A stretch of DNA of 57,478 nt from Chloroflexota bacterium (GTDB taxonomy: Bacteria; Chloroflexota; Anaerolineae; Aggregatilineales; Phototrophicaceae). The DNA lies in the NCBI GenBank assembly GCA_028875185.1, contig JAPPFH010000128.1, positions 1 through 57,478 on the forward strand, given 5' to 3'. The notes beneath the pieces were generated by a model, which did not search any database, was not told where the DNA came from, and saw only the letters and a program-made list of their open reading frames with translations. Positions 1 to 57,478 of the stretch are shown here, in pieces. The stretch's first letter is position 1, and each line of letters begins with the position of its first letter. The position numbers and the translations under genes are program-made.

Positions 1-73
1 ATCACTTCTCTTTCGCCGCCATTTACATCGCCACAAACATGTCCGCTCCTCAGCCGCCTCACGGGGGATGTTT

Positions 74-140
74 CCCAAAATGAGGGAGGGACTTCAAAAG
101 CCCGTAATTCCTTGAAAAACTCCCCTTCCCTCCTTGTGGG
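74..140 (-). repeat. Long mosaic repeat, inverted partner of 55187-55253
   Basis: A 67-base segment whose reverse complement matches 55187-55253 with two mismatches. It includes CCCTCCCTCATTTTGGG on the minus strand and GGAAGGGGAG-type C/G-rich arms. A second piece of the same distant element is found at 469-505, so the order of parts is rearranged between the two ends of the window. Confidence 0.85.
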
Positions 141-294
141 CTGAGGACAGGGCAGTTTTGCAGCGAGCGGAATTTCGTCGCAAATTACGTGTTTTCTTAA
201 GCTATTTCGGGCGACCCAGCGCCGCGCGTAGGTCGCGTAGACACTGACCGCCGACACTGCGGTTCAGTCGCCCCTACATCTTTTGCGCTCCGTC

Positions 295-315
295 GGGCGA
301 CTCACCGAGTCGCCC
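295..315. repeat. Dispersed 8-bp-arm hairpin (GGGCGACT/AGTCGCCC)
   Basis: Arms at 295-302 and 308-315 are perfectly complementary around a CACCG loop and are followed by CCTACA. The same hairpin with the same loop recurs at 40443-40463, and variants occur at 18279-18299, 28052-28072 and, degenerate, near 51243. Confidence 0.8.
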
Positions 316-468
316 CTACAATTTCGCACCTGGATTTGCTTGTGATTGGCACATCGAGGCATCCATATCCAATCGGATTAAACCTGTCCTGTCGTCAGTC
401 TTTGTGGGGCGCGCGTAGACACTGCACTACGGCAAGGGGCCGGGTCACGTAGACATAGACCTTCGGGG

Positions 469-505
469 ATGGGGGTTTGTCGCGCTATCAATGAAATTCA
501 CCACT
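469..505 (-). repeat. Long mosaic repeat, exact inverted copy of 55134-55170
   Basis: A 37-base block matching the reverse complement of 55134-55170 with no mismatch by eye. At 55 kb it is directly joined to the block matching 74-140, while here the two blocks are about 330 bases apart. Confidence 0.85.
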
Positions 506-524
506 CCCGGCAGGCGCGTCGTGT

Positions 525-551
525 TTGCAATCCTTCAGTATCTGCGATAAT
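525..551 (+). promoter_or_regulatory. Possible promoter for the sugar ABC locus
   Basis: TTGCAA at 525-530 and GATAAT at 546-551 are separated by 15 bases. TGC directly before the second box gives an extended -10 look. The spacing is short and nothing else confirms it, so this is only a candidate. Confidence 0.3.
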
Positions 552-696
552 CTTGCGAACTAGCAAAATCTCAGTCTAGGGCATATCGGCTCCGACCGCT
601 TCTGATCAGTTGTATCAAGCTGCCCAGGGAGGTAAAGCCGAGCGTTCAACGCTGCGATGCAGTAATTCTCGTACAGTTCAGAAAGGATGAAGTCAA

Positions 697-1947
697 ATGA
701 CTACTCGCAAAGCGTTATTAGCTATACTCGCGATCGCCTTGGTTGTGGGGAGCCTGCCGCTCGCTGCGCAGGACGACCAGGTCAACATGACAATGTGGGT
801 GCGGTCAATCCCCTTCCAGACACAGGCGCTGGTCGATGAGTGGAACGCCAACAACGATAGCCAGATCGAATTAACCGTCATCCCGAGTGGCGAGTTTGTT
901 ACCAAGATGGGCGCCGCCATTGCCGCCGGAGAACCGCCAGATATCGCCAGCATTGATTTGATTTACACACCGGCTTTCGCGGCCGCCGGGCAATTGGTCG
1001 ATATCACCGACTTTGTCAAAGCGCTGTCTTATGCCGACACCTTGACGCCAGCGCACATGGAATTGGGCATGTATGAAGGACGCAACTATGCCGTGCCAAC
1101 GGGGGTAGATGGTTCGTTCATCGTCTACAACATCGATCTGTTTGAGCAAGCCGGCTTGGATCCAGATAATCCGCCCTCAACCTGGGACGAGATGCTGGAA
1201 GCGATGCGCGCCATCAACGCCCTGGGCGACGACATCTACGGCTACTGGTTCTCGATGGGCTGCGCCGGTTGCAACGCTTTCACCTTCCTGCCCTTTATCT
1301 GGGCCAGCGGCGGCGATGTGCTCAGCGATGACTATACCGAAGCGACCATAACCAGCGACCCGATCGTGCGCGAGGCGCTTGAATTTTACAATACGATCTG
1401 GGAAGAGGGTCTTGTGCCCGAGGGCGCCAGCATTGATAACGGCAGCAACTTCGTCAGCGCATTCGGCGCCGGCAATATCGGCATGAGCGGCACGGGGAAC
1501 TTCGCCATCGCCGGTTACACCAATGATTTTCCCGACTTGAATTTTGGCGTTTTCCATATTCCGGGTCAAGATGGCGGCGCGGCTTCCTTCGGCGGCGGCG
1601 ATGTGATCGCGATAGCGAGCGGCTCCGAGCATGTGGAAGAAGCCTGGCGATTCATCGAATGGACGATGAGCGATGGTCCGCAGATTGAGATTTACGCCGC
1701 CAACGGTCAGATTCCGGTCCGCCTTGAGCTGGTCGACAACCCCTATTTCGAGGGCGACGATCGCCAGATGACTGCCGCCAGCGCCTTGGCTGTAGGACAC
1801 ACGCCCTACACTACGGTCTACAACGATTTGTTCAATGATCCCAACGGTCCCTGGCTGGAGATGCTGCAGGTCGCGATCCTCGATGGCGATATCGACGGCG
1901 CGCTTGAGCTTGGGCAGGATCGTTTCACCCAGATTATGGAAGGCTAG
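697..1947 (+). CDS. Sugar ABC transporter substrate-binding protein, family 1
   Basis: Extracellular solute-binding protein of the maltose/glycerol-3-phosphate type, 416 residues, the usual length. A signal peptide is clear: a short Arg-Lys start, a hydrophobic stretch to about residue 22, and likely cleavage after an Ala-rich LAAQ site. There is no lipobox cysteine, so it is not an obvious lipoprotein. The mature part opens with a beta strand (VNMTMWVRS) and has the family features GEPPDIASID and an ASGGDVLSDD segment typical of MalE-like proteins. AGAAAGGATGA just upstream is a good ribosome site. Two permease genes follow after a terminator-like hairpin. The substrate is not readable from sequence; the neighbouring GH127 enzymes suggest an arabinose-containing sugar. 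Confidence 0.9.
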   Translation: MTTRKALLAILAIALVVGSLPLAAQDDQVNMTMWVRSIPFQTQALVDEWNANNDSQIELTVIPSGEFVTKMGAAIAAGEPPDIASIDLIYTPAFAAAGQLVDITDFVKALSYADTLTPAHMELGMYEGRNYAVPTGVDGSFIVYNIDLFEQAGLDPDNPPSTWDEMLEAMRAINALGDDIYGYWFSMGCAGCNAFTFLPFIWASGGDVLSDDYTEATITSDPIVREALEFYNTIWEEGLVPEGASIDNGSNFVSAFGAGNIGMSGTGNFAIAGYTNDFPDLNFGVFHIPGQDGGAASFGGGDVIAIASGSEHVEEAWRFIEWTMSDGPQIEIYAANGQIPVRLELVDNPYFEGDDRQMTAASALAVGHTPYTTVYNDLFNDPNGPWLEMLQVAILDGDIDGALELGQDRFTQIMEG

Positions 1948-1970
1948 ATCGCGCAGGTCGCATAAGTCGT

Positions 1971-1998
1971 GTAGGTCGCGCAGACGCTGACCGGCGCC
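1971..1998 (+). repeat. Degenerate copy of the GCGTAGACACTG-type dispersed repeat
   Basis: GTAGGTCGCGCAGACGCTGA matches the version at 229-247 (GTAGGTCGCGTAGACACTGA) with two differences. It sits in the gap between the binding-protein gene and its permeases, just before the terminator-like hairpin. Confidence 0.6.
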
Positions 1999-2012
1999 AT
2001 GCAGCATGTGAG

Positions 2013-2050
2013 TACCTGCCAAATCGGACGACGGTTTGGCAGGTATTTTT
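2013..2050 (+). terminator. Intrinsic terminator or attenuator after the binding-protein gene
   Basis: Perfect 11-bp stem (2013-2023 with 2035-2045, TACCTGCCAAA/TTTGGCAGGTA), an 11-base loop and a run of five T. Its place between a solute-binding protein gene and its permease genes is a familiar arrangement that leaves more transcript for the binding protein than for the permeases. Confidence 0.85.
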
Positions 2051-2106
2051 CCCTCAATGGCGGTCGCTATAGATTCAAATGAAAGCGATTCGAGAGTTCC
2101 AATCGA

Positions 2107-3000
2107 ATGCAGTTGACCCAGTTTAATCTCAGTTGGACCCAGCGACGTAAACTAACGGGGCTGCTCTTCGTTACGCCAACTGTCGTATTTGTGACGGTCT
2201 TTTTCATCATTCCGCTCATTATGACTATTTACATGTCCTTCCATGACTGGCCGCTCTTTGGCGAACGCGCCTTCACTGGCTTGGAGAACTACCAGGAGCT
2301 CGGCAAAGACCGACAGTATCTCAAGAGCCTCGATTTCACGTTTCGCTATACGGCGCTTGTCACGCCGCCCATATTCATACTCGGGTTTATTCTTGCGTCG
2401 CTGGTACGTCACAATATTCGCTATATCGGCATTTTTCGCACCATTTTCTTTTTGCCAGTGGTCATCGGCTTGGGTGTATCGAGTCTGCTTTGGGTCTGGA
2501 TGCTTGATGATCGTATCGGCGTTTTCAACAAGATCTTGCTGGACCTCAATCTGGCGCCTAAAGCGCAACTATTCCTGGGAAGACCTAACACAGCCATGAA
2601 CGTCATCATTTTGTCGGTGGTCTGGAAGACGGTCGGCTTCACCATGATTCTGTTATTAGCCGGCTTGCAGGCGATTCCGGACGAACTTTACGAGTCAGCC
2701 GAGGTCGATGGCGCCGGATATTTCAGGAAGCTGTTATACATCACTTTGCCATTGATGCGCCGCTTCATCGCCCTTGCGCTTATTCTGTCCGTCATTGGTT
2801 CCGTCTTGTCATTCGACCAGTTCTATATCATGACGCGCGGCGGACCGCGGAACAGCACGATATCCATCGTCTTCTGGATATTCAACAACTCCTTCACTTA
2901 TTTCAAGATGGGTTATGGCGCGGCCATGTCTATCGTCTTGCTTGGGATTCTGGTGGCGCTGACGGGCTTACAGCTGTACGTCTTGCGGGAGAAGGAATAG
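2107..3000 (+). CDS. Sugar ABC transporter permease, MalF/UgpA type
   Basis: Inner-membrane permease of 297 residues, normal for the MalF/UgpA/LacF group, with about six hydrophobic segments. The EAA loop that docks the ATPase is present at about residues 197-215 (YESAEVDGAGYFRKLLYIT, then LP). The C-terminal signature GGPRNSTISIVFWIF is typical of sugar permeases. The next gene begins on the base after the stop, so the two permeases are co-translated. No cognate ATPase is encoded in this cluster; such importers often share a MsmX/UgpC-type ATPase made elsewhere. Confidence 0.92.
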   Translation: MQLTQFNLSWTQRRKLTGLLFVTPTVVFVTVFFIIPLIMTIYMSFHDWPLFGERAFTGLENYQELGKDRQYLKSLDFTFRYTALVTPPIFILGFILASLVRHNIRYIGIFRTIFFLPVVIGLGVSSLLWVWMLDDRIGVFNKILLDLNLAPKAQLFLGRPNTAMNVIILSVVWKTVGFTMILLLAGLQAIPDELYESAEVDGAGYFRKLLYITLPLMRRFIALALILSVIGSVLSFDQFYIMTRGGPRNSTISIVFWIFNNSFTYFKMGYGAAMSIVLLGILVALTGLQLYVLREKE

Positions 3001-3897
3001 ATGAACGCGCCCGCGTTTGACGCCAGCGCCGATCGCTCGCAGCAAGAAATCCGCCGCATGCGCCAGCGCGCGCTATTGTGGCTCCGTTATCTCGCGCTTG
3101 TCATCCTGGCGCTTCTATTCCTGTTTCCTATCGCTTGGTCCTTCATCAATTCGATCAAAACACCCGCTGAAGCGCTGGCTGTGCCGCCGACCTATCTGCC
3201 CAGTGAGATCTCCCTGGCAAACTACGAGGAGCTTACAACCTACGGGAAGATCGGAATCGCGCAGCACGTTTACAACAGCACGGTTGTCGCGCTGATCACG
3301 GTCGCCGGCAGCGTCATACTGAGCACACTTGGCGGCTACGGTTTCGCTCGCTTCGATTTTCCGGCGAAGGATGTCTTGTTCATCATGGTGCTGTCCACCT
3401 TGATGATTCCCTTTCAATCGATTTTGATTCCGCTTTTCGTCATGATCGTTCAGGTCGATTTGCACGACACGCTGTTTGGCCTCGCGCTGGTATACATTAC
3501 CTTTCAACTGCCTTTCGGCATTTTTTTGATGCGCAACAGCTTTTTAGCGGTGCCGCATGAAATCGAAGAATCGGCGCTGCTGGACGGCTGCAGTTCCTTG
3601 AGCATACTGTATCGCCTCATGCTGCGACTGGTTTTGCCGGGCATCGTCACCGTCGCCATTTACGCGTTTATCAACTCCTGGAACGAATTCTTAGCCGCCT
3701 TGATCTTCATGTCGGATCAGGACAAATTCACCTTGCCTGTATTTCTCACTACCATTCGCTATGGCATCTGGGGCGATGTCAATTGGGGCGCCTTGCAAGC
3801 CGGCGTCATCGTTTCAATCATCCCCAGCCTGGCTATTTTCCTGGCGCTCCAGCGTTATTACATGGACGGCTTGATGGGCGGCGCGGTCAAGAACTAA
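3001..3897 (+). CDS. Sugar ABC transporter permease, MalG/UgpE type
   Basis: Partner permease, 298 residues, starting immediately after the upstream stop codon with GGGAGAAGGA as ribosome site. It has about six membrane segments. The EAA loop lies near residues 188-207 (IEESALLDGCSSLSILYRLM, then LP), and NSWNEFLAALIFMSD is a MalG family signature. With the two preceding genes it forms the membrane and capture part of a sugar importer. The GH127-like gene begins 26 bases downstream and is probably in the same transcript. Confidence 0.93.
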   Translation: MNAPAFDASADRSQQEIRRMRQRALLWLRYLALVILALLFLFPIAWSFINSIKTPAEALAVPPTYLPSEISLANYEELTTYGKIGIAQHVYNSTVVALITVAGSVILSTLGGYGFARFDFPAKDVLFIMVLSTLMIPFQSILIPLFVMIVQVDLHDTLFGLALVYITFQLPFGIFLMRNSFLAVPHEIEESALLDGCSSLSILYRLMLRLVLPGIVTVAIYAFINSWNEFLAALIFMSDQDKFTLPVFLTTIRYGIWGDVNWGALQAGVIVSIIPSLAIFLALQRYYMDGLMGGAVKN

Positions 3898-3923
3898 TTG
3901 CCAACTTATCTACGAGGCCAGCT

Positions 3924-5819
3924 ATGGACAAGCTTCCCGCGAATCGTGATCCCCTGTATCCCGCCGCGTTTCAGGCGCTGCCGCTGGGCGCCATCAAGCC
4001 GCGCGGCTGGCTTCTGAATCAGCTGCGCGTGCAAGCGAATGGACTGACGGGCCACCTCGACGAATTCTGGCCCAGCGTCGGACGCGACAGCGGCTGGCTG
4101 GGCGGCGATGGCGAATCCTGGGAGCGCGGTCCCTACTACCTTGATGGCTTGCTGCCTCTTGCGCATCTGCTCGATGACGAGCGCCTGCTGAACAAGGTCG
4201 AGCCCTGGATAGCGTGGACGCTTAACAGCCAGGATGAGGGCGGCTATTTTGGTCCGCGCGATCCCGACTGGTGGCCGCGGATGATCATGCTCAAAGTGCT
4301 GATGATGCATTACGAAGTCAGCGGCGACGAGCGCGTCCTCCAGCTCATGACCAAATATTTTAGCTATCAACTGCGCGTTCTGCCGGTGAAGCCGCTGTAC
4401 CTGTGGGGCTGGGCGCGCGCGATGGACAACGCGCTCGCTGTCCATTGGCTATATAACTTCACCGGCGACGGCTTCCTCCTGGACTTGGCTCAACTGCTCA
4501 TCGAGAATACGCTTGACTGGCCCGATCTACAAGCGAATTACAGCCTGCGCCATATCCTGCCGCTGGAAGCGTGGAATCATGGGATGATGACGCATGGCCC
4601 CAACAATGCTATGGGGGTCAAAGCCGGAGCTGTCTTTTACGTACAGACCGGTAAACCCTGGCATCGCATGGCAGCGCGCCTGGGCATTGAAAACCTGATG
4701 CGGCATCACGGCCAGCCTAATGGCGTATTCAGTTGCGACGAGCATCTCAACGGCACATCGCCCGTCAGCGGAACCGAACTCTGCGCGGTCGCCGAATTCA
4801 TGTTCTCGCTGGAAGAACTGATGCGAATTCTTGGCGATCCCTTCTTCGGCGATCTATTGGAACAGGTAGCGTACAATGCCCTGCCAGCCACCTTCAGTCC
4901 TGATATGTGGGCGCATCAATACGACCAACAGGTGAATCAGGTGCTGGCCACGGTCGCCCAACGCAACTGGACCGACAATTCCGACGAATCCAATATCTTT
5001 GGGCTCGAGCCCCACTTTGGCTGCTGCACCGCCAATATGCACCAGGCATTTCCCAAATTCAGCAAGAGCTTGTTCATGGCGACGCCTGGCGGCGGATTGG
5101 CTGCCACTGCCTACGCGCCCTGCCAGGTTAAGTCCACGGTTGCCGGCGGCATTCCCGTGACCATTACCGAAACAACGGACTACCCCTTCAAGGGCGAGAT
5201 ACAGTTTGCCTTCAATCTGGATTCCCCTGCCGACTTTGACTTCGGACTGCGAATTCCCGAATGGGCGGATCGAGCGCATTTGACGATTAATGGGGAGACG
5301 CGCGAGATCTGCGCCGCCGGCAGCTTCCATGTGATGCGGCGAGCGTGGCAGTCTGGCGATTCGGTCACGCTGCAATTGCCGATGGATCTGCGCCTGAGTG
5401 AAGGTCACCGGGGTTTGCTATCGGTGTATCGCGGTCCCTTGCTCTTCGGCGCGCGAATTGATGAAGAGTGGAAGCAGATTGCTGGTGAGCTCCCACATGC
5501 CGATTGGGAAATCTATCCCAAGTCGCCTTGGAATTACGGTCTCATACCTGACGACAATACGATGCTGGCGGATCTCGTCATTGAAGAGGCAGCGCCGAGC
5601 GAGACGCCCTTCTCTACGGACGCGCCGCCAGTCACGATAAAGGCAGCGGCAAAGCGACTGCCGCATTGGACGCTGCAAGACAATTCGGCCGCCGATATTG
5701 ATGTCGGTCCCCATCCCACGGACGCCGAGATCGAAGAGATTACGCTGATTCCCTTTGGTTCAACGCAATTGAGAATCGCGGCTTTCCCCATTGCAAAGCC
5801 CGCCGAGGACATGGCATGA
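3924..5819 (+). CDS. Glycoside hydrolase family 127-like protein (DUF1680), first copy
   Basis: A 631-residue protein of the DUF1680/GH127 family, whose founder HypBA1 cuts beta-L-arabinofuranosyl linkages. In HypBA1 a zinc site is made by Glu, Cys and a Cys-Cys pair, one cysteine being the nucleophile. The same pattern is seen here as E285-x-C287 and C367-C368 (FGCCTANMH). No signal peptide is visible, so it probably acts on imported oligosaccharides in the cytoplasm. The start at 3924 follows an ACGAGG ribosome site; the frame stays open further upstream but only inside the permease gene. It overlaps the second GH127 gene by ATGA. It diverges from the canonical protein more than its neighbour does, so a related activity such as GH146-type or another DUF1680 linkage remains possible. 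Confidence 0.85.
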   Translation: MDKLPANRDPLYPAAFQALPLGAIKPRGWLLNQLRVQANGLTGHLDEFWPSVGRDSGWLGGDGESWERGPYYLDGLLPLAHLLDDERLLNKVEPWIAWTLNSQDEGGYFGPRDPDWWPRMIMLKVLMMHYEVSGDERVLQLMTKYFSYQLRVLPVKPLYLWGWARAMDNALAVHWLYNFTGDGFLLDLAQLLIENTLDWPDLQANYSLRHILPLEAWNHGMMTHGPNNAMGVKAGAVFYVQTGKPWHRMAARLGIENLMRHHGQPNGVFSCDEHLNGTSPVSGTELCAVAEFMFSLEELMRILGDPFFGDLLEQVAYNALPATFSPDMWAHQYDQQVNQVLATVAQRNWTDNSDESNIFGLEPHFGCCTANMHQAFPKFSKSLFMATPGGGLAATAYAPCQVKSTVAGGIPVTITETTDYPFKGEIQFAFNLDSPADFDFGLRIPEWADRAHLTINGETREICAAGSFHVMRRAWQSGDSVTLQLPMDLRLSEGHRGLLSVYRGPLLFGARIDEEWKQIAGELPHADWEIYPKSPWNYGLIPDDNTMLADLVIEEAAPSETPFSTDAPPVTIKAAAKRLPHWTLQDNSAADIDVGPHPTDAEIEEITLIPFGSTQLRIAAFPIAKPAEDMA

Positions 5820-7705
5820 GCGACAAGAATCGAGACTACTCGATCCAACCTATTCCTTTCACTAGCGCTCGGATACAGGACGATTTTTGGCAATCGCGCA
5901 TCGATACCGCCGTCAACGTAACGATTCCTTACGACTTCGAAAAATGTGAAGAAACCGGGCGCATCGACAATTTCGCCAAAGCTGGCGGGCTTATGGATGG
6001 CGAGCATCAGGGCATCTATTACAACGATTCCGATGTCTTCAAAGTGGTTCAGGGCGCCGCATACGCCCTGCAAATATCGCCCAATCCGGCGTTGGAAGCC
6101 TACCTGGACGATCTCATTGACAAGTTCGCCGCCGCGCAAGAAGATGACGGCTACCTCTACACAGCGCGCACGATTGACCCGGCCAAGGCGCCGGAACACT
6201 GCGGACCGGAGCGCTGGTCGAATCTCATCGTCAACCACGAACTCTACAATGTCGGCCACATGTATGAAGCCGCTGTCGCCTACTTTGAAGCGACGGGAAA
6301 GCGGAAGTTTCTCGATATCGCCCTGAGGAACGCCGATCTGATCGACTCTGTTTTCGGTGTAGAAAAGCTGCGTGATGTGTCGGGACATCAGGAGATCGAG
6401 ATCGGGCTGGTGGCGCTTTATCGCGTAACCGGCAATGGCCGCTACCTGCGTTTGGCGAAATTCTTCCTCGATGAGCGCGGAACGTCAAATGGACGCGAGC
6501 TTTACGGTCCCTACTGCCAGGATCATCTGCCGGTCACTCAGCAGCGAGAGGCGGTCGGGCATGCCGTCCGCGCTGGCTATATGTACGCCGGCATGACTGA
6601 CATCGCCGCGCTGACTGGCGACGCCAATTACGCCGATGCCGTTATGGGACTGTGGGAGAACGTTGTCGGCAAAAAGCTGTCGCTAACGGGTGGAATCGGC
6701 GCGCGCCATGATGGCGAAGCTTTTGGCCATGATTACGAATTGCCCAACTTGACCGCCTATAACGAGACCTGCGCCGCCCAAGCCCTTATTCTCTGGAATC
6801 ATCGCATGTTTCTATTGACCGGCGAGGCGCGCTATATCGACATCCTCGAACGCGCGCTCTACAACGGATTCCTGGCCGGCGTCGGCATGGACGGGCGCTC
6901 GTTCTATTACGTCAATCCGCTGGCTTGCGATGGCGAGTATCAATTCAATCTCGGCACAGCCATGAGCAGGCAGCCCTGGTATCAGACTTCGTGCTGCCCG
7001 ACCAATGTTGTGCGCCTGTTGCCATCATTGTCTGGCTATATGTACGCCCGGCGCGACCGAGACATTTATGTCAATCTCTACGCCACCGGCCGCGCGCAAT
7101 TGCAAAGCGACGGCAGTAACATCAAGATTGAACAAGCTACCCAATACCCTTGGGATGGCGCGATCACTCTTGATCTCACGGTATCGCAACCCGCCGCATT
7201 CGCTCTCCGCCTGCGGATCCCTTCATTTGCCCGCGGTCAGCCGCTTTCCAGTGATCTGTATCGCTACCTTCCCGCGGCGGAAGGCGCTGTTCGACTCACG
7301 GTTGGCGCGGACGAAGCGCCCTTGAAGATTCAAGACGGCTACGCCCTCGTGTCGCGCCGCTGGGAGGGAAAGACTCGAATCGCGCTGCATTTGCCGCTGC
7401 CCATCTGCCGCGTGCTTGCAAACGATGCGGTGGACGAATTGCGCGGCAAGGTAGCCCTTGAGCGCGGTCCCATAGTCTACGCGCTGGAATCGGCCGACAA
7501 TGATGCGCCAGTGCTGGATCTGACGCTTGACGACTCAAGCCATCTGATCAGCGAATATCAGCCGAAGTTGCTGGGCGGGCTAGCCACCATCCGCGGCGCC
7601 GCGCGCGGCGCCAGCGGAGAGGAGATTCCCTTCACCGCCATCCCCTACTATGCTTGGGGCCATCGCGAAGCCGGGTCCATGTGCGTATGGCTGAATCGAG
7701 GCTGA
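5816..7705 (+). CDS. Beta-L-arabinofuranosidase, GH127 type, second copy
   Basis: A 629-residue DUF1680/GH127 enzyme, close to the canonical length. The metal and catalytic residues are the family pattern: E317-x-C319 in YNETCA, and C393-C394 in TSCCPTNVVR. SLTGGIGARHDGEAFG is another strongly conserved family segment. No signal peptide is present. The ATG overlaps the stop of the first GH127 gene (ATGA), so the two are translationally coupled. The tandem pair plus a sugar importer points to intracellular breakdown of imported beta-L-arabinooligosaccharides. The exact linkage cannot be fixed from sequence. Confidence 0.9.
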   Translation: MSDKNRDYSIQPIPFTSARIQDDFWQSRIDTAVNVTIPYDFEKCEETGRIDNFAKAGGLMDGEHQGIYYNDSDVFKVVQGAAYALQISPNPALEAYLDDLIDKFAAAQEDDGYLYTARTIDPAKAPEHCGPERWSNLIVNHELYNVGHMYEAAVAYFEATGKRKFLDIALRNADLIDSVFGVEKLRDVSGHQEIEIGLVALYRVTGNGRYLRLAKFFLDERGTSNGRELYGPYCQDHLPVTQQREAVGHAVRAGYMYAGMTDIAALTGDANYADAVMGLWENVVGKKLSLTGGIGARHDGEAFGHDYELPNLTAYNETCAAQALILWNHRMFLLTGEARYIDILERALYNGFLAGVGMDGRSFYYVNPLACDGEYQFNLGTAMSRQPWYQTSCCPTNVVRLLPSLSGYMYARRDRDIYVNLYATGRAQLQSDGSNIKIEQATQYPWDGAITLDLTVSQPAAFALRLRIPSFARGQPLSSDLYRYLPAAEGAVRLTVGADEAPLKIQDGYALVSRRWEGKTRIALHLPLPICRVLANDAVDELRGKVALERGPIVYALESADNDAPVLDLTLDDSSHLISEYQPKLLGGLATIRGAARGASGEEIPFTAIPYYAWGHREAGSMCVWLNRG

Positions 7706-7712
7706 GCTTCAA

Positions 7713-8741
7713 TCAGGTTTGGGGCCAGGTATCGCTAAGGCGGTAACCGAGCGGCCAGGGGTCGTCTGGATCAAGCATCAGTTGCTGGGCGCCGGTGATC
7801 CAGGCGCGCCCGCGTATGCGCGGCACGACCGCCTCGCGTCCGCCAATGTCGCCGACCGCGGCAATCTCGCAGTCAAATCGCGAGCCGATGATGGAGCGAG
7901 CCTCGAATTGATCTCCGAGCCCCATTTCGCCCCGGGCATGAAGCACAGCCATCCGCGCCGAGCAGCCAGTGCCGCAGGGCGAACGATCCAATTTGCCCGG
8001 ATCGATTGCCACCGTGTTCCGCCCAGCCAACCGCCCAGCCTGCCGCTCAACCGGCAGCGTGAACTGGCAGAATGAGATGTGATTCCATTCTTCATGGATC
8101 GGATGCCGAAAACCGAGTTGCTCGTTGGCGGCAGTTGTGATGCGCGCGCCCAGCCGCGACAGGTCATACGCTTCTTCCGCTACGATCTCAAACCCGAGCG
8201 AACAAGCGTCGACAAGAACAAAGCTGTCGCCGCCATAGGCGACATCCACATTCAGCGTACCAATGCCTTCGACTTCGAGCGCGGCATCGAGCCGATCCAC
8301 GAAAGACGGCACGTTCTCAAATTCGATGCTTTGCGCTTTCCCATCTTTACAGCGCGCGCGGATGCGCACCAATCCCGCTGGCGCCTCGAGCAAGAAGGTC
8401 GTCTCAGGTTCAACCATGGCGACCATACCCGTATCCAGCAGCACTGTGGCAACGCATATCGAATTCGAGCCCGACATTGGCGGCGTGTGCTCCGGTTCCA
8501 TAATGATGAAACCGAAGGCGGCATCGGGGTGTTTTGGCGACACAAGCAGATTAACATGCTTGAAGACGCCCCCTCGCGGTTCATTAAGCACGAACTTTCG
8601 CAGGCTTTGATCTTGCGCAACCCAGCGCGATTGCTCCCATAGCGAGTCGCCAGGTGGCGGCGCGACTCCACCGACAATCACATTGCCGACCTCACCTTCG
8701 GCATGGCAGTTGACGATATGGATGACTTTGCTCGTTCGCAT
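7713..8741 (-). CDS. Proline racemase superfamily: hydroxyproline epimerase/dehydratase, Ser/Cys type
   Basis: 342 residues, the length of the proline racemase/4-hydroxyproline epimerase/trans-3-hydroxy-L-proline dehydratase superfamily. These enzymes use two acid-base residues, usually Cys and Cys. Here the first is replaced by serine: MSGSNSIC at residues 89-96 gives S90, while the second is the normal C256 in [11 protein letters not shown]. Ser/Cys members are reported to act on hydroxyprolines (4-epimerisation and/or 3-hydroxyproline dehydration), not as proline racemases. The start has an AGGA ribosome site eight bases upstream. The stop lies seven bases from that of the GH127 gene, in convergent orientation. 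Confidence 0.88.
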
Positions 8742-8763
8742 TGGCTTATCCTAAAGCAGATCG

Positions 8764-8809
8764 ACAAGCATGATTGTACCAGAGGAGCACGGACCTAAAC
8801 CATGCTTGT
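8764..8809. promoter_or_regulatory. Inverted repeat in a divergent promoter region, possible operator
   Basis: ACAAGCATG at 8764-8772 and CATGCTTGT at 8801-8809 are perfect 9-bp arms separated by 28 bases. They lie between the divergent hydroxyproline enzyme and RraA-like genes, where a regulator could control both. No regulator gene is adjacent. The rest of 8742-8988 shows nothing else I can support. Confidence 0.35.
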
Positions 8810-8988
8810 GGCTCTTGGCATGCTGCATGGCAGCGCAAAGCAATCAGCATTATCATTCAGAGGATATTGGCCAAACACCGATGTGAAAATGGCTGATTGC
8901 GCCGCCGATAATTATGCCGGTCGAAGCGCTGCGGTCGCCGCTCTTGCGCGCGCAGCTTCAATAGTGAAAAGCACGAGGAGACTTGCTT

Positions 8989-9705
8989 ATGGTTGAGAAA
9001 AGCGTCTTGGACAAGCTGCGACAATACGATTCGGCGACAGTCGCCAACGTCATCGAGATTTTTCAGGTCCGGCCGCGCAATCGTGGATTTATGACGCGCG
9101 AAATCAAAGCCGCTTTTCCGCAGTTGCCGCCGATGGTCGGCTTCGCATCAACCGCGACCTGCCGCACATTCGCCGAATTGCCGGATAATGATGTGCCAAA
9201 TGTACCGAATCTCATCAGCCGCTTTGACGAACTCGCCGGTCCGCCGGTAATCGTCTTGCAGAATCTCGATACAAATGGCTCGGCAGCCAACTTCGGCGAT
9301 GTATTCTGCAATTCATTCAAAGCATTCGGCGCGGCTGGCTTGGTCACCAATGGACCGGGTCGCGATTTCGCCGGGATTGAACCACTCGATTTCCCCGTAT
9401 TCTATAACGGCATCGTCTGCGCGCATGGATACATGCACCTGCTCGAATTGCACAAACCGGTGCAAGTCGGCGGCATTGATGTATACCCGAACGATTTGCT
9501 TCACGGCGATGCCAATGGCGTCACCACCATCCCGCGGGAGATCGCGCCCGCTGTCGCCGATGCCTGCGCCGATTACGCCGCCGCCGAAGCCGTGGTCATC
9601 AACACCGCGCAAAGCGGATCCGCCACATTGTCCGATCTGCGCGAAGCCTACGGCGAAATGGCGAGCCGCATCGCTGATTTGACGGCGCGCGTCGGCAATG
9701 CCTGA
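8989..9705 (+). CDS. RraA family protein (HMG/4-carboxy-4-hydroxy-2-oxoadipate aldolase-like)
   Basis: 238 residues from the ATG at 8989; a TTG two codons upstream (8983) is possible, but GAGGAG eight bases before the ATG favours 8989. The fold family covers RNase E inhibitor RraA and divalent-metal pyruvate aldolases. The metal/substrate signature is present as GPGRDFAGI near residues 120-128, and the second family block as YPNDLLHGDANGVTTIP. The usual G-G/V before RD is a proline-glycine here. Outside Proteobacteria such proteins are more often aldolases or decarboxylases of catabolic clusters than RNase regulators. It may serve the same carbohydrate or hydroxyproline locus, but this is only context. 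Confidence 0.8.
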   Translation: MVEKSVLDKLRQYDSATVANVIEIFQVRPRNRGFMTREIKAAFPQLPPMVGFASTATCRTFAELPDNDVPNVPNLISRFDELAGPPVIVLQNLDTNGSAANFGDVFCNSFKAFGAAGLVTNGPGRDFAGIEPLDFPVFYNGIVCAHGYMHLLELHKPVQVGGIDVYPNDLLHGDANGVTTIPREIAPAVADACADYAAAEAVVINTAQSGSATLSDLREAYGEMASRIADLTARVGNA

Positions 9706-9759
9706 GCGAGCTTTAACCTAGTAGCGCGTAGACGCAGCCAAGCCAGCAGGGAGAATGAA

Positions 9760-10716
9760 ATGCGCTTATACATAACCGGCGGGACCGGTTTGGTCGGCAG
9801 CAATATTATTCGGCTGGCGCGAGAACGCGGCATGGAAATCATCGCCTCGCAATACGGACCCGAACCCGAATGGCGCGTCGATTACCAGCTTGATCCGCTA
9901 GACTTTGCCGATCACGACGCAGTCCGGGCATCGATCCGCCGCTACAAACCGGACGCGGTCATCCACTGCGCCGCCATTCTCGATCAACTCTTCATGTTCG
10001 CCAATCGGGAATTGTGCTGGTCGCTCATGGTTGATGGCACGCGCGCCCTGGCCGAAGCCTGCCGCGAAGTCGAGGCGCGTCTGGTCTTTGTCTCGTCCGA
10101 CTGGGTCTTCGATGGACGCGTTGATCTGGTAAACGAGACATCGCCGCCGAATCCAGTAAACTTCTACGGCGTGATGAAAGCCGCCTCGGAGCGTGACCTG
10201 GGCGCGCTGGACGGATTGAACTATGGCGTCGGCCGGCTGGCCGGCATCTACGGATTGAACTATGCCGCCCCGTCTCTCGCGCGAAAAGATAATGGCTTGG
10301 GCTTCGATTTCTCCGTCTATGTGATTTATCGGCTGGCCGCGGGCTTGCCGGCCGAAGTCTGGACCGGACCCAAAGTTAATGATGTGGCGCACCCTACACT
10401 AGCCTCCGACTGCGCCGATATGCTTCTGCGGTTGGCGCAATACGATGGTTGCGGGCTCTTCCATTGTTTCGGCAGCGAAGCGATCAACCGCATCGACCTG
10501 TCGCATGAAATAGCCGCCGCCATCGAAGCCGACCCCGCCTTGATCATGCCGACGCGGACTGATGAGGCGGTGCTGGATCAGATGCGCCACATTGGCATCC
10601 CCTACCGGACGCGCATGAGCGCGGAACGCACGGCGAAAGCGCTGGGACGGCGCGCCTTCAACGTCAAAGAAGGGCTGGCGGCTTTTCGAAAAGAATGGGA
10701 CGAGTTTTGGGCTTAA
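9760..10716 (+). CDS. RmlD-like NAD(P)-dependent sugar-nucleotide reductase/epimerase
   Basis: 318-residue extended short-chain dehydrogenase similar to dTDP-4-dehydrorhamnose reductase. The nucleotide-binding glycine motif TGGTGLVGSN is at the N-terminus, and the YxxxK pair is Y136 and K140 (NFYGVMK), preceded by the strand FVSSDWVFDG. NGEAGR-like and YG(I/V)GRLAGIYG segments fit the RmlD subfamily. RmlD normally completes dTDP-L-rhamnose synthesis, but RmlA-C are absent, so a catabolic or other keto-sugar reductase is equally possible. A partial copy of the dispersed repeat (GCGCGTAGACGCAGCC) lies in the 54-base gap just before it. Confidence 0.82.
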   Translation: MRLYITGGTGLVGSNIIRLARERGMEIIASQYGPEPEWRVDYQLDPLDFADHDAVRASIRRYKPDAVIHCAAILDQLFMFANRELCWSLMVDGTRALAEACREVEARLVFVSSDWVFDGRVDLVNETSPPNPVNFYGVMKAASERDLGALDGLNYGVGRLAGIYGLNYAAPSLARKDNGLGFDFSVYVIYRLAAGLPAEVWTGPKVNDVAHPTLASDCADMLLRLAQYDGCGLFHCFGSEAINRIDLSHEIAAAIEADPALIMPTRTDEAVLDQMRHIGIPYRTRMSAERTAKALGRRAFNVKEGLAAFRKEWDEFWA

Positions 10717-10746
10717 GCAGCCAGACTTCGTAAAAGGAAAACTCAC

Positions 10747-12204
10747 GTGTCGACACCAGTGGCGCATAGGGTCGCGTGGACACAGACCCGCCGACACTGC
10801 CACCCCAATGTTGTCTTTCTGCTGACGGATCAATGGCGCCTGCATGCGCTTGGATATGCCGGCAACGCCCAGGTGAAAACGCCAAACATTGATCGGCTGG
10901 CGAGCGAAAGTGTCAACTTCAAACATGCGATTTCGGGCTACTCGGTTTGCTGTCCCTGGCGCGCCAGCTTCCTCACCGGGCAATATCCGCTGACGCACGG
11001 CGTGATCGTCAACGACGTACCGATAAGCAGCGAGCCTGTCGGCTTGGGAGAGGCATTCAAAAGCGCCGGTTACAATACCGCCTACATCGGCAAATGGCAT
11101 GTGGACGGCCGCGGGCGCAGCGCCTACATCCCGCCGGAGCGGCGCCTGGGCTTCGAACACTTCAAGGCGCTGGAATGCACGCACGACTACAATCAGTCGG
11201 CTTATTACGACAATGACGACCCAACCATGCGCGCCTGGGATGGCTACGATGTCTTCGCGCAGACGGCTGACGCGCAGCGTTACATCGAATCGCGGAAGTC
11301 GCAGGGTTTACGCGCCACATCGGCCGAAAAGCCCTTCATGCTTGTCCTCTCTTGGGGACCGCCGCACAATCCTTATGAAACCGCGCCAAAAGAATACCGC
11401 GATATGTACAATCCGCGGCACATTGAGCTGCGCCCCAATGTGCCGCCGGAAATGGCGGACGACGCGCGCGAATGGCTGGCCGGCTATTACGCCCATTGCA
11501 GCGCCATCGACAAGTCCGTCGGCGATATCATGAAAACGTTGGACGACAATGGCTTGAGCGACAACACCGTGCTCGTATTCGCTTCCGATCACGGTGACAT
11601 GCTGGGTTCGCATGGCTGGACGCGCAAGCAAAAACCTTGGGAGGAATCGATTCGCGTACCCTTTTTGCTTCGCTACCCAGCTAAATTTGGACCTGCGGCG
11701 CGCGAAGTTTCGCCCTTTCTCAACGCGCACGATATCATGCCGACGCTGCTTGGCATCTGCGGCCTGCCGATACCCAGCAGCGTCGACGGGCGCGATTTCT
11801 CAGCGGCTCTCGCTGGTAAAACGGTTGAAAGCGACGGCGCATTGCTCGCTTGCTTCCACCCCTTCGGCGAGTGGAATCGAATTGTCGGCGGCCACGAATA
11901 TCGCGGCATTCGCACGCCGCGCTATACATATTGCCGATCGCTGTCGCGCGTAGGGTCGCGTGGACACAGACCCGCCGACACGGCCACCTCGGCTGTTCCC
12001 TGGCTGCTCTATGACAACGAAGTCGATCCCTACCAGCTTGAGAATCTCGTCGATGATCCGGCGTACAGCGAAATTCTGGCGCGGCTTGAGGCGCTCTTGC
12101 AGCGTGAACTGGATGCGATTGGCGATGAATTCCTTGATGGAATGTCTTACATCAACAGATGGGGTTATCCCCTGGACGACACCGGCACCGTGCCTTTCCG
12201 TTGA
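10747..12204 (+). CDS. Sulfatase (arylsulfatase A family) interrupted in frame by two repeat copies
   Basis: 485-residue sulfatase of the alkaline phosphatase superfamily. The formylglycine motif C-x-P-x-R is C68-C-P-W-R, followed by SFLTGQYP. Metal-site segments near the N-terminus (LLTDQW), GKWH and FASDHGDMLGSHG are present. The start is GTG with AAAGGA upstream; no alternative in-frame start exists before the sulfatase core. Residues about 6-19 and 401-415 are encoded by two near-identical 43-bp copies of a dispersed repeat read in different frames, and both break expected family alignment (before PNVVFLLTDQWR, and between YTYCRSL and PWLLYDNE). No signal peptide is visible, so it is likely cytoplasmic. 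The frame stays open, so I treat it as a functional gene. Confidence 0.9.
   Translation: MSTPVAHRVAWTQTRRHCHPNVVFLLTDQWRLHALGYAGNAQVKTPNIDRLASESVNFKHAISGYSVCCPWRASFLTGQYPLTHGVIVNDVPISSEPVGLGEAFKSAGYNTAYIGKWHVDGRGRSAYIPPERRLGFEHFKALECTHDYNQSAYYDNDDPTMRAWDGYDVFAQTADAQRYIESRKSQGLRATSAEKPFMLVLSWGPPHNPYETAPKEYRDMYNPRHIELRPNVPPEMADDAREWLAGYYAHCSAIDKSVGDIMKTLDDNGLSDNTVLVFASDHGDMLGSHGWTRKQKPWEESIRVPFLLRYPAKFGPAAREVSPFLNAHDIMPTLLGICGLPIPSSVDGRDFSAALAGKTVESDGALLACFHPFGEWNRIVGGHEYRGIRTPRYTYCRSLSRVGSRGHRPADTATSAVPWLLYDNEVDPYQLENLVDDPAYSEILARLEALLQRELDAIGDEFLDGMSYINRWGYPLDDTGTVPFR
10762..10804 (+). repeat. 43-bp dispersed repeat inside the sulfatase gene, copy 1
   Basis: Begins GCGCATAGGGTCGCGTGGAC and ends GACACTGCCACC. 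It matches the copy at 11946-11988 at 41 of 43 positions by eye. Here it is read as AHRVAWTQTRRHCH, immediately after the GTG start and before the conserved sulfatase core. Confidence 0.9.
11946..11988 (+). repeat. 43-bp dispersed repeat inside the sulfatase gene, copy 2
   Basis: Begins GCGCGTAGGGTCGCGTGGAC and ends GACACGGCCACC. It is read in a different frame from copy 1, giving RVGSRGHRPADTAT, between conserved C-terminal sulfatase segments. GGGTC and GACCC inside the repeat can pair as a short hairpin. Confidence 0.9.
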
Positions 12205-12228
12205 GAAGCGCGCGTCCTGTGAGCCTAA

Positions 12229-13050
12229 CTACATATCCGCCAGGCGAACGTAGTCCTTGCTGCGATGATAAATCAGCGGCGCTTGCGCATCATCGTCAAG
12301 AACTTCACCGATCACGTATGTGGCGACCTGCTCGTCCGACAGAATATTCTTCTGTCCATTGAAGGCGCTGCCATCGGGCATGTAGGCGCAGGTCATCGCC
12401 CGCCGATAATAGGGCGTCATATTGGCGCCGGCGCCATGCGCGCATAAGCCATTATGAAATGAGCAGGAGCCGGCTTTCAGCTCAATCGCGACCGCTTCCA
12501 TCTTGCCCCACGCTGTATAGGTCTCGAAAAGATCGCCGATATTCTGGCCGATGCCGACATTGTCCCAGGTGGCTGTTTTGTGGGCGCCGGGTATGAAGTA
12601 AAGGCAGCCGTTATTGGTCGTCACATCATCCAGCGCCACCCAAAGGCTGATGGCGTCACGCGAGTAAAACGACCAATAAGGATTGTCGAGATGCCAGCCG
12701 GTTGGATTACCCCAGGGCGGCTTGATCAGCGCCTGATCGTGCCAAATGCGAATGCCCTCAACTTGCGCCAGATCGGCCGCCATCTTGCCCAGCCGGTCGT
12801 CAATCATCAGTTCGCGCATGCCCTCGTGGTCGTTCCACAGATTGATCCGCTGCGTAAATATGCGCGCGTTATAGTTGTCCTCTTCGAGCCAAGAGCCATC
12901 CGCCAGCTTGTGCCGGCCGCGGCTGCCTACCGCCTCGCCAACGTATTGTCGCCAGGTCGCTAATTCATCATCGGTCAGGAAATCATGAATGACGACAAAA
13001 CCATTCTCTTGATAAAACGCGATTTGTTCCGCTGTAACCGTATGATTCAT
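12229..13050 (-). CDS. Phytanoyl-CoA dioxygenase family protein
   Basis: 273-residue Fe(II)/2-oxoglutarate dioxygenase of the PhyH family. The facial triad is visible as H120-x-D122 (WHLDNPYWSF) and distal H205 (CAHGAGANM), followed by the arginine-containing YYRRAM segment expected to bind 2-oxoglutarate. The DVTTNNGCLYFIPGAHK block is typical. An AGGAG ribosome site lies nine bases before the ATG. Substrates of bacterial members are mostly unknown; the presence beside a sulfatase and glycan genes does not settle it. It lies 94 bases downstream of the membrane protein gene on the same strand. Confidence 0.9.
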   Translation of the reverse strand: MNHTVTAEQIAFYQENGFVVIHDFLTDDELATWRQYVGEAVGSRGRHKLADGSWLEEDNYNARIFTQRINLWNDHEGMRELMIDDRLGKMAADLAQVEGIRIWHDQALIKPPWGNPTGWHLDNPYWSFYSRDAISLWVALDDVTTNNGCLYFIPGAHKTATWDNVGIGQNIGDLFETYTAWGKMEAVAIELKAGSCSFHNGLCAHGAGANMTPYYRRAMTCAYMPDGSAFNGQKNILSDEQVATYVIGEVLDDDAQAPLIYHRSKDYVRLADM

Positions 13051-13144
13051 GTTTTAATACTCCTGCGCTTTACGATTTGCCCTGAATGTACAGAGTGATT
13101 CGCCACGCGTCAAGCCGACGCCATAATGATTTTGACCAGTTGCA

Positions 13145-14098
13145 TCAGACGAATGAGCGAAATGCCTTTCCGCGGTTGGAGCCGCCCTCTCGTTCAACTG
13201 CCACAGTTGTAGAGAATCCGCTCAGCGTCAAATGCCCGCTTTCTTCATTGGCGCCATCCAGAATCCGCCGCCACAAAATCGCAATCAGCAGCTCGCGCAG
13301 CAGCAGAAACAAGAAAAGCGCCGCGCTAAGCCTGATGTGATCGACGAGGACGATGACCGCCAGCGCCAGCGCGTAAGACGTTATCTGCGACAGGGCAAAG
13401 ACGGTTACAGTGACGCTGGTCTTGTCGATGTTGCCGCCGATGCGATTGCACACTTCCACCGCTATCAGGCAGGCGATTACGCATGACTGCGCATGCTCCA
13501 GCCAAATCACGGCGGCCGATAGGGCAAGGTCAACCAAGATCGCTGCCAGGTCCAAGATCGAACTTTGCGCTATCAACGAAAGCGCGATGCAAAGCGTCAT
13601 CAGGAGAACAAGGGTGACCAGCGCAGCGAATACGCGCCGCAGCAGGCTCAGCCATAAGACCGCATCGTCCCGGTTCAACACAACCTTGCAAATCGTCAGA
13701 TAGACGAAGACGCGCCCAGGCGGGATTACGCTGATCTCGTCCAAAACGCCGAGGACGGATTGCCGCGATAACAAGGGCACTATGCGGGCGATCCATAAAA
13801 CGCAGTATGGCGCGCTGAAGAGCATAAGCCAGACTGGCAGCAGCCATACGATCATGTGATCAAGGACGGCGTAAAAGTAAGCTAGCGAGACCAGCAGGAC
13901 GAATCCGGAAACCAGGCTAAGCCGCAACACGGGCCAGGGCCGCGCCCGGTTCATTTGTCTTCGCAGATGGGTCGCTACTGGATGGGACGCGTCCCGGCTC
14001 AATTCGCGCCATAGCGACGCGCGTATCCGTATGTGCCGGTGCAAAATGCGCAAGTAGCTGCCAGATTGGGTGAGGATGAGGATCCAAATGCGAATCAC
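13145..14098 (-). CDS. Uncharacterised multi-pass membrane protein
   Basis: 317 residues from a GTG start, or about 269 from an ATG at 13954. I do not recognise the family. A basic N-terminal region (HRHIRIRASLWRELSRD) precedes paired hydrophobic segments near residues 60-105, then more at roughly 160-210 and 225-290, so six or more helices are likely. The arrangement, a cytoplasmic helix followed by paired spans, recalls ABC-2 type permeases, but no family motif is visible. It starts 40 bases after the last Opp ATPase gene on the same strand and could be co-transcribed. No good ribosome site is seen at either start. Confidence 0.6.
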   Translation of the reverse strand: MIRIWILILTQSGSYLRILHRHIRIRASLWRELSRDASHPVATHLRRQMNRARPWPVLRLSLVSGFVLLVSLAYFYAVLDHMIVWLLPVWLMLFSAPYCVLWIARIVPLLSRQSVLGVLDEISVIPPGRVFVYLTICKVVLNRDDAVLWLSLLRRVFAALVTLVLLMTLCIALSLIAQSSILDLAAILVDLALSAAVIWLEHAQSCVIACLIAVEVCNRIGGNIDKTSVTVTVFALSQITSYALALAVIVLVDHIRLSAALFLFLLLRELLIAILWRRILDGANEESGHLTLSGFSTTVAVEREGGSNRGKAFRSFV

Positions 14099-14137
14099 GA
14101 GCGATTAAATTGACGAGCCGTGCCGCGCAAAATGAAG

Positions 14138-15235
14138 CTAGACGGCGGCCGGCGTCAGCATTCGCTTCTTATCGGCATCGACCGCATCGTCATAGAGAAA
14201 GCATTTGACGCTGCGACCTTCATGCACCACGCTCGGCGGTACATTGTCGTGGCAAATGTCCATAACAGCCGGGCAGCGTCCGGCGAATTTGCAGCCGGTG
14301 CGCGTGTACTCATCGGTTTCGATGACTGCTAAATCGATCTTTTCGTTCCAGGCTTCTTCCGACTTGATGTTGGGAATCGAAGTCTTGAGGTTCTGCGTAT
14401 AAGGATGCAATGGATTGCCCAGCACCCGTTCAGTCGGTCCCATCTCGACGATCCAGCCGCGCAGCATCACGGCGATGCGGTCCCCGGTGTAATAAGCGGT
14501 CGCGAGATCATGCGTGATGTAAATGACGCTGACGTTGTTGTCTTCTTTCAGCTTGCGGAACATGTTCACAATCGACATACGCAGTGAGGCGTCCAGCATA
14601 GACACCGGTTCATCAGCGATAATCAGTGAGGGCTTGGTGATCAATGCCCGCGCTATAGCGACGCGCTGCGCCTGCCCGCCAGACAACTCGTTAGGATAGC
14701 GCCCGGCGATCTCCGCCAGCGTCAAGCCAACCGCGCTCAGAACTTCATTGATGTAGCGCGGCGCTTCCTTCTTGTCTGCGACCATTTTGTAATTCTGCGC
14801 TGTCTCATAGAGATAGCTGTCAATACGCTTGAGCGGACTGAAGGCGGCGAAGGGATCCTGGAAGACCGGCTGCACCTCGCGGTAGAACCAGCTCTTCATT
14901 TCCCTGCGGCTGATATCGTTGATGACGCGGTTTTTGTAGCGCAGAATGCCTTCGGATGAGGACTCCATACCCAGCACCATTTTCGCCAATGTGGTCTTGC
15001 CACTGCCGCTTTCGCCCACGACCGCGAAGATCTCCGGTTTGTCCGAATCGATGACGATCGAGGCTTTGTCAACCGCATGAAAATCCTGTGAGGCGAAGCC
15101 CTGCCGAATGTGAAAAACTTTGGTCAGATTCTCAATCTGCAGGAGTGGCGCGTAGACACTGCCACCATGCGGCGCGTGGACACTGCCGCCGCGCCGTTCA
15201 GACCGCGAGTCACGCGTAGACACTGTGGCCTCCAT
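14138..15235 (-). CDS. Peptide/oligosaccharide ABC transporter ATPase, OppF/DppF type
   Basis: 365-residue ATPase, second of the pair in this importer. Walker A (VVGESGSGKTTLAKM), ABC signature (LSGGQAQRVAIARAL), Walker B (LIIADEPVSMLDAS) and the switch histidine (YITHD) are intact. The C-terminal oligopeptide extension has the cysteine cluster C..GRCPAVMDIC expected of this family. The start has a strong GGAGGAG site inside the end of the upstream gene. The first about 31 residues (down to SVYAP) are encoded by three copies of the dispersed repeat and precede the usual domain start LLQIENLTKVF, so this ATPase carries a repeat-made N-terminal extension. Confidence 0.93.
   Translation of the reverse strand: MEATVSTRDSRSERRGGSVHAPHGGSVYAPLLQIENLTKVFHIRQGFASQDFHAVDKASIVIDSDKPEIFAVVGESGSGKTTLAKMVLGMESSSEGILRYKNRVINDISRREMKSWFYREVQPVFQDPFAAFSPLKRIDSYLYETAQNYKMVADKKEAPRYINEVLSAVGLTLAEIAGRYPNELSGGQAQRVAIARALITKPSLIIADEPVSMLDASLRMSIVNMFRKLKEDNNVSVIYITHDLATAYYTGDRIAVMLRGWIVEMGPTERVLGNPLHPYTQNLKTSIPNIKSEEAWNEKIDLAVIETDEYTRTGCKFAGRCPAVMDICHDNVPPSVVHEGRSVKCFLYDDAVDADKKRMLTPAAV
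15148..15230 (+). repeat. Triple copy of the GCGTAGACACTG-type repeat at the oppD/oppF junction
   Basis: Copies at 15148-15166, 15172-15190 and 15213-15230 share the core GCGTrGACACTG. On the minus strand they encode the last residues of the upstream ATPase (HSVYA) and the first residues of the downstream one (TVSTR, SVHAP, SVYAP). The gene overlap itself therefore lies in repeat DNA. Confidence 0.88.
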
Positions 15236-16220
15236 TTAGCTCCTCCTCGACAACGTGGCAGGCGGTGAAGTGCTTCGGCTCAATTTCGATTAACTCGGGT
15301 TCGATCGTCTTGCAAACTTCCTGAGCCAGCGGGCAGCGCTCATGGAAGCGGCAGCCGCTCGGCGGACGATCCAATGCCGGCGGACGCCCGGGAATGGCCA
15401 GGCGCTCCTCGCGCGAATCCAGGCTGGGCAGCGATTCAATCAGGAAACGCGTATAAGGATGGCGCGGATTCTCCAAAATCGTCTGCGTATCCGCCTCTTC
15501 CACCAGCTTGCCAGCGTATAGAATGCCGATGCGATCGGCCAAATTGGCGTGTACGCCGATGTCATGCGTTATCAAGACCAGCGTGCTGCCTTCTTTCTGC
15601 TGCACATCTTTCAGCATTTGAATCACACCGCGCTGCACCACCACATCCAGCGCCGTCGTCGGCTCATCGGCGAAGATGAGCTTGGGCCAGAGTATGGTCG
15701 CCAAGGCGATGGTCACGCGCTGACGCATGCCGCCCGAGAGCTGATGCGGATACGACGCCATCACCTTCTCGGGCAAGCCTAGATCGCGCAGATAATCAGC
15801 CGTCAACTGGAAAGATTCCTTCTTGGTCACATCGCGATGGGCGCTGATGAAATCGTGGAAGGTATCGCGGATCCGCCGCACCGGATTCAGCACGTGCATG
15901 GAACCCTGCGGGATGTAAGAAATCGTGCGCCACTTCATGTCCCGCTGCTGCTCTTCGGTCATATCAGCGGCGTTCATCGTCTCGCCCTCGAGATGATAGA
16001 TCACCTCGCCGCCAACCACCGTCAGCGGCGGCTGGTAGGCGCCCAGCAGAATGCGCAGCAGGGTTGACTTGCCACAGCCCGATTCGCCGGCGATGCCATA
16101 AACCTCGCCTTCTTGAATGCGCAAGGTGATGTCGTCCACCGCCTTGACCGTGCGCTCCACGCCGTAGGCTTTGGTGATGTAATAGGCGCGCAGGTTGTTG
16201 GTTTCGATTATGGTGCCCAT
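15210..16220 (-). CDS. Peptide/oligosaccharide ABC transporter ATPase, OppD/DppD type
   Basis: 336 residues. Walker A (GIAGESGCGKSTLLRI), signature (LSGGMRQRVTIALA), Walker B (LIFADEPTTALDV) and ITHDIGV are all present, followed by the oligopeptide-transporter C-terminal domain with C-x6-C..C (GCRFHERCPLAQEVC). It overlaps the permease gene upstream by 13 bases and the second ATPase gene downstream by 26 bases. The final residues HSVYA are encoded by the dispersed repeat. It powers import with the OppF-like partner. Confidence 0.93.
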   Translation of the reverse strand: MGTIIETNNLRAYYITKAYGVERTVKAVDDITLRIQEGEVYGIAGESGCGKSTLLRILLGAYQPPLTVVGGEVIYHLEGETMNAADMTEEQQRDMKWRTISYIPQGSMHVLNPVRRIRDTFHDFISAHRDVTKKESFQLTADYLRDLGLPEKVMASYPHQLSGGMRQRVTIALATILWPKLIFADEPTTALDVVVQRGVIQMLKDVQQKEGSTLVLITHDIGVHANLADRIGILYAGKLVEEADTQTILENPRHPYTRFLIESLPSLDSREERLAIPGRPPALDRPPSGCRFHERCPLAQEVCKTIEPELIEIEPKHFTACHVVEEELNGGHSVYA

Positions 16221-17131
16221 ATCTCGTCTTCCTCTTTGCGCGAATCATCGTCTGGCGCATCTTCGCCCACATGCGCCGACAGACGAACCAAGCGCTTGCG
16301 CGGATCGAGATATTCGCCCAAACCGACCGACATCAAATAGAAGCCCAGCACCATGAGGACCACGGTAACGATAGGAACGATAATGACCCAAGCTCGGCCA
16401 GCGAAGACGGATTGATAGTAGGTCGCCCAATAAATCATGGTGCCGACAGTTGGGCTGTCCAGGTCTGCCAAGCCAAGATAAGACAGCGTCACTTCAAAAC
16501 CGATGGAGAAGAGGAAACCGCTGATAACATCGGCCAGCATATAAGGAATGATGAATGGCAGATGCTCCCTAATGACGATCCGGACTGTGCTCATGCCGCT
16601 GAATACAGCCGTATGGGTGAAGTCGCGCTCGCGCAAACTCAATACCTGCGAGCGATATCGCTTGGATGGATGAGCCCAGTCGAACAAGCCGATCAGTATG
16701 CCCAAGGAATACATGGTCATACTGCCACGAAGGATGGACGCGATCAGGATAATCAGGGGTAATCGCGGAATGACGATGAAGCTCTCAACGGTGGACTGCG
16801 CGATCCGGTCAAAGATGCCGCCAAAATAGCCGGACAACATGCCGAGCATCACGCCGATGCCGCGACCAATGGCGACCGCGATGATCGAAATCGACAGCGT
16901 GTTCCGAACAGCGAATGTGGTCGACCAGAAGACATCTTCTCCCTGTGATGTCGTGCCGAAGACGAAAGCAGCCGATGGGGGCTGGTTTCGCTTGACTTTG
17001 CGCCGCAGCTTCCCCGGGTCATAGGGCGAGAAAAATGAAAGGACGATCATAACCGCGACTATCAGCAAAATCAGCGAGCCGAAACGAAAAGAGGGACTGA
17101 ATTTGATCAGGTCTCGTATCGTAGTAAACAA
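16208..17131 (-). CDS. Peptide/oligosaccharide ABC transporter permease, OppC/DppC type
   Basis: 307 residues starting at TTG with GGAGG five bases upstream. An N-terminal membrane span (LILLIVAVMIVLSFF) is followed by a periplasmic loop with FGTTSQGEDVFW, the OppC family motif (GTDxxGRDxxSR-like), then about five more spans. The EAA-type loop is around RSQVLSLRERDFTHTAVFSGM. It pairs with the OppB-like protein upstream (44 bases away) to form the channel. Confidence 0.92.
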   Translation of the reverse strand: MFTTIRDLIKFSPSFRFGSLILLIVAVMIVLSFFSPYDPGKLRRKVKRNQPPSAAFVFGTTSQGEDVFWSTTFAVRNTLSISIIAVAIGRGIGVMLGMLSGYFGGIFDRIAQSTVESFIVIPRLPLIILIASILRGSMTMYSLGILIGLFDWAHPSKRYRSQVLSLRERDFTHTAVFSGMSTVRIVIREHLPFIIPYMLADVISGFLFSIGFEVTLSYLGLADLDSPTVGTMIYWATYYQSVFAGRAWVIIVPIVTVVLMVLGFYLMSVGLGEYLDPRKRLVRLSAHVGEDAPDDDSRKEEDEIWAP

Positions 17132-17174
17132 TGCAGCCTCCGAAAGGCGACTACCGTAATCTGCGCCCGCGACC

Positions 17175-18173
17175 CTATCTCAGGCGCACACGCGGATCAA
17201 GTACAGGATAAAGCAGGTCGATGATCAGCATAGCAGTGGCGACCCCGACGATCGATAAGAGCGCGACACCCATGATGATGTTGTAGTCGGCGTTGTAAAT
17301 CGCGTTATATAAGACAAAACCCAATCCAGGATAGGCGAACAATATCTCGGTGATGAGCGCGCCTTCAAAGATTGCGCCAAAAGCCAATGCCAGATCCGTC
17401 ACTTGCGGCAGCATCGTATTGCGCGCGACATAAAACAAGATGATTTTGCGCTTGGGTACAGCCGCCAATTCAGCGTATTGCACATAATCGTTGGCGATCT
17501 CGGTCGTCGTCAGCGCCTTCGCCATGATGAAGCGAAAGGCAATGGCGCCGATGACGATTGAAAGCGCCGGCAAGAAGCCGAAATAAAGCACCGTGCTGAT
17601 GTACTTCCAAGTGAGGGCCGGCTCCCCGCGTGAACCGCCCATTATCGGAAATATCTGCAGCCATGCTCCAAAAATGATGAAGAGCACCAAAGCGGTAATG
17701 AGATATGGCACGGGATAGACCACAACGACGAATCGCTCGAGGAATTGCGACCATCGCCGGTTGTGGAAGTAACCAGCCAAAGCGCCCAAGAACACGCCAA
17801 TAGTCCATGAAATGATGATAGTTGTAGTCAAGAGACCAACCGACCAGGGCAAGCCAGCAGCGATGATATCGGAGACTTTGCGCGGGAAATTGCCAAATGA
17901 TACGCCCAAATCTCCTTGCAGCAAACGGCTCCAAAAGCGGCCATACTGCTCAAGCAATGTGCCATCCAGACCAAAGAGCGCCGTTGCCGACTCGCGCATG
18001 CTGACTACCGCGTGGGGGTCAATAGACGCGAAAGCGGTCATGCGCCCGATCATCTCATCGACTGGATTGTAGGGTGATAAACGCGGTATGAGAAAGGTGG
18101 CTGATATGCCGACAAAAATAACAAGCGCCCATTGGAGGATGCGTGGCAGGATGTAGGTGCGCAGCAGATTCAT
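17175..18173 (-). CDS. Peptide/oligosaccharide ABC transporter permease, OppB/DppB type
   Basis: 332 residues from the ATG at 18173, which has AAAGG seven bases upstream; a TTG one codon earlier is less likely. The N-terminal span ILQWALVIFVGISATFLIPRLSP and the DPRVRLR C-terminus are typical of OppB/DppB. The cytoplasmic loop EIANDYVQYAELAAVPKRKIILFYVARNTMLP matches the family docking region. It stands between the binding protein gene upstream and the OppC gene downstream. Confidence 0.92.
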   Translation of the reverse strand: MNLLRTYILPRILQWALVIFVGISATFLIPRLSPYNPVDEMIGRMTAFASIDPHAVVSMRESATALFGLDGTLLEQYGRFWSRLLQGDLGVSFGNFPRKVSDIIAAGLPWSVGLLTTTIIISWTIGVFLGALAGYFHNRRWSQFLERFVVVVYPVPYLITALVLFIIFGAWLQIFPIMGGSRGEPALTWKYISTVLYFGFLPALSIVIGAIAFRFIMAKALTTTEIANDYVQYAELAAVPKRKIILFYVARNTMLPQVTDLALAFGAIFEGALITEILFAYPGLGFVLYNAIYNADYNIIMGVALLSIVGVATAMLIIDLLYPVLDPRVRLR

Positions 18174-18230
18174 CAAGTGTCCTTTGGGACAAGCGCTTGC
18201 TTAGTATGGAGGGTCAGCCACCGGCGCAGC

Positions 18231-18299
18231 TCAGTGTCTACGCGAGCTGACCCCAACAACGGCAACATGCGCGCGTAGGGGCGAGCCGGCGGCTCGCCC
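18231..18299. repeat. Repeat pair between binding-protein and permease genes
   Basis: TCAGTGTCTACGCGAGCTGA at 18231-18250 is a reverse-oriented copy of the GCGTAGACACTG family. At 18279-18299 GGGCGAGCC and GGCTCGCCC form a perfect 9-bp hairpin, flanked by GTAG and GTAC, a variant of the other dispersed hairpin. They fill most of the 162-base gap and may act as an mRNA structure. Confidence 0.75.
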
Positions 18300-18335
18300 G
18301 TACAACACTCCCAATTGCCCGTACACATAGTCAGC

Positions 18336-20273
18336 TTACGACGTCGATGTCAAGCCCTGGATGGCGTACTTGCCGCCCTGGAACCAGTACAGGGGCATCG
18401 CATACGGATTCTCAGCCGTGGGGAAACCGGTCCAGTATTTCTCGTCCCAGGTGACCAGCTTCTTGAAGGCGATGCAGGTAATGTCGATCATGTTCTCGAC
18501 CCAGTGCTGGATGAACTTGATGTTCAAGGCGATGTTTTGATCGGCTTGGCCAACCGGATCGACCGCCTCCATCGCATCGAGCAATTCATCGATCTTGGGA
18601 TCGACCAGGCGCCGAAGGCTGTTGCCGCCCAAGGGACGATAATCTTCGCCAGCCGGGGCATAGAAGTCCGAATGCATGCCGTTGATGCGCGGCCAGAAGT
18701 CGCCGGCCGGCAGCGCGAAGGATCCCCAGGGCGTGCTGACCTCGTAGGCGCCAACGTGGTGGTTCTGCGACCAGGCGCCGCGATCCAGCGTGATGAAGTT
18801 GACGTCAATGCCGAAGTCCTGCCACATATCGGCAGCCGCTTGCCCCATACGGTAAGCATCGTTCTCGCTGGGGTCGGACTGCAGGTCGAGCGTCCAGATT
18901 TCGCCATCGGGCGTCAGCCAGTTGCCGCCGCCATCGCGGCTCAAGCCGGCTTTCATCAGCAGCTTCTCGGACGCTTCGGGCGCGAACTTCCACCAGCCGG
19001 TGCCAAATATCTCCGCTGGCGTGCCCGGCACTGTATGGCCCTGCTCTTCCGCCCAGGCGTTGAGCTGGTCCGGCACAGTCGGGTCATATACGGAGAACAT
19101 CTCGCCATCGCCCAAGTCAATCTGCAACTCGTTCAGCCAAGGCTCCATTGCCTCATGGTAAATCCCCGTCATGGCCGCCGTCGGCGGTACCGCAAAGGTT
19201 GTGACTTTGGCGAGCCCGCCGATATAATCGCCGGCCAGCTCAACGTTGTTGATCGCCAGCGCCAGCGCCCAGCGAACGTCCTTGTTTTGCAGCAAGGGGT
19301 CGCCTTCGAAGTTGAAAGCCAAGTGACGCGTGCTGTACTCATTGGGGAAAGCCCAGGGGAAATCTTTGTACCAGCTGCGCGCGGTCGGCGTGGTATCCAG
19401 CGTCGTCTCGAAGGACTCGATATCGACATCGAAGTAGACATCCAGCTCGCCACGAGACATGGCGATCGCCTTCTTGATATTCTCGTTGCCGTAGAAGATG
19501 CTCAACACATAGGGAGGACCGCTGCCTCCGGTGATGATGCCAGCCAACGAATTCTCCGGATCATCGCGGCGCTTGAACAGCTCCCAATAGCCGTTGGGAT
19601 CGACATCAACTGGCAGGTAGTTGCCCAGCACGATCACATCTTCGGCGTTCCAGTGCCAATCGGCGAGGGTCTCGCCATCAGCCAGATTCGCTTCCACCTC
19701 GGAAACGTAGTGGCTCGGCATCATGTACAAGCCCGCCCAGCGCGATTCAAACACCGTGTGCAAACGCGGGTTCGGCAGCGTCGTGAACTTAACGCTGAAT
19801 TCGCCGGTCTTTTCCACGCCGACATCAAATTTGGTCAGCTGTGCGTGCCAGCCCTGCTGTGTTAAGCCAGAGTTGGCTTTGACCGTTTCAACGGTATAGA
19901 CCACGTCATCGGCGTTGAATTCTTCACCATCGGTCCACATGACGCCTTCGCGCAGGTCGACCGTCATCTCGGTAAAGTCCTCATTGTATACGGGACCGGA
20001 AATTGCCAGCGCGTTAATGTTCTCGCCGGTTTCCTGGTCGCCATTCCAGAATGTCTCCAGCATCAGCGCGTGGTGGTGCGGGGTATTGCCGCCGGTGCGC
20101 CAGACATTGAAGTTGCCGACCGAGCCCCAACGGAAGATCTGGTCGAAGACGAAGAGATTCGCGCGCCCGCCCGGCACTTCCACCGGCAGACCCTGCGGCT
20201 CCTGGGCGACGCCAACTAGCGTTGGCACAACCAGAAGCGCCAACAACAACAAAAGTACAAGCTTCCTTAGCAT
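18336..20273 (-). CDS. Peptide/oligosaccharide ABC transporter substrate-binding protein, family 5
   Basis: 645-residue family 5 (OppA/DppA-like) binding protein. The signal peptide is a Leu-rich stretch at residues 5-20 ending near VGVAQ; no lipobox cysteine is seen, as with the other binding protein here. Family features include TVDLREGVMWTDGEEFNADDVVYTVE, the nearly universal block of this family, and WALALAINNVELAG. Many family 5 proteins bind sugars rather than peptides; the glycan-related genes around make an oligosaccharide ligand reasonable, but it cannot be read from sequence. AAGGAG lies eight bases before the ATG. It heads the minus-strand importer operon. Confidence 0.92.
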   Translation of the reverse strand: MLRKLVLLLLLALLVVPTLVGVAQEPQGLPVEVPGGRANLFVFDQIFRWGSVGNFNVWRTGGNTPHHHALMLETFWNGDQETGENINALAISGPVYNEDFTEMTVDLREGVMWTDGEEFNADDVVYTVETVKANSGLTQQGWHAQLTKFDVGVEKTGEFSVKFTTLPNPRLHTVFESRWAGLYMMPSHYVSEVEANLADGETLADWHWNAEDVIVLGNYLPVDVDPNGYWELFKRRDDPENSLAGIITGGSGPPYVLSIFYGNENIKKAIAMSRGELDVYFDVDIESFETTLDTTPTARSWYKDFPWAFPNEYSTRHLAFNFEGDPLLQNKDVRWALALAINNVELAGDYIGGLAKVTTFAVPPTAAMTGIYHEAMEPWLNELQIDLGDGEMFSVYDPTVPDQLNAWAEEQGHTVPGTPAEIFGTGWWKFAPEASEKLLMKAGLSRDGGGNWLTPDGEIWTLDLQSDPSENDAYRMGQAAADMWQDFGIDVNFITLDRGAWSQNHHVGAYEVSTPWGSFALPAGDFWPRINGMHSDFYAPAGEDYRPLGGNSLRRLVDPKIDELLDAMEAVDPVGQADQNIALNIKFIQHWVENMIDITCIAFKKLVTWDEKYWTGFPTAENPYAMPLYWFQGGKYAIQGLTSTS

Positions 20274-20359
20274 AGGAAAAACTCCTTAACTGAATGGAAC
20301 GAAATGCACATGAGCGCTTATGACGCGCCCCTGCTTGCCCCGAACGGGCAATCGCAGAC

Positions 20360-20390
20360 ATTATAGTAACGCAGAATCGCGACATTGCAA
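20360..20390 (-). promoter_or_regulatory. Candidate promoter of the Opp-type importer operon
   Basis: On the minus strand TTGCAA (20385-20390) and a perfect TATAAT (20360-20365) are separated by 19 bases, about 85 bases upstream of the binding-protein start. The spacing is slightly long. The region to 20513 is the divergent gap with the sulfatase-like gene and shows no other structure I can support. Confidence 0.45.
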
Positions 20391-20513
20391 GTAATCGGTT
20401 AACCGAGCTTGCGAAATCGCGCGAGAATAGCTAAGTTATTGGCTTGTTGCCCAATCTGTAGCGCCGCGCGCGCGCCTATGGTAGACTTCCCCGCGATAAA
20501 AGGAGTATAGCCC

Positions 20514-21923
20514 GTGCCCGATAAGCCAAATATCTTGCTGATCGCAATTGATTCCATCCGCGCCGACCACATGTCCTGCTACGGATACGACCGCCTCACC
20601 ACTCCCCACATCGACCGCTTCGCCCAATCGGGGACCCTTTTTGAAAACACCTTCAGCCCCCATATCCCGACCACGCCGGCCTACGCTTCCATGCTCACCG
20701 GGCTCGACTGCTTCGGCACCCAAGTGGTGGCGCTGCGCCATAAGGGTCCGCTGCGCGCGGAAGCGCCGACCGCCGCCGAGATCCTCCGGCGCTACGGTTA
20801 CAACACGACGTCAGTCGGCTTCAAAGGCAATCCGAGTTCCCGCGGTTATGACAACTACGTCGAGTTCGCTGGCTGGGGCAGCTTCGCGCACGGCCGCAGT
20901 CCCAAAGCGCAGAACCTAAATGATGTGACGATTCCCGAACTGGAACGGCTTACCGCCGAGGGGGCGCCCTGGTTTGTGACCCTGCGCCACATGGATCCGC
21001 ACGCGCCCTACCTGCCGCCGGAACCTTACGAGCGCATGTTTTACCACGGCGATGAATGCGACCCGGATAACCGCTCAATGGATCCGGTTTTCAGTTTCAA
21101 ACCTTTCGCCGTATTCTATAAGTCCTGGATGCCGCCCGGCCTCACCGACAAAGATTACGTCATTGCTCAATATGATGGCGCCATCGCCTATATGGACGCA
21201 TGCATTCAATCGATCTTCGAAGCGCTGGACAGCATGGGCATCCTCGACAACACAATCGTCGTCCTCAACGGCGATCACGGCGAGACGCTTTACGATCACG
21301 AACTTTGGTTCGATCATCATGGCATCTTTGATAATGTCCTGCACGTCCCGCTGATCATCCGCTATCCGGAACGAGTGCCAGCGGGCATGCGCCTCAGCGG
21401 CTTCAACCAGCACAAAGACCTGCTGCCCACCCTGCTTGATCTGGCCGGTTTGGACGATCAAGCAGCCGACGATGGTTACCAATTTGATGGCCAAAGCTTG
21501 ATGTCGATGGTGAACGGCGAGGCGACTTCATTTGACAGCGAGTTCTATATCAGTGAATGCACCTGGATGCGCAAGCACGGCTGGCGAACGCCGGGCTGGA
21601 AGCTGATGATCGCGCTAGAGCCGGACTTCCACTTCAAGCCGGAAGTCGAACTCTTCAACCTGGTGGAAGACCCGAATGAAGACCGCAATCTTGCCGCAGA
21701 GCGACCCGATGTCGTGGAAGCGCTGCGGGCGCGCATGGAGGCTTGGATCGCCAAGCGCGAAGCCGAAACCGGCTTGACCAATCCCATGCTCACGCAAGGC
21801 GACTGGCACGGCCACACAGGCGTCGGTCCCTTCAAGACATCGCAGCAGGCATACGACACGCTCTCGCTGCCCGATCTCGAACAAGCCATCAGGCTGCAAG
21901 CGGAATCGCGCGAGGAAGAATAG
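20514..21923 (+). CDS. Sulfatase-fold hydrolase lacking the formylglycine residue
   Basis: 469-residue alkaline phosphatase superfamily protein of the sulfatase type, starting at GTG after AAAAGGAG. The metal-binding N-terminal block NILLIAIDSIRADHMSCYGY and the second site NGDHGETLYDHELW are intact. The sulfatase motif C/S-x-P-x-R is replaced by T53-T-P-A-Y57 before ASMLTG, so the residue converted to formylglycine is threonine and the arginine is tyrosine. Threonine is the nucleophile in other branches of the superfamily (phosphodiesterases, phosphoglycerate mutases), so a phosphoesterase or transferase activity is more likely than classic sulfatase action. It precedes Gfo/Idh and sulfotransferase genes. 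Confidence 0.82.
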   Translation: MPDKPNILLIAIDSIRADHMSCYGYDRLTTPHIDRFAQSGTLFENTFSPHIPTTPAYASMLTGLDCFGTQVVALRHKGPLRAEAPTAAEILRRYGYNTTSVGFKGNPSSRGYDNYVEFAGWGSFAHGRSPKAQNLNDVTIPELERLTAEGAPWFVTLRHMDPHAPYLPPEPYERMFYHGDECDPDNRSMDPVFSFKPFAVFYKSWMPPGLTDKDYVIAQYDGAIAYMDACIQSIFEALDSMGILDNTIVVLNGDHGETLYDHELWFDHHGIFDNVLHVPLIIRYPERVPAGMRLSGFNQHKDLLPTLLDLAGLDDQAADDGYQFDGQSLMSMVNGEATSFDSEFYISECTWMRKHGWRTPGWKLMIALEPDFHFKPEVELFNLVEDPNEDRNLAAERPDVVEALRARMEAWIAKREAETGLTNPMLTQGDWHGHTGVGPFKTSQQAYDTLSLPDLEQAIRLQAESREEE

Positions 21924-21945
21924 GAGCGCCAACCCCACCCCCTAG

Positions 21946-21973
21946 CCCCCTCCCCGAGGCATCAGGGAGGGGG
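21946..21973 (+). terminator. Hairpin after the sulfatase-like gene, mosaic-repeat type
   Basis: CCCCCTCCC (21946-21954) pairs with GGGAGGGGG (21965-21973) around a 10-base loop. No T-run follows, so it may only slow or stabilise the transcript. The surrounding C-rich text is related to the hairpins at 26626 and 43984. Confidence 0.5.
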
Positions 21974-22034
21974 AACAAAGGAAACGGTAGGGGCTACCCA
22001 TCGGGTCGCCCGCCAACAAATAAGGAGACAGCAC

Positions 22035-23051
22035 ATGACCCTACGCGTAGCCATCGTCGGCATGGGCGGGATTGGCAACAATCACGGCCGCTGCTATACC
22101 AATCACCCGGAGGCGGAAGTCGTCGCCGTCTGCGACATTATTCAGGAACGCTCGGACAAAGCGGCCGAGACTTTCGGCTGCCAAGGCTTCTACTCGGTGG
22201 GCGCCCTGCTTGAAAGCGGCGTCGAATTTGACGCGGCCAGCGTGACTACAGCCGGCGCGGAAAACGGCGGCGACCATTATGCGCCGACCATGCAGCTGCT
22301 AGCGGCGGGATATCCCGTTCTCGGTGAGAAGCCGATCTCCAACAGCGTCCCGGAAGCCGAAGAGATGGTCGCGCTCGCGCGGGAAAACAACCTGCGCTAC
22401 GGCGTCAACCTCAATCATCGCTTCACGCCCGCCGCCACGCTGGCGAAAGAATGGATGCTGCGCGGCCGGCTAGGCGAAGTCAATATGATCAACATGACCA
22501 TGTGGATCAACAACCCGAACGAGACTTCGCCCCACTTCCACATGCGCGCGCTGCACCCGCACTCGCTTGATGTCATGCGCTACTTCGCCCAATCGGATGT
22601 GACGCAGGTGCACGCGATTTTCAAAAAGGGCAGGGGTCGAAAGATCTGGTCCAACGTCCAGGTCAATCTGCTCTACGAGAACGGCATCATCGGCCACCTG
22701 CGCGGCAGCTACGACGGCAACTGGGGCCATACGAGCATGGGCGGCGGCAGCTATGGGCTTGAGACGCTTGATGTCTTCGGCTCGGACGGGCGCTTCTACC
22801 TGCGCGATGCCTGCGAAGAACTCATCTATTACCCGCGCTTTGAAGGCGCAACGGAACGGCACGAAAACTACGGCGACATGAGCCACTTCGGCGAGACCTT
22901 CCAAACTCGTATCAACCACTGGGTCGACCAAAATCTAGCCGGCGTCGCGCCCGACAAAATCGACGCGTCCGGCGCCGACGCGCTGCATGTGCAAATGATC
23001 ATCGAAGCCGCGATCGAGTCTTGGGACACGCGCCAGGTGGTCAGCCTGTGA
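22035..23051 (+). CDS. Gfo/Idh/MocA family oxidoreductase, copy 1
   Basis: 338-residue NAD(P)-dependent sugar dehydrogenase family protein. The Rossmann motif is VAIVGMGGIGNNHG at the N-terminus, and the catalytic lysine lies in the family motif GEKPISNS. The C-terminal substrate domain has HPHSLDVMRYF, equivalent to the usual D/H pair. AAGGAGA lies eight bases before ATG. It is clearly paralogous to the protein at 23845-24873, sharing GVNLNHRFTPAA and many other segments. The stop overlaps the GTG start of the sulfotransferase gene, so the three genes form one coupled unit. Confidence 0.92.
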   Translation: MTLRVAIVGMGGIGNNHGRCYTNHPEAEVVAVCDIIQERSDKAAETFGCQGFYSVGALLESGVEFDAASVTTAGAENGGDHYAPTMQLLAAGYPVLGEKPISNSVPEAEEMVALARENNLRYGVNLNHRFTPAATLAKEWMLRGRLGEVNMINMTMWINNPNETSPHFHMRALHPHSLDVMRYFAQSDVTQVHAIFKKGRGRKIWSNVQVNLLYENGIIGHLRGSYDGNWGHTSMGGGSYGLETLDVFGSDGRFYLRDACEELIYYPRFEGATERHENYGDMSHFGETFQTRINHWVDQNLAGVAPDKIDASGADALHVQMIIEAAIESWDTRQVVSL

Positions 23052-23848
23052 TAACAGTCATCGGCCGCGGTCACAGCGGCACGCGGACGATTTCGCATAC
23101 GCTCTACGCCTCGGGCGTCTACATGGGTCAGACCTTGAACCCGTCCGGCGATCTGGTGCCGGCGCACGCCATGTACGACGCCTGCCGCGTATTCGCGCGC
23201 TACGTCAAGTGGAATGGCGACCTTAGCTGGGATTTCAGCCGCGCGCACGCCGCCGAGATCCCGCCCGCCTTCACACGCAATCTCAACCGCTATCTGGAAT
23301 CGGTGCTGAATCATTCGCGGCCGCTGAAGGGCTGGAAGGTGCCGGAGACCACGTTGGTCTTCCCCTGGATATTGCGCTTGTACCCGGACATGCACTATAT
23401 TTTTTGGATTCGCAATCCGCGCGATAGCATCATCGGCTCGCATAAAACCGACGACATGCGCGACTTTGGCATCCAGTATCCCGAAACCGATGACGAACGC
23501 CTGCGCCGCGCAATCTCCTGGAAATACCAATACGACTTGGTCAAATCGACGCCCAAGCCGGCGCGCTGGATCGAAGTGCGCTTTGAAGATTTCGTGACCA
23601 ATCAAGACGAGAACCTGGAACGGCTTGAAGATTTCCTAAGTATAAAATTGGCGCGCGTCGTCATGCGGCAAGATACCATCAACCGCTGGCAGCGCGATGA
23701 CGGCGTTAACTATTTCGACTTCTTTGAGCCAGCCATGCGCGAATACAATTACGAAATTCCGCAGCAATCCGCGGCTTTTGCAGGGGCGGCTGACCCGCAG
23801 TGTCCACGCGCGGCGGTGAGTCGTCCGCGAAATGGGGAGCCAGTATGA
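23048..23848 (+). CDS. Sulfotransferase family protein
   Basis: 266 residues from a GTG that overlaps the upstream stop (GTGA). PAPS-binding motifs are visible: the 5'-phosphosulfate loop GRGHSGTRTISHTL at the N-terminus and the 3'-phosphate strand IFWIRNPRDSIIGSHK near residues 118-133. It probably sulfates a sugar or small metabolite. It sits between two paralogous Gfo/Idh/MocA genes and behind a sulfatase-fold gene. The last about 20 residues (AGAADPQCPRAAVSRPRNG, then EPV) are encoded by a copy of the dispersed repeat, which replaces the natural end of the protein. The stop overlaps the next start (ATGA). Confidence 0.83.
   Translation: MITVIGRGHSGTRTISHTLYASGVYMGQTLNPSGDLVPAHAMYDACRVFARYVKWNGDLSWDFSRAHAAEIPPAFTRNLNRYLESVLNHSRPLKGWKVPETTLVFPWILRLYPDMHYIFWIRNPRDSIIGSHKTDDMRDFGIQYPETDDERLRRAISWKYQYDLVKSTPKPARWIEVRFEDFVTNQDENLERLEDFLSIKLARVVMRQDTINRWQRDDGVNYFDFFEPAMREYNYEIPQQSAAFAGAADPQCPRAAVSRPRNGEPV
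23791..23816. repeat. Dispersed repeat copy forming the sulfotransferase C-terminus
   Basis: TGACCCGCAGTGTCCACGCG is nearly the same as 30552-30571 (TGACCCGCAGTGTCTACGCG), where it stands between genes. Here it is translated in frame as ADPQCPRAA. Confidence 0.82.
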
Positions 23849-24873
23849 CCTTGCGCGCAGCCGTAATCGGCTTGGGGCCGATCGGCAATCTACACGCCAA
23901 ATGCTATGCGCGGGATGAACTGGCGGAACTGGTCGGCGTCTGCGACATCATACGCGAGCGAGCCGATGCGGCGGCGGCGCTGCACGGGGTTCCCGCTTTC
24001 TACGATGTCGAGACCATGCTGCGCGCGCTGGCGCCCGATGTCATTAGCGTGACCACCGGCGGCTACGAGAATAGCAGCGACCATTACCGGCCGACGATGC
24101 AAGCGCTGGAAGCAGGTTGTCATGTGCTAGGCGAGAAGCCGATTTCCAATGAGATTGGACCAGCCGAAGAAATGGTAGCGAAGGCGCGTGAATTGGACTT
24201 GTGCTACGGCATCAATCTCAATCACCGCTTCACTCCAGCCGCCCGCCTGGCGAAGTCTTGGATCGATCAGGGACGGCTGGGCCACCTGCTCTTCATCAAT
24301 ATGGCGATGTGGATCATGAACCCGGCAGAGACCTCGCCCCACTATCACATCAAGTCGCTGCATCCGCATACGGTTGATGTAATGCGCTATTTTTGCGGCG
24401 ACATCGAAGCCGCGCATTGCTTCGCGACCAAAGCGCCGGGAAGAGAAATCTGGTCGACGGCGCAATTCAACTTCCGCTTCCGCAACAGCGTCGTCGGCGC
24501 GCTGACCGGCAGCTACGACATTGAGCGCGGCCATCCGATGGAGCGCTGCGAAGTCGCTGGCACTGGCGGACGCTTCGTGCTTGATGACATGTGGCGCGAG
24601 CTGACGCTCTACCCCGCCGGCGACATGGAGAAGACGGTCTATACCGATCCGCTCTTCGGCGGCTTTCACAATTTCGAGAACACGTTTAGGGAGCGCATCC
24701 ATTGCTTTTTGCGGCAGGTGTCGGATGGCGTCGCGCCGGAAGCAATCGATGGCAGCGGCGCCGATGGCTTGGCGGCGCAAAAGGTGCTGGCGGCCGCGAT
24801 TGAGTCGCTGGAGACGGAGTCGGTTGTTTATGTCGATCAAATTAGCATGAAAACTGTAGGGGCGCCTCTGTGA
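23845..24873 (+). CDS. Gfo/Idh/MocA family oxidoreductase, copy 2
   Basis: 342 residues from the ATG at 23845, which overlaps the preceding stop and has GGGGAG upstream. The Rossmann motif is VIGLGPIGNLH, the catalytic lysine is in LGEKPISNE, and HPHTVDVMRYF is the C-terminal signature. It is a close paralogue of the 22035-23051 protein, and the two may act in sequence, or as oxidation and reduction partners, on one sugar. The last residues TVGAPL are encoded by a GTAGGGGCG-type repeat. Confidence 0.92.
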   Translation: MTLRAAVIGLGPIGNLHAKCYARDELAELVGVCDIIRERADAAAALHGVPAFYDVETMLRALAPDVISVTTGGYENSSDHYRPTMQALEAGCHVLGEKPISNEIGPAEEMVAKARELDLCYGINLNHRFTPAARLAKSWIDQGRLGHLLFINMAMWIMNPAETSPHYHIKSLHPHTVDVMRYFCGDIEAAHCFATKAPGREIWSTAQFNFRFRNSVVGALTGSYDIERGHPMERCEVAGTGGRFVLDDMWRELTLYPAGDMEKTVYTDPLFGGFHNFENTFRERIHCFLRQVSDGVAPEAIDGSGADGLAAQKVLAAAIESLETESVVYVDQISMKTVGAPL

Positions 24874-24918
24874 GTCGCCCAGAGACGCGTAGCGCTTTAT
24901 AGAAGGTGGAGGCAGAGG

Positions 24919-25752
24919 ATGGCCAACTGTTCGTATTGCGGAAAAGCCGCTGGCGCGGGAAATGAATTCCATAACGAATGTATGAAACTCTACATTTCAG
25001 CAGAACACTGGATTGTCGCAATGATTGGGGCGCTTGTGGCAAATGAGCACAAGACTTCTGAGATGAAGAGAGCTATCGAACGCGTCGCCAAGATTAGTTT
25101 CATACACGCTAGCGATTTGCGGCCCCTCCTATTGGATGGCTGGAAACAAGCTGTAGAACAAGCATTACAAGATCATGTACTGACTACCCAAGAAGAAACA
25201 ACTCTATACCAGATCGCGAGAATATTTTCGTTGTCAGATGAAGAAATGAAGAAAGACGGTGTCATTGCACGCGTCGATAAAGCTGTGATCATTCGAAACA
25301 TTATGCAGGGTGTGGTGCCTGAGTTTCCTTTGGGTGATCTTCGATTGCCCTTTAACTTTCAGAAGTCCGAAAAAGTTGTATGGCTTTTTGCAAATGTAGA
25401 CTATTACGAGCAGCGCGCCCGCACGAAATACATGGTCGGGTCTAATGAAGTTAGCGCCAGCATCGCCATGGCGCTATATCTCAAGACAACCGAAGTTAGC
25501 GCCGAAGTAATTGAAAGTGAAGAGACAGTACAAATTGACAGCGGAATATTGGCAATAACTACACAACACATTTACTTTGTGGGGGCGAGCAAGAGCGTTC
25601 GAACAAATTACCGCGACATTGTATCATTCAAACATTATTCGAATGGCATCGGTTTTGTACAAGACTCACAGCAGTCCGCGCCGAAGGCATTCGTAACTGA
25701 CGACGGCTGGTTTGCATATAACCTTATTACAAATCTTGCCAGAAGGGTATAG
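24919..25752 (+). CDS. Unknown protein with N-terminal zinc motif and C-terminal PH-like region
   Basis: 277 residues; I do not recognise a named family. The N-terminus has C4-x2-C7 and, after a gap, H18-x3-C (FHNEC), a small zinc-ribbon look. Residues about 45-140 are predicted helical with an LTTQEETTLYQIARIFSLSDEE segment reminiscent of TerB or calcium-loop modules, and 185-270 have the strand pattern of bacterial PH/GRAM domains (ILAITTQHIYFVG..VRTNYRDIVSFKHYSNGIGF). The coding DNA is visibly richer in A/T than its neighbours, suggesting recent transfer. GGTGGAG gives a ribosome site. It interrupts a run of carbohydrate genes. Confidence 0.72.
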   Translation: MANCSYCGKAAGAGNEFHNECMKLYISAEHWIVAMIGALVANEHKTSEMKRAIERVAKISFIHASDLRPLLLDGWKQAVEQALQDHVLTTQEETTLYQIARIFSLSDEEMKKDGVIARVDKAVIIRNIMQGVVPEFPLGDLRLPFNFQKSEKVVWLFANVDYYEQRARTKYMVGSNEVSASIAMALYLKTTEVSAEVIESEETVQIDSGILAITTQHIYFVGASKSVRTNYRDIVSFKHYSNGIGFVQDSQQSAPKAFVTDDGWFAYNLITNLARRV

Positions 25753-25799
25753 CCCAATAAACAACAATCGGACAATTTCCGAAAGGAAGAAGCACAATC

Positions 25800-26603
25800 A
25801 TGAAACTCGGAGCAAACTCACTTCTATTCGGCAGTTGGGACATGGAGACCGCCTTCAAGTACCTGAAGATGGCCGGTTACGATGGCATTGAAATGTCCGC
25901 AATTGACGAGATGAGCCAGCATCTCGTCTTGTCGCGCTGGCAAGAATGCGCGCCGGAGGTTGTACGCCTCTCAAAAGAATATGACCTTGAGCTGCTGGCG
26001 ATGGAGCAATCCTCGCGCGATCCCGACTTGATGGAGCGCGCTATGCAAGCCGCCGTCGAGACCGGCATTCCGATCATCAACGTTGGACCAGGCGGTAAAT
26101 CCGATGACGAATCGACCTATCAGCAAGTGCTCGACGAACTGGGCGTATTAGTGGATCAAGCCGAGCGCTACGGTGTCATGCTCTGCGTCAAGGCGCATGT
26201 CAACAATTATGTCTACAATACGCCGACCAGCCTGAAGATCTTGAATGACATCACTTCGCCCAATTTCGGCTTGGACATGGACCCCTCGCATATCCATCGC
26301 GCGGGCGAGAATCCGGTCGAGGCGATTGAAGCGGTCATCCACCGCATCAAGCACGTGCATATCCGCGATTGCAAGGGAAGGCAAGCGGGACCGGGCGCGC
26401 CCGAAGATCAAGCCAATGGCCGCGGCGATATTGACCTGGTCGGTTACATCCGCGTCCTGCATGAGCATGGCTATGACGGTCCGCTGAATCTCGAAGTGAT
26501 CGGCACCAAAAGGATGGGGCATACGCTCGAGCAGTGCATCACCATCGGCGCCGAATCCCGCGGTCATATGCAAGCCTGCCTGCAAGCGGCCGGCGCCCGC
26601 TAA
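25800..26603 (+). CDS. Sugar phosphate isomerase/epimerase, TIM-barrel (AP endonuclease 2 fold)
   Basis: 267-residue member of the xylose isomerase-like TIM-barrel family that includes hydroxypyruvate isomerase, tagatose epimerase and inosose enzymes. Family traits include AGYDGIEMS near the N-terminus, metal-site segments such as LDMDPSHI and VHIRDC, and LNLEVIG at the end. AAAGGAAG lies upstream of ATG. It stands just before L-rhamnose isomerase and may help in deoxysugar use, although the substrate is not fixed. Confidence 0.88.
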
Positions 26604-26625
26604 AGATGATACCCGCCCCCACCCT

Positions 26626-26658
26626 AAATCCCTCCCCCATAAAGAGGGAGGGATTTTT
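26626..26658 (+). terminator. Intrinsic terminator-like hairpin, mosaic-repeat type
   Basis: AAATCCCTCCC (26626-26636) pairs with GGGAGGGATTT (26646-26656) in a perfect 11-bp stem, and the descending arm runs into a short T-run. The same CCCACCCTAAATCCCTCCC text is found inverted at 55251-55273, so this terminator belongs to the dispersed mosaic repeat. Confidence 0.7.
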
Positions 26659-26688
26659 CAATCGCCCGCAGAAAGAAAGATCAAACGA

Positions 26689-27963
26689 ATGAATTTTCGA
26701 CCATCGGATAAACAGATACAAACTGCATACGACCTAGCGCGCGAGCGCTACGCCGCATTCGCGGTCGATGCGGACGCCGCCCTAAACATCCTGAAGACCG
26801 TGCCCATCAGCTTGCACTGTTGGCAGGGCGATGATGTCGGCGGCTTCGAAGACCCGGAGCGCGGGCTCAGCGGCGGCATCATGGCCACCGGCAATTATCC
26901 GGGAAAAGCCACCAATATTGACGAGCTGAGGAGCGATCTCGATAAAGCCTACAGCTTGATCCCCGGCGACCACCGCCTGGCGCTGCACGGCTCTTATCTC
27001 GATAGCCCGACCAAAGTGCCGCGCGACGAACTCAAGCCGGAGCACTTCGCCTCCTGGGTCGATTGGGCGAAAGCCAATAATCACGGTCTCGATTTCAATC
27101 CGACTTTCTTTTCGCACGACCTCGCCGATGACGGTTTCACGCTTTCGCATGCCGACGCCGCCATCCGCCAATTTTGGATTGATCATGGCATCGCGACGCG
27201 TCATATCAGCGCTTACTTCGGCGCGGCGCTGGGCAGTCCGTCGGTCAACAATTTCTGGATCCCCGATGGCTACAAAGACATGCCCGCCGATCGGCTTGCC
27301 CCGCGCCAGCGCCTGATTGACGCGCTTGATCAGATCTTCGCCGAGGAATTCAACCCCGCCCACAACCTTGACGCAGTTGAGTGCAAACTCTTCGGTTTGG
27401 GCTCCGAAAGCTATGTGGTCGGCTCGCACGAGTTTTACCTCGGTTACGCCGCATCCCGAGGGAAGCTGCTTTGCCTGGACGCGGGCCACTTCCACCCCAC
27501 GGAAACCATCGCCGACAAATTGTCCGCCATACTGTTATACGTGCCGGAGATCCTGTTGCACGTCAGCCGCGGCGTCCGCTGGGACAGTGACCACGTGGTC
27601 ACGCTGACCGATGACCTGCAGGCGATCATGCAGGAGATCGTCCGCTGCGACGCGCTTGAGCGAGTGCATATCGGGCTCGACTTTTTCGATGCCAGCATCA
27701 ATCGCATCGGCGCCTGGGCGATCGGCACGCGCAACGCCTGCCGCGCCCTGCTGATGGCGCTGCTGGAGCCGCGCGACCTGCTGCGCAGCTACGAAAACGA
27801 GGGCGACTTCACCGGACGACTCGCGCTGCTTGAAGAGTTGAAGGGATTGCCCTTTGGCGCTGTCTGGGATTATTACTGCCAAGCCCAGGAAGTCCCGGTC
27901 GGCATGGCTTTCATGGACGAAATCCGCGAATACGAGCGGAGCGTAATGTCCAAGAGGGGCTAG
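26689..27963 (+). CDS. rhaA: L-rhamnose isomerase
   Basis: 424 residues, near the 419 of the E. coli enzyme. It converts L-rhamnose to L-rhamnulose. The strongly conserved N-terminal block [17 protein letters not shown] is present, as are the middle segment [21 protein letters not shown] with metal-site residues, and DSDHVVTL. It is followed 136 bases later by the fused aldolase/dehydrogenase that acts two steps later in the route. The rhamnulokinase step has no gene in this window. Confidence 0.93.
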
Positions 27964-28002
27964 GCCGCTCGCATACCAGTACGCTCTCTCTAGGTAACAT
28001 TC

Positions 28003-28076
28003 GTAGGGGCGAGCCATTGGGTCGCCCGTAATCGCAAAGAATGCCAGTCGCGGGCGACCTGGTAGGTCGCCCCTAC
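28003..28076. repeat. Two tandem GTAGGGGCGA/TCGCCCCTAC-type hairpins
   Basis: GTAGGGGCGAGCCATTGGGT with TCGCCCGTA makes an imperfect hairpin at 28003-28030, and GGGCGACC (28052-28059) with GGTCGCCC (28065-28072) makes a perfect one. They occupy the gap between rhaA and the aldolase fusion gene and could act as an mRNA processing or stabilising structure. Confidence 0.75.
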
Positions 28077-28099
28077 AATTCACATTTTACGGAGACCGC

Positions 28100-30319
28100 A
28101 TGCAACTATTCAAACCGTCAGAGTACCGCCACGTCAACTACCGCTGGGACGACGCCCACGCTTCCGCGCTCGACGCGGTCGATCGGCTGGTGTATCGCTC
28201 CAATCTCCTGGGAGGCGACCAGCGGGTCACCAACACTGGCGGAGGCAATACCTCCAGCAAGATTTGGCAGACAGATCCTCTCACCGGCGCCGATGTCGAT
28301 GTCATGTTTGTCAAAGGATCTGGCGGCGATCTGCGCACGTCCAAACGCGAGAATTTCGCCTCGCTCTATATGGACAAGCTGATGCGCCTTCAGGATGTCT
28401 ACCATGCCGCCGAGATCAAGGGCGTCAAAACGCCAATAGAAGACGAGATGGTCTCGATGTACCCGCATTGCGTCTTTAACTTGAATCCGCGCGCCAGCTC
28501 CATAGATACGCCGCTGCACGCTTTCATCCCTTTTCGCCACGTCGATCACACCCACCCCAATGCCGTTATCGCCATCGCCGCTTCCAGCAACGGGCGCCAA
28601 CTCACCGAAGAGATCTACGGCGATGATGTTGTCTGGCTGGATTGGCAGCGCCCGGGCTTCGACCTGGGCTTGGTCCTGCAGGCAACTATCGCCGCTAATC
28701 CCGGCATTGTCGGCATCGTCTTGGGCGGTCATGGTCTCATCAATTGGGCGGATGACGACAAAGCGTGTTACGAACTGTCGCTGACGCTGATTGAAAAAGC
28801 GGCTCGTTATCTGGCACAGCGCGATCTGGGCGCCGCATCCTTCGGCGGCGCGAAATACGCGAATCCGGCGGATGAGGAGCGGAATGCGCTCCTGGTCAAT
28901 TTGCTGCCGACGCTGCGCGGCATGGTCTCAAAAGTGAAACCGCCTGAGTCTACGCGGCGGAATCGTTTCATCAGCACGGTTCAGTATGACGACGACATCA
29001 TGACCTTCGTCAACAGCGCCGAGGCGCCGCGGCTGGCCGAGCTGGGCACGTCCTGCCCCGATCACTTCCTGCGAACCAAGATCAAACCGCTCTATGTCGA
29101 TTGGGATCCGGCGGCGGAAGACCTAAGCGCGCTGCTGGAGAAGCTCGCAAACGGCATTGAGCAATATCGCGCCGACTACGCCGATTATTACGACGCCTGC
29201 AAGCGCGCGGGCAGCCCGCCAATCCGCGATCCCAACCCGACAGTAATTCTGATCCCCGGCTTGGGCATGATCGCCTATGGCAAGAACAAGAGCGAGTCGC
29301 GCGTTACCGCCGAGTTTTACCGCTGCGCGGTCGCCGTTATGCGCGGCGCGGAAGCCGTCGGCGAGTACGTCGCGCTGCCGCGGCAGGAAGCCTACGATAT
29401 CGAATACTGGGCGCTGGAAGAAGCCAAACTCCGCCGCATGCCAGCGGAGAATGAGCTGGCGCGCAAAGTCGTGCTAGTCGTTGGCGCTGGCAGCGGCATC
29501 GGCGTCGCCACTGGGCGCCGAGTCGCCGCTGAAGGCGCGCATGTCGTCTGCGCCGATCGCAATTTGGACGGCGCCAAAGCGACTGTGGACGCGCTGACGG
29601 CGACCTACGGAGCAGGCATCGGCGTTGCTGGCTCCGGCATTTCTGGATGTGGCCAGTCAGTCGCTCTTGCGGTCGACATCACCGATGCCGCTAGCGTGCA
29701 ATCCATGCTCGATCACGCAGTGCTGGCCTACGGCGGCGTGGACGACATCATCGTCACCGCTGGCGTCTTTTTCACGCCCGATGCCGAGGGAAGGAATACA
29801 GCCGCGCAATGGCGCGCCAGCTTTGATGTCAATGTCCGCGGCGGCTACCTCATCGCCGACTGCGCCCGTCCGCTCTGGGCGGCGCAAGGATTGCCGTGCT
29901 CATTGGTATTGACCACAAGCGTGAACGCCGTTGTCGCGAAGAAAGGCACTGTCGCCTACGACGTCAGCAAAGCCGCCGCCAACCACTTGGTGCGCGAGCT
30001 GGCGATTGAGCTGGCGCCGCTAATTCGCGTCAATGGCTTGGCGCCGGCGACGGTGGTCAAAGGCAGCAGCATGTTCCCCCGCGACCGCGTCATCAGCTCG
30101 CTGAGCAAATACAATATCGAATACCGCGATGACGAAGAGACCGAAACCCTGCGGGGGCGCCTGGCGAACTTCTACGCGGGGCGTACGCTGACCAACTCCG
30201 CCATAGGACCCGAAGATCAGGCGGAAGTGGCTTACGCGCTAATCAGCGACGCCTTCAGCAAAACGACCGGGCAGATAATCCATGTCGATGGCGGGCTTAG
30301 CGAAGGATTCTTGCGCTAA
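28100..30319 (+). CDS. rhaEW: Fused rhamnulose-1-phosphate aldolase / lactaldehyde dehydrogenase
   Basis: 739-residue fusion. The N-terminal half (about 1-430) is a class II aldolase with its zinc histidines in DHTHPN (H150, H152) and GHGLINW. The C-terminal part is a short-chain dehydrogenase with GAGSGIG at 462-468 and the YxxxK pair Y620/K624. This architecture is the RhaEW type, which splits L-rhamnulose 1-phosphate to dihydroxyacetone phosphate and L-lactaldehyde and oxidises the latter. The SDR part has an unusual Gly/Ser-rich insertion (GAGIGVAGSGISGCGQ) between helix and strand. GGAG lies five bases before ATG. Together with rhaA it gives all but the kinase step. Confidence 0.9.
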   Translation: MQLFKPSEYRHVNYRWDDAHASALDAVDRLVYRSNLLGGDQRVTNTGGGNTSSKIWQTDPLTGADVDVMFVKGSGGDLRTSKRENFASLYMDKLMRLQDVYHAAEIKGVKTPIEDEMVSMYPHCVFNLNPRASSIDTPLHAFIPFRHVDHTHPNAVIAIAASSNGRQLTEEIYGDDVVWLDWQRPGFDLGLVLQATIAANPGIVGIVLGGHGLINWADDDKACYELSLTLIEKAARYLAQRDLGAASFGGAKYANPADEERNALLVNLLPTLRGMVSKVKPPESTRRNRFISTVQYDDDIMTFVNSAEAPRLAELGTSCPDHFLRTKIKPLYVDWDPAAEDLSALLEKLANGIEQYRADYADYYDACKRAGSPPIRDPNPTVILIPGLGMIAYGKNKSESRVTAEFYRCAVAVMRGAEAVGEYVALPRQEAYDIEYWALEEAKLRRMPAENELARKVVLVVGAGSGIGVATGRRVAAEGAHVVCADRNLDGAKATVDALTATYGAGIGVAGSGISGCGQSVALAVDITDAASVQSMLDHAVLAYGGVDDIIVTAGVFFTPDAEGRNTAAQWRASFDVNVRGGYLIADCARPLWAAQGLPCSLVLTTSVNAVVAKKGTVAYDVSKAAANHLVRELAIELAPLIRVNGLAPATVVKGSSMFPRDRVISSLSKYNIEYRDDEETETLRGRLANFYAGRTLTNSAIGPEDQAEVAYALISDAFSKTTGQIIHVDGGLSEGFLR

Positions 30320-30746
30320 ACACCCCAATTATTTGGGCTGTGTTTCGAAATCCGCCCTGTCATACTAAGGGTATCTTACACGCCAGTGGGAGGCGAGTGT
30401 GATGACCCTGTAAGGCTTGTCCGCTACTGGTTGGCACTGCTGTCTCTACACATGGAACAGATTTCTAAAGCTTCACCACAGAGGAAATGAGGAAACACAG
30501 AGGTCACAGAGGGTCATATAGTCGTTTTCAAAACGACGCTGTAGGGGCGTTTGACCCGCAGTGTCTACGCGCGGCGCTGAAACACCCGCTGGCGTATGGA
30601 GTGACGGGAGGGCGAGACAAGGGGCGCGGAGACACCGCCCGTCTCTCGCCCTACAGTGACTTACTTTTGCGTACATTGAGTCACAGTGACTTTGCGGTAG
30701 TGGACAAGCCTTGTATGACCGAGAGTGGCATTTCCGTAGGCCGATA
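30320..30746. other. Intergenic region with several small repeats, no gene
   Basis: No convincing gene. Features seen: a 16-bp inverted pair AAGGCTTGTCCGCTAC (30412-30427) and its complement at 30697-30712 with one mismatch, framing about 300 bases like the ends of a small non-autonomous element; a CACAGAGG-type direct repeat run at 30474-30512; a 17-base palindrome GTCGTTTTCAAAACGAC at 30521-30537; and the paired dispersed repeats at 30539-30576 (GTAGGGGCG, then TGACCCGCAGTGTCTACGCG). Confidence 0.6.
30552..30576 (-). repeat. Intergenic copy of the GCGTAGACACTG-type repeat
   Basis: TGACCCGCAGTGTCTACGCG differs by one base from the copy inside the sulfotransferase gene at 23791-23810. Both are preceded by a GGGGCG block (GTAGGGGCG here, CAGGGGCGG there), showing the two repeat types travel together. 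Confidence 0.8.
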
Positions 30747-31043
30747 ATGGAAGCGGCGCTGCACCTGCTTTCAGACTTCAAGCAACGAACATCACCGCAA
30801 ATCTACGCAGAATTGCCAATCAGACGACTCGATTTTGCAACTCCTGCACTGATTAAGTCGGTATTGGATCTTGAAGGAAACCGGTATCTCCATAAGAGCG
30901 GAAGTCATTATACGATCCGAGAATATCAACTAGACCCGGAATTTACACTCTTCGAGAGGGAGTGGTTGAACCGCAAGGCAGTCATGGAGAATGCGTTAGG
31001 ATTGTTGCGAGACGGTAGACCACGGACGGCAGGGCATCACGAA
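30747..31043 (+). pseudogene. Possible remnant of a truncated gene, function unknown
   Basis: An open frame starting MEAALHLLSDFKQRTSPQIY runs through about 100 residues that look protein-like (helical, with a possible winged-helix pattern around SGSHYTIREYQLDP). It then continues only as antisense to the copper-domain gene that ends at 31044. The likely reading is the 5' part of a foreign gene cut off at its 3' side. I do not recognise it and no ribosome site is evident. It may also be a chance frame. Confidence 0.35.
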
Positions 31044-33287
31044 TCACTCCCGCGCCTCAAACGTACGCACATAATTCACAATATCCCAGCGCTCCCGCTC
31101 GCCAATCTCCCCCTCACAAGCCGGCAGATCGCGCCAGCCAGCGACAACCACGTTATAAAGAAAATCATCGCGCGCCGACCACAGCCGGTTCCCCAGCGCG
31201 CGGAAATCCGCCGATTGCCCCTGCCAATCCAGACAGCGTTCGCGATACAGCGCCTCGCCCCGCTTCAACGATTCGGCATCGGGCAGCACGGTGTTAACCG
31301 TCTCCGGCGGCGGATTCAGCGTCGCCTCGTAATCGCGCTGCCGCTCGCCGATCAAGCGCGCGCCGAAGACCATGACGCCTATCGAAAGCGCCAGCACGCC
31401 GGCCGCCAGCAGACTTGTGGCGGGCGTAATATTCAGGGCGGCTAGCAATCGCCGCGTCCGGCGCTGAACCAGCGCAGCGACTATTGCCGCGATCGCCAGC
31501 AGCAGCATAAGATGGGCGACATTCGGCGGGCGCGATTGAATCACCGCCGCCGACTCGCTGATCTCCCAAGCCGCCGCCGCCCTTGTCACAAGGCCGTTCT
31601 CTTCAACGATATCGACCAGCGACCACCACTCGCCGGCTTCATCAATATCATCGCCCGCCGCCGCATACAGACCCGCGTCCACTTGCTCCGCGCTCTGCCA
31701 AGCGCTGCGGATCCCGCGCTCAGGATTGACCAACTGCAAGTGAATGCCTAGGCCCGTGGCGGGCGCCCCGCCCCGGCGGACGACAACATCATAAGTATTG
31801 ACGCCGGGCCCGCCCGGGATAATCGCGGATGTGACCGTGAATTCGCCAAAGGTCTGCGTGATTTGTGGCGTCTCAACATCTTTGCGCTGTGAGACAGGCT
31901 CGGGCACCGGCGTCGCGCTCAGCCAGGCGACCGCGCAAAGCAGCGCAAGCATCGAAACTGCTTCCAGTCGAAGCGCCTTACCTCTTGCCGCCGCCGGCTC
32001 CATCCGCGAACGAAGGGAAAGCGGCAGCATGGATAACAGGGGCTCCAATCGCGCGCCTAGCTGCGGACGGGTGGCGATATGCTGCCACGCGCCGACCAAC
32101 AAAAGCGGCGCGATCATCAGCAGCTTCAGCCCCAACGTCCGTCCATAACTTGTATTCAAATCCGCCGGCGTGATGAAGAAATTCAACGCGTTGTAGACGC
32201 CGCTGACGATCATCAGCGCGACCAAGGGCGTGACAATCCGCGAGAAGCGCCCCATAACCGCCCGCATTGCCGCCCGTCCGCGCTCATCATCAAGCGGCGT
32301 CAAAGCCGGTCCCAGCAGGAGCGTCAGCGCCAGCGCGCCGCCCAGCCAAAACGCGGCCGCCAAGGCATGCAGCCAATCCACCGCAATCGCCAGCCAAGGC
32401 ATCAGCGTTGAGCCGGCGGCGTGGCTGGTCACCATCGTCAGCCCGATGAATAAGGCGCCCAGCCAGGGCATGCCCCGCCAAATGCCAGCCGATAGCTGCG
32501 GCATCAAGGGACGATAATACTCCGCCACGAATAGCAGGACTCCGCCGAACAGCAGCAGAACCATGCGGAAGATCCAAACATCGCCGAAGCGCGATCCAAT
32601 CAGCACGACGCTCCATAGATTCTGCTGTAGCACTTGCGCCGCATCGGTATTGAAGAAGACCATGGATTGCTGCAGCAGCGCGATGAGATTTGCAAGCGCA
32701 GCCAGCATGACCGCCGCGATCAAGCAGTTGCGCAGCATGCGCATCACGCGCGGGGGCAAGGGAGACCGCGGATTCCGAAGATTCCCCCAAGCTGGCAGAA
32801 GAACTGCGCGAAAAAGCAGGGAGGCGCCGAAGAAGAGGAAATTCGCCAGGTTCAAGCCGGCGCGCCAAAGCGCCTCGAGCGGAATAGCGCGGTCTGTAGC
32901 GGCGCTGCCAGCCACACCGCCGACTTCATCACCGACAAAGAACACCCGGCTCTCGGCTATCACATGCCCGTCGCTGGCGAAGGCGGGCCGCAGCTCAACG
33001 ATGTAAGCGCCGTCCGCTAAGCCGGCGGGCGCGCGCAGCGTCAAGAGCGCGTGATTCGCTTCGTCAACCGCGCCGCTGGCGATGACTTCGCCCGACTGAT
33101 CGCGCAGCTTGATTTCGCTGAATCGCGGCTCCAAATCCTCGCTGAACCAATACTGCAGCCGCGTCGGCGGGCGCTCTAAAGTGCTGCGGTCCGCCGGAAT
33201 GGCGCGGACAACATAGCCGTGCGCCTTGACGACAGCCGAAGCTAGCAAGAAGGCCAATATCAGGAGCAGGAGATTTCGCCAATTCAA
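31044..33287 (-). CDS. CopC-CopD fusion protein with degenerate cytochrome-c-like tail
   Basis: 747 residues. After a signal/anchor segment the mature N-terminus starts with HGYVVRAIPADRSTLERPP, a CopC-type copper-binding beta sandwich with its N-terminal histidine. Residues about 150-450 hold around eight spans of the CopD type, and further spans and a periplasmic beta domain follow. The last about 80 residues look like a class I cytochrome c (SLKRGEALYRERC...DIVNYVRTF), but the haem motif CxxCH reads C685-L-D-W-Q689, and the expected methionine ligand position reads RDLPA, so haem binding is unlikely. It probably takes part in copper uptake or tolerance at the membrane. No ribosome site is obvious. 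Confidence 0.85.
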   Translation of the reverse strand: MNWRNLLLLILAFLLASAVVKAHGYVVRAIPADRSTLERPPTRLQYWFSEDLEPRFSEIKLRDQSGEVIASGAVDEANHALLTLRAPAGLADGAYIVELRPAFASDGHVIAESRVFFVGDEVGGVAGSAATDRAIPLEALWRAGLNLANFLFFGASLLFRAVLLPAWGNLRNPRSPLPPRVMRMLRNCLIAAVMLAALANLIALLQQSMVFFNTDAAQVLQQNLWSVVLIGSRFGDVWIFRMVLLLFGGVLLFVAEYYRPLMPQLSAGIWRGMPWLGALFIGLTMVTSHAAGSTLMPWLAIAVDWLHALAAAFWLGGALALTLLLGPALTPLDDERGRAAMRAVMGRFSRIVTPLVALMIVSGVYNALNFFITPADLNTSYGRTLGLKLLMIAPLLLVGAWQHIATRPQLGARLEPLLSMLPLSLRSRMEPAAARGKALRLEAVSMLALLCAVAWLSATPVPEPVSQRKDVETPQITQTFGEFTVTSAIIPGGPGVNTYDVVVRRGGAPATGLGIHLQLVNPERGIRSAWQSAEQVDAGLYAAAGDDIDEAGEWWSLVDIVEENGLVTRAAAAWEISESAAVIQSRPPNVAHLMLLLAIAAIVAALVQRRTRRLLAALNITPATSLLAAGVLALSIGVMVFGARLIGERQRDYEATLNPPPETVNTVLPDAESLKRGEALYRERCLDWQGQSADFRALGNRLWSARDDFLYNVVVAGWRDLPACEGEIGERERWDIVNYVRTFEARE

Positions 33288-33494
33288 ATAGCGCCCTGGA
33301 GACCTAGCCTGAATCCGTCAACAAATATCCTGCCATTGTACCTGATTGATCATGTCTTTCATCCGGTCTTCCGGCGAGCGCGCCAGGGGCATCGCCGATA
33401 GGCTGCCGATAGGCTATTGATAGAGCGTATGTCCTTGTTTAAGATACTGCCCAACACTGCAAAGCCTGACCATCCTCAAAGCGAGAACGAGTCA

Positions 33495-35222
33495 ATGACC
33501 GACGGCGAGACCGGCAGGAACTTCATCACCGAAATCATTGATGAACACAACGAGACGGGCCGCTTCAACGGCATCGTGCATACGCGCTTCCCGCCTGAGC
33601 CCAACGGCTACCTGCATATCGGACATGCCGCGTCAATCTATCTCAATTTCGGCATCGCAGAGCGTTATGGCGGATTGTGCAATCTGCGCTTCGATGACAC
33701 CAACCCAGCCAAAGAAGAGCAAGAATATATTGAAGCGATTATCGAAGACGCGCGCTGGCTGGGCTACGACTGGGATGACCGCTTGTATTTCGCCTCCGAC
33801 TACTTCGATGAACTCTACGAGATGGCAGTCGATTTGATCCGCATCGGCCGCGCCTACGTCGACGAGTTGAGCCCCGACGAGATTCGGACATATCGCGGCA
33901 CTTTAACCAAACCCGGGAAAGAGAGCCCGTTTCGCAATCGGTCGCCTGAAGAAAATTTGAGGCTCTTCGAGAAGATGCGCGCCGGCGGCTTCAAGGAGGG
34001 CGAAGCCGTCCTGCGCGCCAAAATTGACATGACCAGCGGCAATATAAACCTGCGCGATCCGGTCATGTATCGCATCCTCGACGCGCCCCACCCGCGCACC
34101 GGCGACAAATGGAAAATCTACCCGATGTACGATTTCGCCCACGGCCAGTCGGATTCCATCGAGGGCATAACACACTCGATCTGTACGCTCGAATATGAAG
34201 ATCACCGACCGCTTTACGATTGGTATCTCGATAATATCGAAATCTTCCATCCCCAGCAGATTGAGTTCGCCCGCCTGAATGTAAGCCACACTGTGCTCAG
34301 CAAGCGCAAGTTGATACGGCTGGTGCAGGAAGGCTACGTAAGCGGCTGGGACGATCCGCGCATGCCCACAATCTCTGGCTTGCGCCGCCGCGGCTACTCG
34401 CCTGAGGCATTGCGCGAATTCTGCGAGAACTTCGGCGTCGGCAAGGTTAAGGGCGTCGTCGCCCTGCACAATCTCGAGTATCACTTGCGCCAGCATCTCA
34501 ACAAGACGGCGAACCGAGTCATGGCGGTGATCAACCCGCTAAAGGTAGTCATCGAGAATTATCCCGACGATCTGGTCGAAGAAATGGAAGCCGTCAACAA
34601 TCCGGAAGACGCCTCGGCTGGCACGCGGATGGCGCCTTTCTCCAAAGTCCTCTACATCGAGCGCGATGATTTCATGGAAGATCCGCCGCGGAAATTCTTC
34701 CGCCTGGCGCCCGGGCGCGAAGTGCGCCTGCGTTACGCTTATTTCATCACCTGCACTGATGTGATCAAAGACGAAGACGGCGAGGTCATTGAGTTGCGCT
34801 GCGCCTATGACGCGGCAACGCGCGGCGGCTCCGCCCCCGATGGCCGGCGCGTCAAAGCCACCTTGCATTGGGTGTCCGCCCAGCACGCCATCAAAGCGCA
34901 GGCGCGGCTCTATAACAACTTGTTCACCGTGGAGCATCCTGATAGCGACCGTGAGGTGGACTTCACCGAATTCATCAATCCCGACTCGCTTACGGTGGTT
35001 GATCCCATCTATGTCGAGCCGCATTTGCAAAATGCGCAGGCGGGCGAGCGCTTCCAATTCGAGCGCCTGGCTTACTTCGTCGTTGATCAAGATTCGACAG
35101 CTGAAAAGCTGGTGTTCAATCGTACAGTGGCATTGCGCGATCAATGGCGCAAGCAGCAGAAGAAAGCTGGCAAAGCCGGTCGTAAGACGCAGCGCAAAGC
35201 CAAACCCGCGCCGAAACCTTGA
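33495..35222 (+). CDS. glnS: Glutaminyl-tRNA synthetase
   Basis: 575 residues from the ATG at 33495 (E. coli enzyme 554). It charges tRNA-Gln directly. The class I signatures are present: HIGH in [13 protein letters not shown] and the KMSKS equivalent VLSKRKL, plus FDDTNPAKE and the C-terminal anticodon-binding beta barrels. The frame is open upstream to 33417, and a start at 33429 (MSLFKILPN) is possible, but family homology begins near FITEII, so the shorter form is preferred. A tandem 11-base repeat (GCCGATAGGCT twice) lies shortly upstream. Confidence 0.94.
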
Positions 35223-35283
35223 TGCGCGTCAATGTCGGGCGCATTGCAATTGTGATAGCATAGTTGGATGGCCAATCGATCTA

Positions 35284-36579
35284 TTGAGAGCCCTCCCCGC
35301 TTTGGCAATTAGTCGTCTTGTTGCTCCCTTCGCCCTGCTCGCTTGCGTTTGCCTGGCCTCGGCAAGCGCGCAGGATGCGTTCTGCCGCGCTGCCGTTGAG
35401 GATGCTTTGGCCAGCATCGCCCAGAATTGCGCCAACCTGGAGGCGGACAGCCTGTGTTATGGTCATCCTCTCGTGGAAGCCAGCTTCGTGGATGATGCGC
35501 CCGCGGCGGATCTGGGCGCGCCGTCTCAGCGCGCGCCCATCACCAACCTGTCAAGCGTCCGGACCAGCGCGCTAGATTTGGCAGCGGGGCGCTGGGGCAT
35601 CGCAATCCTCAATCTGGGCGCCATGTATCCGCGGACTCACAAAGGACCGGGCATAATCGTAATGCTGGCGGGCGCCGCCGAGATCACCAACGAAATCGAT
35701 CCCGCCTCCGCCCCCCAAATCAGCGAGCCGCTTAGCACAGCGACCTTGGTTGAGACGACCCTGTTCAAGAATCCGGGCATATTGCCTAGACCGCTTGGGA
35801 CGGCGGCTGTGGATGAAATTCTGTTGATTGACGCGACCGACGAAAGCGGGGCTTGGCTGCGCGTCGTCAACGAGGGCAAAGTCGCCTGGGTAGAGCGCGA
35901 TAATGTTGCGCGCCTGAACGCGATGGACTCGCTGCCCGCGATTGGAACTGGCGCCGCCTTTCCCTTTCAGGCGCTGTCGCTAGCCACTGCGGCTGACTTC
36001 CCCGCCTGCGACCAAGCCGAACCGATGATCGCCATTCAGACGCCCGGCGAAATGTCGGTCAATCTTACCGTCAACGGAGTCGATATTCATGTCGGCGCAA
36101 TGGTCACCTTCCAGCAGGCGCATCGCAACGCGCTCAGCATGACCGTGCACCGCGGCGAAGTAACGACCATCTTCGGCCAGACTGTGCGGCAAGGCGAAAG
36201 CGTGATCGGCATTCTTGGTTCGGGGCGCGATGGGAGCGCGCAGGTGCTGGATTGGAGCGGCGCCCTGCCCGTTTCAAATGCGGAGTATGCGCGCGGTAAG
36301 CGCGCGCAGACGGCTCTCAATGAACTTGCCCGCGTCAACGGCTGGCCCGAGCACAAAACTTTCAGACACCGGCCGGCGCTGGTGCATGTGGTGGAGCGCG
36401 GCGAATCCCTGTATAGCATTGGCAGACGCTACGACACCAGCGTCGCCGAAATCATCCTAGCCAACCTTGGCGACGAACCGATTAGACTTTATAGAGGCAC
36501 CAAGCTAGTCATTCCAAACCCCGGCAGCGGCTTCGCCGGGCGCGGCTCGGTTCCACTGGACGCCACCCGCGACGAATAG
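35284..36579 (+). CDS. Secreted LysM-domain protein
   Basis: About 431 residues from a TTG start; no in-frame ATG precedes the signal peptide, so the start is the best guess. Residues 1-30 form a signal peptide (LVAPFALLACVCLASASAQ, cleavage before DAFC). A middle section around 185-215 (EILLIDATDESGAWLRVVN) looks like an SH3-type cell-wall domain. A clear LysM repeat sits near the end (VVERGESLYSIGRRYDTSV ... LYRGTKLVIPNPG). It likely binds glycan at the cell surface. The final GFAGRGSVPLDATRDE tail is duplicated at 37833-37881 by the segmental duplication described separately. Confidence 0.75.
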   Translation: MRALPALAISRLVAPFALLACVCLASASAQDAFCRAAVEDALASIAQNCANLEADSLCYGHPLVEASFVDDAPAADLGAPSQRAPITNLSSVRTSALDLAAGRWGIAILNLGAMYPRTHKGPGIIVMLAGAAEITNEIDPASAPQISEPLSTATLVETTLFKNPGILPRPLGTAAVDEILLIDATDESGAWLRVVNEGKVAWVERDNVARLNAMDSLPAIGTGAAFPFQALSLATAADFPACDQAEPMIAIQTPGEMSVNLTVNGVDIHVGAMVTFQQAHRNALSMTVHRGEVTTIFGQTVRQGESVIGILGSGRDGSAQVLDWSGALPVSNAEYARGKRAQTALNELARVNGWPEHKTFRHRPALVHVVERGESLYSIGRRYDTSVAEIILANLGDEPIRLYRGTKLVIPNPGSGFAGRGSVPLDATRDE

Positions 36580-36635
36580 GCGGGCGTAGAGAGCGCCAGC
36601 AAGACTGCAAGTCTTCAATCTTCACGAAACGCTCT

Positions 36636-37559
36636 TCACGATACGCTGCGCTTCAACATATCGACGAATGCGGACCGGTCGGCGCTGGTCGCCACGCGCA
36701 TCTGCGGCGCGCGCTTGCCCACGCCGAGTACGTCTACCACCGTTATGCCGCGCGCCAAGCCCTCGCCCGTCGTTACATCGACGCGATAATTCTCGAATTC
36801 AGCGATGCTCGGATCAATCGCCGCCGCCATCGTGATCGGATCGGGCAAGTCAAAGCCAGGCAGCGCATTCTCCGTCATCGAGAATTCGGTCAGGGCGGGT
36901 TGGATATCAATAACAAATTCCGCCAGCGCCGTGCCGATGCGGCGGATCTCGTCGGCTTGCTCGGCGTCAAAAGTGGCGTATTTCCAGGAGATATCCCAGC
37001 CAACCATGGTCATCTTCATGCCCGACTCGTAAACGATTTTCGCCGCCTCCGGATCCACCCAGATGTTGTATTCCGCCGTCGGCGTCACATTGCCGTGGCC
37101 CGTGCCGATGCCGCCCATAATCCAACAGTGGGATACCCGCTGCGCCAGTTCCGGCTCTCGCAGCAAAGCAAGCGCGACATTGGTCAAAGGTCCCAGCGCC
37201 ACCAAGGTGATATCGCCGGCGTTCGCATTGATGACATCACGCAGCGCATCGGCGGCATGACCCTTCGCCGGTATCCGCCCCTGCAAGGGCAAGCCGATAT
37301 CGCCCAATCCGGAGTGCCCGTTCAAATCCTGCGCCGTCTCCAGATCGCGCAGCAGCGGCTTGGCGCAGCCAGCATACACGGGCGCGTCAGCGCCGCAAAG
37401 CTCAACGGTGTAAAGCGCATTCTGAACGCCCAGCGGCACAGGCACGTTGCCAGCAACCACCGTAATCGCCTTGACGTCGATGTCCGGCTTCCGCAGCGCC
37501 ATGACCAAGGCGACAGCGTCATCGCAAGCGTTGTCGGTGTCGATGATAAATTTTCGCAT
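36636..37559 (-). CDS. Inosine-uridine-type nucleoside hydrolase, copy 1
   Basis: 307 residues from the ATG at 37559; the frame stays open further upstream but GGAGAAG before 37559, and the paired copy, fix this start. It hydrolyses the N-glycosidic bond of nucleosides in the IunH/DeoD-unrelated family. The calcium site motif near the N-terminus is DTDNACDDAVAL (family DTDxGxDDxxA), followed by ALGPLTNVALAL and a later MVGWDIS segment. It is about nine-tenths identical to copy 2 by eye. The extra copy is likely to raise dose or be free to diverge. Confidence 0.92.
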   Translation of the reverse strand: MRKFIIDTDNACDDAVALVMALRKPDIDVKAITVVAGNVPVPLGVQNALYTVELCGADAPVYAGCAKPLLRDLETAQDLNGHSGLGDIGLPLQGRIPAKGHAADALRDVINANAGDITLVALGPLTNVALALLREPELAQRVSHCWIMGGIGTGHGNVTPTAEYNIWVDPEAAKIVYESGMKMTMVGWDISWKYATFDAEQADEIRRIGTALAEFVIDIQPALTEFSMTENALPGFDLPDPITMAAAIDPSIAEFENYRVDVTTGEGLARGITVVDVLGVGKRAPQMRVATSADRSAFVDMLKRSVS

Positions 37560-37582
37560 GGGCTTCTCCTTGAATCTCGACG

Positions 37583-37611
37583 AGTATAGCGGATGCCTGA
37601 TGCCGGCGCAA
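37583..37611 (-). promoter_or_regulatory. Promoter of nucleoside hydrolase copy 1
   Basis: On the minus strand TTGCGC (37606-37611), 17 bases, TATACT (37583-37588), ending 24 bases before the ATG. The same boxes with the same spacing are kept in front of copy 2 at 38885-38913, while nearby bases differ, which supports function. Confidence 0.7.
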
Positions 37612-37636
37612 AATGACGGCGCGCCAGCACATTGCG

Positions 37637-37881
37637 CCGCTCCCGATGAAGGCAGCATGAATTTGCTGCGCAATTGGGCGAACGAAGAACATACCGAGCG
37701 CTATCTTGTGCCGCTGCCGAAGGGTGAGACTTTCTCCGCCTTTTCCATGACTGAGCCGCCAGGCGCCGGCAGCGACCCACGCATGATCCAGACGCGCGCC
37801 ATCCGCGATGTGCCGGTGATGGGAATCAAGGACTTCGCCGGGCGCGGCTCGGTTCCGCTGGACGCCACCCGCGACGAATAG
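37637..37881 (+). pseudogene. Broken acyl-CoA dehydrogenase fragment fused to LysM-gene tail
   Basis: Bases 37637-37830 match the intact acyl-CoA dehydrogenase gene at about 39299-39662 (HCAAPDEG, LLRNWANEE, FSAFSMTEPP, GSDPRMIQTRA), but the first 90 or so codons are missing. A 165-base (55-codon) block corresponding to 39476-39640 is gone at a GCGAT microhomology. At 37831 the frame passes into the duplicated LysM-gene tail (FAGRGSVPLDATRDE, stop at 37881). It is a relic of the duplication and not expected to make a working enzyme. Confidence 0.88.
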
Positions 37882-37937
37882 GCGGGCGTAGCGAGCGCCA
37901 GCAAGACTGCAAGTCTTCAATCTTCACGAAACGCGCT

Positions 37938-38861
37938 TCACGAAACGCTACGCTTCAACATATCGACGAATGCGGACCGGGCGGCGCTGGTCGCCACGCG
38001 CATCTGCGGCGCGCGCTTGCCCACACCGCGTACGTCTACCACCGTTATGCCGCGCGCCAAGCCCTCGCCCGTCGTTACATCGACGCGATAATTCTCGAAT
38101 TCAGCGATGCTCGGATCAATCGCCGCCGCCATCGTGATCGGATCGGGCAAGTCAAAGCCAGGCAGCGCGTTTTCCGTCATCGAGAATTCCGTCAAGGTCG
38201 CCTGGATATCCACGACGAATTCCGCCAGCCTTGTGCCGACGCCGCGGATTTCTGCCGCTTGCTCGGCGTCAAAAGTGGCGTATTTCCAGGAGATATCCCA
38301 GCCGACCATCGTCATCTTCATGCCCGATTCGTATACAATCTTCGCCGCTTCCGGATCGACCCAAATGTTGAATTCCGCCGTCGGCGTCACATTGCCATGA
38401 CCGGCGCCAATGCCGCCCATGATCCAGCAATGCGACACCCTCTGCGCCAACTCAGGCTCGCGCAGCAGCGCCAGCGCCACATTCGTCAATGGTCCAAGCG
38501 TGACCAGAGTGATGTCGCCGGCGTTCGCATTGATGACATCGCGCAGCACATCGGCGGCGTGTCCTCTCGCTGGCGCGCGCCCCTGCAAGGGCAAGCCGAT
38601 ATCGCCCAAGCCATCGCGCCCGTGCACATCCTGCGCCGTCTCCAATTCGCGCAGTAAAGGCTTGGCGCAGCCGGCGTAAACTGGCGTATCGGCGCCGCAT
38701 AGCTCTACCGTGTACAAGGCATTTTGAATGCCCATTTCCAGCGGCACATTGCCCGCGACCACTGTGATTGCCTTGACGTCGATGTCCGGCTGCCGCAGAG
38801 CCATGACCAACGCGACCGCGTCATCCGAGGCGGTATCCGTATCGATGATGAAGTTTCGCAT
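37938..38861 (-). CDS. Inosine-uridine-type nucleoside hydrolase, copy 2
   Basis: 307 residues, same length as copy 1. The N-terminal calcium motif reads DTDTASDDAVAL, slightly different from copy 1 in the two middle residues. GPLTNVALALLREPELAQ and CWIMGGIGAGHGNVTP are shared. GGAGAAG precedes the ATG. It is divergently placed from the intact acyl-CoA dehydrogenase gene, which is the ancestral arrangement of this block. Changes between copies are mostly conservative, so both are probably active. Confidence 0.92.
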   Translation of the reverse strand: MRNFIIDTDTASDDAVALVMALRQPDIDVKAITVVAGNVPLEMGIQNALYTVELCGADTPVYAGCAKPLLRELETAQDVHGRDGLGDIGLPLQGRAPARGHAADVLRDVINANAGDITLVTLGPLTNVALALLREPELAQRVSHCWIMGGIGAGHGNVTPTAEFNIWVDPEAAKIVYESGMKMTMVGWDISWKYATFDAEQAAEIRGVGTRLAEFVVDIQATLTEFSMTENALPGFDLPDPITMAAAIDPSIAEFENYRVDVTTGEGLARGITVVDVRGVGKRAPQMRVATSAARSAFVDMLKRSVS

Positions 38862-38884
38862 GCGCTTCTCCTAGAGTCGCGCCG

Positions 38885-38913
38885 AGTATAGGTGAAGCGC
38901 GATTGCAGCGCAA
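38885..38913 (-). promoter_or_regulatory. Promoter of nucleoside hydrolase copy 2
   Basis: TTGCGC (38908-38913), 17 bases, TATACT (38885-38890) on the minus strand, identical in both boxes and spacing to the copy 1 promoter. Confidence 0.7.
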
Positions 38914-38971
38914 ATCGGCGACGAGTTTAGGCTTTGCGCGACCATAGATTCGCGACCTGGCGCTGGCGCTA

Positions 38972-38980
38972 TGGTATACT
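38972..38980 (+). promoter_or_regulatory. Extended -10 element before the acyl-CoA dehydrogenase gene
   Basis: TGGTATACT, an extended -10 box (TGn plus TATACT) 40 bases upstream of the start. No clear -35 box is present, which is usual for extended -10 promoters. Confidence 0.5.
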
Positions 38981-39019
38981 CGCGCCGAACAGTCCGGTCC
39001 TGCCCAAAGGTCGCAGCCA

Positions 39020-40213
39020 ATGGATTTCACCATCCCCCGCCATGTCGAGGCGATCGCGCGCCGCGTACGCCAGTTCGTTGACGATGAAGTCGTTCCTGCC
39101 GAGGCCGAGCTGCTGCGGACAAGAGCCGACCTGGACGACTATATCCTGCAAGGCCTGCGCGCCAAAGCCAAAGCGGCGCAGCTCTGGGCGCCGACCATGC
39201 CCAAAGCCTGGGGCGGCATGGGATTGAACATTCAGGAAATCGCGCCCGTCTTTGAGGCGGCCGGGCGCAGCACGCTGGGTCCGCTGGCCATTCACTGCGC
39301 CGCGCCCGATGAAGGCAATATGCACCTGCTGCGCAACTGGGCTAACGAGGAGCAAACCGAGCGTTATCTCGAGCCGCTGGCAAGGGGTGAGACTTTCTCC
39401 GCTTTCTCCATGACTGAACCACCGCCCGGCGCCGGCAGCGACCCGCGCATGATCCAAACGCGCGCAGTCCGCGATGGCGGCGACTGGATCATCAATGGGC
39501 ATAAATGGCTCACAACTAACGGCGAAATCGCCGACTTTTTCATCATCATGGCAGTGACCGATCCCACTGTGCATCCCTATCAAGGCTGCGCGCAGTTCCT
39601 GGCGCCGCGCGATACACCCGGCATCAAGATTCTGCGCGATGTGCCGGTGATGGGCACAAAGGACTTTGGCGGGCATGTCGAGTTGCTGTATGAAGACCTG
39701 CGCCTGCCCGATAGCGCCATCCTGGGCAAAGCGGGTCAAGGCTTTATGCTGGCGCAATCGCGCCTCGGTCCAGCCCGTTTGACCCACTGCATGCGCTGGA
39801 CCGGCATCGCCCAACGCGCCCTCGAAATCGCGACGGATTACGCAGCTGGGCGCGAAGCTTTTGGTAACGCGCTGACCGGGCATCAGTCTATCCAATGGAT
39901 GCTTGCCGATTCGGAGATGGAGCTAAAGATGGGCCGCTTGCTGATCCAGGAAGCGGCTTGGCGGCTGGCGCAAGGCGAGCAAGCGCGCGTCGAAACTTCG
40001 ATCGCCAAAGTACAAGTCTCGGAGATCGTGGCGCGCGTGCTGGATCGCTGCGTGCAAATCTGCGGTGGGCGCGGCATTTCGCGTGATCTTCCGCTTTCCG
40101 GCTGGTACGAGAAGGCGCGCGCCTTCCGCATTTATGACGGCGCCTCGGAGGTGCATCGCATGGTCGTCGCCCGCGATGTCATCAAGCGCTACGGCGGCAT
40201 CAGCCAACGCTGA
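39020..40213 (+). CDS. Acyl-CoA dehydrogenase family protein
   Basis: 397 residues, the normal length. FAD-dependent alpha,beta-oxidation of acyl-CoA esters is the family reaction. Seen are FSAFSMTEPPPGAGSDP (FAD contact), the middle beta domain with INGHKWLTTNG, the helical domain from RLTHCMRWTGIAQRALE, and the C-terminal CGGRGISRDLPLSGWYEKARAFRIYDGASEVHR in two neighbouring parts. The RIYDG(A)SEVHR motif resembles the ACAD10/11-like group. An AAAGG-type site lies upstream. A partial, deleted copy occurs at 37637-37830. Confidence 0.92.
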   Translation: MDFTIPRHVEAIARRVRQFVDDEVVPAEAELLRTRADLDDYILQGLRAKAKAAQLWAPTMPKAWGGMGLNIQEIAPVFEAAGRSTLGPLAIHCAAPDEGNMHLLRNWANEEQTERYLEPLARGETFSAFSMTEPPPGAGSDPRMIQTRAVRDGGDWIINGHKWLTTNGEIADFFIIMAVTDPTVHPYQGCAQFLAPRDTPGIKILRDVPVMGTKDFGGHVELLYEDLRLPDSAILGKAGQGFMLAQSRLGPARLTHCMRWTGIAQRALEIATDYAAGREAFGNALTGHQSIQWMLADSEMELKMGRLLIQEAAWRLAQGEQARVETSIAKVQVSEIVARVLDRCVQICGGRGISRDLPLSGWYEKARAFRIYDGASEVHRMVVARDVIKRYGGISQR

Positions 40214-40683
40214 ACGCTGTAACCGAATCAATACCATTCGAGTAGATTCAATGACAGCCGCTAAACTGAAATCTCCAGAATTTTGCGAAGTCTGTAGCTA
40301 TGCGCGCGGCTATGCCGCCAGATACGCAAAATACTTTGTATCCCGCTGCATTTAGCTCCCCTTTCTCTTTATGGCTGACGACAGGACAGTTTTTCAGCGA
40401 GCAAAATGTCGTCGCGAATGCAGCATTTTGTTGGGAGTTTTCGGGCGACTCACCGAGTCGCCCCTACAATTTTCGCTAAGAAAGAAGCTATTGAAGTCTA
40501 ACGTGAACCATTTATGACCTATTAGACCAAACCTGTCCTGGCATCAGCTCTTTATGGGGAAGGGGGCCCGGGATGGAGGTCTGCCGCCGGATACGCAATC
40601 AGTGGCGGCTCGGTGGCTCGCCCGCTCTCGCCCGTGCAAAAGTATTTTATTTCGCAAGATTGACTGCGAACTGTCGAGACGTC
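40214..40683. other. Intergenic mosaic repeat region, no gene
   Basis: No gene is supported. Bases 40358-40450 resemble 120-215 (CCCTTTCTCTTTATGGCTGA against the CCTTCCCTCCTTGTGGGCTG version, then CAGTTTTTCAGCGAGC). Bases 40443-40463 are the GGGCGACT/AGTCGCCC hairpin with the same CACCG loop as 295-315. Bases 40530-40558 resemble 380-408 (ACCTGTCCTGnCnTCAG then TTTnTGGGG). The TIR gene frame stays open back to 40573, but that part reads through repeat DNA. Confidence 0.7.
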
Positions 40684-41568
40684 ATGCCTAAAGTCTTCAT
40701 CAGCCATAGCAATCACGACAACGATGAAACGTTCTACATCGCCGACTCGCTGAGACGCGCGGGAATTGACGTCTGGGTCGATTACGAAAATATCCGCGGC
40801 GGCGCCGATTGGCTCTGCGAGATTCAGGCCGGCATCGAACGCTGCGACGCGCTGGTCGTTGTGCTCTCTGAATCGAGCGCGAAGTCCGTCTGGGTTGAGC
40901 GCGAATGCCTCTACGCTTGGCAAGTCAATAAACCTGTATTCACCGCGCTGGTCGCCGACATTTTGATTCCGCTGCATCTCATCAACATTCAGTATTGCAA
41001 TCTGCGCGAGCGCAAAGCCGCTGGCATGGCGAAGCTGGTCGACTCCATTCACGGCGCGCTGAGATCCGGCGAAGCCGCGCTAACGCCCGCCAGCTCGACA
41101 ATCTCGCGCGCGCCGGTCGAAGCGAATTTCTTTCCCTTTGTTGAGCAGCTGCCCGACGGCGATATCGCCTCGCTCGTCGCCCGCGATCTCTTCCATTGGG
41201 CGCGGGGCGTAGCGGATGAAGTGGCTTTCGGCGGGCGAACCAAACCCGCCTTTCACGCGCGAATCAATCTCAACGGCGCCTGGCTGACCGTGTTTTCGGT
41301 ATGGGCATATCCCCGCGTGCCAGCGGCGCAAATTCCGCTGGATAAACTCGCCGCGCGCAAACCCTTGAACCGAAAGCGCAATCGAGCCGCGACGCTGCGA
41401 AAGCTCAATCGCCTTCTGCCTAAGGCGCAACGCTTCAAAGCGCGTAAAGCAAGGGGCCGACCGTCGATTGCCTTGCAGCGGCTAAGCAGCGCCGAAACAC
41501 TGGAAGCCTACAAATCTATCGTGCAAGGAATAATCGACGGGCTGCGCGAGGCATCGGCGTCGCGCTAA
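40684..41568 (+). CDS. TIR-domain protein
   Basis: 294 residues from the ATG at 40684; upstream codons are in repeat DNA. The N-terminal 130 residues are a TIR domain: VFISHSNHDNDETFYIADSL, WVDYENIRGGADW, VVVLSESSAKS and the W70-V-E-R-E74 motif, where E74 matches the glutamate needed for NAD hydrolysis in active TIRs. The rest (from about residue 140) is basic, with an RKPLNRKRNRAATLRKLNRLL stretch in two pieces, and matches nothing I know. It may be a defence effector, or act in signalling; no known defence partner such as ThsA, an Argonaute or a cyclase is adjacent. It is convergent with an EcsC-like gene, stops two bases apart. Confidence 0.82.
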   Translation: MPKVFISHSNHDNDETFYIADSLRRAGIDVWVDYENIRGGADWLCEIQAGIERCDALVVVLSESSAKSVWVERECLYAWQVNKPVFTALVADILIPLHLINIQYCNLRERKAAGMAKLVDSIHGALRSGEAALTPASSTISRAPVEANFFPFVEQLPDGDIASLVARDLFHWARGVADEVAFGGRTKPAFHARINLNGAWLTVFSVWAYPRVPAAQIPLDKLAARKPLNRKRNRAATLRKLNRLLPKAQRFKARKARGRPSIALQRLSSAETLEAYKSIVQGIIDGLREASASR

Positions 41569-41569
41569 T

Positions 41570-42403
41570 TCAAGCCGCGAACAAATGCTCGAGCTGCAAC
41601 CGGCGGTCGTAATATTTCTCGGCTGCATCCGCCATACTTTGGATCGTCTGGACATTAAGCATGGCATTGAGGATCGCCCCGGCGACCGGGATAAAGCCCA
41701 CGATCATTTTCGCCGGCAGGCGCGCGCTAATCCTCGACGCCAGCTTATAGGCGAGACGCCGGCTGATTTTCCGCCCAAGGGGCCGCGTCAGCATTACTTC
41801 CGCCCCCAGGTGATTCACGTTTTCCGCGCCGGCCGCCAGCAGGCGCGCCGCCTCGTCCGCGCCCAGCATCGCCTGCGCAATCGCGTAGCCGCGTTCATCG
41901 CCGGCGACGAAATTCTCCGCCAGCTTCTGCAAGATGTGATAGCTGCGCAGCGTCGTCTCATCGACGGACGCTTCGAGCAGATTTGGCATCGCCGCCTGTC
42001 CCTCTTCCGTCAGCGCCCAACGCAGCGCCTCAAGCGAGATCGCCAAGTGCTCAATGATATTGGCGTTGAAATCGGACTCGTTCGCCCAAAGCGCCAAAAT
42101 ATTGCGCAGATCGGAATACGCTTCAGTCTCTACAACGTAGGCGCCTTTGAGCGCGCCAATCCCCCAACTGATATAGCCCATTTTATGCAGCAGATAGCTG
42201 ACCCCGGTCGGGATCGTGAAGGCATGCAATCCAGGCACGACCATCTCAGCGCCGCCGATCAGCGCCAGCTTGGTCGTCTCTTGCTTGATCCATTGCGCCG
42301 GCGAGTCGCAGTCCAGCGCCGATCTCACCGCCCGCTGCGGATTGCCAGCGAGTTCATCCATCGCCATGACGATCGCTTCCGCAATCGTATCTTCAAGTCC
42401 CAT
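41570..42403 (-). CDS. EcsC-like protein
   Basis: 277 residues from the ATG at 42403; a longer frame upstream is unlikely because it runs into the lipoprotein region. It has the EcsC-type layout: a helical N-terminal part, the central IGGAEMVVPGLHAFTIPTGVSYLL and GYISWGIGALKGAY, and the C-terminal FIPVAGAILNAMLNVQTIQSM signature, with short hydrophobic segments. EcsC proteins are named for an ABC-associated protein of Bacillus, but most have no known role. Only motif-level similarity is seen, so the family call is moderate. Function here is not predictable. Confidence 0.65.
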   Translation of the reverse strand: MGLEDTIAEAIVMAMDELAGNPQRAVRSALDCDSPAQWIKQETTKLALIGGAEMVVPGLHAFTIPTGVSYLLHKMGYISWGIGALKGAYVVETEAYSDLRNILALWANESDFNANIIEHLAISLEALRWALTEEGQAAMPNLLEASVDETTLRSYHILQKLAENFVAGDERGYAIAQAMLGADEAARLLAAGAENVNHLGAEVMLTRPLGRKISRRLAYKLASRISARLPAKMIVGFIPVAGAILNAMLNVQTIQSMADAAEKYYDRRLQLEHLFAA

Positions 42404-42491
42404 CCTAGCTCTCGCTGATCTTCGCAACAGTCTCATGCAAGTATACGCGGGGGCGGCGACTATGTTGCGACATACGGAAGCGATCTCGTTT

Positions 42492-43169
42492 TCAGCGCTC
42501 GCCGCCATCCACAGCGGCGCGCCAAACCTTGACGTCATCAAAATCAATGGTGAGGCGCCGCCCCGCATAATTCATCACGCCAGCCAGACCGACGGCGCCA
42601 GCGGCAGCGCGCCCGTCGCGCGCCTCGGCGACGAAATCGCCATTGACCCAAAGCGCCAGATAATTGTCAATGCAGACGGCGCGAATGCGATTCGACGCCC
42701 GCCCGCGCCGAATACTGTCGGAGGGCGCCGCGCTGACGATCGGTTCGAGCGAGCGCCCGTTGCTCCAGCGTATGCTGGCGTAGCCATCGCCGCTGATCAA
42801 AAAGAAATATCCGCGTCCGCTATTGGCCGGATCCAAGCGGCAAGCCAAACCGTAAGCGTTGTGATTGTAATCCGAAATTTGCGCCGCTTCCGCCTCGAAC
42901 ACCACATTCTCGAATTCGCCGACGCGTTGCGTCCAGACGTATTTGCGCCCGTTGAAGTCCAGGCGGAAGACGCCCGCGCGAATTCCTAGAAAGAGATCGC
43001 GACTATTATCGTACTGCCGCCACTGGTCGCCAGTGTCAAAAGTGTCCTCGACCAGCAGCTCAATATAGCGGAAGCCGATTTCGGGCTTTCGCTTAGGCGC
43101 AAGCGACTCCCGCAAGCCTGCACACGCGGCCAGCTGCGCCAGGAGAAGAAATAGGATCAGCCCGCGCAA
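42492..43169 (-). CDS. Lipoprotein with a laminin-G/concanavalin-like domain
   Basis: 225 residues. The start LILFLLLAQLAAC has a lipobox, so the mature protein begins at C16 and is membrane-anchored outside. The rest shows the beta-rich pattern of a concanavalin-like carbohydrate-binding fold, with DTFDTGDQWRQYD near the N-terminus and YLALWVNGDFVAEARDG and IDFDDVKVWR at the end. No catalytic residues are visible. A sugar-binding or envelope role is likely. It lies 89 bases upstream of the EcsC-like gene on the same strand. Confidence 0.7.
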   Translation of the reverse strand: MRGLILFLLLAQLAACAGLRESLAPKRKPEIGFRYIELLVEDTFDTGDQWRQYDNSRDLFLGIRAGVFRLDFNGRKYVWTQRVGEFENVVFEAEAAQISDYNHNAYGLACRLDPANSGRGYFFLISGDGYASIRWSNGRSLEPIVSAAPSDSIRRGRASNRIRAVCIDNYLALWVNGDFVAEARDGRAAAGAVGLAGVMNYAGRRLTIDFDDVKVWRAAVDGGER

Positions 43170-43290
43170 TTTGTTTCCCCTTCAATCGCCGCTATCAGTG
43201 TAGCCAATCCAGACAAGCATTGGTAGGCAACTCCGCTTCGGGACAAGACTGCGCTGAGTGAAAGTAGCTTGACGAATTTGGCGCCCAAAT

Positions 43291-43318
43291 TTGAAGTGGA
43301 CTGACTTCGGTGTATAAT
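43291..43318 (+). promoter_or_regulatory. Promoter of the DUF151 gene
   Basis: TTGAAG (43291-43296), 16 bases, TATAAT (43313-43318), 37 bases before the ATG. The -10 box is a perfect match to the sigma-70 consensus. This is among the best promoters in the window. Confidence 0.65.
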
Positions 43319-43354
43319 GTGCATTGGATTGATATCGAGTAAGGCGATCGTCAA

Positions 43355-43900
43355 ATGATTGAAATGATCGTGGATCGAGTGCAAGTAAGCTTGATGTCGC
43401 AACATCGCTTAGTCGTTTTGCGTGATGTGGATGACGAGCGCTATCTGCCGATCTGGATCGGCCAATTCGAGTCGGAAGCGATTACGCTCGAGTTGCAGGG
43501 TATGGTTCGCGAACGTCCATTGACCCACGACTTGCTCAAGTCTACCATTGAGGAGATGGGCGGCGCTGTTCGCCATATACACATCAACAACTTGAGTAAA
43601 GATGTTTTCTTCGCCGTAATTCACATTGACGCCGGCGGCGAAACCATCGAGATTGACGCGCGTCCCAGCGATGCTATTGCCTTGGCCGTCCGCCTGGCTG
43701 CTCCCATATACGTCGACAAGAGCGTGATGGATCGCGCTGGCATTCGCCCCGACCGCAATGTCGAGCCGGAAATCCTCGGGCTGGCTGATGACCTGCACGA
43801 AAGAAGCGAAAATGGCGAGCGGGTCGACGAGAGCAAGCTGAGCGCATTCGCCGATTTCGTCGACACGCTGAATCTGGAAGATCTGGAAGACGAAGAATAA
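43355..43900 (+). CDS. Bifunctional nuclease family protein (DUF151)
   Basis: 181 residues of the DUF151/bifunctional nuclease family. Typical elements are the N-terminal RVQVSLMSQHRLVVLRDVD, LPIWIGQFESEAITLELQG, the HDLL block and DARPSDAIALAVRLAAPIYVD. Plant and Mycobacterium members have RNase and DNase activity, but the bacterial role is unsettled. An acidic tail (SENGERVDE..FVDTLNLEDLEDEE) follows the domain. The gene is monocistronic-looking, with its own promoter and a downstream hairpin. Confidence 0.88.
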   Translation: MIEMIVDRVQVSLMSQHRLVVLRDVDDERYLPIWIGQFESEAITLELQGMVRERPLTHDLLKSTIEEMGGAVRHIHINNLSKDVFFAVIHIDAGGETIEIDARPSDAIALAVRLAAPIYVDKSVMDRAGIRPDRNVEPEILGLADDLHERSENGERVDESKLSAFADFVDTLNLEDLEDEE

Positions 43901-43983
43901 GAGATATACCACTTGGCAGGTACATACTGAAGAATGGAGTGTCTAAACCGGTGGACATTGTTTTTTCTAACCCCATCCCCCGG

Positions 43984-44011
43984 CCCCTTCCCCAGCAAGC
44001 TAAGGAAGGGG
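43984..44011 (+). terminator. Hairpin after the DUF151 gene, mosaic-repeat type
   Basis: CCCCTTCC (43984-43991) pairs with GGAAGGGG (44004-44011) around a 12-base loop and is followed by AGTTT. The preceding CCCCATCCCCCGGCCCCTT is the same text as at 55165-55183, so it belongs to the mosaic repeat family. Confidence 0.6.
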
Positions 44012-44111
44012 AGTTTCACCGCGATGCTTGAGCGCAGGCTGATGTTCCATATCCACGTTTTTCGCCACTCCCCTGAAGAAATAAGAGTTAGACCTGTCAG
44101 TCAGTCTATAC

Positions 44112-44117
44112 TATAAT
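44112..44117 (+). promoter_or_regulatory. Putative -10 box of the dnaB operon
   Basis: A perfect TATAAT 75 bases upstream of the dnaB start. No convincing -35 box lies at the right distance. Weak but well placed, because the preceding gene has its own terminator hairpin. Confidence 0.4.
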
Positions 44118-44191
44118 GGATACACTTTTTTAGTCGCCTTCCGTTTTTCGGAGAGCCGACGGTTAGCGCTTTCATATTTGGAAGGGCTGGC

Positions 44192-45565
44192 ATGGACCAC
44201 CAAACCCAGCAGACGCCGTTGCAGGCCCCGACGAGCCCCGAGGCTGAGCAGGCTTTGCTTGGGTCCATCCTGCTAGAGCCAAAAGCCTTTTTGACCGTCG
44301 CCGCCTTGCTAACTGCGGAGGACTTCTTCATAAAGCGGCATGAATATATTTGGTCCGCCTTCAGCCGCTTGCAGGAGCGCAACGACGCCATCGACTACGT
44401 GACCCTGACAAGTGAATTGCAAGACATGCGCCTGCTCGATGAGATTGGCGGTCCGGCATATTTGACCAGCTTGGTCAACAATACGCCGACAGCCATCCAC
44501 GCCGAAGTCTACGCGGAGATGGTCGCAAGGACGTCCACGCGCCGAAAAATGCTGGGGGCGGCGGATGACATTCGCCAGGTTGCGCTAGATGAAGAACTGC
44601 CCATCGACAAGGTCATCGACGATGCGGAACAGGCGCTCTTCTCGGTAACCAACAGTCAAGTCAAGAACGAATTCGTGCCGATTTGGGACGCGGCGCGCGA
44701 TTACTACGATGAGATGGAAAAGCTGCTTGAGATCGGCGCCGGCACGATTGGCATGCCGACTGGATTTAATGACCTGGACCTCTTGCTCGGCGGCTTCCAC
44801 AAGTCGGATCTCATCGTGTTTGCCGGGCGCCCGGGCATGGGCAAAACCAGTTGGATGCTGTCGGTCGCTTTGAATGTGGCGCGCAGAGACCGCCGCATCG
44901 CAATTTTTACGATGGAGATGGGCGTTGAACAGATGGTGCAGCGCCTCATATCCATGGAAACGGGCATACGCATCCAACAGCTGCGCACAGCCGACATCAG
45001 CGCGCGCGAGCATACGCGCCTCACAGAGGCGATTGGGCGCATCTCCAACTTGCCCCTCTTCATTGACGATACGCCTTCCATTACCCCCGTGGAGATGCGC
45101 ACCAAATGCCGCCGGCTCCAGCACGAATACGGCTTAGATATGGTGATGGTCGATTACATGCAATTGATGTCGGCTGGGCGAGCCTACGAGAACAATCGCG
45201 TCCAGGAGATCAGTTATATCAGCCGTTCTTTGAAGGAGCTCGCGCGAGAACTCAACGTGACCGTGCTCTCAACGGCACAGCTTTCGCGCGCGGTTGAACA
45301 GCGCGAGGATAAACGCCCGCAGCTCTCCGATCTGAGAGAAAGCGGCACAATCGAGCAAGACGCTGACGCGGTGCTCTTCCTTTATCGCGACGCGGTCTAC
45401 AATCCCGACACCACCGAGTTCCCCAATCAAGCGCTTGTGCTGCTGTCGAAGCACCGCCACGGGCCAACTGGCAGCGTCCATCTTGAATTCCAACAGTCGT
45501 ATACCCGATTTAGGGATGTCAAAAAGGTCAATTTTGAACTCGCCGACATCAGCAATCTGGATTAA
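44192..45565 (+). CDS. dnaB: Replicative DNA helicase DnaB
   Basis: 457 residues, the family length. The N-terminal helical domain starts SPEAEQALLGSILLEPKAF, and the C-terminal RecA-like motor has Walker A GRPGMGKTS, the following IFTMEMG, Walker B MVMVDYMQLM and the DLRESGTIEQDADAV segment with the arginine finger region. It unwinds the replication fork as a hexamer. GGAAGG precedes ATG. The two genes that follow are a DnaD-like protein and a helicase loader, so the cluster resembles a loading module. Confidence 0.96.
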   Translation: MDHQTQQTPLQAPTSPEAEQALLGSILLEPKAFLTVAALLTAEDFFIKRHEYIWSAFSRLQERNDAIDYVTLTSELQDMRLLDEIGGPAYLTSLVNNTPTAIHAEVYAEMVARTSTRRKMLGAADDIRQVALDEELPIDKVIDDAEQALFSVTNSQVKNEFVPIWDAARDYYDEMEKLLEIGAGTIGMPTGFNDLDLLLGGFHKSDLIVFAGRPGMGKTSWMLSVALNVARRDRRIAIFTMEMGVEQMVQRLISMETGIRIQQLRTADISAREHTRLTEAIGRISNLPLFIDDTPSITPVEMRTKCRRLQHEYGLDMVMVDYMQLMSAGRAYENNRVQEISYISRSLKELARELNVTVLSTAQLSRAVEQREDKRPQLSDLRESGTIEQDADAVLFLYRDAVYNPDTTEFPNQALVLLSKHRHGPTGSVHLEFQQSYTRFRDVKKVNFELADISNLD

Positions 45566-45570
45566 ATCGC

Positions 45571-46248
45571 ATGGCTGAAAAAAACGGCGCCGCGCTAATC
45601 GCCCGGGATGAACCGGTATCGCTGCCGGCTTCCTTCTTCAGCGAACTCCTGCCCGCTATTGACAACCTTGCCGAACTCAAGCTGACCGTTTACTGCCTCA
45701 GCGCAATTCAACAGAAGGAAGGCAATCGCCGCTACCTGCGGCTCGCCGAGCTCGAATCCGATGAGACGCTCGCCCAGGCGCTGGCGCTAGAAGCGGGGGC
45801 GCCGCCCGGCGTCTTGCGCCGCATATTGAACCGCGCTGTTGCGCGCGGCGCGTTTCTTGAGGCGGCAATTGATCCCGGCGCCGGCGTCGAGCGCCTCTAC
45901 ATTCCGAATGATGAGCGCGGGCAATCGCTGTATCAACAGATTCAGCGCGGCGAGTGGCGGCCAGCCGCCGCCGACGACATCGAAGTCTTGCCGCCGCGCC
46001 CGTCGATTTTCGGGCTCTACGAAGACAACATTGGCGCATTGACGCCGATGATTGTCGATTCCATCAAAGACGCGGAAGCGACCTATCCGAGCGACTGGAT
46101 TGAAGAGGCGATGCGCCTGGCTGTCGAAGGCAATAAAAGGAACTGGCGCTACATTATGGCGATACTCGAACGATGGCAGCAGGAAGGACGGGGTCGTGAG
46201 ACACGTGGGCGACGCCATGGGCGACGCAAGCGCAATCGGTCAAGATAA
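45571..46248 (+). CDS. DnaD-domain protein
   Basis: 225 residues, five bases behind dnaB. The last domain (about residues 145-200) matches the DnaD/DnaB DDBH2 fold: IFGLYEDNIGALTPMIVDSI, then ATYPSDWIEEAMRLA and NKRNWRYIMAILERW, which is the YxxxIGxLTP ... NWRYIxxIL pattern. The N-terminal half could be a winged helix (replication-initiation type). A basic tail (RETRGRRHGRRKRNRSR) may bind DNA. The coding end overlaps the loader gene by 53 bases. In Firmicutes DnaD acts with DnaB and DnaI in helicase loading, so a similar role is inferred here. Confidence 0.85.
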   Translation: MAEKNGAALIARDEPVSLPASFFSELLPAIDNLAELKLTVYCLSAIQQKEGNRRYLRLAELESDETLAQALALEAGAPPGVLRRILNRAVARGAFLEAAIDPGAGVERLYIPNDERGQSLYQQIQRGEWRPAAADDIEVLPPRPSIFGLYEDNIGALTPMIVDSIKDAEATYPSDWIEEAMRLAVEGNKRNWRYIMAILERWQQEGRGRETRGRRHGRRKRNRSR

Positions 46249-47629
46249 CGGTAGGCCAGCGCCGATCGATCGGGCTGATGACGCGCCTGCAATTGCGATT
46301 GACCTGGTATGCTACGATCCGGCAAATCGCGATCTGCCCTGCCCGCTATGTGACGGCAAAGGCGTATATACGCTAGATGTGCCATTGACCGACCCGCGCT
46401 TTGGCCGGTTTCAACGCTGCCCCAATCATCCGGTAGAGCAGGACCGGGAAATGCACGAACGGCTGCGGCGCTTTGGAAACCTCGACGGTTATCGCGACAA
46501 GACCTTCGAAAACTTTAGCGTGAACCAACTTGGCGGCAGTTATGCGCCAAACAACATTACATCACTTTACAGCGCCAAAACGGTCGCGGAAGAATATGCC
46601 CTAGACCCAATTGGATGGCTAGTCTATGAAGGTCCTTACGGCTGCGGCAAGACGCACTTGGCGGTCGCGATTGCAAACGCGCGCTTGGAATTGCATGGGG
46701 AGCAGGTCCTCTTTGTGACGGCGCCCGACTTGCTGGACATTCTGCGCGCCACCTACGGTCCGGAATCCGATGCATCGTTTGACGCCTACTTCGAGCGCAT
46801 ACGTAGAATACGCTTGCTGGTGCTAGACGACCTGGGCGTAGAGAATCCCAGCGGCTGGGCAAAGGAAAAGCTGTTCCAGCTACTCAATTACCGCCACGTG
46901 AACCGACTGCCCACAGTAGTCACAACCAATTCGCCGCTTGACGAACTTGATCCGCGCGTTAGCAGCCGCATGATGCAAGGCGATGTCGTCAAGCACGTAC
47001 GTATCAATGCGCCGGATTATCGAAGGGTCGCCCGCGCGCAGCCGCTCGAATTGCGCCTGAATGATTTGCGGCTCTATCAACATATGCGATTTGATACCTT
47101 CACAATTGATGGCTTGGAATCGGCGGAAAAGGCTAATCTCAAGACTGCGCTGAACATGGCGGCAAACTGGTCGCGGGATCCCAGCGGCTGGCTGTGTTTC
47201 ATGGGCGATTATGGATCGGGCAAGACGCACCTGGCAGCAGCGATAGCCAACGATCTTAATGAACGCGGAAAAGATGTCATGTTTGCGACCACCCCGGATT
47301 TGCTGGATTATCTGAGACAAGCCTTTGACCCGCACTCGCAATCACGCTTCGACAAGCGCCTTCGCGATATCCTGCGCATACCTATTCTGATCCTGGATGA
47401 TCTGAGCCTGGCCAGCGCGACTTCCTGGTCCCAAGAAAAGCTCTTTCAGATAATCGACTATCGATATCTTTCTCGCAGCCCAACAGTTTTCACCACGCCC
47501 GAAACCCGCCAATCAATGGAGGAAGACTCGCCGCGCCTAGCGACCCGCCTCTTCGACCAGCGCCTCTGTCAGTGGTTTGACCTGGACCGCGTGCGCAGCT
47601 ACGTCAAACGGATGAAAACACAGGGCTGA
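46196..47629 (+). CDS. Helicase loader (DnaC/DnaI type) with two AAA+ domains
   Basis: 477 residues from a GTG preceded by AGGAAGG; an ATG at 46217 is an alternative without a ribosome site. The N-terminus has a zinc-type motif C49-x2-C52 ... C75-x2-H78. Two complete P-loop domains follow: Walker A GPYGCGKTH (146-154) with LLVLDD (207-212), and GDYGSGKTH (337-345) with ILDD (399-402). Each has the DnaC-like block (GxxKEKLFQLL/SWSQEKLFQII). DnaC and DnaI have one AAA+ domain, so this is a tandem version. The second domain has TTP (435) at the sensor-1 place where the first has TTN, so the halves are not equivalent. It directly follows dnaB and the dnaD-like gene. Confidence 0.9.
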   Translation: MRHVGDAMGDASAIGQDNGRPAPIDRADDAPAIAIDLVCYDPANRDLPCPLCDGKGVYTLDVPLTDPRFGRFQRCPNHPVEQDREMHERLRRFGNLDGYRDKTFENFSVNQLGGSYAPNNITSLYSAKTVAEEYALDPIGWLVYEGPYGCGKTHLAVAIANARLELHGEQVLFVTAPDLLDILRATYGPESDASFDAYFERIRRIRLLVLDDLGVENPSGWAKEKLFQLLNYRHVNRLPTVVTTNSPLDELDPRVSSRMMQGDVVKHVRINAPDYRRVARAQPLELRLNDLRLYQHMRFDTFTIDGLESAEKANLKTALNMAANWSRDPSGWLCFMGDYGSGKTHLAAAIANDLNERGKDVMFATTPDLLDYLRQAFDPHSQSRFDKRLRDILRIPILILDDLSLASATSWSQEKLFQIIDYRYLSRSPTVFTTPETRQSMEEDSPRLATRLFDQRLCQWFDLDRVRSYVKRMKTQG

Positions 47630-48486
47630 TGCTCGGCGCCCGGCTGAAGATAACGGTCTACGAGCGTCAACACAGAAGCGCCCTGCTTGACCTCACCTGC
47701 TGCAGCCGCTGGGTGCACAAGCACCTGGATTGGCACGAGACTGGTCAATGGCTGGACGGCGGAATGGGTCAAGTCTTGCTCGCCTGGAATAACGATAAGC
47801 TAGAAGGTTATATCGGCTTGTCAGAGCCGATCGCTGGCTGGAGCTGGATTCGGCTGCTGGGCATTCGCGACGGCACGATGCCGGGCATGGTCGTGAGGGA
47901 GCTATGCGAAGCCGCTGAATTCCGCTGTGCCGAGCAGGGGATAAGCAACATCGTGATCTTGATGACCACAAACTGGCTGCCCGCCTACTTTCGCGAGCGC
48001 GGCTTCAGTCATGAGGAAGATCTCATCACGATGGCGCGCATTGGGCTTCAATTGCCACCGGCGCCAACGGTATCAGCCCGGATTCGAAAGGCGCAGGAGC
48101 CCGATGTCGCCGCAATGGCGACGATAGACCGTCTGGCATTTGAGGCGCCCTGGCAGTTGGCGGATTATGACATGCGGCAGGCTTTTCGCACTGCTACGAG
48201 CGCGACCGTAGCCACCCTTGATGATGAGACAGTCGCCTATCAACTCAGCACGCGTCAAGAGGAAATCGGGCACCTGGCGCGCTTGGCCGTGCACCCGGCG
48301 CATCGGCGCAAGCGAATCGCTTCCGCCCTCCTGCATCAGATGCTGACCGAATCAAAGCGCCGTAATCTGACCGAACTGTCGGTCAATACGCAATCGGGAA
48401 ATTGGCAATCGCAGCGGCTGTACGAACGCTACGGGTTTTACCGCAACGGCTACGACATCGAATTGTGGCGCAAGCAAATCGGCTGA
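47629..48486 (+). CDS. Two-domain GNAT acetyltransferase
   Basis: 285 residues, starting on the last base of the loader stop codon (TGATG). The C-terminal half is a RimI-like GNAT domain with the acetyl-CoA motif LARLAVHPAHRRKRIASALL and the NTQSGNWQSQRLYERYGF tail. The N-terminal half has GNAT-like pieces (LEGYIGLSEP ... YFRERGF) but no clear coenzyme loop, so it is a degenerate partner domain. Target not known. It is coupled to the replication cluster by overlap but need not share its function. Confidence 0.82.
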   Translation: MLGARLKITVYERQHRSALLDLTCCSRWVHKHLDWHETGQWLDGGMGQVLLAWNNDKLEGYIGLSEPIAGWSWIRLLGIRDGTMPGMVVRELCEAAEFRCAEQGISNIVILMTTNWLPAYFRERGFSHEEDLITMARIGLQLPPAPTVSARIRKAQEPDVAAMATIDRLAFEAPWQLADYDMRQAFRTATSATVATLDDETVAYQLSTRQEEIGHLARLAVHPAHRRKRIASALLHQMLTESKRRNLTELSVNTQSGNWQSQRLYERYGFYRNGYDIELWRKQIG

Positions 48487-48519
48487 AGCGCGCCACGACA
48501 AGAGGCAGGAATAAGCGCC

Positions 48520-49500
48520 ATGGCGACCATATATCGTGAAGCAGACGCCAATCTCAATGTCTTGAGCGGCAAAACGGTCGGCATTATCGGATACGGCAAC
48601 CTGGGGCGGCCCGTCGCCAACAACCTGCGCGATTCAAGCATCCGCCTGCTCGTCGGCTTGCGCGACGATGAAACGCGCGACCATGCGCGCGAAGACGGCT
48701 TCGAACCGCAAGACATCGAAACGGTGATACCGCGCTGCCATATCTTGATGCTCTTCTTGCCCGACGAAGTCGTGCCGGAAGTGTATCTGGAGCGGATTTC
48801 GCCTTATCTCCAGCGCGCCCATCTCCTGGTATTCGCCAGTGGCTACAACATCGCCTTCGGCTTCGTCGAGCCGCCACCCTTTGTCGATGTCGGCATGATC
48901 GCGCCACGCACGATCGGCGCGGCCGTCCGCTCCCGCTATCAGGACGGCAGCGGCTTCTACAGCTTCGTCGGTGTGGGCCAAGACGCTACCGGTTATACGC
49001 TGGAGACGCTGCTGGCGCTGGCAAAGGCGATGGGCAGCCTGCAGGCGGGCGCGATCGAAATGTCAATGGAGCACGAATCGCAGTTGGACCTTTTTGTGCA
49101 ACAGGCTATTCTGCCCGCTTTCCACCACGTTATGACCACCGCAGCCGCCATGTTGTTGGAATTGGGTTATCCGCCCGAAGCGGTTATGCTGGACCTAATC
49201 ATCAGTGGCGAGTTTACCGATTATCTCTCGCGCGCCTCCCAGATGGGCTTGCTCCGCGCCTTGCGTCTGTCCTCCTTGACGGGGCAATACGGCATCTTCA
49301 GCCGCCTGCATCGATTCAAAGATTTGAAGCTTGAAGGCTTGATGGAAGCGACCCTGGACGAGATCCGCCAAGGCGATTTCGCCATTGAGTGGTCGCGCGA
49401 ATACGAACAAGGTTATCCGCGGCTGGCGAGCCTGCTGCAAGCGCAGGAACAGCAGCGCCTCTACGCCTTGGAACAAGGAACGCTGGAGCGGCTGAAATAA
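48520..49500 (+). CDS. Ketol-acid reductoisomerase-like protein missing catalytic residues
   Basis: 326 residues with the full layout of class I KARI: Rossmann loop GYGNLGRPVANNLRDS, then VGLRDDETRDHARE and LFLPDEVVPEVYLERI, and the knotted C-terminal domain. The residues needed for isomerisation are changed: the FAHGFN histidine is S107 (FASGYN), the first metal glutamate is Q194 (D190-L-F-V-Q194), and the second-site glutamates align with D225 and S229. It therefore should not be called IlvC; a NAD(P)-binding or reductase-only role is more likely. A true ilvC was not seen in this window. AGGAATA lies ten bases before ATG. Confidence 0.85.
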   Translation: MATIYREADANLNVLSGKTVGIIGYGNLGRPVANNLRDSSIRLLVGLRDDETRDHAREDGFEPQDIETVIPRCHILMLFLPDEVVPEVYLERISPYLQRAHLLVFASGYNIAFGFVEPPPFVDVGMIAPRTIGAAVRSRYQDGSGFYSFVGVGQDATGYTLETLLALAKAMGSLQAGAIEMSMEHESQLDLFVQQAILPAFHHVMTTAAAMLLELGYPPEAVMLDLIISGEFTDYLSRASQMGLLRALRLSSLTGQYGIFSRLHRFKDLKLEGLMEATLDEIRQGDFAIEWSREYEQGYPRLASLLQAQEQQRLYALEQGTLERLK

Positions 49501-49572
49501 TCGCTTGCGCCCGCCGGCTTCCACCTGCGACAAGATGCGCTAGAATGATTCGCGCCCTCAGCGAGCGAAAGG

Positions 49573-50361
49573 ATGCTCCGATTGACTCAAGCGATCAAAG
49601 CGGTAATCTCCGATATGGACGGTGTGCTCTGGCGCGGCGCGCAAGCGCTTCCGGGCATGCAAGATTTTTTCGACCTGTTGTTCCAGCGCGAGTTGGATTT
49701 CGCGCTCGCCACCAATAACAGCAGCCGAACGCGGGATGATTATGTGGACAAACTGGCCGGCATGGGCGTCAGCGGCATTGAGCCGCGGCATATCGTGACC
49801 AGCGGCACAGCCACCGTCAGCTTCCTCAAAACGCAGATTGCGGCCGGGGCGCGCATACACGTCGTCGGCGGAGCGGGCTTGAAGCGGATGTTGACGGAGG
49901 CCGGCTATGAACTGGCCAACACCTGCGCTGAAGCCGTCGTCTGCGGCATCGATTTCGATCTCACCTACGAGAAGGCGCGGAAGGCGACGCTGCTGATTCG
50001 AGCGGGCGCGCGCTTCATCGGCACCAATCCGGATCCGTCGTTTCCCGCTCAGGAGGGCTTGGTGCCCGGCGCGGGCAGCATCATCGCCTTGATCGAAGCC
50101 GCCTCTGGCCAGCAGCCGACCATCATTGGCAAGCCGGAACGGGGCATGTTCGACGCCGCGCTGCGTCAACTTGGCGCATGTCCTGTAGAGACGCTGATGA
50201 TAGGCGATCGCATCAGCACCGACATCGCTGGCGCTCAAGCCCTCGGCATCAGAACCGCGCTCGTGTTGACTGGCGTGGAGACCAAAGCGAGTTTGAGCGA
50301 GAGTAAGGTACAGCCGGATATGGTCTTCGCCGGGCTGCCTGATTTGATCGAATGGCTATGA
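49573..50361 (+). CDS. HAD-superfamily phosphatase, NagD-like
   Basis: 262 residues of the HAD-IIA/NagD type. Motif I is SDMDGVLWRG with both aspartates, motif II ATNNSSRTR, and motif IV IGDRISTDIAGAQALG. The cap domain lies between. Members remove phosphate from 2-phosphoglycolate, p-nitrophenyl phosphate or nucleotides; substrate unknown here. The given ATG overlaps the AAAGG site, so a TTG at 49582 (start MTQAIKAV) is better placed. The gene seems independent of its neighbours. Confidence 0.85.
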   Translation: MLRLTQAIKAVISDMDGVLWRGAQALPGMQDFFDLLFQRELDFALATNNSSRTRDDYVDKLAGMGVSGIEPRHIVTSGTATVSFLKTQIAAGARIHVVGGAGLKRMLTEAGYELANTCAEAVVCGIDFDLTYEKARKATLLIRAGARFIGTNPDPSFPAQEGLVPGAGSIIALIEAASGQQPTIIGKPERGMFDAALRQLGACPVETLMIGDRISTDIAGAQALGIRTALVLTGVETKASLSESKVQPDMVFAGLPDLIEWL

Positions 50362-50366
50362 CAGGT

Positions 50367-51209
50367 CTAGCTCTGCGCTGTCGAAAGCGCAGCCAAGACA
50401 TCCTCCAGCGTCGGCATTTCATCCGCATCCTTGAAGGGCGCCATCCTCTGATATATTTCATGCGCCGCTTCAAAGAAACCCGGCGGCATCCCGGCCGACT
50501 CGAATGTCGCCGCGATCTCCTGCATCTCGCCAGCGAAGCGCCAGGCTTTTCCCGTCACGCCGCGCACCTGATTGACGCGCTGCTCCGCCACAGCCGGGTC
50601 GCGGCGCGCCCATTCGCGGTCCAGGTCCGCGCGTACGCCGAGTTGCTCAGCCGCGCCCTGAATCGCCGAGAGCAATGCGGTGAAGCCCTTGGTCTGCGCG
50701 GCGAAGACCATCTTTAGCGCCGACGCTTTGCCGATCTCGTCGCTTATCACCACCGCCTCGGCCACCGTGCCTTCAAATAAACTTGCGATCCGCGCCGCTG
50801 AGGGGCCCGACAAATAAAATCGGGTTGTGCCTGTTTCCCATGCGGGCGGACCAATGATGCTGCCGTCCACGAAATCGACGCCGGCTGATGCCAGCCGCTC
50901 GCCGATCTTTAGCGCCTGCCCCGGCGCGATGGCGTTGCCGTCGCAATAAAGCCCGCTGAAGCCAGCTTCGACGGCAGCGTCCGCGACCGCCGCCGCCGCA
51001 TGTGGCGGGCAGACGCAAAGTATCACCTCGCAGACCGCGCTAAGCTCAGAAAATGACGCCAGCGTTAACAGACCGTGTTCGTCGGCGCGTTGACGTGTAT
51101 CCGCGCTGCGCCCGGCCGCCGACCAATAAACATCGTGCCCCGCCGCGCGCGCCGCTGCCGCGATCGAAATGCCCATGGCGCCCGGATTGATAATGCCGAC
51201 CTTGCTCAT
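50367..51209 (-). CDS. NAD-binding 6-phosphogluconate dehydrogenase-like protein (DUF1932)
   Basis: 280 residues. The N-terminus holds the nucleotide fold (VGIINPGAMGISIAAAARAAGHDVYW), and the C-terminal half (EIGKASALKMVFAAQTKGFTALLSA) is the helical domain typical of DUF1932, a relative of 3-hydroxyisobutyrate and 6-phosphogluconate dehydrogenases. The usual beta-hydroxyacid lysine lies in GKASALKMV (K near residue 165). Substrate unknown. It is convergent with the HAD gene. Confidence 0.8.
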   Translation of the reverse strand: MSKVGIINPGAMGISIAAAARAAGHDVYWSAAGRSADTRQRADEHGLLTLASFSELSAVCEVILCVCPPHAAAAVADAAVEAGFSGLYCDGNAIAPGQALKIGERLASAGVDFVDGSIIGPPAWETGTTRFYLSGPSAARIASLFEGTVAEAVVISDEIGKASALKMVFAAQTKGFTALLSAIQGAAEQLGVRADLDREWARRDPAVAEQRVNQVRGVTGKAWRFAGEMQEIAATFESAGMPPGFFEAAHEIYQRMAPFKDADEMPTLEDVLAALSTAQS

Positions 51210-51265
51210 AATCGTCCCTGGCTCGTATTAGCGGAGAATCCCGCGGGCGACTCGTCGAGTCACTC

Positions 51266-52312
51266 CTAGATCGCTCCATAAGGTCCGTCGGTTGATTGCA
51301 GCAGCCGCTCGAAGCGATCATAAATTTCCGACTTCGCGTCGAAGACGTAATTCGGCCGCGTTACAATGATGTCGGTCCCGCCAAGATCCCGCAGGTGTTG
51401 CATCGTCTTGTGTATCAGATCGGACTGCACGAGGAGCGTGGTTTCAAACCAGCGCCGCTCCGCGCCCGGCGGGCTGGCTACGGCGACGACGCCCGGCCCC
51501 TTCGTGCCGCTCAGCGCTGGGTTGGCGAGGATGCGCCCCTGCACTTCGGCGATTGTTTCGCCGGCGATATTGGCGCGCAGCGAAACATACTGACGCGCCC
51601 GGCGGTGGGCTTCAATCAATTCGAGCATTTCGCGCAGCGTTTCCAGTTTTTTGGACGATTGTCGCATTGTGCGACGATTGGCGATCAGGACCGCTTCTGA
51701 GGCGATGATCGTACCGCCATCGATGGGCCGCAGTTGATTCTCGCGCAATGTCGTACCGGTTTCCGACAAGTCCGCGATCAAATCAGCGTAGCCCATTCGC
51801 GGCGCCGCTTCCATCGCGCCCTCGGCATGCACCAAAAGAAAGTGTGAAATCCCCTTTTGGTACATATAGCTCTTAACCAGATTGCTGTATTTCGTCGCGA
51901 TCCGCAGTTGGGCGCCGCGCGCTTGACTGCGCAGGCTCAGATCGGCCAGGTCGGCGATTGAAGCCACATCAATCCATGAATCGGGAACCGCCAGCAGCAA
52001 TTCGCAGCGGCCGAAGCCGAGCCGGTCTATCACCATGATATCGGCATGATCCTCGCCATACTCCAAAACATTGTCCAAGCCGGTTACGCCAATATCAGCC
52101 AACCCGTCCGCAACCTTGCTGACGATATCGCGCGGGCGCTGCAACACGACGGCGGCGGCTGGCAAGCTGGGAATCGTCGCCGTATACTGCCGGCGGTTCG
52201 GCTTGACAATGTTCAAGCCCGCCCGACCGAAGAATTTGTCGGCTGCTTCGCCCAAGCGCCCCTTGCTCGGCAAGGCGACAATAAGGTTTTCCGCGGAGGA
52301 CAAGTCAGTCAT
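51266..52312 (-). CDS. hisG: ATP phosphoribosyltransferase, long form
   Basis: 348 residues from the ATG at 52312, inside the end of hisS (8-base overlap); an upstream ATG is not supported. It catalyses the first step of histidine synthesis. The substrate fold shows ALPSKGRLGEAADKFF, DIGVTGLDNVLEYG and the PRPP loop DLIADLSETGTTLRENQL. A C-terminal regulatory domain is present from about residue 270 (SGTKGPGVVAVAS to NYVFDAKSEI), so this is the long, HisZ-independent and probably histidine-inhibited form. It is translated with the HisRS gene. Confidence 0.9.
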   Translation of the reverse strand: MTDLSSAENLIVALPSKGRLGEAADKFFGRAGLNIVKPNRRQYTATIPSLPAAAVVLQRPRDIVSKVADGLADIGVTGLDNVLEYGEDHADIMVIDRLGFGRCELLLAVPDSWIDVASIADLADLSLRSQARGAQLRIATKYSNLVKSYMYQKGISHFLLVHAEGAMEAAPRMGYADLIADLSETGTTLRENQLRPIDGGTIIASEAVLIANRRTMRQSSKKLETLREMLELIEAHRRARQYVSLRANIAGETIAEVQGRILANPALSGTKGPGVVAVASPPGAERRWFETTLLVQSDLIHKTMQHLRDLGGTDIIVTRPNYVFDAKSEIYDRFERLLQSTDGPYGAI

Positions 52313-53858
52313 GCGCTTTAAGCAGCTCCTCGACTTGCCGCGGCAATTCGTCAAAAGCCACTGACCACTCCTGATGCGCGCCCATCGCCCGTACGATGGC
52401 CGCCTCTCGTTCGCGCTCGGCTTCGCCGATTATGATCACCAGCCCGGCGCCTAAGCGGTCGGCATGTTTCAAGCTGCGGCGGAGGCTGCGATCATCGATG
52501 CTCACTTCGACTACGACATCGCGCTTGCGCAGTGCATTGACGATCTGATAACCCGCGGCACGGTCTGCTTCAGCGATCGGAATCAGGTACACATCGGGAC
52601 GAAGGCGCGACTGTTCCTCGCCCGTTTCGAGCAAGCGCGCGATCCGCTCGACGCCAAAAGCGAATCCGGCCGCGAGCACGGGCTGCGCCCCGCCAAGTAT
52701 GCTGATCAGATTGTCATATCGGCCGCCGCCGCAAAGCTGTATCGCCTCGCCAGCAGCGTTCGCGCAATGAATCTCAAACATCAAGCCAGTGTAATAATGC
52801 AGACCGCGGTTCATGCCGAAGTCTAGCTTGATGCTTCCCTGGAGCTCGCCCGAATCCGCCAGGACCGCCAGCGTGTCTTCCAACTGCGAAATCGCGTCAG
52901 AATCAAGCTCGTACTCCGCCGCCAGCGCCCGCGCCCGCGGCAGCACGTATTCGGGCGAGCCGCTCAATGCTCCAAGACGCCTCATATAATCCAGCGCGAT
53001 TCGCAGCTTCGGACCCTGCTCGTCTTCGCGCGCCTTTTGCAACAAGCGATCGATGATCTCGCCTTCGTCGCGGTTGGCGGCAATTTGAATATTAAGACTG
53101 CGCAAGAAGTCAGTGATCGCACCCCGTGCCTCAGCATCGGTCATGTCGCGCAGCACACTGATCAACCGCTGCCCCGATCCGTCAGGGTTGAGAATGTCTC
53201 GCTCGCTATCATCTATTTCAAAGTCGAAGTCGGGGACGATGGCTTGCAGCGATTCAACCACGTGCTTTAAGCTGCGTTTGCGCAAGTTTTCCATGTTGCG
53301 CAGCAAGTGGTTGAGCAATTGCTTACGCAAGCCCAGTTGCAGCAAAAAGTCTTCCAAAGCGGCTGCGTGCCCGATTACGAGCTCGTAATCCTTTATGCCG
53401 AGTTGCTCAAGCCCAAGGCAAGCGAGATGCAAGATTTCGGCGTCGGCTTTCGCGCCACCCGCTCCCAGCAGCTCCGCGCCCGTCATCGTGAACTGTCGAT
53501 AACGATCCAGCTGCGGCTTCTCGTAACGAAAGACCGGTCCCGCGTACTGAATGCGCAAGGGCAGCGGTTCGTCTTGCAAGCGCTCGACATAAGCGCGCGC
53601 AACCGACGCCGTCAACTCCGGTCGCAAGGCAATGCGGCGATTCTTGAAATCGAATTCGTACAAACGGGCGCTGATGTCCTCGCCCGACTTGCGCAAGTAA
53701 AGTTCGGTATTTTCCAGAATCGGCAAATCGATCGGACCATAGCCATAGAGCCGGAACTGCCGTTCCAGCGTATGCAGAATCCGGCGGCGCTGTGCGTATT
53801 CGGCTTTGAACACATCACGCATGCCGCGCAAGGCGGTGATTTTTGCTGCCGGCGCCAT
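52305..53858 (-). CDS. hisS: Histidyl-tRNA synthetase
   Basis: 517 residues of the HisRS/HisZ family, longer than the usual 420 because of a large insertion (about residues 180-290). Class II motifs are present: RPELTASVARAYVE, VFRYEKPQLDRYRQF (motif 2), and RGLHYYTGLMFEIH with GGGRYDNL (motif 3 region). A C-terminal anticodon-binding domain (RPDVYLIPIAEADRAAGYQI) is also kept. HisZ, the regulatory subunit of short-form HisG, lacks that domain, and the neighbouring HisG is long-form, so hisS is the better call. In the conserved GLDYY box the Asp is His here. Confidence 0.85.
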   Translation of the reverse strand: MAPAAKITALRGMRDVFKAEYAQRRRILHTLERQFRLYGYGPIDLPILENTELYLRKSGEDISARLYEFDFKNRRIALRPELTASVARAYVERLQDEPLPLRIQYAGPVFRYEKPQLDRYRQFTMTGAELLGAGGAKADAEILHLACLGLEQLGIKDYELVIGHAAALEDFLLQLGLRKQLLNHLLRNMENLRKRSLKHVVESLQAIVPDFDFEIDDSERDILNPDGSGQRLISVLRDMTDAEARGAITDFLRSLNIQIAANRDEGEIIDRLLQKAREDEQGPKLRIALDYMRRLGALSGSPEYVLPRARALAAEYELDSDAISQLEDTLAVLADSGELQGSIKLDFGMNRGLHYYTGLMFEIHCANAAGEAIQLCGGGRYDNLISILGGAQPVLAAGFAFGVERIARLLETGEEQSRLRPDVYLIPIAEADRAAGYQIVNALRKRDVVVEVSIDDRSLRRSLKHADRLGAGLVIIIGEAEREREAAIVRAMGAHQEWSVAFDELPRQVEELLKAHD

Positions 53859-53954
53859 CTCTTGCTTGCCGTTAACTCTAGATGATTCTCATGGTTTTCA
53901 CGCAGCGAAGGCTACCACCAATTCGACCGCTGGCATAGTGCGCGCCGCCATGCC

Positions 53955-55055
53955 TCAGGCGCTGCCGGCGAATTCCACCTGGCGACGCTCGGCATCTTCG
54001 GCGATGAATCGCGCCAGCGCCAGCCCTTCCGCTTCGATCAACTCTAGGGCATCCGCCGGCTGCCGCTCGAAAAGCGTCACGCGTATTGTCGCCACCTTAT
54101 TGGCTCGCTCGGACTTCCAAATCGCAGCGACAAAGCCATCGATAATCACCGTTCCGAGCACACGACCGGCCGAGACAAAGACCTTCTTGCGATGGGCTTC
54201 GGGCAGGATTCGAGATCGATCTCGGTGCGCAATCAGGATATTGTCGTATTCGGGAAGAAACCGGATCGGCGCCGGCTCATCATCAGCGACGAGCGGCTCA
54301 TCCGGCAGATCGTAGAGGACGCGCCCGCCTTCATCACGATAAGCGACTAGCGTCGACAGCGTCTCTTGCAATTGTGATTTAAGGCTGGTCATGCCGGTCC
54401 ATGTCTGGAAGTCCATCACATCCGCTGGGCCAAAAGCGGCCAGGTAGTGGCGGAACAGCGTTTCCAGATTCGCGGGCGACGCCTGCCCCAGCCAGCTTTC
54501 GGCCGTGGTATAAGTCGCGCGCGTCCCGACGCCCCAGGCGCCGCTCGGCGGAACCTGCGCCAGGGGCAAATAGCTGCGCACGGCGTAAGCCATCGCCTGC
54601 TTGTCCGCATTTGGCTCGCGCGCCTGCAGCCTGTCGCGCAACTCGCCGATCGTTGGATTATCGGACTCAAGGTAGGGTTTGGCGATCTTGATCAGCCGCT
54701 CGATATCCAAGCCTTTGGCGCGCGCGCCGAAGAAGGAACGCAAGCCCCGCGCCAGCGCTGGCTGGATGACTGCTTGGAAACGCTGATGATCCGCGGCGGT
54801 GACCAGGTGCAAGGTCGAGCGGATCCAGGGCGCTCGCGCCACCTCCCGCTTCTCCAATGATGCAGTCAAATGCGACTTTTCGAAGCCGCTCAGACGCGTC
54901 CATAAACCAATATAAGGCGGATTGGGTATCTGCGATTGCATGCCGCCCAATGCTTCAATCGCGGCTGAGCAATCCAGGGAATGACGCTCCAGCAAAAGCT
55001 GGCGGGCCAGCAGCGTCCGATTCAGTTGCCGCCGGGTCAAGGTCTGCGCAGGCAT
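53955..55055 (-). CDS. Winged-helix DNA-binding protein, YcaQ/AlkX-like (HTH_42)
   Basis: 366 residues from the ATG at 55055; the longer frame reads through repeat DNA and is not credible. It matches the HTH_42 family, whose E. coli YcaQ member and the AlkZ/AlkX proteins are DNA glycosylases acting on crosslinks. Typical parts are the N-terminal RRQLNRTLLARQLLLERHSLD split in two, ALGGMQSQIPNPPYIGLWTRL, VARAPWIRSTLHLVTAAD, and the C-terminal FLPEYDNILIAHRDRSRI. The QxQ-type pair expected of the catalytic domain appears as MQSQ. A repair glycosylase function is inferred only from family. Confidence 0.8.
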   Translation of the reverse strand: MPAQTLTRRQLNRTLLARQLLLERHSLDCSAAIEALGGMQSQIPNPPYIGLWTRLSGFEKSHLTASLEKREVARAPWIRSTLHLVTAADHQRFQAVIQPALARGLRSFFGARAKGLDIERLIKIAKPYLESDNPTIGELRDRLQAREPNADKQAMAYAVRSYLPLAQVPPSGAWGVGTRATYTTAESWLGQASPANLETLFRHYLAAFGPADVMDFQTWTGMTSLKSQLQETLSTLVAYRDEGGRVLYDLPDEPLVADDEPAPIRFLPEYDNILIAHRDRSRILPEAHRKKVFVSAGRVLGTVIIDGFVAAIWKSERANKVATIRVTLFERQPADALELIEAEGLALARFIAEDAERRQVEFAGSA

Positions 55056-55133
55056 CTGCCGTTCCCGATTCTTGGAGATCTGGCGACAGTATAGCAAGAC
55101 GCATGCGAGCCGGCAAAATACAGGCTCCGGGGC

Positions 55134-55275
55134 AGTGGTGAATTTCATTGATAGCGCGACAAACCCCCATCCCCCGGCCCCTTGCCCCCACAAGGAGGGA
55201 AGGGGAGTTATTCAAGGAATTACGGGCTATTGAAGTCCCTCCCTCATTTTGGGGGAGGGATTTAGGGTGGGGGAA
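55134..55275 (+). repeat. Long mosaic repeat, contiguous version
   Basis: The fullest version of the repeat found in pieces elsewhere: 55134-55170 matches 469-505 inverted and perfectly; 55187-55253 matches 74-140 inverted with two mismatches; 55251-55273 matches the 26617-26640 text inverted; 55165-55183 matches the run before the 43984 hairpin. The TTGCCCCCACAAGGAGGGAA core can fold. It fills the gap between the winged-helix gene and the anti-sigma gene. Confidence 0.85.
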
Positions 55276-55352
55276 ACGAGGGTTATATCAACACATTCAC
55301 CACACCCGCTCCGGCGCCCGCGTTTACCTGTTAGTGAATGACGTCTTTGCGC

Positions 55353-55748
55353 TTACAGCGGCGTAGCTACCGCTTCTTCCTGTATATCAGCCGCCGCCTC
55401 CGAGCCGAAGATTCGCCGCAGCATGAACAAAATACAACCAGCAAAGACTGCCAGGATCGCCGCGACAGAGAGCCGCGCTGGCACCCGCCGCAAACGCCCG
55501 GCTTCACCGGGGCTGCCATTGCGCAGCTCGGCGCCCAAGCCGTCTGCGAACTCTGGACTTGGGTTCAGCGGCGTAAGCGAAGCGTGAAGCGACTGGACTA
55601 TCTCAAGGACATCGTCGAGTTCCCTTTGAGAGTCTTCGGATTGCGCCCGCAGCGCTTCGGCGGATTCGCCGCTTTGCAAGCGCGATGTGATGGCATCCAG
55701 TAAATCGCGCGTATCGCTATCGACCGATATTGACATTGTACGCATCAT
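55353..55748 (-). CDS. Putative membrane anti-sigma factor
   Basis: 131 residues, ATGA-overlapping the end of the sigma factor gene upstream. The N-terminal about 85 residues are helical and charged (cytoplasmic), followed by one membrane span near residues 92-112 (LSVAAILAVFAGCILFML) and a short outside tail. This is the layout of an anti-sigma protein, but no zinc HxxxCxxC anti-sigma motif is seen, so the assignment rests on gene order and topology. Confidence 0.65.
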   Translation of the reverse strand: MMRTMSISVDSDTRDLLDAITSRLQSGESAEALRAQSEDSQRELDDVLEIVQSLHASLTPLNPSPEFADGLGAELRNGSPGEAGRLRRVPARLSVAAILAVFAGCILFMLRRIFGSEAAADIQEEAVATPL

Positions 55749-56359
55749 CCCTCATCCGCGCCCAGCGGCCGGTCCGGCTCGCCCGCCTGCATCGATTTCA
55801 GCTCGTTGCGCAGGGCGAGCAAGGTTCGATGATAAAGTGATTTGATGGCGCCTTCGGTCCGTCCCATTATTGCGCCGATTTCCGCATTGGACATTTGCTC
55901 GACGAATTTCAGAATCAACAACTGCTGTCGATCATCCGGCAGTTCGCGAATCGCATCCAGCAGTTGGTTCCGCTCCTCCACTTCCTCGGTCCGACTATCG
56001 GGCGCTTCCGAACTCAGTGAGTGCGCCACATATTCATCCAGCGCGATGATCTTCCGCCGGCTCTGATCGCGATGCCAATTGGCCACCAGATTATGCGCGA
56101 TTCGATAAAGCCAAGCCTGAAAGGGCAAGCCTTTCTCGACATAATTGCCGATATGCGACAGCGCGCGGAAGAATACTTTCGCCGTCAAATCCTCCGCATC
56201 GTGGACGTTGCCCGTCCTATAATAGATATAGCTGTATATCTTCGGCAGATAACGCTCATAGAGTTCGCCAAAGGCTTCCTTGTCCTCCTTAGCCAGCGCG
56301 ACCAATTCCCGGTCAGCCAGTTCCGTGTAATCAATACGCCTTGAGAATGGGTTCTTCAT
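55745..56359 (-). CDS. ECF-family RNA polymerase sigma factor
   Basis: 204 residues from the ATG at 56359. Region 2 is recognisable (ELYERYLPKIYSYIYYRTGN, then DAEDLTAKVFFRALSHI and FQAWLYRIAHNLVANWHRDQ), and region 4 is ELPDDRQQLLILKFVEQMSN with AEIGAIMGRTEGAIKSLYHRTLLALR. Regions 1 and 3 are absent, so it is an ECF factor. The overlapping downstream membrane protein probably controls it. The targets are not visible. Confidence 0.9.
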   Translation of the reverse strand: MKNPFSRRIDYTELADRELVALAKEDKEAFGELYERYLPKIYSYIYYRTGNVHDAEDLTAKVFFRALSHIGNYVEKGLPFQAWLYRIAHNLVANWHRDQSRRKIIALDEYVAHSLSSEAPDSRTEEVEERNQLLDAIRELPDDRQQLLILKFVEQMSNAEIGAIMGRTEGAIKSLYHRTLLALRNELKSMQAGEPDRPLGADEG

Positions 56360-56430
56360 ACTGTAGTTCTCTAAACCCGCTTCGGTCGCCGGGGTTACGC
56401 AAAGTCGCTTCGTTTGCTGCCGGTCCGCCG

Positions 56431-57342
56431 TTACGCCATTAGCGCTTGAACATCGGTGAGCGTTGGCAGCGACGACATGGTCCCGCGCCGCGTACAAGCC
56501 AATCCGGCCGCGGCTGACGCGAAAGCCAGCGTCTTCCGCGCGCGCCAGCCCTGCGCCATGGCGTGGCAATACGCGCCGACGAATGCGTCGCTTGCCCCGC
56601 TTGTATCCACAGCATTGAGCTTGAAAGCCGGCTGCGCCACGCGACAGTCGCCTTGAAAAAGGATGCTGCCAGCCTCGCCTATCGTCAGCACGACGGTCCC
56701 GATACCGACGCGCAGCAGCCCACGCGCCAGCACGTCGCCATCATCTGACGCGCTATCGAGGATAAGCTGCGCTTCCAGCTTGTTGGGTATGATCACATCA
56801 ACCAGGCGCAAATAATCAACGACAAAGGCATCGCGCGTGAAAAAGGGCGCCGGATTGAGCACGTTGATGGCGCCGGCTTCCCGGCCCAATTGCAGCGCAA
56901 AGGCAACTTGTGGCTGCGGGATTTCAAAGTCAATCAGCAGAATATCGCCCGCGCGCAGGTCTGCCAGCGCCTCGCGGATATGATCGTCGCAGACCCGACG
57001 GCTGGCGTCGGGCGCGCCGATGAAGCCGGGCAAGTTATCCTTGACCACGATCGCGGCGATGCTCGTCCTGCTGGTCTTCAGCCGGCGAACCCGCTCGACA
57101 TTCACGCCCTCTTGCCGCAGCGCCAACAGCATTTCCGCGCCAAAGACATCGTCGCCCACACAGCCGACAAGGCGCACGTCTTCAGCGCCCAGCCGCCGCG
57201 CAGCCGTCGCCTGGTTCAGCGCCTTTCCGCCCGGGGAGAGCGTTGCCTGGCTGGCGTGCACCGACTGATTGGGGGCGACCCAGTCCGGCACATCAAAGAC
57301 GATGTCGTAAACGAGCGCCCCAATGACGAAGATGCGCGGCAT
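56431..57342 (-). CDS. PfkB family carbohydrate kinase
   Basis: 303 residues of the ribokinase/PfkB family. It has the N-terminal GALVYDIVFDVPDW, substrate loop SPGGKALNQATAARRLGA, VGCVGDDVFGAEML, and the C-terminal anion-hole motif DTSGASDAFVGAYCH where the family has DTxGAGDAF; the catalytic aspartate is kept and one Gly is Ser. VVLTIGEAGSILF is the ATP-side strand. Substrate is unknown: ribose or another sugar or nucleoside is most likely, which would fit the nucleoside hydrolases upstream in the window. Confidence 0.87.
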   Translation of the reverse strand: MPRIFVIGALVYDIVFDVPDWVAPNQSVHASQATLSPGGKALNQATAARRLGAEDVRLVGCVGDDVFGAEMLLALRQEGVNVERVRRLKTSRTSIAAIVVKDNLPGFIGAPDASRRVCDDHIREALADLRAGDILLIDFEIPQPQVAFALQLGREAGAINVLNPAPFFTRDAFVVDYLRLVDVIIPNKLEAQLILDSASDDGDVLARGLLRVGIGTVVLTIGEAGSILFQGDCRVAQPAFKLNAVDTSGASDAFVGAYCHAMAQGWRARKTLAFASAAAGLACTRRGTMSSLPTLTDVQALMA

Positions 57343-57464
57343 GATACGTTATCTGCGCTTTCAATTGCGTGATGAATTGATTGTACCATGAACAGCTTGG
57401 AGGATTGTTACGACCTTACCGCGCGGGAGTGGTAAAAATCGCGGTTACACACTGATAAGACGGT

Positions 57465-57478
57465 GTAGGGGCGACCTA
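57465..57478. repeat. Truncated dispersed hairpin at the window edge
   Basis: TGTAGGGGCGACCT is the start of the GTAGGGGCGA hairpin type, cut off by the end of the window. The gap 57343-57478 shows nothing else I can support. Confidence 0.6.

Follow-up and report, generated by a model that had tools for sequence, protein, structure and literature searches.

The window, by which we mean the whole 57,478-nucleotide stretch of contig JAPPFH010000128.1 from a Chloroflexota bacterium (assembly GCA_028875185.1), contains a sulfatase gene with two inserts of a dispersed repeat (Table 1). The predicted protein matched the Pfam families Sulfatase (PF00884, E 8.6e-54) and SGSH_C (PF16347). The gene is under constraint, because dN/dS was 0.09-0.14 at a dS of 0.76-1.05 in the comparisons computed with seven relatives. 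The original prediction had paired bases 10762-10804 with 11946-11988, and these 43-base stretches were indeed identical at 41 of 43 positions and lay inside one uninterrupted sulfatase open reading frame (ORF). The 43-mer had been mistaken for the repeat unit, which is 24 nt long; each insert is 48 nt and consists of an outer unit whose loop holds a second unit. We fixed the edges of both 48-nt inserts using the unit model and the empty sites in relatives. As predicted, the stretch separating the first insert from the conserved core has no in-frame ATG, GTG or TTG, and the first insert is therefore translated if the sulfatase gene is.

Table 1. Positions of the sulfatase gene, the ABC transporter gene, repeat units and loops in the window.
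Feature	Position	Strand	Remarks
Loop of a copy nested in another copy, outside recognised genes	235..245	+	context L017
Loop without a perfect stem	413..423	+	
Sulfatase gene with both inserts	10747..12204	+	ORF 485 aa, GTG start; Pfam PF00884, PF16347
Site A insert, 48 nt: outer GTGGC-GCATA...GACACT-GCCAC-CCC and one nested unit	10759..10806	+	
Site A inner 24-nt unit, GGGTC-GCGTGGACACA-GACCC-GCC	10769..10792	+	from comparison with G088 (outer unit only); loop 10774-10784
Site E insert, 48 nt: outer GTCGC-GCGTA...GACACG-GCCAC-CTC (one stem mismatch) and one nested unit	11943..11990	+	
Site E inner 24-nt unit, identical to the site A inner unit	11953..11976	+	from the sequence; loop 11958-11968
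ABC transporter ATPase, first codons formed by three antisense units	14138..15235	-	Pfam ABC_tran, oligo_HPY
Unit GTGGC-GCGTAGACACT-GCCAC-CAT, antisense to the ABC ATPase	15145..15168	+	
Unit GCGGC-GCGTGGACACT-GCCGC-CGC, directly after the preceding unit	15169..15192	+	
Unit GTCAC-GCGTAGACACT-GTGGC-CTC, one stem mismatch	15209..15232	+	perfect GTCAC/GTGAC in relatives
Loop of a copy	18233..18243	-	
Loop of a copy near the 3' end of a sulfotransferase ORF	23799..23809	-	4-bp stem CCGC
Loop of a copy	30560..30570	-	

A structure model of the sulfatase, built from 25 of 31 aligned sequences, had a modest mean pLDDT of 65.2, with both inserts below 50 and the site E insert placed between two strands. 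The predicted positions of the inserts fit tolerated loops of the protein, which does not imply activity. A further 24-nt segment at window 11297-11320 was present only in the window sulfatase among the aligned genes; it has no clear unit and is perhaps a decayed one.

Each unit consists of a stem arm, an 11-nt loop (GCGTRGACACW), the opposite stem arm and a 3-nt tail. Its length is 2s+14 nt for a stem of s base pairs, such that a 4-bp stem gives a 22-nt unit and a 5-bp stem a 24-nt unit. The loop was fixed, while the stem varied with compensating changes. We read 156 distinct loops of the 281 in the window's own genome, and 132 had a perfect stem of at least 4 bp. Stem counts on all 156 are biased, as many pieces were retrieved via a pattern including part of the stem. 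For this reason, we performed a separate stem test on 44 loops that were retrieved by the loop alone (those of the window and L154-L193). Stems of at least 4 bp, of eleven kinds, were found in 31 of them, compared with a mean of 5.0 and a maximum of 11 in 1000 rounds of shuffling the right flanks. The 44 loops comprised 35 distinct 21-mers, for which 89.3% of cells paired (52.9% when shuffled) and the covariation score was 0.749, versus 0.173 when shuffled and at most 0.186 when slid. Two of five covariation measures were no better than shuffles (both-side pair changes, 98/500; further pair types, 175/500), and neither was DNA folding of four single sequences (z of -1.59, -0.08, +0.69 and -0.39). 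Evolutionary evidence supports the predicted hairpin, which is weak.

In the window's own genome, the loop occurred 281 times, as opposed to 3 times for the reversed control, and GTCGCGTRGACACWG with at most one mismatch occurred 188 times, as opposed to 3 for the reversed pattern, implying the repeats are not due to chance. About nine further copies had been predicted in the window, which holds ten exact loops and hence eight beyond the two reported. Loop counts across the 34 genomes of the genus ranged from 0 (G076) to 287 (G068) and exceeded three times their own control in 30, the exceptions being G062, G063, G076 and G083. A longer pattern was found in 33 of these 34 genomes and in 3 of 64 other genomes of the family, once in each. 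Order-wide (154 genomes), loops outside the genus were mostly near or below control, with small excesses in G042 (45 versus 14), G028 (30 versus 7), G056 (14 versus 4), G020 (13 versus 6) and G110 (11 versus 2). Named genomes contained 13 stretches matching GGTCGCGTGGACACAGACC, of which 12 were in metagenome-assembled genomes (MAGs) titled Chloroflexi or Anaerolineae. The thirteenth, in a Mycobacterium record (L134), was a single 19-mer on its own, and we took it as chance. Judging from their isolate codes, the Chloroflexi and Anaerolineae MAGs are presumably sponge symbionts. Viral contigs yielded zero exact matches to GGTCGCGTAGACACWGACC, the sole pattern tried, and we rejected viral carriage of the repeat on this basis. 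Local GC skew revealed no strand bias (51 of 114 copies on the G-rich strand) in a test that excluded window copies, pieces shorter than 2000 bases and skews below 0.01.

We searched 98 genomes of the family and found sulfatases in 97. Besides the window's own gene, the 30 returned sulfatase loci that we aligned included 29 relatives, a single one of them from outside the genus. Site A was empty in 27 of the 30 genes and site E in 29, in agreement with the expectation that the family would have no extra sequence at either point. Where it was occupied, site A held 24 nt in G088, 48 nt in the window genome and 96 nt in G085. The 24 nt of G088 are the outer unit alone, GTGGC-GCGTAGACAGT-GCCAC plus 3 nt. 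In the window genome a second unit of the GGGTC type lies within the outer loop, and in G085 three units of this type, one inside another, lie within the outer unit. A tree built from the sulfatase core grouped G085 with G075 (support 1.0) and G088 with G068 (0.956), deeper supports being low, and site A was empty in both G075 and G068. This patchy distribution may reflect repeated gain, exact loss or recombination.

Relatives also carried inserts elsewhere in the sulfatase. One orthologue (L129; JAPOYS010000147.1, isolate COS4_bin_41) had 48 nt at a different site, after 11023, and a second insert of 24 nt near 12047 (CTGCC-GCGTGGACACT-GGCAG-CCC). Near 11820, 51-nt inserts with partial units were found in L068 and L129. 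All inserts in the sulfatase orthologues were multiples of three, and those made of clear units were multiples of 24. The near-universal empty orthologue sites, together with the 188 genome copies, support the earlier proposal that a dispersed repeat has inserted into coding sequence without disturbing the frame. None of the aligned homologues had the same residues at both sites, and the repeats were not confined to this gene within the genome. Palindromes of another type, 39 nt long and in frame, were seen near 11820 in the orthologues L045, L046 and L052 (from G088, G068 and G067).

Given that the genome is a 158-contig draft with several loops at contig ends, we considered whether the repeats could be an artefact of assembling draft metagenome genomes. 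However, in-frame copies within genes and nested copies recur across assemblers' contig names (COS4_bin_41, COS4_bin_42 and jk18xAbins.45), making an artefact extremely improbable.

ORFs of at least 100 aa spanned 62 of the 156 loops, although many such ORFs are surely spurious. We scanned 19 of the loop-spanning ORFs from the window's own genome, and one from L136, against Pfam. A domain was found in 10 of the 19. The five loops in the sulfatase or inside GCV_T, S-Me-THD and GH116 domains all had 5-bp stems and thus 24-nt units. In the other six domain-bearing ORFs, the loops were terminal or outside the domain; two had 5-bp stems, three had 4-bp stems and one had no stem. Within this group of six, our comparison with relatives covered the ABC ATPase. 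Terminal loops with a 4-bp stem (three) or no stem (one) may be non-coding or frame-breaking. The ORF from L136, a second sulfatase, contained a nested pair of units.

In an alignment of 30 GCV_T genes, G000 and G088 each had one clean 24-nt insert and G071 had two, all at different places, and G085 had a nested 48-nt insert with the inner stem GGGGC. The genes with inserts were open through to the stop. Relative to gap-aligned empty sites, the GCV_T inserts were exactly 24 nt; a target-site duplication of at least 2 bp, as in MITEs, was not found, a 1-base duplication (G) being indistinguishable. The window genome's own S-Me-THD gene had 24 extra nucleotides inside a 21-nt palindrome, which G075 and G062 have without the insert. 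At the start of the ABC ATPase, relatives had between 0 and 3 units (22 of 29 loci readable). Some ABC ATPase starts have other palindromes instead, and other palindromes occur in frame in S-Me-THD as well. The copies in GCV_T, S-Me-THD and the ABC ATPase led us to reject the idea that the inserts are a trait of the window sulfatase alone.

A loop far better conserved than its stem might also be a putative binding site of the host, in DNA or RNA, that is kept by selection and whose insertion is incidental. This is improbable in view of the exact empty sites, the copies within four gene families and a copy number varying from 0 to 287 inside one genus.

The 24-nt unit corresponds to eight codons. 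Because 10 nt of it precede the entry point, reading moves on by one base with every further level of nesting. Both orientations of the unit were found within genes. A unit carrying TAG and CTGACC meets stops in two of the three sense frames; that of the sulfatase (TGG, CAGACC) is stop-free in sense, and neither form has antisense stops.

We defined self-nesting as GAC following the tail. By this definition, 43 of the 156 loops read belonged to self-nested copies, 35 of which follow GCGTA and the remainder close variants, placing the entry point in the element's own loop at GCGTA^GACAC. Only the sulfatase pair measured 24 nt; the other 41 of the 43 self-nested units in the window's own genome were 22 nt long. 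Sixteen of the 41 overlapped an ORF of at least 100 aa, and the three of these that were scanned (L007, L016 and L101) had no Pfam match. Nested 24-nt units also occurred in other genomes outside recognised genes (L138 and L139), for which reason we interpret the frame rule as the outcome of selective filtering.

Inner and outer stems usually differed (e.g., GGGTC in GTGGC, GGTC in CCGC and GGGGC in GGGTC), which argues that inner copies come from elsewhere. This bears on whether units multiply locally by replication slippage or template switching at hairpins. The three nearly alike inner units of G085 and the likeness of the two own sulfatase copies (41 of 43) would be in keeping with local multiplication, but an inner unit with a stem unlike the outer is no copy of its host, and we reason that tandem slippage should yield the order LRLR rather than LLRR. 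We consider local multiplication to have little probability.

Among the 88 copies that were not self-nested, 34 lay in a palindrome of at least 6 bp once the unit was removed, compared with 11.3 for shuffled partners, a control that is itself raised by recurring palindromes. The target looks like a loop, often the element's own, yet more than half of the 88 copies were without such a palindrome. The bases preceding these copies were far more commonly CG, TG, AG, GG or GA than TA.

Other repeats were present alongside the units. A second palindrome family, of the GGGCGACTC...GAGTCGCCCCTACA type, occurs at window 293-324, 40441-40472, 28050-28081 and 51243-51274, with two of the four copies identical across 32 nt, and small units were often placed in the loops of its members. 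The 39-nt palindrome inserted in the sulfatase orthologues L045, L046 and L052 is of this type. Five loci (L022, L074, L114, L116 and L119) had a unit (GCGTGGACACT) at one place in a longer CACAGAG-rich dispersed repeat, which seems to have been copied together with its unit. The window also has a 300-nt direct repeat (36531-36830 and 37833-38132, 97% identical) that is a recent tandem gene duplication, with more repeats around it.

We considered which proteins might move the repeat. Matches to PF01797 were found in 15 of the 34 genus genomes, but were strong only in G063, with weaker matches in the 14 others mostly in ORFs over 600 aa or partial. Matches to PF00078 were found in 7 of the 34. 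Neither family was related to copy number among these 34 draft genomes, and we rejected both the RAYT (PF01797) and the reverse transcriptase (PF00078) as movers. RVT_1 was observed in open frames of 853-993 aa at G000:C95:3822-4331 (L151) and in six other genus genomes.

These results weigh on two explanations in which a known kind of enzyme spreads the copies. The first is a REP family moved by a RAYT, a Y1 HUH transposase, as with GTAG-tagged REPs, some of which are in genes. Small dispersed palindromes with some copies in genes are what is reported for REPs (PMC3733652, section 15), and self-nesting places units after GTAG. Nevertheless, the one genome with a strong PF01797 match has only 5 loops, and the bases preceding non-self-nested units imply there is no GTAG tag, so we regard a RAYT as unlikely. 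The second is an RNA intermediate spread by a reverse transcriptase, consistent with a fixed loop and compensated stem that fit an RNA hairpin and with the occurrence of both orientations in genes. However, the loop-rich genomes G085 and G088 were without PF00078 and G083, with one loop, had it. A missed or unusual reverse transcriptase is possible, and we consider this route rather unlikely.

Instead, the dispersal, common unit construction, nesting and in-frame lengths that we observed, together with sites precisely empty in relatives, lead us to believe that the repeat is probably a very small mobile hairpin that nests in itself. It would be akin to the SDR elements of cyanobacteria, and its 24-nt form would be tolerated by genes. 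New copies would enter loops, chiefly the element's own at GCGTA^GACAC, resulting in Russian-doll nesting. Since PF01797 and PF00078 do not track copy number, we infer a trans-acting enzyme that would act on single-stranded DNA or RNA, recognising the loop and placing the copy. Within genes, only inserts that keep the frame would persist. The 24-nt form would do so at each level of nesting, provided that the variant and orientation are free of stops and the protein tolerates the place. Selection on the reading frame may thereby explain why units in genes are 24 nt.

Rolling-circle Rep proteins introduce nicks within origin loops. By analogy, a more speculative and somewhat doubtful possibility is a minimal transposition system of a new kind, in which a putative enzyme nicks and joins at the fixed loop point GCGTA^GACAC. 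If so, the 11-nt loop would both mark the mobile unit and serve as its target, and the system would act on proteins as a ratchet adding eight residues per event.

Our results extend very small self-nesting repeats to Chloroflexota. Repeats within constrained genes form a graded series of 0, 24, 48 and 96 nt across related species, offering a simple route for proteins to gain segments, eight residues a step. To our knowledge, how repeats of about 22 nt spread is unsolved. An invariant loop, a freely varying stem and a constant entry point together provide a precise signature for seeking the enzyme that moves them.

Several known systems share features with the repeat. Chloroflexi are named among the hosts of GTAG repeats, and REPs are also found inside genes (PMC3733652). 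GTAG- and CGTC-tagged REPs are likewise small palindromes in both intergenic regions and genes (PMC3733652). In contrast, the 88 non-self-nested copies here lacked a terminal GTAG or CGTC tag, and strong RAYT matches were absent from the copy-rich draft genomes. The repeat self-nests, whereas the word 'nested' does not appear in PMC3733652. Hairpin elements of sponge mitochondria are also small and dispersed with a few copies in coding regions, but their stems are conserved and their loops vary (PMC2800124), the reverse of what we observed. Rickettsia palindromic elements (RPEs), to which the repeat had been likened, are dispersed palindromes of 105-146 bp located in frame within conserved protein genes (PMC2229807). 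The likeness holds for dispersal and for in-frame insertion and reading within conserved proteins. It does not extend to length (24 nt per unit), to the varying stem or to self-nesting, which is absent from the RPE description excerpted from PMC2229807.

Judged by title or the start of the abstract, the repeat was not described in the open-access full-text literature searched. Hence, as far as these searches show, this repeat family, in which the loop is fixed, the stem is free and units nest within coding sequence, is new. Elhai and colleagues reportedly described, in 2008 (Genome Res. 18:1484), dispersed SDRs of 21-27 nt in Nostoc and its relatives that form hairpins with compensating changes. 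Some SDR copies, of SDR1 and SDR4, are said to be nested in their own copies. The Chloroflexota repeat resembles this description in size (22 or 24 nt), self-nesting and a hairpin with compensating changes, though its single-sequence folding does not exceed shuffles. Unlike SDRs, it belongs to a different phylum, has a fixed 11-nt loop with a free stem, is entered in the loop and nests inside protein-coding sequence. The Nostoc study is cited in PMC3116915 and PMC4390886, the latter giving an exact insertion point of SDR5 in HIP1. In size, structure and self-nesting, the Chloroflexota repeat would appear closer to the cyanobacterial SDRs than to RPEs.
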